Shown here: positions 1 to 36,801 of the stretch, piece by piece | Position numbering within the stretch: position 1 is the stretch's first letter | Layout of the letters: the number at the start of each line of letters is the position of its first letter | DNA from: Rhodocyclaceae bacterium | GTDB lineage: Bacteria; Pseudomonadota; Gammaproteobacteria; Burkholderiales; Rhodocyclaceae | Length of the DNA stretch: 36,801 bases | Assembly (NCBI GenBank): GCA_020445665.1 | Contig: JAGRGD010000001.1 | Span: forward strand, 1 to 36,801 | Reading direction: 5' to 3' | The notes under the pieces: generated by a model | Database searches by the model: none | What the model was told of the DNA's origin: nothing | What the model saw: only the letters and a program-made list of their open reading frames with translations | Position numbers and translations under genes: made by a program

Positions 1-208
1 AGGGGCCGGAGCAGTCGTAGACGAAGATCGGGGGGTTCTTCTCGCCACCGAAGCCGGTGGGCGTGTCGGCCTGCGAGATCTCGCGCATCGGCACCCGGAT
101 GTCGGGGCGCGAGCCTTCGATGTAGATCTTGCGCGAGTTGGGCAGCGGCGCGATCGCGGCCTCGTCCACGTGGGCCGAGGCGGCGACGAATTTATCGGTG
201 GCGTTCAT
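1..208 (-). CDS. thiC: Phosphomethylpyrimidine synthase ThiC, N-terminal part (runs off the left edge)
   Basis: ThiC is a radical-SAM enzyme that rearranges aminoimidazole ribotide into hydroxymethylpyrimidine phosphate, the pyrimidine precursor of thiamine. Only about the first 69 residues are present. Reading leftwards from the ATG at 208-206, the protein begins [19 protein letters not shown] and contains the conserved segment [20 protein letters not shown], then [16 protein letters not shown], which is typical of the ThiC N-terminal domain. The catalytic core and the C-terminal Fe-S cysteines lie outside the window. The start is supported by an AGGAGA ribosome-binding site just upstream (minus strand, about 211-218) and by a TPP riboswitch further upstream. 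ThiD, which acts next in the same branch, lies 1.7 kb away on the same strand. Confidence 0.93.
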
Positions 209-249
209 GGGTTCTCCTTGTCGGGGGGGACGGGTGGACAAGGAGCGGT

Positions 250-335
250 TCGACGCGCTTCCCTGCGTTGGCATTACCCGTACAGGTTCGAAGGGACTCT
301 CTCAGCCAGCGATCGGACATCGCCAGCACCCCTAG
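250..335 (-). promoter_or_regulatory. TPP riboswitch (THI element) in the thiC leader
   Basis: On the minus strand the leader carries the conserved blocks of the THI box in order: AGGGGTGC (about 333-326), GCTGAGAGAGTCCCTTCGAA (about 305-286), ACCTGTACGGGTAATGCC (about 286-269) and a closing GCAGGGA (about 265-259). These match the pyrimidine-sensing CUGAGA motif and the pyrophosphate-sensing arm of TPP aptamers. The element ends about 40 nt before the thiC start, so control could be at translation initiation through the AGGAGA site; I see no clear terminator hairpin with a U tract between aptamer and gene. Confidence 0.95.
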
Positions 336-345
336 CAACGCCGGC

Positions 346-375
346 AGGTTACGCCGCGCCACGCCCCCTTGTAAA
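346..375 (-). promoter_or_regulatory. Probable sigma-70 promoter of thiC
   Basis: Minus-strand TTTACA (375-370) and TAACCT (351-346) are separated by 18 nt. Transcription would start near 339, a few bases before the first conserved base of the riboswitch aptamer, which is the expected arrangement. The -10 box is only a moderate match. Confidence 0.5.
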
Positions 376-397
376 CACGCGCTGACGGGCGTGGAGA

Positions 398-428
398 TTG
401 CCTTCCTACCGTATGACTGCCCTAGAAT
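398..428 (+). promoter_or_regulatory. Possible promoter of the GH13_18 phosphorylase gene
   Basis: TTGCCT (398-403) and TAGAAT (423-428) flank a 19-nt spacer, longer than the optimum, and would give a leader of about 40 nt before the ATG at 476. It lies back to back with the thiC promoter. Support is sequence match only. Confidence 0.3.
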
Positions 429-475
429 GGGACTCGCCCGCCCGGGGCACACCCCAACACCACCGGGAGTCACCC

Positions 476-1918
476 ATGAGCCTGCGCAAGTCAGTGCAAC
501 TGATCGTCTATCCGGACCGGATCGGACGCGACCTGAAAGACCTGGAGCAATTTCTCGACGGGCCGGTCGGGGAGGCGATCGGTGGCCTCCATCTGCTGCC
601 CCCTTTCCCCTCCAATGCGGATGGTGGCTTTTCGCCACTGACACACCAGGAGATCGAGCCTCGCTACGGCGACTGGGACGACGTCGCGCGCCTCGCCGCC
701 CGCTTCGACCTGTGCCTCGACCTGGTGCTCAACCACATCGCCGACGAGTCGCCCGAGTTCAAGGACTTCGTCGCCAAGGGCGCGGCCTCCGAGCACGCCG
801 GCCTGTTCATCGACGTGGACGAGATGGGCGAGATCACGTCGGACGACCTGGCGAAGATTCACATCCGCAAGGAGAAGGAGCCGTTTCGGGACGTGACCTT
901 CGGCGACGGGAGTCGGGGCCGGGTGTGGTGCACCTTCACCGAGCACCAGGTTGATCTCGACTATCGCTCGGCGCAGACCTTCGCGTTGATGGACGACAAC
1001 CTCCGCTTCATGACGGCGCGGGGCGTCAAGCTGTTCCGGCTCGATGCCTTCGGCTACACCACCAAGCAGATCGGCACCAGTTGCTTCCTGGTCGAGCCGC
1101 GGGTGTGGGAGATCCTCGAGTGGTTCCGGGACAAGTCGGCCGAGTATTCGGCCGAGGTGCTGCCGGAAGTGCACGACCACCCGAGCTGGCAGTACGCCAT
1201 CGCGGATCGGGGCATGTGGTGCTACGCCTTCGCCCTGCCGCCGCTGGTGCTGTATTCGCTCCTCGATGCCGACAGCCGCTATCTCAAGGGGTGGCTGCGG
1301 ATGTGTCCGCACCAGCAGGTCACGGTGCTCGACACCCACGATGGCATCTGCATCCCCGACGTCGAGGGCATCCTGCCCCCGGCGGCGATCGAGGCGCTGA
1401 TCGCGAATGTTTCGGAGCGCAGTGCGGATCCGATCCTGCGAGGCTCGGCGGCCAATGTGCACAGCGTGGGTGCCATCTACCAGCTGACCTGCACCTTCTA
1501 CGATGCGCTGAAGCGGGACGACGACGCCTACATCGCGGCCCGGGCCATCCAGCTCTTTGCGCCGGGCATTCCCCAGATCTACTACGTGGGCCTGCTCGCC
1601 GGGCAGAACGACGAGGCCTTGATGACCTCGACCGGCGAGCTGCGCGACATCAACCGCCACTACTACACCCTCGATGCCGCCAATATCGCGGTCGCGGCGC
1701 CGGTGGTGCAGCGCCTGCTCGCACTGATGCGGCTGCGGCGCAACCACCCGGCCTTTGAGGGCAGCTTCGAACTGGAGTACTCCAACGACAGCAGCGTAGC
1801 GATGGGCTGGCGCGCCGGCGCGGCCTGGTGCCGGGCCCTGATCGACCTGCGTTTCCGTACCGTCACCGTCGAGCACGACGACGGTGCCGGGGGCGAACCA
1901 GTCAGCTTCCGGGCCTAG
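476..1918 (+). CDS. GH13 subfamily 18 glycoside phosphorylase (sucrose phosphorylase-like)
   Basis: The 480-residue product has the full length and motifs of the GH13_18 family, which cleaves alpha-glucosides with phosphate to give alpha-glucose 1-phosphate. The nucleophile lies in FRLDAFGY (D190), the acid/base in LPEVHDHP (E231) and the transition-state stabiliser in VLDTHDGI (D289), matching D192, E232 and D290 of the Bifidobacterium sucrose phosphorylase. The N-terminus KSVQLIVYPDRIG is also characteristic. There is no signal peptide, so it should be cytosolic. The ATG at 476 aligns with family starts; an in-frame ATG at 398 adds 26 unrelated residues. Several acceptor-site residues differ from sucrose phosphorylases, so glucosylglycerol, glucosylglycerate or sucrose 6-phosphate phosphorylase activity is equally possible. 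No sugar transporter or kinase is adjacent. Its 3' end overlaps convergent thiD by 17 bp. Confidence 0.88.
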   Translation: MSLRKSVQLIVYPDRIGRDLKDLEQFLDGPVGEAIGGLHLLPPFPSNADGGFSPLTHQEIEPRYGDWDDVARLAARFDLCLDLVLNHIADESPEFKDFVAKGAASEHAGLFIDVDEMGEITSDDLAKIHIRKEKEPFRDVTFGDGSRGRVWCTFTEHQVDLDYRSAQTFALMDDNLRFMTARGVKLFRLDAFGYTTKQIGTSCFLVEPRVWEILEWFRDKSAEYSAEVLPEVHDHPSWQYAIADRGMWCYAFALPPLVLYSLLDADSRYLKGWLRMCPHQQVTVLDTHDGICIPDVEGILPPAAIEALIANVSERSADPILRGSAANVHSVGAIYQLTCTFYDALKRDDDAYIAARAIQLFAPGIPQIYYVGLLAGQNDEALMTSTGELRDINRHYYTLDAANIAVAAPVVQRLLALMRLRRNHPAFEGSFELEYSNDSSVAMGWRAGAAWCRALIDLRFRTVTVEHDDGAGGEPVSFRA

Positions 1919-2747
1919 CCCACAGCGCATGGAAGTGGTGCACCGGGCCATGCCCGTGGCCCACCCGGAGCTGGCCTGACGCGGCGATGGCCCGCGTGAG
2001 GTAGTCGCGCGCCTGACGGACGGCGTTCTCGACGGGGCGGAAGCCACCCGCATGGCGGGGCAGCAGCGCCGCGACGGCGGAAGCCAGCGTGCAGCCCGTG
2101 CCGTGGGTGTTGGGCGTGTCGATCCGCTGCCCGGCCATCTCGATCATCCGATCGCCGTCGAACAGCAGGTCGGTCAGCTCGCCGCCCGGCAGGTGGCCGC
2201 CCTTGAGCAGCACCCAGCGCTCGTCGCCCAGGGGCAGCATCTCGCGCAGGCGCTCGGCGGCCCGATACATCTCCCGCACCGACTCCGGCGCGCGCTGTTC
2301 GAGCAGTACGCCGGCTTCGGGCAGATTCGGCGTCAGGACGAAGGTCCTCGGCAGCAGGGCCTCGCGGACCATCGCGACGGCGCTGTCGGCGAGCAGCGCA
2401 TCGCCGCTCTTGGCGACCATGACCGGGTCGCAGACCACCTGCCGCGCGTCGAAGTGGGCCAGGCGATCCGCCACCGTGCGAACCGTCGCGGCGTCGGCCA
2501 GCATGCCCAGCTTCACCGCATCGATCGCGACATCGGCGAACAGGGTATCGATCTGCAGGCGGAGAAAGTCCTGGGGGGGCACATGGACGCCGCTGACCTG
2601 CTGCGTGTTCTGCGCCGTAAGGGCAGTGACCACGCCGCAGCCATAGGCGCCCAGCGCCGAAAAGGTCTTGAGGTCGGCGAGCAGGCCCGCGCCTCCACTC
2701 GGATCGACGCCCGCGATGCTGGCGACGCGCGGAATCGGCTGGCTCAT
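1902..2747 (-). CDS. thiD: Hydroxymethylpyrimidine/phosphomethylpyrimidine kinase ThiD
   Basis: ThiD phosphorylates hydroxymethylpyrimidine and then its monophosphate to give HMP diphosphate for thiamine phosphate synthase. The 281-residue product carries the family hallmarks: SIAGVDPSGGAGLLADLKTF near the N-terminus, GCGVVTALTAQNT, AVKLGMLAD, CDPVMVAKSGDALL, LTPNLPEA and the anion-hole motif DTPNTHGTGCTLASA. Length fits the ribokinase-fold family (about 265-285). The ATG at 2747 follows an AAGGGGG ribosome-binding site. The gene is on the same strand as thiC but separated from it by the oppositely oriented phosphorylase gene, so the two are not co-transcribed. I see no TPP riboswitch directly upstream of this gene. 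Confidence 0.96.
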   Translation of the reverse strand: MSQPIPRVASIAGVDPSGGAGLLADLKTFSALGAYGCGVVTALTAQNTQQVSGVHVPPQDFLRLQIDTLFADVAIDAVKLGMLADAATVRTVADRLAHFDARQVVCDPVMVAKSGDALLADSAVAMVREALLPRTFVLTPNLPEAGVLLEQRAPESVREMYRAAERLREMLPLGDERWVLLKGGHLPGGELTDLLFDGDRMIEMAGQRIDTPNTHGTGCTLASAVAALLPRHAGGFRPVENAVRQARDYLTRAIAASGQLRVGHGHGPVHHFHALWARPGS

Positions 2748-2870
2748 CGGTATACCCCCTTCATGGCGAACGGAGCGAACACTACCGGAGCGGTCGGCTC
2801 ATCCTCAAGTCCGGCGGCTGCGTGCCGAAAAAATCGTTGAATCCTCGAAATTCAGCTGTTGGAGTCCCTC

Positions 2871-4478
2871 ATGCGACCTATCCTTCTCGCCCTCATCGCG
2901 GCACTCGGTGTCAGCACTGGCGCCCACGCGGCCGAGTGGGTCGAGATCGTCGCCGGCAAGAACCGCCGTGTCGAGATCGACAAGGCCAGCATTCTCCAGT
3001 CCGACCCCGGCACCAAGGTGGCCTGGGGGCGCATCGTCATGAAGGACGAAGAGGTCGCGGCCGCAGGCTACAAGAGCGTCAAGGCGCTCAATCGCTACGA
3101 TTGCCGTCGCGGCACCTTCTCGACGATCAAGCGGGTGTACCTCGACGCCGAGCAACACCTGCTCCGGGAGGAGCGGGTGGTCGAGCCGAAGGTCATCAAG
3201 GTCGCTCCGGGCAGCGTGGATGATCGCCTCTTCCGGGAGGTGTGCCAGCCCGCCACCGCGTCACAACTTGCCCAGATGGCCGAAGAGGCCGCCAGTGCAG
3301 CCGAGCAGGCCGGGGACAAGCCTGCGCAGGATACCCATGCCGAGCCCCCGACCGAGGTGGCGCAAGTGGAGGACCGGTCCGAGCCCGAGGCCCATGGCGA
3401 GACCCGGACGGAGTCCGAGCGGAGCATCCTGCCGCAGTTCATCAGGCCCCTCACCGAGGCCCAGAAGCAGGCTGCGGTCCAGGCGCGACTGTCGGCCCTG
3501 AAGTACGCCGAGGCGAAGAACGTATCCGACACGCACGGCGGCGATCACGCTACACCGGCCCCCGCCCATGCGGAGCGCGCCCCTGCGCCTGCGAAGGCGG
3601 AGCACCACGATCCCGAGCCGGCGCCCGTCCGCAAGGCCGAGTCCCACCCGGCTCCCGTGCGGGCGGCCGCGCCGACGCCGAAGCCGGCACCGAAACCGAA
3701 GGTGGTGCTGGCCCGCGCGGCACCGAGCGACACCCATGCGGCCCGCGCGACCAAGGTCAGCAGCAAGCGTGCCCCGGCCAAGCCGGCCGAGCCGGACCTC
3801 TCCCACATCCATTGGGACTACTCGGGTATCGGCGGCCCGGACAACTGGGGCAAGCTCAAGCCCGAGTTCTCAACCTGCGAGAACGGCAACCGGCAGAGCC
3901 CCATCGACATCAGCGACGGCATCCGGGTGGATCTCGCTCCGATCGAGTTCTCCTACCTGCCCAGCTACTTCCGGATCGTCGACAATGGTCACACGGTGCA
4001 GGTGAATCTCGGCACCGGCAGCACGATCCGCGTCATGGGGCGCACCTACGACCTGATCCAGTTCCACTTCCACCGCCCGTCGGAATTCCGTATCGGTGGC
4101 CGTGGCTACGACATGGAAGTGCACCTGGTGCACCAGGACCTGGATGGCCGCCTGGCCGTCGTGTCGGTGATGCTGGAGCGGGGGACGGCCCATCCGATCG
4201 TGCAGACCCTGTGGAACAACCTGCCCCTCGAGCGGCAGGCGAGCTACGCGCCGGAGATCGCGATCGATCCGAACGACCTGCTGCCGGTCGATCGCCGCTA
4301 TGCTACTTTCATGGGCTCGCTCACGACGCCGCCTTGCACCGAGGGTGTGATGTGGATGGTGATGCGCCAGCCGGTGCAGGTCTCGGTCGACCAGATCGCG
4401 ATCTTCTCCCGCCTGCATCCGATGAACGCGCGGCCGCTGCAGGACATGGCGGACCGCCTGATCAAGATGTCCCGCTGA
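2871..4478 (+). CDS. Exported adhesin-E-like domain fused to an alpha-carbonic anhydrase
   Basis: The 535-residue protein has three parts. Residues 1-20 are a signal peptide ending AHA, so it is exported. Residues about 21-126 resemble the surface-adhesin-E-type domain (W23, YDC at 76-78, VAPGSVDDRL and a final C125). Residues about 130-310 form a low-complexity Ala/Pro/Lys/Glu/His linker. Residues about 312-535 are an alpha-carbonic anhydrase: zinc ligands H399, H401 (QFHFH) and H418 (MEVHLVH), the H374 proton-shuttle segment DNGHTVQVN, T485 in GSLTTPPCTEGVMW, and the disulfide pair C336/C489. It should interconvert CO2 and bicarbonate in the periplasm. The ATG at 2871 follows GGAG; the TTG at 2859 would overlap that site. 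The usual SEH after the zinc motif reads SEF (F406). The role of the N-terminal domain is unknown; attachment to envelope is inference. Confidence 0.88.
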   Translation: MRPILLALIAALGVSTGAHAAEWVEIVAGKNRRVEIDKASILQSDPGTKVAWGRIVMKDEEVAAAGYKSVKALNRYDCRRGTFSTIKRVYLDAEQHLLREERVVEPKVIKVAPGSVDDRLFREVCQPATASQLAQMAEEAASAAEQAGDKPAQDTHAEPPTEVAQVEDRSEPEAHGETRTESERSILPQFIRPLTEAQKQAAVQARLSALKYAEAKNVSDTHGGDHATPAPAHAERAPAPAKAEHHDPEPAPVRKAESHPAPVRAAAPTPKPAPKPKVVLARAAPSDTHAARATKVSSKRAPAKPAEPDLSHIHWDYSGIGGPDNWGKLKPEFSTCENGNRQSPIDISDGIRVDLAPIEFSYLPSYFRIVDNGHTVQVNLGTGSTIRVMGRTYDLIQFHFHRPSEFRIGGRGYDMEVHLVHQDLDGRLAVVSVMLERGTAHPIVQTLWNNLPLERQASYAPEIAIDPNDLLPVDRRYATFMGSLTTPPCTEGVMWMVMRQPVQVSVDQIAIFSRLHPMNARPLQDMADRLIKMSR

Positions 4479-4533
4479 GCAATCCGGCGGGAAGGCCCTG
4501 GCCGCCACCGCGCGCCGGGCCGGCGGCGCAGGT

Positions 4534-5733
4534 CTACTCGCTGCGCAGGGCGTCCACAGGGTCCAGCGTGGCTGCGCGGCGCGCGGGCAGGACGCCGGCG
4601 ACGAGCCCGATCCCGATCGATGTCGCCAGTGCGACGGCCACATAGCGCCAGGGCACCGCAACCGGCAAGCCCGGCGCTGCCAGCTGCACGATGGTGGCAA
4701 TGCCGGCCCCCGTCGCCAGGCCGAGCAAGCCGCCGAGTAGCGAGAGGAGGATCGCCTCGCCAAGAAACAGGGCCAGGATGGTGGCCCGGCGTGCGCCCAG
4801 CGCCACCAGCAGCCCGATCTCGGGCGTTCGCTCGGCGACCGCGATGGTCATGATCGTGACAATGCCCACACCCCCTACGAGCAGCGAGATCCCGCCCAGC
4901 GCGCCGACCGCTGTGGTGAGGATGCCGAGGATCTTCGAAAGGCTGCGCAGCATGTCCTCCTGGGTCGTGATGGTGAAGTCCTCCCGCCCGTGGCGGGCGA
5001 CCAGCAGTTCCGAGACCGCCTTCGCCATGTCGGCGCTGGCGTAGCCATCCCGGTAGCCCAGATTGATCTCCATTAGTCCCTCCCGGTCCAGCATCGCCAG
5101 GGCCCGTGCCGCCGGCACGAAGACCGAGTCGTCCAGGTCGGTACCGAGAAACTGCCCTTTGGGCGCCATGACCCCGATTACCCGATAGCGCTCGCCGGCG
5201 ATACGGATTCGCGCGCCCAGCGCACTGCCCTGGCCGAACAGCTCCCGCTTGAGGGTGGCGCCGAGCACCGCCAGTGCGCGCGCCTGGCGGAGGTCGTCCG
5301 GCGGCAGGAAGCGGCCGCTGTTTACTCCCATCGAGAACACCTCCGACATCGCCGGGCCGACACCATAGATCGCGCTGCGTCGCACCCGCCCCTGGCCCTC
5401 AACCTCGGCGTTGGCGGAGACGATCGGCGTGACCGCGGTGACACCGGCGAGGCGCTCCAGCGCGAGCGCATCTTCCAGGGTCAGCGGGCGCGCCGTGGTC
5501 GGCAGGCCGGGTGGTCCGCCGCGGGCTGCGGTCTTGCCGGGGACCACCTGGATCACGTTGGTCCCGAACTGGGTGAACTCGGCCAGCACGAAACGGTGCA
5601 CGCCCTCCCCGATGGCTGTGAGCAGGATCACCGCGGCCACGCCGACGGCGATGCCGAGCAGGGTCAGGAAGCTGCGCAGCGGATGTGCCGCGATGGCGCG
5701 GCCTGTCAGCGAAAACAGGTCGGCCGTGCGCAT
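4534..5733 (-). CDS. ABC transporter permease of the FtsX/MacB type (second of a pair)
   Basis: The 399-residue product has the MacB-like permease layout: an N-terminal membrane segment (about 18-42, LRSFLTLLGIAVGVAAVILL), a large periplasmic domain (about 45-275) and three C-terminal membrane segments (about 280-385). The conserved cytoplasmic motif RTPEIGLLVALGARRATI and the terminal PARRAATLDPVDALRSE are typical of FtsX-like permeases that couple to a LolD/MacB ATPase. Such proteins transmit ATPase force to the periplasm instead of moving substrate through a channel. It follows the first permease with one intervening base and closes the four-gene unit. The two permeases are clearly paralogous but diverged, which suggests a heterodimer. 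Substrate cannot be read from the sequence. Confidence 0.9.
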   Translation of the reverse strand: MRTADLFSLTGRAIAAHPLRSFLTLLGIAVGVAAVILLTAIGEGVHRFVLAEFTQFGTNVIQVVPGKTAARGGPPGLPTTARPLTLEDALALERLAGVTAVTPIVSANAEVEGQGRVRRSAIYGVGPAMSEVFSMGVNSGRFLPPDDLRQARALAVLGATLKRELFGQGSALGARIRIAGERYRVIGVMAPKGQFLGTDLDDSVFVPAARALAMLDREGLMEINLGYRDGYASADMAKAVSELLVARHGREDFTITTQEDMLRSLSKILGILTTAVGALGGISLLVGGVGIVTIMTIAVAERTPEIGLLVALGARRATILALFLGEAILLSLLGGLLGLATGAGIATIVQLAAPGLPVAVPWRYVAVALATSIGIGLVAGVLPARRAATLDPVDALRSE

Positions 5734-5734
5734 T

Positions 5735-6942
5735 TCAGTGGCGCTTTGCGAGGGCTTCGACCGGGTCGAGCCGGGCGGCGCGGCGGGCCGGCAGGACGCC
5801 GAAGACGATGCCGGTGATGAGCGCCGTGGCGAGCCCGGCGAGCACCGCCCAGGCCGGCGGGTCGGCAGGCAGGTCCGGCAGGGCGACGCGCAGGGCTGCC
5901 GCGCCCGCGTAGCCGATCAGCAGGCCGCCGGCCGCGCCGGCGAGAGAGAGCAGGGCCGCCTCGACGAGGAAGCTGCGGCGGATGATCGCGGCACTGGCTC
6001 CCAGGGCCTTGAGCAGCCCGATCTCGCTGGTGCGCTGGGCCACCGCCACAAGCATCACGTTCATGACCAGAATGCCGGCCACCGCGAGGCTGATCGCGCC
6101 GATGCCGGCGACCGCGAGGGTCAGCGCCGAGAGGATGCGGTCGAAGGTCCCCAGCACGGCGTCCTGGGTGAGCAGCGTCACGTCGGATTCGCCGTCGTGG
6201 CGGGCCCGCAGTATGCGTTCGATCTCGCGCTTGACCGTCGGGATCGCGTTTCTGTCCCGCGCCTCGACGAGGATGCGGAAGAGGGTGTTGGTGTCGAACA
6301 TCGCCTGGGCCACCGGGGCCGGGATCAGGACCAGTTCGTCCATGTCCATGCCGAGGCCCTGGCCCGACGCCTCGAGCACGCCGATCACCCGGAAACGGCG
6401 GTCGCCGATGCGCAGGTGCGCGCCGAGGGCGGGTGCGGCACCGAACATCTGCTCGCGCAGGGTGGCCCCGATGACGGCCCAGTTGCCGCCATGGCGCAGC
6501 CCTTCGTCGGGCAGGAAGCGACCCTGGGCCACGTTCACCTGGCGCACCTGGCGGAAGTCGGCATGGGTGCCGACGACGAAAACAGAGCGCAGGCGCCCGG
6601 CAGTGGAGATTTCTGCATCGCCGACCACCAGCGGCGCGATGCGCACCACGCCAGGGGCACGGAGCAGGGCAGCGGCGTCTTCCAGGGTCAGATCGCGGGG
6701 GGTCGTGGCGGACAGCCCGCCGATGCCCAGGCCGCCCGTCTCGGTGCGTCCCGGCAGGACGATCACGAGATTCGAGCCGAGCGAATTGAACTCGCCGACG
6801 ACATAGCGCCGGGCACCGTCGCCGAGGGCGGTGAGGATGACCACGGCAGCGACGCCGATGGCCATCGCGAGTGCCATCAGGGCGGTTCGCAGCGGCGCGC
6901 CGAGGGCCGCGCCGGCGGCGAAGCGGACCGTATCGAGCAGCC

Positions 6943-6946
<4 letters not shown>
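5735..6946 (-). CDS. ABC transporter permease of the FtsX/MacB type (first of a pair)
   Basis: The 403-residue product has the same plan as its downstream neighbour: one N-terminal membrane segment (about 20-43), a periplasmic MacB-type core domain (about 45-280) with NSLGSNLVIVLPGRTETGG near its start, and three C-terminal membrane segments with the coupling motif RTSEIGLLKALGASAAII and the ending PARRAARLDPVEALAKRH. Its ATG (6946-6944) overlaps the TGA of the ATPase gene in an ATGA arrangement, so translation is probably coupled. With the ATPase and adaptor it should build a tripartite-like export or envelope-maintenance pump; the TolC-like outer membrane partner is not encoded here. Confidence 0.9.
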
Positions 6947-7632
<686 letters not shown>

Positions 7633-7651
7633 GCCGGGCTCGGCTCCGCGG

Positions 7652-8815
7652 TCAGCCGTCCGTGGCGTCGATGACGGCCGGCCGACCCGCCTCGACGCCT
7701 TCCCGCTCGAGGGAGGTGACGACCGCCTCGCCGTGTGCCAGCCCGCCTACGACCTCGGTGAACTCCCAGTTGGAGAGGCCAGTCTCCACGGTCCGTGCCT
7801 GCAGCAGGCCGTCTGCGCCCAGGACAAGAATCCGGTTGCCCTCGCGGATCGCCGCGGTCGGAATGCGCAGGACCTGTTCTCGGCGGTCGAGCAGAATCTC
7901 CACGTCGGCGCTGTAGCCGACGAGCAGGCCCTCGGTGTCGGCGGGGTCCTGGAATTCCACGTCGATGTCCACGGTCCGCGCCTGACGCTCAACGGTCGCG
8001 ACATAGGGAGCGATCCGCTTGACGCGCGCCGCGAAGTGCCGCTCCGGCATCGCGTCGAGGGTGATGGTGGCGGTCTGTCCGACCCGGATGCGCGGTGCGT
8101 CGACCTCGTCCATCGGGGCCGTGACGTAGAGGCAGCTGCGGTCAATGAGGTCGATGGCCGGGGGCATCGCGACACCGGGCGGCGAGGGCGTCGTGTATTC
8201 CCCGAGCTTGCCGGTGATCTTGGCGATGGTGCCTGCGAACGGTGCGAGCAGCCGTGTCCGGCGCTGATCTGTCTCGCTCGCTGCGACGCGAGCCGCGGCG
8301 GCCTGGACATCGGCCCGCGCGGTGGCGCAGGCGGCGCGGCGTGCCGTGGCGTCGGCCCGCGCCTGTTCCTCGCGGGAGGCTGAAACAAAACCCTTCTTCA
8401 GCAGCGCGGTCTGCCGCCTCGCCTCATCTGCAGCGTTGGCCGCCTGGGTGCACACCTCGCCAACCCGCTTGCGAGCGCTTTCGAGCCCGGCCCGGGCCAC
8501 AGCCAGCTGCGCGGCCTGGTCTTCGGCCCAGAGCGTCATCAGCAACTGCCCCTCGACCACATCGTCGCCTTCCGAGACCTCGATGCGTTCGATCCGCCCG
8601 CCCGAAATTGTCGAAAGCTTTGCCCGGCGGCACGATTCAACCTCTCCCGCTCGGGTATTCGCGAGCGTTGACGCCACAGTGCCCTCGCCGACCATCGTGA
8701 CGCGGACCTTAACCGGGTCGGCCCGGCCCAGCCAGACGGCCGCTGCAACGGCAGCAGCAACGGCCAGGGCGATCAGTAGCAGGCGGCGGCCAATGGGCGA
8801 CATCACGGACGTCAT
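7652..8815 (-). CDS. Periplasmic adaptor (membrane fusion protein), HlyD/MacA family
   Basis: The 387-residue protein begins with a membrane anchor (about 11-29), then a barrel-sandwich half (about 62-95, with GGRIERIEVSEGDDVVEGQLLM), an alpha-helical hairpin (about 96-190, Ala/Arg/Glu rich), the second sandwich half (LLAPFAGTIAKI) and beta-barrel and membrane-proximal domains to the end. This is the order in MacA/DevB-type adaptors that connect an inner-membrane ABC transporter to an outer-membrane channel. Four cysteines (including C62 and C122) are unusual in such a domain and could form disulfides. No good ribosome-binding site precedes the ATG at 8815; an in-frame ATG at 8803 is the alternative. 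It is the first gene of the ABC unit unless the ankyrin gene 52 bp upstream is co-transcribed. Confidence 0.9.
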   Translation of the reverse strand: MTSVMSPIGRRLLLIALAVAAAVAAAVWLGRADPVKVRVTMVGEGTVASTLANTRAGEVESCRRAKLSTISGGRIERIEVSEGDDVVEGQLLMTLWAEDQAAQLAVARAGLESARKRVGEVCTQAANAADEARRQTALLKKGFVSASREEQARADATARRAACATARADVQAAAARVAASETDQRRTRLLAPFAGTIAKITGKLGEYTTPSPPGVAMPPAIDLIDRSCLYVTAPMDEVDAPRIRVGQTATITLDAMPERHFAARVKRIAPYVATVERQARTVDIDVEFQDPADTEGLLVGYSADVEILLDRREQVLRIPTAAIREGNRILVLGADGLLQARTVETGLSNWEFTEVVGGLAHGEAVVTSLEREGVEAGRPAVIDATDG

Positions 8816-8867
8816 GCACTATGAGCAATGAATGATCCGCCTTGCGCCCGCCGCCGGCAAGCCGGGC

Positions 8868-10058
8868 TCAGCGCCGGCGTTCCACTTCGGAGACGATCCG
8901 CCAGGCGCCGGCCCGCCGTACCAGCGCCATCTGCTTGCGCGAGACGTCGCGCACGCCCCGGGCGCGGTAGGTCTGGGTGAAGCTCGCCTCGGCCCGGTCG
9001 CCGTCGACCCGAATCGCCAGGCCATCCGCCGTCACCACAATGTGCTCTGCTGCCTCGATCCGCGCCCGTCGGGACTGCGCCCAGTCCGCGCGGGTGCCGC
9101 CCTCGGGTGGCTGGAAATCGGCAGCGTAGTGGGCCAGGTAGGCGCCTACGTCGCCCCGGCTCCAGGCGCTGGCCCAGGACAGGATGGTCTCGCGCACCTG
9201 GGTATCCGGTGGGGCACCCTGTTCGGGCAGGTCGAAGACGCCCTGCACGGGGGGCGTATCGATGTTCAGGGCCGCAAAGGCGTTGGGGGGGGCGCTCTCG
9301 CGATTGAGATAACTGCGGGTACTGGCGAGGAGGCTGACCTGCTCGGTGGTCTCCGCCAGGTAGCGGGTCAGCGCTGGGCTGGCGCGCGCCAGTCGGGGAT
9401 GCGCCTGAAGGGTCTGCAGCGGCGTCTTCCCCGCCCGGTTGGCGCGCAGCACGTCAGCGCCGGCATGAACCAGGGTGCGGGCAATCTCGGCATCGCCGAC
9501 GATACGATCACCGAGGGTCAGCAGATGCAGCGGCGAGTTGCCATGCCGGTCAGGCGCGTCAGCGCGTGCGCCCGTGTCGAGCAACAGCTGAATGGCCTGT
9601 CGGTCGCCCCGGGCAACAGCATGGTGCAAGGCGGTGAAGCCTGCGAAACGCGAGCGCGTGTCGGTCGGGTCCGGCTGGGCGCCGTCGCGCAGCAGCCGGG
9701 TCAGCTCCGCCGTGTCGCCACATGCCGCCGCCTCCAGCAGGTGGGACGCCACCTCGCCGTCCTCGGGGCAGCGGCTGTCGGCGCCAGGCGTTGCCGTCGC
9801 CGTGGGGGCCGCGCGCGTGGGCGTCGGGATGCGTTCGGCGCGTGGTGCGGGGGCGCTTTGGGCGACGCCCCGGTTCGCTTCCGGCGCCCCTTGCCCGGCC
9901 CCGTCGTCAAGGAGGGTCGAGACGGCGATGGCGATGGCGACGAGCGCGGCGGGAATCGCGATGCTCAGCGCGAGCAGGCGAACCTCGCTCAATCGCGTTC
10001 TGCGATGCCGCCGGGAGCGCTTGCGTTGGGAGGGGTCGGGGTTAGGATGGGCTGGCAA
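8868..10058 (-). CDS. Membrane-anchored ankyrin-repeat protein with C-terminal NTF2-like (Cds6-type) domain
   Basis: With the TTG at 10058 as start the product has 396 residues: a basic stretch (QRKRSRRHRRTR), one membrane segment (LLALSIAIPAALVAIAIAVS), a Pro/Ala-rich spacer, three to four ankyrin repeats (HLLEAAACGDTAELTRLLRDG, ALHHAVARGDRQAIQLLLDTG, SPLHLLTLGD, ARTLVHAGADV) and a C-terminal NTF2-like domain of about 105 residues starting ILSWASAWSRGDVGAYLAHY and ending WRIVSEVERRR. The topology would put ankyrins and NTF2 domain in the periplasm. An in-frame ATG at 10229 with GGAG is possible, but the added codons (AGA, CTA, GTA, TCA) look non-coding and would crowd the divergent helicase gene. 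It may be co-transcribed with the ABC genes. Molecular function is unknown; a protein-protein scaffold is inference. Confidence 0.8.
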   Translation of the reverse strand: MPAHPNPDPSQRKRSRRHRRTRLSEVRLLALSIAIPAALVAIAIAVSTLLDDGAGQGAPEANRGVAQSAPAPRAERIPTPTRAAPTATATPGADSRCPEDGEVASHLLEAAACGDTAELTRLLRDGAQPDPTDTRSRFAGFTALHHAVARGDRQAIQLLLDTGARADAPDRHGNSPLHLLTLGDRIVGDAEIARTLVHAGADVLRANRAGKTPLQTLQAHPRLARASPALTRYLAETTEQVSLLASTRSYLNRESAPPNAFAALNIDTPPVQGVFDLPEQGAPPDTQVRETILSWASAWSRGDVGAYLAHYAADFQPPEGGTRADWAQSRRARIEAAEHIVVTADGLAIRVDGDRAEASFTQTYRARGVRDVSRKQMALVRRAGAWRIVSEVERRR

Positions 10059-10276
10059 ATTCGTTACAAAAGGCGTCGTTTTCCGGAATCTTAGCGCCGG
10101 GCGGGTCGCCGCGCGGGGATAAATGCCACAAATCCGGGGGTTTGCCGGCTGCCGTCGGTCTGTCGTTCTATCCTTGGCCCGCAGGTTCTGTGACAATGGA
10201 GGGTCGGGCGCGACAGGCGGTTGCGCCATTCTCTCCGCGCGCAGCGACGCCGCGCCCCACTCCGAAGATTATCCAG

Positions 10277-12424
10277 ATGAACGACGTATCTCCCACCCCT
10301 TCCGACGGCGAGGGGAGCCCCGCATTCGCCGATCTCGGCCTGCCCGACGCCCTTGTCGAGGCGCTCGCCGAGATTGGTTATGAGCGCCCGTCTCCGATCC
10401 AGGCCGCGTGCATTCCCGTCCTCCTCGAAGGGCACGACGTCCTCGGCCAGGCCCAGACGGGCACCGGCAAGACGGCCGCTTTCGCGCTGCCGCTCCTGAG
10501 CCGCATCGATGCCGGAGTGAACGCGCCCCAGGTGCTCGTCCTGACACCCACGCGGGAACTCGCGATCCAGGTCGCCGAGGCCTTCCAGAAGTACGCCCAC
10601 CACCTGCCCGGTTTCCACATCCTGCCGATCTATGGTGGCCAGAGCCTCGGCATGCAGTTGCGCCAGCTGGCGCGCGGGCCGCAGGTCGTGGTCGGAACGC
10701 CCGGGCGGGTCATCGACCACCTGGAGCGGGAGAGCCTCGAGGTGGACCGGTTGCAGGCCGTGGTCCTCGACGAGGCCGACGAGATGCTGCGCATGGGCTT
10801 CATCGACGATGTCGAGCGCATCCTCGAGGCCCTGCCCGAGACGCGCCAGGTAGCGCTGTTCTCGGCCACGATGCCTGAGCCGATCCGGCGCGTCGCCCAT
10901 CGCCACCTGCGCGAGCCGCGGGAAGTGCGCATCGCGCCGACCCAGGCGACCCTGCCCAGCATTCACCAGCGCTACTGGCAGGTCAGCGGTGTACACAAGC
11001 TGGATGCCCTGACCCGCATCCTCGAGGTCGAGGACACCCTGGATGCAGCGATCATCTTCGTCCGCACCAAGAACGCCACGGTGGAGCTGGCCGACAAGCT
11101 CTCGGCGCGGGGTTACGCCGCCTCTGCCCTGAACGGCGACATGCACCAGTCCCTGCGCGAGCGAACCATCGAGCAGTTGCGCGCCGGTGGCATCGACATC
11201 GTCGTCGCCACCGACGTGGCGGCGCGGGGGATCGACGTGGCGCGGGTGAGCCACGTCATCAACTACGACATCCCCTACGACACCGAAGCCTACGTTCACC
11301 GCATCGGCCGCACCGGCCGGGCGGGCCGCACCGGCTGCGCGATCCTCTTCGTGGCGCCCCGAGAGCGCCGCATGCTCAAGTTCATCGAGCGGGCCACGCG
11401 CCAGCCGATCGAGCCCATGAGCCTGCCCACCAAGGCCGCCCTGGCGGACCGGCGGGTGGCACGCTTCAAGCAGGAAATCCTCGATGTGCTGGAAGGCGAG
11501 GAACTCGGCTACTTCGAATCGCTGATGGGGCAGATGGAGGCCGAACTGGGTACCGACGTGCGCCGCATCGGCGCGGCGCTGGCCTGGCTGGCCCAGAAGG
11601 ATCGGCCGCTGCGCATCGACGTCGACCAGATCGGCGCGGCGCCAGCCGTCGATTCCTCCCGGTCGTATGCGCGCCCCGAAGTGCCCGAATCGCGAGCATT
11701 TGCGGCGCCGGCAGCCAGTGCGCCCAGGTCGTTTGCTGCGCCGGGCGAGCCACGTGCAGCCTCGTCGATTGCGCAACACGAGCGGGCGCCGTTGCGGCGA
11801 CCCGCCGCCCCGGCCGGCGCCATGGCGCTGGTTCGCTACCGTGTGCAGGTGGGCCGTCGCCAGCAGGTCGCGCCACGTGACCTGGTCGGCGCGATTGCCA
11901 ATGAAGGCGGTATCGACAGCCGCCGCATCGGGCGCATCGACCTGTTCGACGATTTCAGTACGGTCGAACTGCCGGCTGATCTGTCGGCCGACGTATTGGC
12001 CGTGCTGCGGCGTGTTCGGGTGCGTCAGGTGCCGCTCGGCATCGAGCTCGACGACGGCCGGATGCCGGAACGTCGGCCAGGACCGCCGGCTCCCGGCGGA
12101 AAGCGGGCCTGGCAGCCGTCTCCGACGGCGCGCCGCGGCAAGCCGGCTGGCGGTAGTGGTGGTGGCGAGGATCGCTGGCGCCGTGAGCCCCGCGAAGGCC
12201 AGCGCGACGGACAGCGCGATGGCCCCCGGCCATCCGGTCCCCGGGGTGGCAAGCCGGGTGCTGGCGGGCGTGATGAGCGCGGCGCCGGCTGGTCCGGTGG
12301 GCGCCCGGGCGGCTTCGACGCGCCGCGCAGACCCGCGGCCGGCGGGCGCGACAATCCGGGCGCCGATCGCCCGCGTGGTCGCGGCCCCCAGGGCAAGCCG
12401 ACGAAGGGCCGAAAACGAGACTGA
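10277..12424 (+). CDS. deaD: DEAD-box ATP-dependent RNA helicase, DeaD/CsdA type
   Basis: The 715-residue product has a Q motif (FADLGL...YERPSPIQAACIP), Walker A AQTGTGKT, PTRELAIQ, the DEAD box VLDEADEML, SAT, and in the second RecA domain ARGIDV and HRIGRTGRAGR. After the helicase core come a dimerisation-like region and a DbpA/CsdA-type RNA-binding domain (LVRYRVQVGRRQQVAPRDLV to VPLGIELDDGRM, about residues 516-597). The last 110 residues are Gly/Arg/Pro-rich with RGG-like tracts that should bind RNA. DeaD proteins unwind mRNA and rRNA structure, aid 50S assembly and act at low temperature. I use the ATG at 10277, just before the conserved core; the ORF is open upstream to 10142 without a supporting site. 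It is divergent from the ankyrin gene. Confidence 0.95.
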   Translation: MNDVSPTPSDGEGSPAFADLGLPDALVEALAEIGYERPSPIQAACIPVLLEGHDVLGQAQTGTGKTAAFALPLLSRIDAGVNAPQVLVLTPTRELAIQVAEAFQKYAHHLPGFHILPIYGGQSLGMQLRQLARGPQVVVGTPGRVIDHLERESLEVDRLQAVVLDEADEMLRMGFIDDVERILEALPETRQVALFSATMPEPIRRVAHRHLREPREVRIAPTQATLPSIHQRYWQVSGVHKLDALTRILEVEDTLDAAIIFVRTKNATVELADKLSARGYAASALNGDMHQSLRERTIEQLRAGGIDIVVATDVAARGIDVARVSHVINYDIPYDTEAYVHRIGRTGRAGRTGCAILFVAPRERRMLKFIERATRQPIEPMSLPTKAALADRRVARFKQEILDVLEGEELGYFESLMGQMEAELGTDVRRIGAALAWLAQKDRPLRIDVDQIGAAPAVDSSRSYARPEVPESRAFAAPAASAPRSFAAPGEPRAASSIAQHERAPLRRPAAPAGAMALVRYRVQVGRRQQVAPRDLVGAIANEGGIDSRRIGRIDLFDDFSTVELPADLSADVLAVLRRVRVRQVPLGIELDDGRMPERRPGPPAPGGKRAWQPSPTARRGKPAGGSGGGEDRWRREPREGQRDGQRDGPRPSGPRGGKPGAGGRDERGAGWSGGRPGGFDAPRRPAAGGRDNPGADRPRGRGPQGKPTKGRKRD

Positions 12425-12579
12425 GCGTGCCGGCGTGACACGCCGCACGAGGCCGGCCGGTGGGGAAGGATTGGACGGTTTTTCCCCGCTTTACCCACCG
12501 TTCGAATTGCGGGGTGGTCGGGATAATCGGTATCCAGGACAGAGCGGGCACAGGCCCGCCAGAGCATTGGAGACCGATC

Positions 12580-14052
12580 ATGCAAGTACGTCGCTATTTC
12601 GCCAGGAGCGCCCGTGAGGCCCTGCGCGAACTGAAGGAGGAACTCGGCTCCGACGCGATCGTGCTGTCCAACCGCGCCGTCGAAGGCGGCGTCGAGATAC
12701 TGGCCCTGCCGGCCGATGCGCTGAGTGAGCCGAAAGCGGCAGCCGTGGCACCGCGGCCGGCGTCGGAGCCGGCACGGCCGGCGCCCGCCGCCTCCCTTGC
12801 CGAAGACGAGTTCCGCCGCAGCCTGAGCAAGGCCCGTTCGCGCCAGCAAACGCAGCCCTCCGTGGAGGCGCCGCGCACGGTGCGCCCCTTCACGCCGCCC
12901 CGGGTCGAGGCCAGCGAGGTCCACATGCCGGCCCGGCAGGTACCGCAGCGGCCTGTTGATCACGACCTCTTCGTCGAAGCTGCGCCGCGGGCGCGGCGCA
13001 TCGAACCGGCGGCTGCCCGGCGGAGCGATGACGCACCCCGCGAGCCCGCCCCCGCGCGTCGCCCGGCGGCCGCGACGATGCCCAACGTCGAGGCCGAAGC
13101 GCGCATACGCGAACTGCAGGCCACCAACGAGAAGCTGATGGGTGAGCTGGGCGGCATCCGCAGCATGATTGAGCGTCAGCTGGCGGGCTTTGCGTGGGGC
13201 GAAGTCAGCCGCAATGCGCCGGCCCGCACCCGCCTGATGGCCGAGTTGCTTGAGGCGGGTTTCTCGGCCGAGCTGGCTCGCCGGATCGCCGATGGCATCG
13301 ATGCCGAGACCGACGCTGCTGCAGCGCGTACCGCGGCGAAGAATCTGATCAATCATCAGCTGCGGGCGGTGGCCAACGATACCGACATCATCGATCGCGG
13401 GGGCGTGTATGCCCTGGTGGGCCCTACCGGAGTCGGCAAGACGACCACGACTGCGAAGCTCGCGGCCCGCTGCGTGGTCCGCCACGGGGCCGACAAGCTG
13501 GCCCTGATCACGACCGATGGGTACCGGATCGGCGCCCACGAACAGCTTCGCATCTACGGCCGCATCCTTGGCGTGCCGGTGTTTGTCGTGCGCGACGCGG
13601 CTGACCTGCGCCAGACGCTCGCCGAACTGCGCAACAAGCACATGGTGCTGATCGACACCGTCGGCATGGGACAGCGGGATCGCATGGTGGCCGAGCAGAC
13701 GGCCATGCTCGTCGGAGCCGGCGAAGTCCGCCGCCTGCTGCTGCTCAATGCGACGAGCCGGGGCGATACCCTTGATGACGTGGTGGCTGCCTACGATGGG
13801 CCAGACCTCGCCGGGTGCATTTTCACCAAGGTGGATGAGGCTGCATCCCTGGCGCCGGCGCTCGACGTGGCGATCCGCCACCAGATGGACCTCTTCTACG
13901 TGGCCAACGGCCAGCGCGTGCCCGAGGATCTGCATCTGCCCAACCGGACCTATCTGCTGCACCGAGCCCTCAAGGAGCAGGCCCAGGGGTCGGCCTGGAA
14001 GCTCCGGAGCGAAGAGGCGGGCATGCTGATGTCCCACGGCGCGGGGGTCTGA
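12580..14052 (+). CDS. flhF: Flagellar SRP-family GTPase FlhF
   Basis: FlhF is an SRP-type GTPase that sets the place and number of polar flagella. The 490-residue protein starts MQVRRYFARSAREALRELKEELG, the standard FlhF N-terminus, followed by a long Ala/Pro-rich B region, a helical N domain and the G domain: P-loop GPTGVGKTTTTAKLAA (about 280-288), TTDGYRIGAHEQLRIYG, DTVGMGQRD, and FTKVDEAASLAPALD. Its end, VPEDLHLPNR, is also typical. The ATG at 12580 follows GGAG (12569-12572); the longer frame from 12460 lacks support. The next gene starts one base after its stop, so flhF and the FlhG-like gene are translationally linked. In this gene group flhF, flhG and fliA usually follow flhA. Confidence 0.96.
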   Translation: MQVRRYFARSAREALRELKEELGSDAIVLSNRAVEGGVEILALPADALSEPKAAAVAPRPASEPARPAPAASLAEDEFRRSLSKARSRQQTQPSVEAPRTVRPFTPPRVEASEVHMPARQVPQRPVDHDLFVEAAPRARRIEPAAARRSDDAPREPAPARRPAAATMPNVEAEARIRELQATNEKLMGELGGIRSMIERQLAGFAWGEVSRNAPARTRLMAELLEAGFSAELARRIADGIDAETDAAAARTAAKNLINHQLRAVANDTDIIDRGGVYALVGPTGVGKTTTTAKLAARCVVRHGADKLALITTDGYRIGAHEQLRIYGRILGVPVFVVRDAADLRQTLAELRNKHMVLIDTVGMGQRDRMVAEQTAMLVGAGEVRRLLLLNATSRGDTLDDVVAAYDGPDLAGCIFTKVDEAASLAPALDVAIRHQMDLFYVANGQRVPEDLHLPNRTYLLHRALKEQAQGSAWKLRSEEAGMLMSHGAGV

Positions 14053-14053
14053 G

Positions 14054-14854
14054 ATGCTGGACGGTCGAGAAGATCAGGCCAGCGGCCTTCGCCGACTGTT
14101 CCGGCGCTCGCCGCCCGCGGTGGTGGCGATGTTCGCCGCCGGGCGTACCCCCCAGGCACTGGCTGCCCGCACCCTGATGGAGCTGGCGCGGCGTGCGCCG
14201 GGGGTCGCGGTGCTGGACGAAACGCCGGGCGAAGGTGGCTTGCTCGAGGCCTTCGGTGTCGAGCCCCGGGGCGACCTGTTGCATCTGATCGACGGGGCGA
14301 CCCAGATCGGCTCGCTGGTCAGTGAGCTGGGACGCGACCTGACGCATCTGTCGGTCGGTGGTGCGGCGCTGGCGCTGCCCTTGCTCGACGACGACCGACG
14401 CGATCACCTCGTCACCGGTCTGGCCGAGATCCAGCGCCGGACGCAGCTGATGGTCGTGCACGGGGTCCAGGCCGAATGGTCGCGCCCTTCGCCCTTCGTG
14501 CTCGCGGCGCCCAGCCGGATGCTGGTCATTGAGGCCAGCGCGCGGGGTGTCACCGACGGGGTCGCGATCATTCGTCAGCTCGCCGGCGCAGGTGCCGGCG
14601 ACCTGGCTGTCGCGGTTGCCGGTGCCCGCGACCGGCACGAGGCCCTGGCGCTATACGGCCAGCTCGAGGCGTTGGTCCGGCGGCAGGTGGGGCTGCCCCT
14701 GCGCCTGATTGGCGAACTGGAACGGGACGATCTTGCAGCCCGTCTCCAGGACCAGGCGCCGCCCCGCAGGGAGCGCCAGGCATCGGCCGCATTCTTGCGC
14801 CGGCTGTCGGCATGGACGCGAACCCAAGGCATGACAGGAGGTCACCGGGCATGA
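14054..14854 (+). CDS. Degenerate FlhG/FleN-like (MinD-fold) protein
   Basis: The position between flhF and fliA is that of flhG/fleN, a MinD-type ATPase that limits flagellar number by controlling FlhF and the master regulator. The 266-residue product has MinD-like length and pattern (AVVAMFAAGRTPQALAARTLMELARRAPGVAVLDE at 22-56; LMVVHGVQAEWSRPSPFVLAAPSRMLVIEASARGVTDGVAIIRQL at about 134-178, matching the late switch and the T-x-A-Y helix). However the deviant Walker A (KGGVGKT) is replaced by FAAGRTPQA, with no lysine, and the catalytic DTAAG region is also unrecognisable. It should therefore not bind ATP in the normal way. The ORF is intact with normal codon use. Assignment rests on context and fold-like pattern, so another function is possible. 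Confidence 0.7.
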   Translation: MLDGREDQASGLRRLFRRSPPAVVAMFAAGRTPQALAARTLMELARRAPGVAVLDETPGEGGLLEAFGVEPRGDLLHLIDGATQIGSLVSELGRDLTHLSVGGAALALPLLDDDRRDHLVTGLAEIQRRTQLMVVHGVQAEWSRPSPFVLAAPSRMLVIEASARGVTDGVAIIRQLAGAGAGDLAVAVAGARDRHEALALYGQLEALVRRQVGLPLRLIGELERDDLAARLQDQAPPRRERQASAAFLRRLSAWTRTQGMTGGHRA

Positions 14855-14982
14855 ACCCCGAAGCGCGAAAATTCGCAAACAAACCAAAATTGTGGAAGGC
14901 TGGGGGCGCTTCGTCGCAAAATGGGCGACATAACGCTTCAAGGGAACCGGGCCACTGGGCGCCCAAGCAGACCGGACGAGAT

Positions 14983-15744
14983 ATGTACACTGCATCAGGA
15001 CGCATGGACAAGGACCAGCTGGTCACGCAATACGCACCGCTGGTCAAGCGCATTGCCTACCATTTGATGGCCAAGTTGCCTGCCAGCGTTCAGGTCGAGG
15101 ACATCATTCAGAACGGCATGCTGGGTCTGCTGGACGCCATCAACCGGTATGAGGAAGGGCTCGGCGCCCAGTTCGAGACCTACGCAGTGCAGCGCATCCG
15201 CGGCGCGATGCTCGACGGCCTGCGCGAGAACGACTGGCTGCCCCGCTCGCTGCGTCGTGACATGCGGCGCATCGAAGCTGCGGTGCACCAGCTCGAGCAG
15301 GAGTTCGGTCGTCAGCCGAGCGAGAAGGAACTGGCCGACGCGCTGGATCTGCCCCTGTCTGACTACCAGAAGATGCTGCAGGAGGCCCGCGGCTACCAGC
15401 TCGTCTATTTCGAGGACTTCACCGCTTCCGACGATGATGACTACCTGGAGCGGCATGCCGTGGGCAGTGCCCAGGACAATCCGCTCGACGTGCTGATGGA
15501 CCAGAACATGCGCGTGGTGCTGGTGAACGCCATTGATGACCTGCCCGAGCGTGAGAAGACCGTCATGGGCCTCTACTACGAGCAGGACCTCAACCTGCGC
15601 GAGATCGGCGAGGTCCTCGGGGTCTCGGAGTCCCGCGTGTGTCAGCTCCACAGCCAGGCCATCGCCCGCCTGCGCTCCCGCATCCACGGCGCGCGCGCCG
15701 AGACCAAGCCCCGCCGCGGACGACCGCCGCGCAAGAGCCAGTAA
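14983..15744 (+). CDS. fliA: Flagellar sigma factor 28, FliA
   Basis: FliA directs RNA polymerase to late flagellar and chemotaxis genes. The 253-residue product from the ATG at 14983 starts MYTASGRMDKDQLVTQYAPLVKRIAYHL, the usual FliA beginning, with sigma region 2 (DIIQNGMLGLLDAINRYEEG, FETYAVQRIRGAMLDGLRENDW), region 3 (RRDMRRIEAAVHQLEQEFGR) and region 4 (LPEREKTVMGLYYEQDLNLREIGEVLGVSESRVCQLHSQAIARLR). The tail is basic (PRRGRPPRKSQ). An in-frame ATG at 14851 has a perfect AGGAGGT eight bases upstream and overlaps the stop of the preceding gene; it would add 44 residues not usual for FliA. It is directly followed by motC, whose product class is a common FliA target. Confidence 0.95.
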   Translation: MYTASGRMDKDQLVTQYAPLVKRIAYHLMAKLPASVQVEDIIQNGMLGLLDAINRYEEGLGAQFETYAVQRIRGAMLDGLRENDWLPRSLRRDMRRIEAAVHQLEQEFGRQPSEKELADALDLPLSDYQKMLQEARGYQLVYFEDFTASDDDDYLERHAVGSAQDNPLDVLMDQNMRVVLVNAIDDLPEREKTVMGLYYEQDLNLREIGEVLGVSESRVCQLHSQAIARLRSRIHGARAETKPRRGRPPRKSQ

Positions 15745-15762
15745 GGGCGCGCCGGGTTCGAC

Positions 15763-16503
15763 ATGGACAAGATCAGCCTGATCGGCCTGACCCTGGGGGT
15801 CACCGCGATCGTGCTGGGGCAGTATCTGGAAGGGGGGCATATCGGCTCCCTGATCCAGCCGACGGCCTTTTTCATCGTGATCGGCGGCACGCTGGGCGCG
15901 GTCATGTTGCAGAGCCCCTTCAGCGTCTTCGTGGAAGGCATGCGGATGGCGCGCTGGGTCTTCGTCCCGCCGGCCACCGGACAGCAGGAAGTGATCGACC
16001 AGGTCGTGGCGTGGAGCCAGGTGGCCCGTAAGGAGGGTTTGCTGGCCCTCGAGAACCTGTTGCCCCAGATGGAGGACCGATTTACCCAGAAGGGCGTCCA
16101 GTTGCTGGTGGACGGCGTCGAGCCGGAGCGCCTTCGGGCTGTGCTCGAGGTCGAGATCGGCACCTTTGAAACCCGCCTCAAGCAGGCCGCCAAGGTCTGG
16201 GAAGGCGCGGGTGGCTATGCCCCGACGATCGGTATCCTGGGCGCCGTGATGGGCCTGATTCACGTCATGGAAAACCTCTCGGACCCGTCCAAGCTGGGCT
16301 CAGGCATCGCCGTAGCCTTCGTCGCGACGATCTACGGCGTGGGTTCAGCCAACCTGATCTTCCTGCCTGTGGCCAAGAAGCTGCAGGCGCACATCGGCCG
16401 CCTCGTGGCGGCCCGCGACATGGTCGTCGACGGTCTGGTCGGCATTGCCAACGGCGACAACCCGCGCATCATCGAGAGCCGGCTGCAGGGCTACCTCGAC
16501 TGA
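15763..16503 (+). CDS. motC: Flagellar stator subunit MotC (MotA/PomA family)
   Basis: The 246-residue protein is a MotA-family proton- or sodium-channel subunit with four membrane segments: about 6-22, 29-50, 148-170 and 182-204. Signature sequences include the N-terminal MDKISLIGLTLGVTAIVLGQ, FFIVIGGTLGAVML, the cytoplasmic loop that contacts FliG (ARKEGLLALENLLPQMEDRFTQKGVQLLVDG) and GGYAPTIGILGAVMGLIHVMENL with the conserved proline segment. The short length (MotA is about 290) and pairing with a MotD neighbour identify the second, MotCD-type stator found in Pseudomonas and many betaproteobacteria. Its start lies 19 bp after fliA, so the two are probably one transcript. Confidence 0.93.
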   Translation: MDKISLIGLTLGVTAIVLGQYLEGGHIGSLIQPTAFFIVIGGTLGAVMLQSPFSVFVEGMRMARWVFVPPATGQQEVIDQVVAWSQVARKEGLLALENLLPQMEDRFTQKGVQLLVDGVEPERLRAVLEVEIGTFETRLKQAAKVWEGAGGYAPTIGILGAVMGLIHVMENLSDPSKLGSGIAVAFVATIYGVGSANLIFLPVAKKLQAHIGRLVAARDMVVDGLVGIANGDNPRIIESRLQGYLD

Positions 16504-16563
16504 CCACCCTTCCGCTGGCTCAAGGCCGGCACCCGGCCTGCCGTTGTTAGCGGAAAGGAAGCG

Positions 16564-17400
16564 ATGACCATGGCCCGACGACGACATTCCGAGGAAGAGC
16601 ACGAGAACCACGAGCGGTGGCTGGTCTCGTATGCTGACTTCATCACGCTGCTGTTCGCTTTTTTTGTGGTGATGTACGCCATCAGTTCCGTGAACGAGGG
16701 CAAGTACCGGGTGTTGTCCGACTCCATGGTGCAGGCCTTTCGCAGTATCGACGCGAATGTGCGCGGCAGCCAGATCGTCGTGCCGCCAACCATCATGAGC
16801 AGCACCCAGGCGGGCCCGCCGGCGGCGCAACCCACCCCCCCCAAGGACACCGTGCTGGAGGCCAAGCGGGAGCAGCTGTCCAAGAAGATGCGCAATGTCG
16901 CCGACGACATCCGCCGGGTGCTCGAGCCCCTGACCCGCGATGGACAGGTGCGCGTCACCGAAGGGGCCCACGGCATCACCGTGGAGATCAACGCCAGTGT
17001 CCTGTTCCCGGTCGGCGAGGCGCTGATCGGTGGCGAGGCGTCTCGCTCGCTGACCGCAGTCGCCCAGGTGCTTGCGGGCGCCGAGTTCCCGATCACCATC
17101 GAAGGGCACACGGATGATGTGCCGATCAGTACGCCCCGCTTCCCGTCCAACTGGGAGCTCTCCGCCGTACGGGCGTCGAGCGTCGTACGCCTCTTTGTCG
17201 AAGCCGGCGTTGCGCCCTGGCGGCTGACGGCGGCGGGCTATGGTGACCAGCGACCTGTAGCGGAGAACGATACGGAAACCGGCCGAGCCCGCAATCGGCG
17301 GGTGACGCTGCTGATCGAGTCGCTGATTGATGATGTCGAGCTCGACACGCCGATGCGCCCCTCGGACCGGGTCGGCGCAATAGAGCCCGTCCGCCGCTGA
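16564..17400 (+). CDS. motD: Flagellar stator subunit MotD (MotB family)
   Basis: The 278-residue product has a charged N-terminus (RRRHSEEEHENHERW), the plug and single membrane segment WLVSYADFITLLFAFFVVMY with the ion-binding aspartate D26, a variable periplasmic linker and a C-terminal OmpA-like peptidoglycan-binding domain (ITIEGHTDDVPISTPRFPSNWELSAVRASSVVRLF, GYGDQRPVAENDTETGRARNRRVTLLI). With MotC it forms the stator that converts ion flow to flagellar torque. The ATG at 16564 follows AAAGGAA with three bases spacing; an ATG two codons later is the alternative. Sixty bases separate it from motC. Confidence 0.95.
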   Translation: MTMARRRHSEEEHENHERWLVSYADFITLLFAFFVVMYAISSVNEGKYRVLSDSMVQAFRSIDANVRGSQIVVPPTIMSSTQAGPPAAQPTPPKDTVLEAKREQLSKKMRNVADDIRRVLEPLTRDGQVRVTEGAHGITVEINASVLFPVGEALIGGEASRSLTAVAQVLAGAEFPITIEGHTDDVPISTPRFPSNWELSAVRASSVVRLFVEAGVAPWRLTAAGYGDQRPVAENDTETGRARNRRVTLLIESLIDDVELDTPMRPSDRVGAIEPVRR

Positions 17401-17490
17401 GGACCGGCCGCCGGTGGGTGGCGATACACACAAAGATACATAAATGGACTATGGTGATGCCATCCAACGATGCACGTCAGGAGGGCCGTC

Positions 17491-17964
17491 ATGAGTGAAT
17501 TATTCGAGTGGTCCGACAGCTTCAGTGTCGGGGTTCAGGAGATCGACGAGCAGCATAAGGAGCTGGTCGGCCTGCTGAACCAACTCCACACCGCAATACA
17601 TGAACACCATGGCAGCGAGGCGGCGCGCCGCATCCTGGACGAATTGGCTGACTACACGAAGACCCATTTCATGGTCGAAGAAAGCCTGATGCGGATCTCC
17701 AACTATCCCGATTTCGCGGCCCACAAGCAGTGGCACGAGGACCTCATCGGTCAGGTCGTCGCCTTGCAGGAAAAACTCGACAACGGGCAGGCGACGATCA
17801 CCTTCGAACTGCTGCATTTTCTGAAAGTGTGGCTCACCAAGCACATCAACGAGGCGGACAAGCGCTTCGGCGAGTACTTCACCCACCACGGCGGTGCTGC
17901 CGAGTGGGCGCCCCACGTCGAGGAGTCGATGACCAAGAAGAAGTGGTGGTGGAAGTTCTGGTAG
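17491..17964 (+). CDS. Bacteriohemerythrin
   Basis: The 157-residue single-domain hemerythrin binds O2 at a non-heme di-iron site. The ligands are all present: H22, H59 and E63 (THFMVEESLM), H78 and H82 (AHKQWHEDL), H118 and D123 (TKHINEADKRF). The N-terminal FEWSDSFSVGVQEIDEQHKELV is diagnostic. The ATG at 17491 has AGGAGG at 17479-17484; the upstream ATG at 17470 is unsupported. It sits 90 bp after motD, and in microaerobic or respiratory bacteria such proteins are thought to deliver oxygen or sense it for motility, though this is inference for this gene. The last nine residues, KKKWWWKFW, form an unusual basic-aromatic tail that could touch membrane. A strong terminator follows directly. 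Confidence 0.96.
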   Translation: MSELFEWSDSFSVGVQEIDEQHKELVGLLNQLHTAIHEHHGSEAARRILDELADYTKTHFMVEESLMRISNYPDFAAHKQWHEDLIGQVVALQEKLDNGQATITFELLHFLKVWLTKHINEADKRFGEYFTHHGGAAEWAPHVEESMTKKKWWWKFW

Positions 17965-17982
17965 ATCGCCCCCGTCGGTCAA

Positions 17983-18016
17983 CGAAAATGGGCGCCCCGC
18001 GGGGCGCCCATTTTCG
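17983..18016. terminator. Bidirectional terminator: perfect 34-bp palindrome
   Basis: The 17-base arm CGAAAATGGGCGCCCCG is followed at once by its exact reverse complement, so the whole element reads the same on both strands. The GC core gives a very stable hairpin and the outer AAAA/TTTT supply the U tract in either direction. It lies between the convergent hemerythrin and 3HB oligomer hydrolase genes and should stop both transcripts. Confidence 0.9.
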
Positions 18017-18039
18017 TGCTACCGGGCCGGGGCAGCAGT

Positions 18040-20121
18040 TCAGTCCGGCACCACGACAGTGCCTCGGGTCGCCGTGATGGCATCTGCCGCGTCCGGCTCG
18101 ATGACGATCGGGGGCAGGTTATCGAGCGTGATCGCAGGCACGGCGCCGGGCAGCCCGCCCCGCGGCGTCGTGCGGACGACCTGGGACGCGGGCAGCGGGT
18201 CGCCTTGGGTCAGGTGCGCCCACACCATGTCGAGGGCCTGCCCGCCATAGACGTGGAGCGGCACGAACAGGGCGTCGAAGCCCGGGAAGCCGAGGAAGGC
18301 GTCGAAGTGCTGGCCATTGGTGACCTCGATGTAGGACAGCTTGCTGCGGCGCCCCTCGATCCGGCTGTTCGCGGCAAGGTAGGCCCGCGAGGTGTGATTG
18401 ACCGGGATCAGCGCGTCCGAGCGGCCATGAACGATGATCGTCGGCGTGCGCTCGAGGTCGCCCCGCACGCTGACCGCCCGGATGCCGTCCTGGACATCGT
18501 TGTCTTCGAGCAGGCCGCGCAGGCACATCGCGCCATCGAAGTTGTAGTCGGCCAGGCCGGTCGAGGGGGACACCGCGAGTGCCTCGAGGATCGGCCCGGT
18601 CAGACTGTTCTCGGCAATCAGGTTGATGCCGGTCGAGGGCGGGACGCCGTTGTTGAGGCTCCACACGGTGGGCATCGGGCTGGCGGGCGGCGGCGCCGGC
18701 AAACCGACGGCGCTGGTGCTGCCCATCGAGAAGCCGCACAGATTGTCGCGAACGTCGGCCCGGGCGTAGGCGTTCGCATAGGTGACCGACACCGCTGAGG
18801 AGACGACGAAGCCGAAGTGGGACGCATGCAACAGGGCACTGTCGGGCTCCCAGCCGTAGGCCACCAGTCGGGCCGCGGCGTCCTCGGCCTGTGCGTCGGT
18901 CGTGGCGCCGGAGACCAGGCCGGCTGCCGCCAGAGAGGCGCACCGGTTCGCCGCCAGGGCGGGAGCGACGACGGCCAGGAAGGGGCTGCCTGCGTTGGAC
19001 GGAGCGATCGCGGCGCAGCCCTGGATCAGGTTGGCGTAGGTGACATAATCGTAGAGCGGCTTGCCGGGCTCCGCGATCTCCTGAGTGCCGCGGAAGACCC
19101 GGATACGACCGGTGTGCTTGAGATTGATCTGGGGCTCCCCGGCGACGACCGCGTCGATCAGCCCACGGGGTGCCTGCTCGGCGGCCGCCAGCACGGCACC
19201 ACCGCCATTGGAGACGCTTGCCGCGATCACCAGGGTGTTGCCCGGCGTGATCACGGGCCGGATCTTGCCGTTGCGGCCCGGCGTGCCGAAGCGATCGTTC
19301 AGCACGTAGAACGCGAACTCGATGGCCTCGATCGTCGCCCGGCCCCAGATCCGCTCCGGGTTGTCGCCAGAGTGGGCGTGCTTCATCGCATATCGGTTCG
19401 GGTGCTCGGCCAGATAGGCGGCGCGCTCGGCCTCGCTCAGGCTTGCCGAGAAGTAGGCGTCACGCCCGGCGGCATCGTCGTCGGCCAGGGTGCCGTCGAT
19501 CAGCGTGACCGTGTTGGTTTCAAGTTCGTGGGCACCGGCACCGGTGCCCTTGTCGGTATAGGCCACCGCGCAGCCCCGCTTGAGGCCCCACTCACCGGTG
19601 GTGCCGATCGCGCCGTAGGCGCCGCGTGAGCCGCTCGAGGGGGCGGCGACGATGCAGGGGTGCTCGGCGTCGAAGCTGTCGGGCAACTGCACCAGCATGG
19701 TCACGTTGCGCACCCCGTGCAGGCGGCGGGCAAAGGCCAGATACTCGGTGCCGGGGATCATGCCCTCGCCCAGGGTGTCGTTGCCGTCGAGGTCGATGTT
19801 GGGGCCGTAGAGCCGTCCGTAGCCGCCCCCGGGGGTCGTGTCGATCAGGGCCCGGTAGTTGGCGTGGATGGCCAGCCGGCGCAGCTCGGCCGGGGTGGGC
19901 GCCGTGGCGTCGGCCAGTGGCGGCACGGTCGGGCTGGCGAGGCCGCTGGCACCCAGCCCTGCGGTCAGCAGGTCGTCGTCGCCGCGATAGTCGGTGACGA
20001 TCATGTCATCGAGCCAGCGGGGTTTCTGGGTGAAATGGCTATGGCTCGAAAAGCCGGACAGCATCAGGCCGGCCGACAGCGTCAGGGCGACGGCGCCCAG
20101 GCGCCGGGGAAACTTCGTCAT
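18040..20121 (-). CDS. D-(-)-3-hydroxybutyrate oligomer hydrolase
   Basis: The 693-residue product matches the 3HB-oligomer hydrolase family, which cleaves oligomers released from poly-3-hydroxybutyrate to the monomer. Recognised blocks are the N-terminal region with signal-like segment (LGAVALTLSAGLMLSGFSS), YGPNIDLDGNDTLGEGMIPGTEY, CIVAAPSSGSRGAYGAIGTTGEWGLKRGCAVAYTDKGTG, RYAMKHAHSGDNPE, the nucleophile segment IAASVSNGGGAVL (S304), IIVHGRSDALIPVNHTSRAY and GQHFDAFL, which probably supply the acidic residue and histidine. The start at 20121 has GGAGGAGAG immediately upstream; an ATG at 20139 would overlap that site. A lipobox-like LSGFSS lacks the cysteine, so export, if any, would be by a normal or uncleaved signal. 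A LuxR-type regulator is divergently encoded, 122 bp away. Confidence 0.94.
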   Translation of the reverse strand: MTKFPRRLGAVALTLSAGLMLSGFSSHSHFTQKPRWLDDMIVTDYRGDDDLLTAGLGASGLASPTVPPLADATAPTPAELRRLAIHANYRALIDTTPGGGYGRLYGPNIDLDGNDTLGEGMIPGTEYLAFARRLHGVRNVTMLVQLPDSFDAEHPCIVAAPSSGSRGAYGAIGTTGEWGLKRGCAVAYTDKGTGAGAHELETNTVTLIDGTLADDDAAGRDAYFSASLSEAERAAYLAEHPNRYAMKHAHSGDNPERIWGRATIEAIEFAFYVLNDRFGTPGRNGKIRPVITPGNTLVIAASVSNGGGAVLAAAEQAPRGLIDAVVAGEPQINLKHTGRIRVFRGTQEIAEPGKPLYDYVTYANLIQGCAAIAPSNAGSPFLAVVAPALAANRCASLAAAGLVSGATTDAQAEDAAARLVAYGWEPDSALLHASHFGFVVSSAVSVTYANAYARADVRDNLCGFSMGSTSAVGLPAPPPASPMPTVWSLNNGVPPSTGINLIAENSLTGPILEALAVSPSTGLADYNFDGAMCLRGLLEDNDVQDGIRAVSVRGDLERTPTIIVHGRSDALIPVNHTSRAYLAANSRIEGRRSKLSYIEVTNGQHFDAFLGFPGFDALFVPLHVYGGQALDMVWAHLTQGDPLPASQVVRTTPRGGLPGAVPAITLDNLPPIVIEPDAADAITATRGTVVVPD

Positions 20122-20243
20122 CTCTCCTCCTCGGATCATGTCGCCCGCGACGTCCTGCGCCGCGGGTGCATGAACTCTCTGCCAGTGTCATGGGGGTGCG
20201 TTCCGCCGAAAGGCCGAACGCAGCCAGCTTAGGCGAGAGTACG

Positions 20244-20999
20244 ATGTGGTCCAATCATGCATATGCATCATCAGGGACGGGTGGCATGGCAGCGGATGGC
20301 GACAACCGGGTCCTGCTCGAGCTCATGCAGCTCGGGCAGGCGGAAAGCCCTGACTACCGGCAACGGGCACTGGCCTGGTTGAACGGCGGCGTTGAATTCG
20401 ACGGCTGGGTGTGGGGCAGCGGACGCCGCATGCCGGACGGCTCCGTGCTGATCGACGAGGCGCGCCTGGAGGGGCGCTCCCAGGCGCTACTGGCCGAATT
20501 CGACGAGGTTGCGGCGCTCGACCCTGTCAGTCGGCGTTTCGCCGCCGAGCCCCGGCGGCTGCAGAACATCTGCGTTGCCCGCGACTACGCGACCAGACGC
20601 CTGCGCCCGGTCGGCGAATATCTGCGCCGCCACCGGATCGGCCAGCTGATGCTGTGCGGGGTGCTCCATCCGGGCCGAGGCCGCCTGAGCTGGCTGACCC
20701 TCTACCGCGAGGCGGCCGACCGTCCCTTCGATGCAGCCGAGGCGGCATTTGCCGAATTTGCGCTGCCGTTCATCCTGATGGCCGGCGGCGCCGGCGAGAC
20801 GGCCCGGGAAGCCATAGTGGACCGGCTCACCCGACGCGAGCATGAGGTGGCGCGCGCCTACGCATCGGGCGACGACTACAAGCGGATCGCCCGCGACATG
20901 CACCTTGCGCCGGCCACCGTGCGCTCGCATCTGCTCAAGATTTTTCGCAAGCTCGGCGTGCATAGCAAGATCGAACTGCGGCAGCGGCTCTTCGACTGA
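20244..20999 (+). CDS. LuxR-family HTH transcriptional regulator
   Basis: The 251-residue protein ends with a clear LuxR-type helix-turn-helix (LTRREHEVARAYASGDDYKRIARDMHLAPATVRSHLLKIFRKLGVHSKIEL, about residues 193-243). The first 180 residues are a sensory domain I cannot assign with confidence; it has GAF-like features (LCGVLHPGRGRLSWLTLYREAADRPFDAAEAAFAEFALPFILMA). No receiver-domain phosphoacceptor pattern is visible. Possible starts are 20166, 20244 and 20286; I choose 20244 because GAGAG lies five bases upstream and 20166 would leave almost no room for the divergent promoter. Divergent placement makes the neighbouring 3HB oligomer hydrolase the obvious candidate target, which is inference. 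Confidence 0.85.
   Translation: MWSNHAYASSGTGGMAADGDNRVLLELMQLGQAESPDYRQRALAWLNGGVEFDGWVWGSGRRMPDGSVLIDEARLEGRSQALLAEFDEVAALDPVSRRFAAEPRRLQNICVARDYATRRLRPVGEYLRRHRIGQLMLCGVLHPGRGRLSWLTLYREAADRPFDAAEAAFAEFALPFILMAGGAGETAREAIVDRLTRREHEVARAYASGDDYKRIARDMHLAPATVRSHLLKIFRKLGVHSKIELRQRLFD
20257..20268. repeat. 12-bp perfect palindrome ATGCATATGCAT, possible operator
   Basis: The sequence is its own reverse complement and is AT-rich in GC-rich surroundings. It lies at the 5' end of the LuxR-type gene, 136 bp from the hydrolase start. If the regulator starts at 20286 the palindrome is in its leader, where an autoregulatory site could sit. No second copy is seen between the two genes. Confidence 0.3.
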
Positions 21000-21185
21000 G
21001 TGCCGTCCGAAAATCGCTCCCCGACGCCCGCTGGCGCCCGCACCAGGGGGGACCGGGCACTTGCCGGGGTCGGGGGAGCCCAAGTCAGGGCACCGAGGTG
21101 CTCTCTGTGGTCCGCCGGTTCCACGCAGGGCGTCAGTCCGGCTGTCGTTTGAATCCCGCTGTGAGGTCTTCGCCCCTGTGCCAGC

Positions 21186-23543
21186 TTAGCAGTCGGTGAA
21201 TCCGGTGGGTTGGATCTTCTGCGGCAGGGCCATGCCCTTGCGGGCGCGGCGGTGACGCCAGCCTTCCAGTTGGGCTGGCTTGAGGGTCAGCGTGACGTCG
21301 CGCCGGCCCCGCCCGATGCCGGTCACGCCAACTGGCGTGTCGTTGTCGGGAACTGCGACCGCGACCAGCTTCTCGCCGGCGTCGAGACCCATCACGATCA
21401 CGCCCCTGCCGCCGGCCTGCACCTTCATTTCGCTCCTTGGGAAGACCAGGATGCGACCATTGGCGGACACCGCCAGCAGCCAGTCGCCCCGGACCCGCGC
21501 CGGCCTGAGCAGCGTTTCTCCCTTCTCCATGGTCATGAAGGCCTTGCCGGCCTTCTGCCGCGAGGTGGCGTCGCCTACCGTGCAGATGAAGCCGTAGCCG
21601 CCGGAGTTGCCGAACAGATAGGACAGGTTCGGATCGTCGCTGACGACCTGGGCGAGCTTCGCGCCGTTCTGGAAGTCGATCAGTGTCGTGATCGGGACGC
21701 CATCGCCGCGCCCCCCGGGCAGGTCGGAAACCCGTGCGGTATACGCCCGGCCCTGGGTGTCGATGACCACCAGTGGCCAGGTGGTGCGGGACTCGATCAC
21801 CGCGAAGCCGAAATCCCCGGCCTTGTAGCTGATCGCCGCCGGATCGATGCCGTGCCCCTGACGGGTGCGCACCCAGCCATTGCGGGACACGATCACGGTC
21901 ACCGGCTCGTCCGGCACGCTGATCTCGGCCGGGGCAGCGGACGCCACCGCCTCGATCAGCGTGCGGCGGTCGTCGCCGTAGGTTCGGGCGTCGTCCTTGA
22001 TCTCCTTCAGCAGGAGCCGTGTCATCGCGCTGCGCGAGTCGAGCAGGTGCTGAAGCCCCTCCCGCTCCTCGCGCAATTCACCGAGCTCCTTCTCGATGCG
22101 GATGCCCTCCAGGCGCGCGAGCTGGCGCAAGCGGATCTCGAGGATGTCCTCGGCCTGGACCTCGGTCAGGCCGAAGGCCGCGATCAGGGCTGGCTTGGGC
22201 TCGTCCGATTCGCGGATGACCCGGATCACCTCCTCGATGTTGAGGAAAGCGATCATCCTGCCTTCGAGGATGTGGATGCGCCGGTCCACCTCCTCGAGAC
22301 GATGGCGGGTACGCCGCTCGACCGTGACGTAGCGGAAGTCGATCCACTCGAGCAGGATCTGACGCAGATCCTTCTGCTGCGGCCGGCCGTCGCGCCCGAT
22401 CATGGTGAGGTTGACCGAAACGGAGGTCTCCAGCGCAGTGTGGGCGAGCAGTACGGCCATGAACTCGGCGCGATCCACGCGGGAACTGCGCGGCTCGAGC
22501 ACGATGCGCACCGGCGCCTTGTCGCTCGACTCGTCGCGAACCGTCTCGAGCACGCCCAGCACGACCTGCTTGAGGTTCTTCTGCTCCTGGGTCAGATCCT
22601 TGCGGCCGGCCCTCGGCTGGGGGTTGGTCAGCGATTCGATTTCGGCCAGCACGCTTGCCGCCGAGGTGCCATGGGGCAGTTCCTCGACAATGACCCGCCA
22701 CTGGCCGCGGGCGAGATCCTCGAACCGCCAGCGCGCGCGCATGCGCAGGCTGCCACGGCCGCTCTCGTAGGCTTCCCGGATCGCATCCGGACTCGAGATG
22801 AGTTGCCCGCCGCCGGGAAAATCGGGCCCCGGCAGGATCTCGAGCAGGGTGGCGATCGGCGTCTGGGGTTCCCGGATCAGGGCAATGGTGGCTTCGGCGA
22901 CCTCCCGAAGGTTGTGCGGAGGAATCTCGGTGGCCATGCCGACCGCGATCCCCGAGGCGCCGTTGAGCAGCACCATCGGCAGCCGCGCCGGTAGCAACCT
23001 CGGCTCTTCGAAGGCGCCGTCGTAGTTGGGCACGTAGTCAACAGTGCCCCGCTCGATCTCCGACAGCAGCAACTCCGCGATCGGCGTCAGGCGGCATTCG
23101 GTGTATCGCATCGCGGCGGCCGAGTCGCCGTCCCGCGAGCCGAAATTGCCCTGGCCGTCCACCAGCGGGTAGCGTAGCGAAAAGTCCTGGGCGACCCGCA
23201 CCATCGCGTCATACACCGAACTGTCGCCGTGGGGATGGTACTTGCCGATGACGTCGCCGACGACCCGCGCCGACTTGACGTGCTTGGCGCCGGGCGCCAG
23301 CCGCATGTCATGCATCGCGTAGAGGATGCGCCGCTGCACCGGCTTCAGGCCGTCCTCGACCTGGGGCAGGGCGCGCGAGCGGACGACGCTCATCGCATAG
23401 GCGAGATACGCCCGCTCGGCGTAGAGGTCGAGGGGCAGCGCGTCACCGCCGAGGCCGTCGTCACCGGCGTCGGGGACGTCGGGCGGAGGCGCGGCGGGCG
23501 GCTGTTCGGGCGGGTCAAACAGGTCGAGCGTGTCGTCGTTCAT
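21186..23543 (-). CDS. parC: DNA topoisomerase IV subunit A (ParC)
   Basis: ParC forms the DNA-cleaving half of topoisomerase IV, which decatenates daughter chromosomes. The 785-residue product has the winged-helix/tower core with [31 protein letters not shown], the quinolone-region sequence [20 protein letters not shown], and the catalytic tyrosine Y147 in [11 protein letters not shown]. The [15 protein letters not shown] and [11 protein letters not shown] blades mark a ParC-like C-terminal beta-pinwheel; the GyrA box QRRGGKG is absent, which favours ParC over GyrA. Positions equivalent to E. coli S80 and E84 are S108 and D112. The gene follows parE and a binding-protein gene on the same strand. 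Its downstream region (21000-21185) separates it from the convergent LuxR gene and shows no clear terminator. Confidence 0.95.
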
Positions 23544-23615
23544 CGGGCTGGCTGGGAGGTGGGGCGGGCCGCGTTGGCGGGCCCTGCTGGAACAGGCTGA
23601 GTGGAGGCGGCTACG

Positions 23616-24746
23616 TCAATACATGATTCGGCCGCCCGAGCCAAGCACGCCGACATCCATGAAGGTGGAACCGTTGTGGCGGGTCGGTGAGTAGGTCAGG
23701 GTGAAGCCTCCGAAATCCATCTGTCCGGCGGTTTCGAGCGCGCTGCGCAACTTCTCGCGGGTGGGCTCGCCGCTGACACGTGCGAGGGCGGTCAGGAAGG
23801 CTCGGGCGCTGATGTAGCCCTCAACGGTGTTGGGTGTCAGGGACTGGGACGGGTCGCCGTGGGCCGCGTGGAGTTGCTCGAGTTCGCGGCAAAGCGGCAG
23901 GGTACAGGCCTGCGGGTCGGGCATCACGGCGACCTTGCCGACCCCGCGACTGGCCTTGCTGCCGGCGAACTCGCGAATCTGGTCGAGGTCATTGACCGAC
24001 AGCATCATCCGCGCTGCCAGGATGCCGGCCTCGTGGGTCGCCTTGACAAGGCGCGAGGTGGGCTGGCCAGCGGTCCCGAGCAGAACGCCTTCGGGCTGGG
24101 CGGCGGCCACCGTCGCGACACCCGCGGCGACATCGTCACTGCCCTCCGGGGTGACGCCACGGGCCACGATCTCGAGACCATGGTTCGCGGCTGCGGCATC
24201 GAAGGCAGCCGAGATGGCGTCGCCAAACGCGCCGCTCTCGCGCAGCAGGCCCACACGTTTGGCGCCGATGCTGGCAAAGTGCGCTGCGATCCGGTCCACC
24301 TCTTCGCCATAGCTGACGCGCACATGGAAGACCTGGGGATTGACGGGTTCTCTGAGTGCGTCGGCTCCCGTGTAGGGACCGATCAGCGCGATACCCGCTT
24401 CGGTCAGGACGCCGTCGGCGAGCACCGCGCCGGTGGTGCCCGTACCCAGGATGTTGACGATGGCGAGGGGCGCTTCGCTGATGACCGACTCGCGCAGAAG
24501 CCGGACGGTTTCGGTCGGCGTGTAGCGATCGTCCAGCGCGACGAAGCGGACGCTACGGCCCTTGACGCCGCCATTTCGGTTGGCGTCTTCGATGGCCAGA
24601 CGGGCACCGTACCGGAGGGCCAGGCCCAGGCTGGCCCGAGAGCCGGAGTAATCTGCCACCTGCACGACGGTGAGGTCCGCGGCCCAGGCGGGCGTCGCCA
24701 GCAGCAGGCAGGCAGCGGCCCGCCAGATTCCCTTCAGTATGCGCAT
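23616..24746 (-). CDS. ABC transporter substrate-binding protein, branched-chain amino acid (LivJ) type
   Basis: The 376-residue protein begins with a signal peptide (MRILKGIWRAAACLLLATPAWA) and continues as a Leu/Ile/Val-binding-type periplasmic protein (Peripla_BP_6): LTVVQVADYSGSRASLGLALRYGARLAIEDANRNGGVKGRSVRFVALDD, TGTTGAVLADGVLTEAGIALIGPYTGA, RVGLLRESGAFGDAISAAFDAAA, and a C-terminal hinge region. No permease or ATPase gene is close, so it is an orphan; such proteins in this lineage may bind amino acids, amides, aromatic acids or act as receptors. It lies between parE (60 bp upstream) and parC (72 bp downstream) on the same strand and may share their transcript. Confidence 0.88.
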   Translation of the reverse strand: MRILKGIWRAAACLLLATPAWAADLTVVQVADYSGSRASLGLALRYGARLAIEDANRNGGVKGRSVRFVALDDRYTPTETVRLLRESVISEAPLAIVNILGTGTTGAVLADGVLTEAGIALIGPYTGADALREPVNPQVFHVRVSYGEEVDRIAAHFASIGAKRVGLLRESGAFGDAISAAFDAAAANHGLEIVARGVTPEGSDDVAAGVATVAAAQPEGVLLGTAGQPTSRLVKATHEAGILAARMMLSVNDLDQIREFAGSKASRGVGKVAVMPDPQACTLPLCRELEQLHAAHGDPSQSLTPNTVEGYISARAFLTALARVSGEPTREKLRSALETAGQMDFGGFTLTYSPTRHNGSTFMDVGVLGSGGRIMY

Positions 24747-24806
24747 CTGTCTCCTCGCCAGTTGGAGTCCTGTGGGTGCGGCGCGCGGCGATCCGCGCCC
24801 CGCCGT

Positions 24807-26780
24807 TCAGATATCGGCATCGGCGGTGTCGCCCTTGACCTCCATCCACGCTCGGCGCGAGGAAGCTTCGCCCTTGCCCATCAGCAGTTTGAACATCTCT
24901 AGCGTTTCGGTCAGTCGCCCCGCCCGGACCCGGACCGGCAGGACGCGGCGAGTGGCCGGATCCATGGTCGTCTCCCGCAACTGCTCAGGGTTCATTTCAC
25001 CCAGCCCCTTGAAACGGCCGATTTCGATGGCCGCCTCGCGCACGCCTTCCTGGGCGAGGCGGTCGCGGATTGCAACCAGTTCGCCGTCGTCGAGCGCGTA
25101 GAGTCGCCGGGCGGGGCGCTTCTTGCCCTGGGCGGGCACGTCGACCCGAAAGAGCGGTGGCTGAGCGACATAGATGTGGCCGTGCTCGATCAGGGCCGGG
25201 AAATGGCGGAAGAACAGCGTCAGCAGAAGGGTCTGGATGTGCGAGCCGTCCACGTCCGCATCGGACATGATCACCACCTTGCCGTAGCGCAGCCCCGACA
25301 GGTCCGGGCTGTCGTCCGCGCCATGGGCGTCGACGCCGAGGGCTACCGCGATGTCGTGAATCTCGGCATTGGCGAAGAGCCGGTTCGGATCCACCTCCCA
25401 GGCATTCTGGACCTTGCCGCGCAGGGGCAGGATCGCCTGGGTTTCCTTGTTGCGGGCCATTTTGGCGGAGCCGCCTGCCGAGTCGCCCTCGACCAGAAAG
25501 AGTTCGTTGTCGGCAATGTCCTCGGACTCGCAGTCGGACAGCTTGCCCGGCAGCACCGCGACGCCGGAAGTCTTGCGCTTCTCGACCTTCTGGGCATTCT
25601 TCTGGCGCGCCTGGGCTGAGCGGATGGCCTGCTCTGCGATCGCCTTGCCGGCCTCCACATGGTTGTTGAGCCAGATCTCGAATGGGTCGCGCACGACGCC
25701 CGAGACGAGCTTCACCGCCTCCCGCGAGTTGAGCTTCTCCTTGACCTGGCCCTGGAACTGGGGATCGAGCAGGCGGGCGGAGAGGACGAAGCTCATCCGG
25801 CCGCAGACATCGTCCTGCTGCAGTTTCACGCCCCGGGGCAGCAGCGCATGGTGCTCGACGAAGCTCTTCACCGCGTCGAACACGCCGCCCTTCAGTCCGG
25901 ACTCATGGGTACCGCCCGCCACCGTCGGGATCAGGTTGACGTAGGACTCGCTCGGGGGCGGCTGCTCGAACCACCCGAACGCCCACGCCGCGCCCTCGCC
26001 ATCGGCAAAGGCCTCGTCGTCGTTGCCAGCGTACTTCTCGCTGCTGTAGAGCGGCGCCAGCGGCTCCTGGTCGCCAGCGGCTTCGCGAAGATAGCCTGAA
26101 AGGCCTTCCGGATAGGTCCAGGTCTTGGTCAGCGCCGGCCCGGTGGCCTGCTCGATGTCGAGCCGCACCGACACGCCGGCTAGCAGCACGGCCTTCGAGC
26201 GCAGCAGGCGTTCGAGTTCGTGCTGGGGCACCTTGGCGCTGTCGAAATACTTCGGGTCCGGCCAGACCCGCACGCGGGTACCGGTCTGGCGTCCGCAGCC
26301 GCCTTCATCGCGTAACTCGCTGATCTGTTCGCCGCCGTCTGCGAAGTCGATGCGGTGGATCCGGCCATCCCGGCGGATCTCTACCTCGATGCGCGTCGAC
26401 AGGGCATTGGTGACCGCGACGCCGACCCCGTGCAGGCCGCCCGAGAAGGCATAGGCGGAATTGCCGGCCCGTTTGTCGAACTTGCCGCCCGCGTGTAGCC
26501 GGGTATAGGCCAGTACCACCACCGGCACCTGCTCCTCGGGGTGGAGGCCGACCGGAATGCCGCGGCCGTCGTCGGCGACGGTCACCGAACCGTCGGTGTG
26601 CAGGGTGACATGAATCTTCTTCGCAGACCCTGCCAGCGCCTCATCTGCCGCGTTGTCGATCACCTCCTGAATGACGTGGGCCGGTGAGTCGGTGCGGGTG
26701 TACATGCCCGGTCGTTCGCGGACCGGTTCCAGCCCCTTGAGGACGCGAAAGGATGACTCGTCGTATTGCTTGCTGGCCAT
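24807..26780 (-). CDS. parE: DNA topoisomerase IV subunit B (ParE)
   Basis: The 657-residue product has the GHKL ATPase domain (PGMYTRTDSPAHVIQEVIDNAADEALAG, DDGRGIPVGLHPE, GGLHGVGVAVTNALS), the transducer domain, and the TOPRIM domain with EGDSAGGSA, LPLRGKVQNAWEVD and SDADVDGSHIQTLLL. The end IGRFKGLGEMNPEQLRETTMDP is conserved in type II topoisomerases. It lacks the long insert typical of proteobacterial GyrB and pairs with parC, which supports ParE. It supplies ATP-driven strand passage for decatenation. The ATG at 26780 opens MASKQYDESSFRVLKGLEPVRERPGMY. It is the promoter-proximal gene of the parE, binding-protein, parC series, 82 bp after coq7. Confidence 0.96.
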   Translation of the reverse strand: MASKQYDESSFRVLKGLEPVRERPGMYTRTDSPAHVIQEVIDNAADEALAGSAKKIHVTLHTDGSVTVADDGRGIPVGLHPEEQVPVVVLAYTRLHAGGKFDKRAGNSAYAFSGGLHGVGVAVTNALSTRIEVEIRRDGRIHRIDFADGGEQISELRDEGGCGRQTGTRVRVWPDPKYFDSAKVPQHELERLLRSKAVLLAGVSVRLDIEQATGPALTKTWTYPEGLSGYLREAAGDQEPLAPLYSSEKYAGNDDEAFADGEGAAWAFGWFEQPPPSESYVNLIPTVAGGTHESGLKGGVFDAVKSFVEHHALLPRGVKLQQDDVCGRMSFVLSARLLDPQFQGQVKEKLNSREAVKLVSGVVRDPFEIWLNNHVEAGKAIAEQAIRSAQARQKNAQKVEKRKTSGVAVLPGKLSDCESEDIADNELFLVEGDSAGGSAKMARNKETQAILPLRGKVQNAWEVDPNRLFANAEIHDIAVALGVDAHGADDSPDLSGLRYGKVVIMSDADVDGSHIQTLLLTLFFRHFPALIEHGHIYVAQPPLFRVDVPAQGKKRPARRLYALDDGELVAIRDRLAQEGVREAAIEIGRFKGLGEMNPEQLRETTMDPATRRVLPVRVRAGRLTETLEMFKLLMGKGEASSRRAWMEVKGDTADADI

Positions 26781-26862
26781 GGGCGTGATGTCGGTGATGG
26801 CGCCGGAACTGCGCCTTGCTAAGACTGTGACGGTGGTTGCGGGCGGGCCGTCGATGCGCCGC

Positions 26863-27483
26863 TCAGACCCAGTAGGCGGTACGGGTCATGACCTTCGATG
26901 CCAGTTGCATGGCCTTGCGCACGGGGGCAGGGAAGTCCGCTGCTCCCAGCTGAACGGCGGTCGCCGCGTGCTCTGCCTCGTCGCTGCGCATCTGCTCGAC
27001 GATCGCGCGCGACCGCTGATCGGCCTGTGGCAGGCGGTCGAGGTGGTCGCTCAGGTGCTGCTCCACCTGGCGCTCCGTCTCGGCGAGAAAGCCCAGGTTG
27101 ACCCGGTCACCCAGTCGCCCGGCCAGTACGCCGAGGCCGAGGGAGCCCAGGTACCAGACCGGATTGAGCAGGCTCTTTCGACCGCCAAGCTCGCCGATGC
27201 GCTGCTCGGTCCAGGCCAGGTGCTCGGTCTCCTCCTGCGCGGCCCGGACGAGAGACTCGCGGATGGCATCGTCCCGGGAGGTCAGTGCCTGCCCCTGGTA
27301 AAGCGCCTGGGCGCAGATTTCCCCGCAGTGGTTAACGCGCATCAGACCGGCCGCGTGACGCCGCTCGTCGTCGCTGAGCTCGTGCTCCGGCAGGTCCGCG
27401 CCCGGGGTCTGGCGGACGCTCGTCGGCTCCCCGAAGAGCGTGCGCAGTCCCCTGTCGAACTGAATGATCAGGTGGTCGATCAT
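26863..27483 (-). CDS. coq7: 3-demethoxyubiquinol 3-hydroxylase (Coq7 family)
   Basis: Coq7 hydroxylates 3-demethoxyubiquinol in ubiquinone synthesis using a carboxylate-bridged di-iron centre. The 206-residue protein has the paired motifs of the family: [18 protein letters not shown] (E55), [13 protein letters not shown] (E85, H88), [16 protein letters not shown] (E137) and [15 protein letters not shown] (E169, H172). The N-terminal [12 protein letters not shown] is characteristic of the betaproteobacterial form. The ATG at 27483 overlaps the TGA of the upstream lipoprotein gene (ATGA), which fixes the start; the longer open frame to 27714 runs through that gene and is not real. Many betaproteobacteria use Coq7 where enteric bacteria use UbiF. 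Confidence 0.95.
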
Positions 27484-27989
27484 GGTGCCTTGTCGATGCC
27501 ATGTTGAAGGTGGCGCCGGTCGCGCAGCGCGGCGAGCGCCTGCTCGGCGTCGAGGACGCTGGCAGGCCCCTCGCAGAGGTACTCGAGGGCCAGCGCGGCC
27601 CGGTGACGGTTGAGACGCCCTTCCTCGATGCGCCGCCACGGCGGATCGTCGAGCTGCGACCATTCGCCGCTGCGGCGACCGATGGCGAGGATCCGGTACT
27701 CCGCGGTCTGGCAACGGATCGCCTCCCGCGTGACGGTCTCGGCGCCGCTCGGTGAGCGGACGACGAGGGTCAGCTGGACGTCACGGTCAGGCTCGATGTC
27801 GAGGCTGGTCTGGTCCACCAGAAAGCGGTTGTCGTTGACGGCGCTGACCTCGAAGGGCAGCAGGTCCCCGGCCGCGGGGTAGGGCGGCAGGACCAGCGCG
27901 GCAGGCGGCTGGCTTTCGGGTGCGCTGGCGCACCCGCTGGCGGCCACCAAGGTGGCCGCCAGCGCGGCGAAGAGGGCACGGTGCTGCAT
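27480..27989 (-). CDS. CNP1-like family lipoprotein
   Basis: The 169-residue protein starts with a lipoprotein signal peptide whose lipobox is ASGC (C20), so it should be anchored in the outer or inner membrane facing the periplasm. The rest matches the CNP1-like family known from Neisseria and betaproteobacteria: [55 protein letters not shown] and [22 protein letters not shown]. Function is unknown. Its stop overlaps the coq7 start, so the two are translationally coupled; this suggests shared expression but not a shared pathway. Confidence 0.87.
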
Positions 27990-28063
27990 GGTGCTCCGAT
28001 CAGGATTCGTCTGGTCGCAGAGGATACCGCAACCCGTCCTGATGCAGTCCCCGTGCAGGGCAA

Positions 28064-28657
28064 TCAGGCGGCCAGGGCGGCTTCGATCTCTGCGAAGGTG
28101 GACGCGATCAGGCCGGTCGGCATCGCGACGCCCAGTTGGCGCGCGACCTGCGAGGCCGAGAAGAGGCCGCGGATCAGGGTGCTGCCGTCGGGTGCGCGCT
28201 GGACCACCAGCAAGTGCTGCCGCCCTGAGCGCTTCAGGGTCGCAGCCACGTGACCGACCTCGGACTTCAGCACGTCGTCGAGGCTGACGGCTTCGACGCG
28301 GTCAAGTGGCGTCATGACATCCCGCACGGTCAGGTCGGCCGCCACGCCGCCGCGCTGGTTGGCCAGCCGAATCGGTGCTTCGCCAAACAGGTCGGTGGCG
28401 GTGATCACGCCCAGGAGGGTTCCGTCGGCGTCGAGAACGAAGAGGGAACGCACACCCCGCAGGATCATGGCCTGGTTGGCTTCGATGAGTGGGGTGTCGG
28501 GCCTTATTGTCGCGGCGGCAACTCGGCGCAGGTCGGTCATGACTTCGATCGCTGGCGTGTCGGCGCTGACGCGTTCCGCCCGACTGGCGTCGGCGACCTG
28601 GCAATGGGCATCGCCCATCCGGGCCTGGGGAAGGGGTAGGTAACTGTCTCTGTGCAT
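28064..28657 (-). CDS. CBS-domain pair protein
   Basis: The 197-residue protein consists almost only of a tandem CBS pair: the first at about residues 37-95 (IRPDTPLIEANQAMILRGVRSLFVLDADGTLLGVITATDLFGE) and the second at about 112-175 (VRDVMTPLDRVEAVSLDDVLKSEVGHVAATLKRSGRQHLLVV...IRGLFSASQVARQLG). Such pairs bind adenosine nucleotides or metals and usually act as regulatory modules. No catalytic domain is fused. The ATG at 28657 has GGGAG seven to eight bases upstream; the open frame continues to 28753 but overlaps rppH. It follows rppH by 88 bp on the same strand. Partner and ligand cannot be inferred. Confidence 0.88.
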   Translation of the reverse strand: MHRDSYLPLPQARMGDAHCQVADASRAERVSADTPAIEVMTDLRRVAAATIRPDTPLIEANQAMILRGVRSLFVLDADGTLLGVITATDLFGEAPIRLANQRGGVAADLTVRDVMTPLDRVEAVSLDDVLKSEVGHVAATLKRSGRQHLLVVQRAPDGSTLIRGLFSASQVARQLGVAMPTGLIASTFAEIEAALAA

Positions 28658-28745
28658 GGCGCTCTCCCTTGAGTGGGTGACAACAATCCGGCAACGGGCC
28701 GGTCCGGAGTCGGGCCGGGCCGCCGGCGGGAGAGGCAGCAGGTCG

Positions 28746-29270
28746 TCAGCCAAGGAGGCTGTCGGATCGATAGGCAGCGGGCCGCTCCCGGAGGCGATCC
28801 CGGAAGAGCAATCGAGACAATTCGTTCAAAGCCCGCTGGTACACGTCACGCTTGAATTCGATGACGGCATCCAGCGGAACCCAATATTCACTCCAGCGCC
28901 ACGCGTCGAACTCCGGGTGGGTACTCGCCCGCAGCGACACGTCGCAATCGCGCCCTACGAGACGAAGAAGAAACCAGATCTGCTTCTGGCCCCGATAGGT
29001 GTTGCGCCATTCGCGCTTGATCCAGTTCTTCGGAACGTCGTATCTCAACCAGCCGCGCGTTCTGCCGATGATCTTGACGTGCTCGGGTCGCAATCCCACC
29101 TCCTCGAACAGTTCCCGATACATGGCCTGCTCGGGGTTCTCCCCGTGCTTGATGCCACCTTGCGGGAACTGCCAGGAGTGTTCACGAATCCGCTTGCCCC
29201 AAAAGACCTCGTCGCGCGCATTGACCAGGATGATGCCGACGTTCGGGCGATAGCCTTCACGGTCGAGCAT
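28746..29270 (-). CDS. rppH: RNA pyrophosphohydrolase RppH (Nudix)
   Basis: RppH removes pyrophosphate from 5'-triphosphorylated mRNA, which exposes it to RNase E. The 174-residue product begins [17 protein letters not shown] and has the Nudix box from G38 to L60 (G-x5-E-x7-REL-x-EE-x-G; E53, E56 and E57 as metal ligands). The segments [18 protein letters not shown] and [20 protein letters not shown] are diagnostic of RppH as opposed to other Nudix enzymes. Divergent rppH and proS is a conserved arrangement in betaproteobacteria. The shared 136-bp intergenic region carries an inverted repeat. Confidence 0.96.
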
Positions 29271-29304
29271 TGCAAACCTCTAAATGCATGGATTGACAAG
29301 GATT

Positions 29305-29331
29305 CTTTCATACTTCCCGGGGAAATGAAAG
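29305..29331. repeat. Inverted repeat in the rppH/proS divergent region
   Basis: CTTTCAT pairs with ATGAAAG, and inside them TTCCC pairs with GGGAA around a single G, with a two-base bulge on the left side. A TTGACA on the plus strand (29293-29298) lies just to the left without an evident -10 at 17 bases. The element could be an operator or an RNA hairpin in the proS leader. No T tract follows, so it is not a terminator. Confidence 0.4.
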
Positions 29332-29406
29332 GAAGCGTAACGGAACCCGATTTGGAACAATCCAGCTAGAATCAAGGGCTTCGACAACAGCTGTTCGGAT
29401 CGTTCC

Positions 29407-31116
29407 ATGCGCGCTTCGCAATTTTTCATCTCAACCCTCAAGGAAGCTCCTTCGGACGCGGAGGTCACCAGCCAGAAGCTGATGCTGCGGGCGGGCTTCA
29501 TCCGCAAGGTGGCGGCCGGCATCTATACCTGGATGCCCATGGGCCTGCGTGCACTGCGGAAAGTAGAAGGGATTGTTCGCGATGAGATGAATCGCGCTGG
29601 CGCCATTGAGGTTCTGATGCCTGCGGTACAGCCTGCCGAACTCTGGCAGGAGTCGGGCCGCTGGGAGTTCTATGGTCCGGAGTTGCTGCGCATCAAGGAC
29701 CGACATGATCGCGACTTCGTGATCGGCCCCACCCACGAAGAGGTCATCAGCGACGTGGCCCGCCGGGAGTTGCGCAGCTATCGGCAACTGCCCCGCCACT
29801 TCTACCAGATCCAGACCAAGTTCCGGGACGAGATCCGCCCGCGCTTCGGTGTGATGCGAGGGCGCGAGTTCACGATGAAGGATGGTTACTCGTTCCATGC
29901 GGGTTTCGAAGACCTGCAGCGCGAGTACCGCAACATGTACGACACGTACACGCGCATCTTCAGCCGCCTCGGGCTGGAATTCCGGGCGGTGGCTGCCGAC
30001 ACCGGTTCGATCGGCGGCACCGGTTCCCATGAGTTTCACGTCATTGCCGAGACGGGAGAGGACGACATCGCGTACTGCCCGGACTCGGATTACGCGGCCA
30101 ACGTCGAGTTGGCCGAGGCGCTGCTGCCTGCCGGCGATCGCAGACCTCCGACCAAGGCGCTGGAGAAGGTGCATACCCCGGGCGTGCGCACGATCGACGA
30201 ACTGGCGACCTTTCTGAAGATTCCCGTGACGACCACCGTCAAGGCCGTTGTGGTGGAAGGGGAAAATGGCGAGCCCGTGCTGATGCTGCTGCGCGGTGAC
30301 CACGAGTTGAACGAGATCAAGGCGCAGAAGCTTGAGGGCATTCGCGACCCCCTCACTTTTGCGGCCCCCGAGGCGATCACCCGTGCCTTCGGCGCCGAGC
30401 CGGGCTCCCTGGGCCCGGTCGGATTCCAGGGGCGGGTGATCATGGATCGCAGCGTCTCGGCGATGGCGGATTTCGTCATCGGCGCCAACGAGACCGACTT
30501 CCACATGACCGGCGCCAACATCGGGCGGGATTTCCCCGAGCCCGAGGTGCAGGATCTGCGCAACGTCGTGGCCGGCGACCCGTCGCCGGACGGCAAGGGG
30601 GCGTTGCAGATCTGTCGCGGCATCGAGGTGGGGCACATCTTTCAGTTGCGCACCAAGTATTCGGAGGCCCTCGGCTGCAAGTTTCTGGATGAGAACGGCC
30701 GCGAGCAGGTCATGGAGATGGGCTGCTACGGGATCGGCGTGACCCGGATTCTCGGCGCGGCGATCGAGCAGAACTGGGATGAACGCGGCATCATCTGGCC
30801 GACCGCCATCGCTCCGTTCGAAGTGGTGATCTGCCCGGTGGGAATGGCTAAATCCGACGAGGTGCGTGAGCGGGCTGAGGCGATCTATGAGGCGCTCGTT
30901 GCCAGCGGTGTGGATACGATTCTCGATGATCGCGGTGAGCGGCCGGGCGTGATGTTCGCAGACTGGGAACTGATCGGCGTACCCCACCGCATTACGGTCG
31001 GTGACCGGGGCCTCAAGGAGGGTGTCGTCGAATACGCGCGTCGTTCCGGTGGAGAGATGGAGCGCCTGCCGGTGGCCGAGGTCGCGACACGTGTCGCTGG
31101 GCATGTTCGGGGCTGA
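29407..31116 (+). CDS. proS: Prolyl-tRNA synthetase (bacterial type)
   Basis: The 569-residue enzyme charges tRNA-Pro. It starts [40 protein letters not shown], the standard form, with class II motif 2 ([32 protein letters not shown]), the YbaK-like editing insertion (about 225-405, including [32 protein letters not shown]), motif 3 ([18 protein letters not shown]) and the anticodon-binding domain at the end. Length matches the E. coli enzyme (572). No strong ribosome-binding site precedes the ATG at 29407. The stop overlaps the start region of the lytic transglycosylase gene. Confidence 0.97.
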
Positions 31117-31744
31117 GAGCGGGCATCGGCGTTTTCGCGTCGCCCTGGTCGCGGGGTGGATTTGCCTGGCGGGATCCGTCCAGGCGGGCAGTCAGCAGTA
31201 TGAGCCCCTCGCGGCCAGCGTGCAGGCAGCGCTGCACGCCGCTGTCAGCGACCACGCCTCGCCCGAGCCCCTGTTCCCGAGCGAACAGGAGAAGGCGAAC
31301 TGGCTGGGCACCATGTCGGGAAAGCTGGCGCGCTATGTTGATGACGCATCGGTGCGCCTCGAACTGCTGAAGACTGTCCATTACGAGGCGACCCGCGCCG
31401 GCTTGGATCCGCAGCTGGTACTGAGCGTCATTCAGGTCGAAAGCGCATTCCGTAAGTACGCCGTGTCCAAGGCCTCGGCAAGGGGCTACATGCAGGTCAT
31501 GCCCTTCTGGGCCAAGCTGATCGGCGACGGGGACGACAACCTCTTCCACGTTCGAACGAACCTGCGCTACGGCTGCACCATCCTGCGCCACTACCTTGAT
31601 ATCGAGAAAGGGAACCTCTTTCGTGCTCTGGGCCGCTACAACGGCAGCCTGGGCAAGGCGCACTACCCCAATCTTGTGCTTCGCGCGTGGCGGCGAAACT
31701 GGACGCTTGAGGGCGAGTCGGTCGCGCAGTCAGATAGTCCGTGA
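31103..31744 (+). CDS. Lytic transglycosylase with SLT domain
   Basis: The 213-residue protein has a signal peptide ([19 protein letters not shown]) and a C-terminal SLT goose-type lysozyme fold: [51 protein letters not shown] with catalytic E113, then [14 protein letters not shown] and [18 protein letters not shown]. It should cleave the MurNAc-GlcNAc bond of peptidoglycan with anhydro-sugar formation in the periplasm. The ATG at 31103 overlaps the end of proS by 14 bp; a GTG at 31091 with GAGG nine bases upstream is an equally good start and adds four residues. This proS-transglycosylase coupling is seen in related betaproteobacteria. Confidence 0.9.
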
Positions 31745-31756
31745 ATCCGGTCGCGG

Positions 31757-32176
31757 TCACTCCGCCTCGACGATCTCCCAGTCGTGGGTGATCTCTGCTG
31801 TCTTGGCCAGCATGATCGAGGCTGAGCAGTACTTCTCGGCGGAAAGGTGGATGGCGCGCTCGACCGATTCCGGCTTCAGCCCCTTGCCTGTAACCGTGTA
31901 GTGAAAGCGGATCCTGGTGAAGACTTTCGGCTCCGTCTCCGCACGCTCAGCGGTCAGACGTACCGAGCAGTCGCGAACATCCTGCCTGGATCGCTTGAGA
32001 ATCAGGACGACATCGAAGGCCGTGCATCCTCCCGCGCCGGCCAGCATCATCTCCATGGGTCGAGGTGCGAGGTTGCGTCCGCCGGCGTCAGGGGCGCCAT
32101 CCATGGCAATGAGGTGGCCGCTGCCGGTCTCGGCGACGAAGCTCATGCCGTCCATCCATTTGATTGTGCACTCCAA
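31757..32176 (-). CDS. OsmC-family protein, YhfA type
   Basis: The 139-residue product aligns from end to end with E. coli YhfA: ECTIKWMDGMSFVAETGSGH, RPMEMMLAGAGGCTAFDVVLILKRSRQDV, VFTRIRFHYTVTGKGL and LSAEKYCSASIMLAKTAEITHDWEI. OsmC/Ohr-type proteins use two cysteines to reduce organic peroxides; the pair here is C51 and C117. The start is a TTG at 32176 with GGAGA nine bases upstream and the position agrees with YhfA; the in-frame ATG nearest upstream (32398) would add 74 residues with no family match. The physiological substrate of YhfA is unknown. Confidence 0.9.
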   Translation of the reverse strand: MECTIKWMDGMSFVAETGSGHLIAMDGAPDAGGRNLAPRPMEMMLAGAGGCTAFDVVLILKRSRQDVRDCSVRLTAERAETEPKVFTRIRFHYTVTGKGLKPESVERAIHLSAEKYCSASIMLAKTAEITHDWEIVEAE

Positions 32177-32450
32177 GGCCGAATCTCCGGGGGCTGTCAG
32201 TGAATTCGGATTGTCCGCGAAATTGGCGGGCGGCGCACCAATGACGCCCCCCGCGCGAGGCACCCCAGGGCGGTAATGGAGTCGCCGGCGTTCAAATTCA
32301 TGTTGCTGACCACAAGGGTTCTGCGCTTCTGCGTCAGGTTGATGCCTGGCGCGGTGAGAGCCTGCCGATGCACAGGAGCCCACAGCCGCAGCGCGCATAA
32401 GCAGGCTTTATGGCAGGATAGAAAACATTGTGGTGCGGCGCACAAAAAAC
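32177..32450. other. Non-coding leader upstream of the OsmC gene
   Basis: No protein-coding gene is supported in this stretch; short open frames on both strands have no family match and lack ribosome-binding sites. It must contain the OsmC promoter (minus strand), but I cannot place it with confidence. A bulged inverted repeat, CATAAGC...GCTTTATG, lies at 32396-32412. Confidence 0.5.
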
Positions 32451-32452
32451 GC

Positions 32453-32481
32453 TTGCGGGTGCCTGTTGGCACGGGGATAAT
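32453..32481 (+). promoter_or_regulatory. Sigma-70 promoter of a candidate small RNA
   Basis: TTGCGG (32453-32458) and GATAAT (32476-32481) are separated by exactly 17 bases. Transcription would start near 32488-32489. No gene follows before the intrinsic terminator at 32550-32580, so the promoter appears to serve a short non-coding RNA. Confidence 0.6.
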
Positions 32482-32488
32482 CGGTCCC

Positions 32489-32580
32489 AGTCGGATCGAA
32501 CTCGGATCCAGTCGATGTCTCCTCCACCCTCCTCCTTTGGTGTGGATTTAACGCAGCTCCGCAAGAGCTGCGTTTTTTTT
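32489..32580 (+). ncRNA. Candidate small regulatory RNA (~92 nt) with exposed CUCCUCC loop
   Basis: A sigma-70 promoter (32453-32481) and an intrinsic terminator (32550-32580) bracket about 92 bases with no open reading frame of note. The predicted RNA folds into a small 5' hairpin (GGATC/GATCC, about 32504-32509 pairing with about 32493-32498), a second hairpin in which UCCACC pairs with GGUGUGGA around a loop CUCCUCCUUU (about 32522-32547), and the terminator hairpin. The second loop, and the CUCCUCC just before it, are complementary to Shine-Dalgarno sequences. C-rich, loop-exposed anti-SD motifs are a known device of trans-acting sRNAs, for example the UCCC-motif RNAs of Staphylococcus. 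Targets and Hfq dependence are inference. A long U-tail at the end would suit Hfq binding. Confidence 0.55.
32550..32580 (+). terminator. Intrinsic terminator of the candidate sRNA
   Basis: AACGCAGCTC (32550-32559) pairs perfectly with GAGCTGCGTT (32565-32574) around CGCAA, and the right arm runs into eight consecutive T's ending at 32580. It lies upstream of the rplM promoter and insulates rplM-rpsI. Confidence 0.92.
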
Positions 32581-32611
32581 GGCTGCCACCCGTCCGAAGC
32601 GTCCGAGAGGA

Positions 32612-32641
32612 TTGACAGGGGGCACCTCACTGGTCTATTCT
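32612..32641 (+). promoter_or_regulatory. Promoter of rplM-rpsI
   Basis: A consensus TTGACA (32612-32617) and TATTCT (32636-32641) are separated by 18 bases, followed by a GC-rich discriminator (CCGCGG). The start point near 32648 would give a leader of about 47 nt before rplM, long enough for the autogenous control known for L13 in other bacteria. Confidence 0.75.
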
Positions 32642-32694
32642 CCGCGGCTTTCTGCTTTGCGGCCGGTTGCGGCCGATCCCGTTCGAGGAACAAG

Positions 32695-33123
32695 ATGAAA
32701 ACGTTTTCTGCCAAGCCGCACGAGGTCCAGCGAGACTGGTTCGTCGTGGACGCGACTGACAAGGTCCTCGGCCGGCTCGCAGCCGAAGTGGCGCGCCGCC
32801 TGCGCGGCAAGCACAAGGCCGAGTACACGCCGCACGTGGACACGGGTGACTACATTGTGGTCGTCAATGTGGAGAAGCTGCGCGTGACCGGCGCCAAGGC
32901 CACCGACAAGAAGTATTACCGTCACACCGGATACCCCGGTGGTATCTACGAGACGAGCTTCGAGAAGATGCAGCAGCGCTTCCCGGCGCGCGTCCTCGAA
33001 AAGGCGGTCAAGGGCATGCTGCCGAAGGGCCCGCTGGGCTACGCCATGCTCAAGAAAATGAAGTGCTACGCTGGCGGAGAGCATCCGCATACTGCGCAGC
33101 AACCCAAAGCGCTCGAGATCTAA
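32695..33123 (+). CDS. rplM: 50S ribosomal protein L13
   Basis: L13 binds 23S rRNA early in 50S assembly. The 142-residue product begins [29 protein letters not shown] and contains [40 protein letters not shown], and [31 protein letters not shown], which is full length for the bacterial family. The ATG at 32695 follows GAGGAA. It is the first gene of the conserved rplM-rpsI operon, with a strong promoter directly upstream and the candidate sRNA gene before that. Confidence 0.98.
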
Positions 33124-33133
33124 GGAGCCGATG

Positions 33134-33526
33134 ATGGCTGTCACTTACAACTACGGCACTGGCCGCCGCAAGACCGCTGTGGCCCGCGTCTTCATGAAGC
33201 CGGGCTCCGGCAAGATCGTCGTCAATGGCAAGGGCCTGGACGACTTCTTTTCCCGAGAAACCGGTCGCATGATCGTCCGTCAGCCGCTCGTTCTTACCGA
33301 GAACGAGTCGACTTTCGATGTCATGGTGAACGTCACGGGTGGTGGCGAATCGGGTCAGGCGGGCGCTGTGCGCCACGGCATCACCCGTGCCTTGATCGAC
33401 TACGACGCCGAGCTCAAGGGTGCCCTGAAGAAGGCTGGCCTTGTCAGTCGCGACGCCAGCGAAGTTGAGCGGAAGAAGGTTGGCCTGCGCAAGGCGCGTC
33501 GTCGCAAGCAGTTCTCGAAGCGCTAA
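33134..33526 (+). CDS. rpsI: 30S ribosomal protein S9
   Basis: S9 is a head protein of the 30S subunit whose C-terminal tail contacts P-site tRNA. The 130-residue product has [52 protein letters not shown] and the invariant end [18 protein letters not shown]. Two consecutive ATG codons occur (33131 and 33134); the second leaves six bases from GGAG (33124-33127) and matches the usual MAVTYNYG start. It follows rplM by ten bases and is closed by a strong terminator. Confidence 0.98.
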
Positions 33527-33546
33527 GACAAACGTCTTCCGCTTGG

Positions 33547-33586
33547 AACGGAAATGCCTCGCCTCGAGCGAGGCATTTCCGTTTTT
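33547..33586 (+). terminator. Intrinsic terminator of rplM-rpsI
   Basis: AACGGAAATGCCTCG (33547-33561) pairs perfectly with CGAGGCATTTCCGTT (33569-33583) and is followed by further T's. The short loop contains CTCGA. It starts 20 bases after the rpsI stop. Confidence 0.93.
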
Positions 33587-33611
33587 CGCCTGCGCAGGAC
33601 GCGACGGGCAC

Positions 33612-33641
33612 TTGGCGTGGGGATTTCTGTCCCTATATAGT
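33612..33641 (+). promoter_or_regulatory. Probable promoter of erpA
   Basis: TTGGCG (33612-33617) is followed by TATAGT (33636-33641, 18-base spacer) or the overlapping TATATA (33634-33639, 16-base spacer). A start near 33648 gives a leader of about 53 nt to erpA. I could not recognise an IscR-type binding site. Confidence 0.6.
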
Positions 33642-33700
33642 GTAAGAGTCACGTGCGGGTGGCCTGAGGCGAGAGACCCGCCAACCCCCAAGGAGCAGAT

Positions 33701-34051
33701 ATGAACACCGTAACGGATATGCCGGCTCCGCTTGTCTTCACCGACAGCGCTGCCGCCAAGGTCAAGGAACTGATCGACGAGGAAGGCAACCCCGACCTGA
33801 AACTGCGCGTCTTTGTGACGGGTGGCGGGTGCTCGGGCTTTCAGTATGGATTCACGTTCGACGAGATTTCCAACGAAGACGATACGGCAATGGAAAAAGA
33901 CGGCGTGACCCTGTTGATTGACGCCATGAGCTACCAGTATCTGGTGGGCGCAGAAATCGACTACACGGAAGGGCTTGAAGGATCTCAGTTCGTGATTCGC
34001 AACCCGAATGCCACGACGACATGCGGCTGCGGGTCATCTTTCAGCGTCTGA
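33701..34051 (+). CDS. erpA: Iron-sulfur cluster insertion protein ErpA
   Basis: ErpA is an A-type carrier that hands Fe-S clusters to apoproteins, for example enzymes of isoprenoid synthesis and respiration. The 116-residue product starts [25 protein letters not shown] and carries the three ligand cysteines C44 ([16 protein letters not shown]), C108 and C110 ([12 protein letters not shown]). The ATG at 33701 follows AAGGAG. It is a single-gene unit with its own promoter and a terminator downstream. The rplM-rpsI-erpA order is common in betaproteobacteria. Confidence 0.97.
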
Positions 34052-34078
34052 TTCCACACGGTTCCGCTGCAAACGCAA

Positions 34079-34104
34079 AAAAGGGCGCCACGTGGCGCCC
34101 TTTT
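34079..34104. terminator. Bidirectional terminator between erpA and the M23 peptidase gene
   Basis: AAAAGGGCGCCAC is followed directly by its exact reverse complement GTGGCGCCCTTTT, giving a 26-bp perfect palindrome with A and T tracts at the ends. It sits between two convergent genes and can stop transcription from both sides. Its design resembles the 34-bp palindrome at 17983-18016. Confidence 0.88.
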
Positions 34105-34134
34105 AGCGTTTGCTTTGCCGCTGCCATCCGGGCA

Positions 34135-35448
34135 TCAATCGGTCGGCAATCCCGCCAACTGGAAATTTAGAGTTGCCAGGCGCGCCAGGCGCTGCTCCGC
34201 CATCGGCAGGAACCGGGCAAGTTCTGCCTTGCCAAGGGGGTCGGCTTCCGGCAGCGTGACGCTCAGTGGATCCACTGGCTTGTTAGACTTGCGGAACTCG
34301 TAATGCAGATGTGGGCCGGTTGCCCAGCCAGTGGCGCCGACATAGCCAATCACGTCGCCCTGCGTCACGGGCTGGCCAACTCGAATGCCCGAAGCAAAGC
34401 GGCTCATGTGCGCGTAGAGTGTCGTGATCTTGTTGCGGTGCTTGAGGATCACGGTCCTGCCGTAACCCCCTTTGGTGCCGACGAAATCTACCCGCCCGTT
34501 CGAGGTTGCCTTGATTGAAGTGCCTCGTGGTGCGCCGAAATCGACGCCCGTGTGGCGCCGCCAGGTCTTCTTGATCGGATGAAGCCGCATCTTGAATCCG
34601 GAGGTGACCCGAGAGAACTCCAGAGGCGAGCGAAGGAAGGCCTGCTTGAGGTTGCGCCCCTCCGGTGTGTAGTAGCCGCTGCTGCCATCGGCATCCTCGA
34701 AATGGACGACAGCAAAACGCTTACCTCGGTTGACGAACTCCGCAGCCAGAATCCGCTCAACGCCGACAACAGCACCGTGACGGGTACGTGCTTCATACAG
34801 CACGCTGAAGCGATCCCCTTTGCGGATGTCGCTGTGGAAATCGATGTCCGTGCCGAACAACTCGGCCAGTTTGATCGTCGCCGCATCAGGAAGCCCTGCT
34901 GCATCGGCCGCGGCAAACAGGCTGCTCGTGATGGTGCCTGCACCCATCCGAGTGACCGTGCCAAGCGTGGCATCGTCCTCATTTGGCTGAAGCGCGCCGT
35001 CCTGCCTCTCAAGTCGGAAGAGGCTGCCGTCGGCGCGGGGGATGTCAATGGCTTGCAGTTCGCCGTCCCGGCCAATTGCCGCAGATACCGAGCGTCCGGC
35101 GCGAAGGGTCCGCAGGATCGCCTTTCCCTCGGTCGACGAAGCGATCGCGCTGACGACGTCATTGCTGCTGGTGTCGAGGCGAGCCAGTACGCTGCTCATC
35201 GTGTCCCCGGGCCGAATGCGCTCAATGCGGACGAACGGGGCGCCCCCGTCGTCGGCGACCACGGTCGGATCCAGGCTCAGGGGCTCGCTCACCAGGCGAG
35301 GCGCTTGTCTCGCCGACGACTGGCCCGGGACCGTAGCTAGAGCAGAGACAACGGCAAGTGAAAGCGCGGCGCCGACGATGATCACGCCGCTGCGCGTTCG
35401 AATCGGACTTTTCGATTGGGCTAGAATTTCGGGCTCAATATGGCGCAT
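34135..35448 (-). CDS. Membrane-anchored M23 family murein endopeptidase
   Basis: The 437-residue protein has one N-terminal membrane segment (about 19-40), a periplasmic middle part with a LysM/OapA-like region (IERIRPGDTMSSVLARLDTSS) and the domain FYTP-like SGYYTPEGRNLKQAFLRSPLEFSRVTSGF seen in MepM relatives, and a C-terminal LytM/M23 zinc domain with HTGVDFG (H299, D303) and HLHYEF (H380, H382). These four metal and catalytic residues are intact, so it should cut cross-links in peptidoglycan. I place the start at 35448 (MRHIEPE) because AAGGG is six bases upstream; 35454 and 35475 are alternatives. It is divergent from tyrS, an arrangement found in many betaproteobacteria. Confidence 0.92.
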   Translation of the reverse strand: MRHIEPEILAQSKSPIRTRSGVIIVGAALSLAVVSALATVPGQSSARQAPRLVSEPLSLDPTVVADDGGAPFVRIERIRPGDTMSSVLARLDTSSNDVVSAIASSTEGKAILRTLRAGRSVSAAIGRDGELQAIDIPRADGSLFRLERQDGALQPNEDDATLGTVTRMGAGTITSSLFAAADAAGLPDAATIKLAELFGTDIDFHSDIRKGDRFSVLYEARTRHGAVVGVERILAAEFVNRGKRFAVVHFEDADGSSGYYTPEGRNLKQAFLRSPLEFSRVTSGFKMRLHPIKKTWRRHTGVDFGAPRGTSIKATSNGRVDFVGTKGGYGRTVILKHRNKITTLYAHMSRFASGIRVGQPVTQGDVIGYVGATGWATGPHLHYEFRKSNKPVDPLSVTLPEADPLGKAELARFLPMAEQRLARLATLNFQLAGLPTD

Positions 35449-35524
35449 TGACATCCCTTGGTCGGTCAATCGCATAAGTTTAACAAACCGGTGTCAGAGC
35501 GACATCGTCCCGGAGAGTAAGTAA

Positions 35525-36724
35525 ATGCAGCATATCGACGAGGCTTTGACGCTGATCAAGCGGGGTGCCAGCGAGCTGTTGATCGAGTCGGAGTTGATCG
35601 ACAAGCTTCGTACGGGGCGCCCGCTGAGAGTCAAGGCCGGGTTCGACCCGACCGCGCCCGACCTGCACCTGGGGCATACCGTCCTCATCAACAAATTGCG
35701 GCAGTTCCAGGATCTCGGGCATGAAATCCTGTTCCTGATCGGGGACTTCACCGGCATGATCGGCGATCCCTCGGGCAAGAATGCGACGCGGCCACCCCTG
35801 ACGCGCGAACAGATCGACGCGAACGCCGACACCTACCGTGAACAGATCTTCAAGATTCTGGACCCTGAGCGCACCGAAGTGTGCTTCAACTCCGAATGGA
35901 TGGAGGGGCTTGGCGCGGGTGGGATGATTCGGCTGGCCTCTCTTCAAACGGTAGCGCGCATGCTTGAGCGCGACGACTTTTCAAAGCGCTACGAGAACAA
36001 CCAGTCGATCTCGATCCATGAGTTCCTGTACCCCCTCTGCCAGGGCTATGACTCGGTCGCGATGAAGGCCGACATCGAATTGGGCGGAACGGACCAGCGC
36101 TTCAACCTGCTGATGGGGCGGGAGCTGCAGAAGCACCATGGACAGTCGCCCCAGTGCGTCCTGATGATGCCCTTGCTCGAGGGGCTCGATGGCGTCAACA
36201 AGATGTCGAAGTCGCTTGGCAACTACATCGGTATTGATGAGCCCCCGAGCGAGATCTTCGGAAAGCTGATGTCCATATCCGACGAACTCATGTGGCGCTA
36301 CTTCGACCTGCTCTCCCTCAGGTCGGTCAGCGACGTGGCCGAGCTGCGACAGGCCGCCGCAGATGGCCGCAATCCGAGGGACATCAAGATCGAACTCGCC
36401 GTGGAGCTGACCGCGCGCTTCCACGACCTGGCCGCCGCCAAGGCGGCCGAAGGGGACTTTCTGGCGCGCTTCCAGAAGGGTGCCATGCCGGACGAGATGC
36501 CTGAACTCGCAATCCCGCTCCCCGGCGACGGACTGCCGGTTGCCAACTTTCTCAAGGAGGCCGGGCTGGTGGGAAGTACGTCGGAGGGGATGCGGATGAT
36601 CAGTCAGGGGGCCGTAAAGCTGGACGGAGAACGGGTGTCGGACAAGGGGCTCGTTCTGACGCGCTCATGCACGGTGGTGGCGCAGGTGGGGAAGCGTCGC
36701 TGGGCTCGCGTCACGCTCGGTTGA
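35525..36724 (+). CDS. tyrS: Tyrosyl-tRNA synthetase
   Basis: The 399-residue class I enzyme charges tRNA-Tyr. It has the HIGH-type motif HLGH (48-51), KMSKS (226-230), the tyrosine/adenylate site stretch [50 protein letters not shown], and a C-terminal S4 RNA-binding domain ([37 protein letters not shown]). The HLGH/KMSKS combination and length place it in the TyrZ-like subgroup common in betaproteobacteria. GGAGAG lies about seven bases before the ATG at 35525. A strong promoter follows the stop by about 20 bases. Confidence 0.97.
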
Positions 36725-36743
36725 GGGAATTTCTGTCTGCTTG

Positions 36744-36771
36744 TTGCGGGAACATTTTGAGTGTGTATAAT
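36744..36771 (+). promoter_or_regulatory. Strong promoter with GC-rich discriminator, probably of an rRNA or tRNA operon beyond the window
   Basis: TTGCGG (36744-36749), a 16-base spacer and a consensus TATAAT (36766-36771) are followed by TCGCGCC, a GC-rich discriminator typical of stringently controlled stable-RNA promoters. In related betaproteobacteria an rRNA operon often follows tyrS. The transcribed gene lies outside the window, so its identity is inference. Confidence 0.65.
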
Positions 36772-36801
36772 TCGCGCCTTCGCTTCGCCGGGCGTTGTCT
36801 G

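Follow-up and report, generated by a model that had tools for sequence, protein, structure and literature searches.

The stretch of DNA analysed here, 36,801 nt of a Rhodocyclaceae genome (the window), carries between an osmC-family gene and rplM a small RNA that belongs to the known family RF02278 and does not found a new RNA family. In our assessment it is probably an anti-Shine-Dalgarno (anti-SD) RNA that lowers the translation of many mRNAs and is repressed by PhaR until polyhydroxybutyrate (PHB) granules sequester this regulator. The RNA matches its family in score and predicted structure, is conserved in related genomes, and is preceded in the window by a PhaR-type box (Table 1); across genomes, presence of the box upstream of RF02278 loci follows presence of PhaR. 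Statements on published systems refer to the portions of the cited papers that were available.

Table 1 Features of the small RNA locus and its neighbours in the window
Feature	Position	Strand	Basis or remark
osmC-family gene, divergent neighbour	31757..32209	-	NCBIfam NF008009 166 bits, cut-off 138, on frame 31760-32398; start uncertain
PhaR-type box GTGGTGCGGCGCACAAA	32430..32446	+	16/17 positions of R. eutropha consensus YTKNTGCRNYGCANMAR
-35 element TTGCGG	32454-32459	+	read from sequence; 17 nt ahead of -10; weak match, unlisted by scanner
-10 element GATAAT	32477-32482	+	read from sequence
Predicted primary transcript, ~91 nt	32489..32579	+	start inferred from -10 box; three stem-loops, z -3.65
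Leader hairpin SL1 (GGATC...GATCC)	32493..32509	+	folding
RF02278 core, possible processed form of ~64 nt	32516..32581	+	cmscan 61.8 bits, gathering 50
Anti-SD site 1 UCUCCUCC	32518..32525	+	fold: first five bases unpaired, last three form SL2 base
Hairpin SL2, loop = anti-SD site 2 (UCCUCCUUU)	32523..32546	+	folding
Intrinsic terminator hairpin and T-run	32550..32580	+	terminator scan
Promoter-like site TTGACA-18-TATTCT ahead of rplM	32612-32641	+	scanner
rplM (L13), downstream neighbour	32695..33123	+	TIGR01066 203 bits

Identity and structure of the RNA

The core matches RF02278 ("Betaproteobacteria toxic small RNA"; cmscan, Rfam) over the full length of the model (1-64) and above its gathering score, and has the layout of that family, namely two hairpins, of which the second is a terminator, and the motifs UCUCCUCC and CCUCCU. 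The original prediction of an unannotated small RNA unit was borne out, although the family was already known. The NmsRb model (RF02877) also aligned, at 32487-32579, but its 32.1 bits fall short of the gathering score of 52, and it exceeded its cut-off in none of the 61 genomes of the relatives set; strict NmsR membership was rejected on these scores. The three stem-loops of NmsRb are nevertheless found in the predicted fold, with anti-SD motifs in the linker and the SL2 loop. Three RF02278 copies occur in the source genome, the other two (C213:50764-50828 and C183:3394-3458) both lying close to contig ends.

The ncS27-type double-hairpin RNAs of Burkholderia belong to the same family. Kimelman 2012 is reportedly the source of the toxicity finding for RF02278 RNAs, and Sass 2019 is said to be a study on ncS27. 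Both works are known to us through citing papers and the available part of a review (PMC10987360). Burkholderia cenocepacia expresses four copies, ncS03, ncS05, ncS27 and ncS62 (PMC5688073), Herbaspirillum has four family members (PMC7011215), and relatives have been detected on Northern blots (PMC4603805, PMC11722255).

Folding calculations agree with the structure originally drawn by eye, which placed the motif in the loop of a central hairpin: the 64-nt core folds with z = -6.09 (equalled by 0/200 shuffles) and the 91-nt transcript less extremely (2/200). The predicted SL2 loop is UCCUCCUUU, the C preceding it being paired. CUCCUCC occurs in the RNA at 32519 and 32529, and the CTCCTCC doublet is unique on either strand of the 36.8 kb (0.035 expected under a first-order random model). 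The terminator scan likewise recovered the proposed terminator, a 10-pair stem with a loop of 5 (32550-32574) and eight T's (32573-32580). Both elements of the proposed sigma-70 promoter are present, but its description as good was not upheld; by our own count it matches consensus at 3/6 positions of the -35 and 5/6 of the -10, making it moderate, and the sigma-70 scan misses it because the -35 is weak. In relatives inspected by eye, the -10 reads GATAAT (L036-L039, L049, L066, L070) or CATAAT (L040); the leader hairpin GGATCG/CGATCC becomes GGGTCG/CGACCC in the congeners L036, L037 and L040, and the 5' leader varies in length. The stretch was described as free of open reading frames, which is literally untrue, as frames cross it on both strands, but holds in that no plausible gene is among them.

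Conservation and genomic context

In a covariance search of relatives, as suggested with the original prediction, 48/61 genomes in the relatives set had RF02278 matches (above the cut-off in 34), as did 151/240 genomes sampled from the order (above it in 94), compared with 0/14 control genomes. Site 1 (UCUCCUCC) is kept in 89 of 96 further homologous loci and CCUCC or CUCCU stands at site 2 in 90 of them (exceptions include G066, G107 and G225), counts that are partly selected, as the family search model favours the core. The loci in these three genomes (L218, L212 and L213, respectively; family f31) retain site 1, but their SL2 loop (CCACCCAAACAT...) no longer carries the anti-SD motif. Across 35 aligned sequences, i.e. 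the window and 34 of the 96 loci, both-side changes occur in 7 of the 13 consensus pairs of the core, all seven in the terminator stem, which on this alignment covaries. The SL2 pairs say little because they are mostly invariant, and since several divergent cores were omitted from the alignment, its invariant columns overstate how well the motifs are conserved.

At least 119 records with an identical 35-nt core were found in a scan of the collection. Among the 80 such loci in the matches listed, some of which are truncated, rplM lies downstream in at least 63, osmC lies upstream in at least 66, and the PhaR-type box is present in 77 of the 78 that have 150 nt upstream; since an identical core makes them close kin, these loci are not independent. 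Both RNA and box are present in records named Accumulibacter, Zoogloea, Thauera and Azonexus. Tandem RF02278 pairs with ~330-390 bp between the copies, an arrangement also known from NmsR in Neisseria, occur at L097 and L099 (G004:C22 and G001:C114), and the copy-rich genomes include G043 with nine hits and G011 with eight, all of the latter below the cut-off.

An RF02278 copy lies beside osmC and/or rplM in 35/61 genomes of the relatives set (three of the 35 below the cut-off). In 32/61 the copy precedes rplM in the same orientation, and in 31 of these a divergent osmC flanks it on the opposite side; in three more genomes it neighbours osmC while rplM is located elsewhere or on a different contig. 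A direct osmC-rplM neighbourhood (at most 1221 bp apart) without a detected copy between the two genes is seen in 15 genomes, in 10 of which the gap is only 119-263 bp. Elsewhere in the window, a transglycosylase SLT frame (PF01464; 31001-31744) overlaps the 3' end of proS (29407-31116) as listed, its true start being uncertain.

A PhaR-type box at the promoter

The box ends seven bases ahead of the -35, an operator-near-promoter arrangement like that of the PhaR (PhbF) regulon, and its binding by PhaR is predicted from sequence. It is the only site in the window with at most one mismatch to YTKNTGCRNYGCANMAR (0.22 expected), although such a site occurs in 21/100 shuffled windows, and a YGCRNYGCR box stands at the same place in 5/5 congeners. 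The R. eutropha PhaR sites correspond to YTKNTGCRNYGCANMAR and are found at phaP1 immediately ahead of the -35 and around its start (PMC12849132); the footprint of H. seropedicae PhbF (PhaR) covers a region with TG[N]TGC[N]3GCAA (PMC3206438), and the S. meliloti PhaR motif includes YGCRNYGCR (PMC12542648). PhaR represses phaP1 until granules take it up (PMC12849132, PMC11332829) and is also capable of activation, as at phaP3 (PMC12849132).

The source genome encodes PhaR (PF07879 and PF05233, at C276) and two phasins over the cut-off, whose promoters share the box, A-run and -35 layout (TTTGTGCGGTGCACAAAAAAAGTG-TTGACA and TTTGTGCAATGCGCAAAAAAACGC-TTGACA versus GTGGTGCGGCGCACAAAAAACGC-TTGCGG in the window). 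Both paralogues of the RNA have YTGTTGCRTTGCAGCAA over the -35, a full consensus match by eye with C or T as first base, and their boxes are two of only three exact TGTTGCNNTGCANCA sites in the genome; in a comparison of copies, those unlinked to osmC/rplM have TTGTTGCRYTGCAGCA over the -35.

With at most one mismatch, TGTTGC...GCA occurs 35 times forward and 29 times reverse in the genome (4 and 3 for the backwards pattern), and the surroundings of seven of the loci returned were inspected. The third exact site precedes a cytochrome c gene (PF00034; box L117 1501-1515 (-), C271), and one-mismatch sites precede a cytochrome oxidase subunit II gene (PF00116, PF02790; box L125 1501-1515 (-), C51) and a sugar-nucleotidyltransferase with hexapeptide repeats. 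These three rule out that every such site marks a PHB gene. As judged from the boxes at the cytochrome genes, the same regulator may possibly be linked to respiration.

Co-occurrence of the box with PhaR

The hypothesis of a PhaR box was drawn from the relatives set, in which boxes were present at 29/31 linked and 13/15 unlinked loci with PhaR and 0/3 without (52 over-cut-off hits, comprising 46 with PhaR, three without, and three, all from G043, lacking sequence; one of the 46, on C183, has just 57 nt upstream). The test was fixed beforehand and then applied to new genomes. Genomes with PhaR were represented by one best hit each (69 loci), leaving out secondary hits and relatives-set genomes, and those without PhaR by all hits among the matches listed (27 loci in 21 genomes), leaving out weaker matches.

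YGCRNYGCR was found within 150 nt upstream of 63/69 loci in genomes with PhaR and of 1/27 loci (1/21 genomes) without it (Fisher 9e-14, kinship ignored). At the PhaR loci, control frequencies were 21/69 in the next 150 nt upstream, 3/69 for the reversed motif and 11.6% in shuffles. A second motif named beforehand, TGC-N3-GCA, was present at 54/69 versus 3/27 loci and shows the largest gain over the control region among 832 triplet palindromes. Allowing up to two mismatches, the 17-base consensus occurred at 53/69 versus 1/27 loci, and with at most one mismatch at only 25/69 versus 0/27. With families as units, the box was present in 18/18 with PhaR versus 0/8 without, f43 being in both groups.

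No box was recorded at 6 of the 69 loci with PhaR. G008 and G035 encode PhaR and have near-boxes only (by eye), scored as no box, and the box of L276 lies at -174, beyond the 150-nt limit. G117, which provides one of the 18 families, encodes PhaR but has a promoter of the PhaR-lacking type, and its counted box at -142 is probably due to chance. In G017 no PhaR was found in the assembly (96% complete), yet a near-box, scored as no box, stands at the same place. An ATT-N4-AAT palindrome is found in 81% of loci without PhaR, and many of L138-L164, all from such genomes, share an AT-rich palindrome (~TATTAGATAATTCTAATA) that overlaps the -10 and replaces the PhaR-type box. Because the loci without PhaR share this other promoter palindrome, loss of the box and loss of PhaR may have been a single event.

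Proposed regulation and targets

From these features we infer transcription of the RNA, PhaR binding, the direction of control and the targets. A trans-acting double-hairpin RNA would be made from its own sigma-70 promoter and end at the intrinsic terminator, and its two CUCCUCC motifs would, as in studied relatives, cover the Shine-Dalgarno sequences of many mRNAs and reduce their translation. From a site immediately ahead of the -35, PhaR probably represses transcription of the RNA; growing PHB granules would titrate PhaR and so allow the RNA to be made, and the released RNAs would block translation of carbon-uptake and catabolic mRNAs, throttling carbon use. As PHB granule growth titrates PhaR (PMC11332829, PMC12849132), a PhaR-repressed anti-SD RNA would be expected at carbon surplus. 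We also favour, a little more cautiously, a wider reading in which PhaR couples the RF02278 family to the carbon store across PHB-storing Betaproteobacteria and lineages without PhaR have re-wired the RNA to another operator, with targets that possibly include phaR.

Glucose medium raised ncS03, ncS05 and ncS27 of B. cenocepacia 8.0-, 6.9- and 4.3-fold, and starvation raised them 2.6-, 3.9- and 3.9-fold (PMC5688073). By analogy, the glucose induction would fit control by PhaR, whereas the rise in starvation is unexplained by carbon surplus alone. Over-expression of ncS27 slows growth and its silencing raises the growth rate, and 55-80% of its predicted interactions lie near starts, over ribosome-binding sites (PMC5688073). 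The suggestion that the window RNA could pair with many ribosome-binding sites was the right idea, given the Rfam family and the precedent of Neisseria, where, with either anti-SD motif of N. meningitidis NmsRA mutated, every target except GltA escaped repression (PMC5362039).

Target prediction covered 10 start regions, with starts assumed, mononucleotide shuffles and values uncorrected for 10 tests. The phaR start region paired best (-28.1 kcal/mol, equalled by 2.0% of shuffled RNAs), followed by that of the C216 phasin (-17.6 kcal/mol, 4.7%), while the other eight, rplM among them, did not stand out against shuffles. The phaR region (L137 ~1470-1500), whose pairing is with the RNA core, has a GAGGAG Shine-Dalgarno sequence; if the modelled pairing occurs, a negative feedback loop with phaR is possible. 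Overall, the original observation is confirmed and its interpretation partly supported.

Alternative explanations

The position of the RNA, which lies co-directionally upstream of rplM with 114 nt between its end and the gene, and which has a counterpart in the same arrangement in about half of the relatives set (32/61), would suit a cis-acting element of rplM, either a leader attenuator or a ribosomal feedback site, and the original prediction gave weight to the ribosomal-protein neighbour. That meaning found no support. A terminator precedes rplM, a separate promoter-like site follows it (Table 1), two RF02278 copies lie elsewhere in the genome, the rplM start region pairs worse with the RNA than with shuffled RNA, and the short osmC-rplM gaps of 10 of the 15 adjoining genomes have no RNA detected between the genes. 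We rejected cis regulation on these grounds and regard it as highly improbable; synteny, terminator and promoter scans, pairing and the other copies revealed no link of the RNA to rplM function. Even less credible is the reading, suggested by the Rfam name, that the RNA acts as the toxin in a toxin-antitoxin pair. The family owes that name to toxicity in E. coli (PMC4603805, PMC5688073), and introduction of NmsRB into E. coli proved impossible (PMC5362039), but the sigma-70 scan showed no antisense promoter beside the RNA, its chromosomal site is kept in 35/61 genomes, and the effect of ncS27 silencing on growth (PMC5688073) also speaks against it.

An anti-SD RNA of family RF02278 could instead answer to a different transcription factor that recognises this TGC-N3-GCA palindrome, with PhaR as a lineage-correlated bystander. 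The palindrome is short and, standing also before the cytochrome c and cytochrome oxidase subunit II genes, makes a respiratory regulator conceivable, and the near-box of G017 is kept without PhaR. However, the box tracks PhaR over families, the window promoter layout copies that of the phasin promoters, and in S. meliloti PhaR itself has been shown by EMSA to bind the sdhC promoter, a putative site being present at gltA as well (PMC12542648). We consider such a factor unlikely and prefer PhaR as the repressor of the window RNA.

Comparison with known systems and implications

The B. cenocepacia RNAs ncS03, ncS05, ncS27 and ncS62 share with the window RNA a pair of hairpins and two CU-rich stretches of anti-SD type. 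The 92-nt ncS27 is processable to a short form (PMC5688073), against ~91 nt and a guessed short form here, and it lies between BCAL3348a and BCAL3349, BCAL3348 being a ribosomal protein gene, much as the window RNA lies near rplM. Those RNAs come from another genus and are expressed, whereas transcription of the window RNA is predicted. In Bordetella pertussis, RNase E processes the long form of S17 to S17S of ~67 nt, and S17 represses by covering the ribosome-binding site through Sites 1 and 2, which are conserved in Betaproteobacteria including Aromatoleum (PMC11722255). S17 differs in its neighbourhood (BP3151/coq7) and its higher level in the Bvg+ mode; the available text claims homology and not RF02278 membership. 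Neisseria NmsR and NgncR_162-163 (RF02877) have three stem-loops with anti-SD motifs in the SL1-SL2 linker and the SL2 loop, as here, but the NmsRs form a tandem pair and the window RNA falls short of their model. Sinorhizobium meliloti MmgR is repressed by PhaR (AniA) via a promoter motif (PMC12542648) and, by analogy, provides an earlier example of PhaR controlling a small RNA, although it belongs to another RNA family (alpha-r8) and acts on phasin expression.

No statement of PhaR control of RF02278 RNAs was found in the literature searched, whose scope excluded the main ncS27 study and most subscription papers, and PhaR is unmentioned in the searched text of papers naming RF02278. A common upstream motif of the Burkholderia toxic small RNAs has been reported without a regulator (PMC5688073), and the available portions of the literature examined name no transcription factor for them. 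A PhaR operator, if true, would provide a testable answer as to the regulator of these RNAs and would fit their glucose induction. It would also join the sensing of storage granules to broad control of translation, and would be relevant to wastewater and bioplastic organisms.
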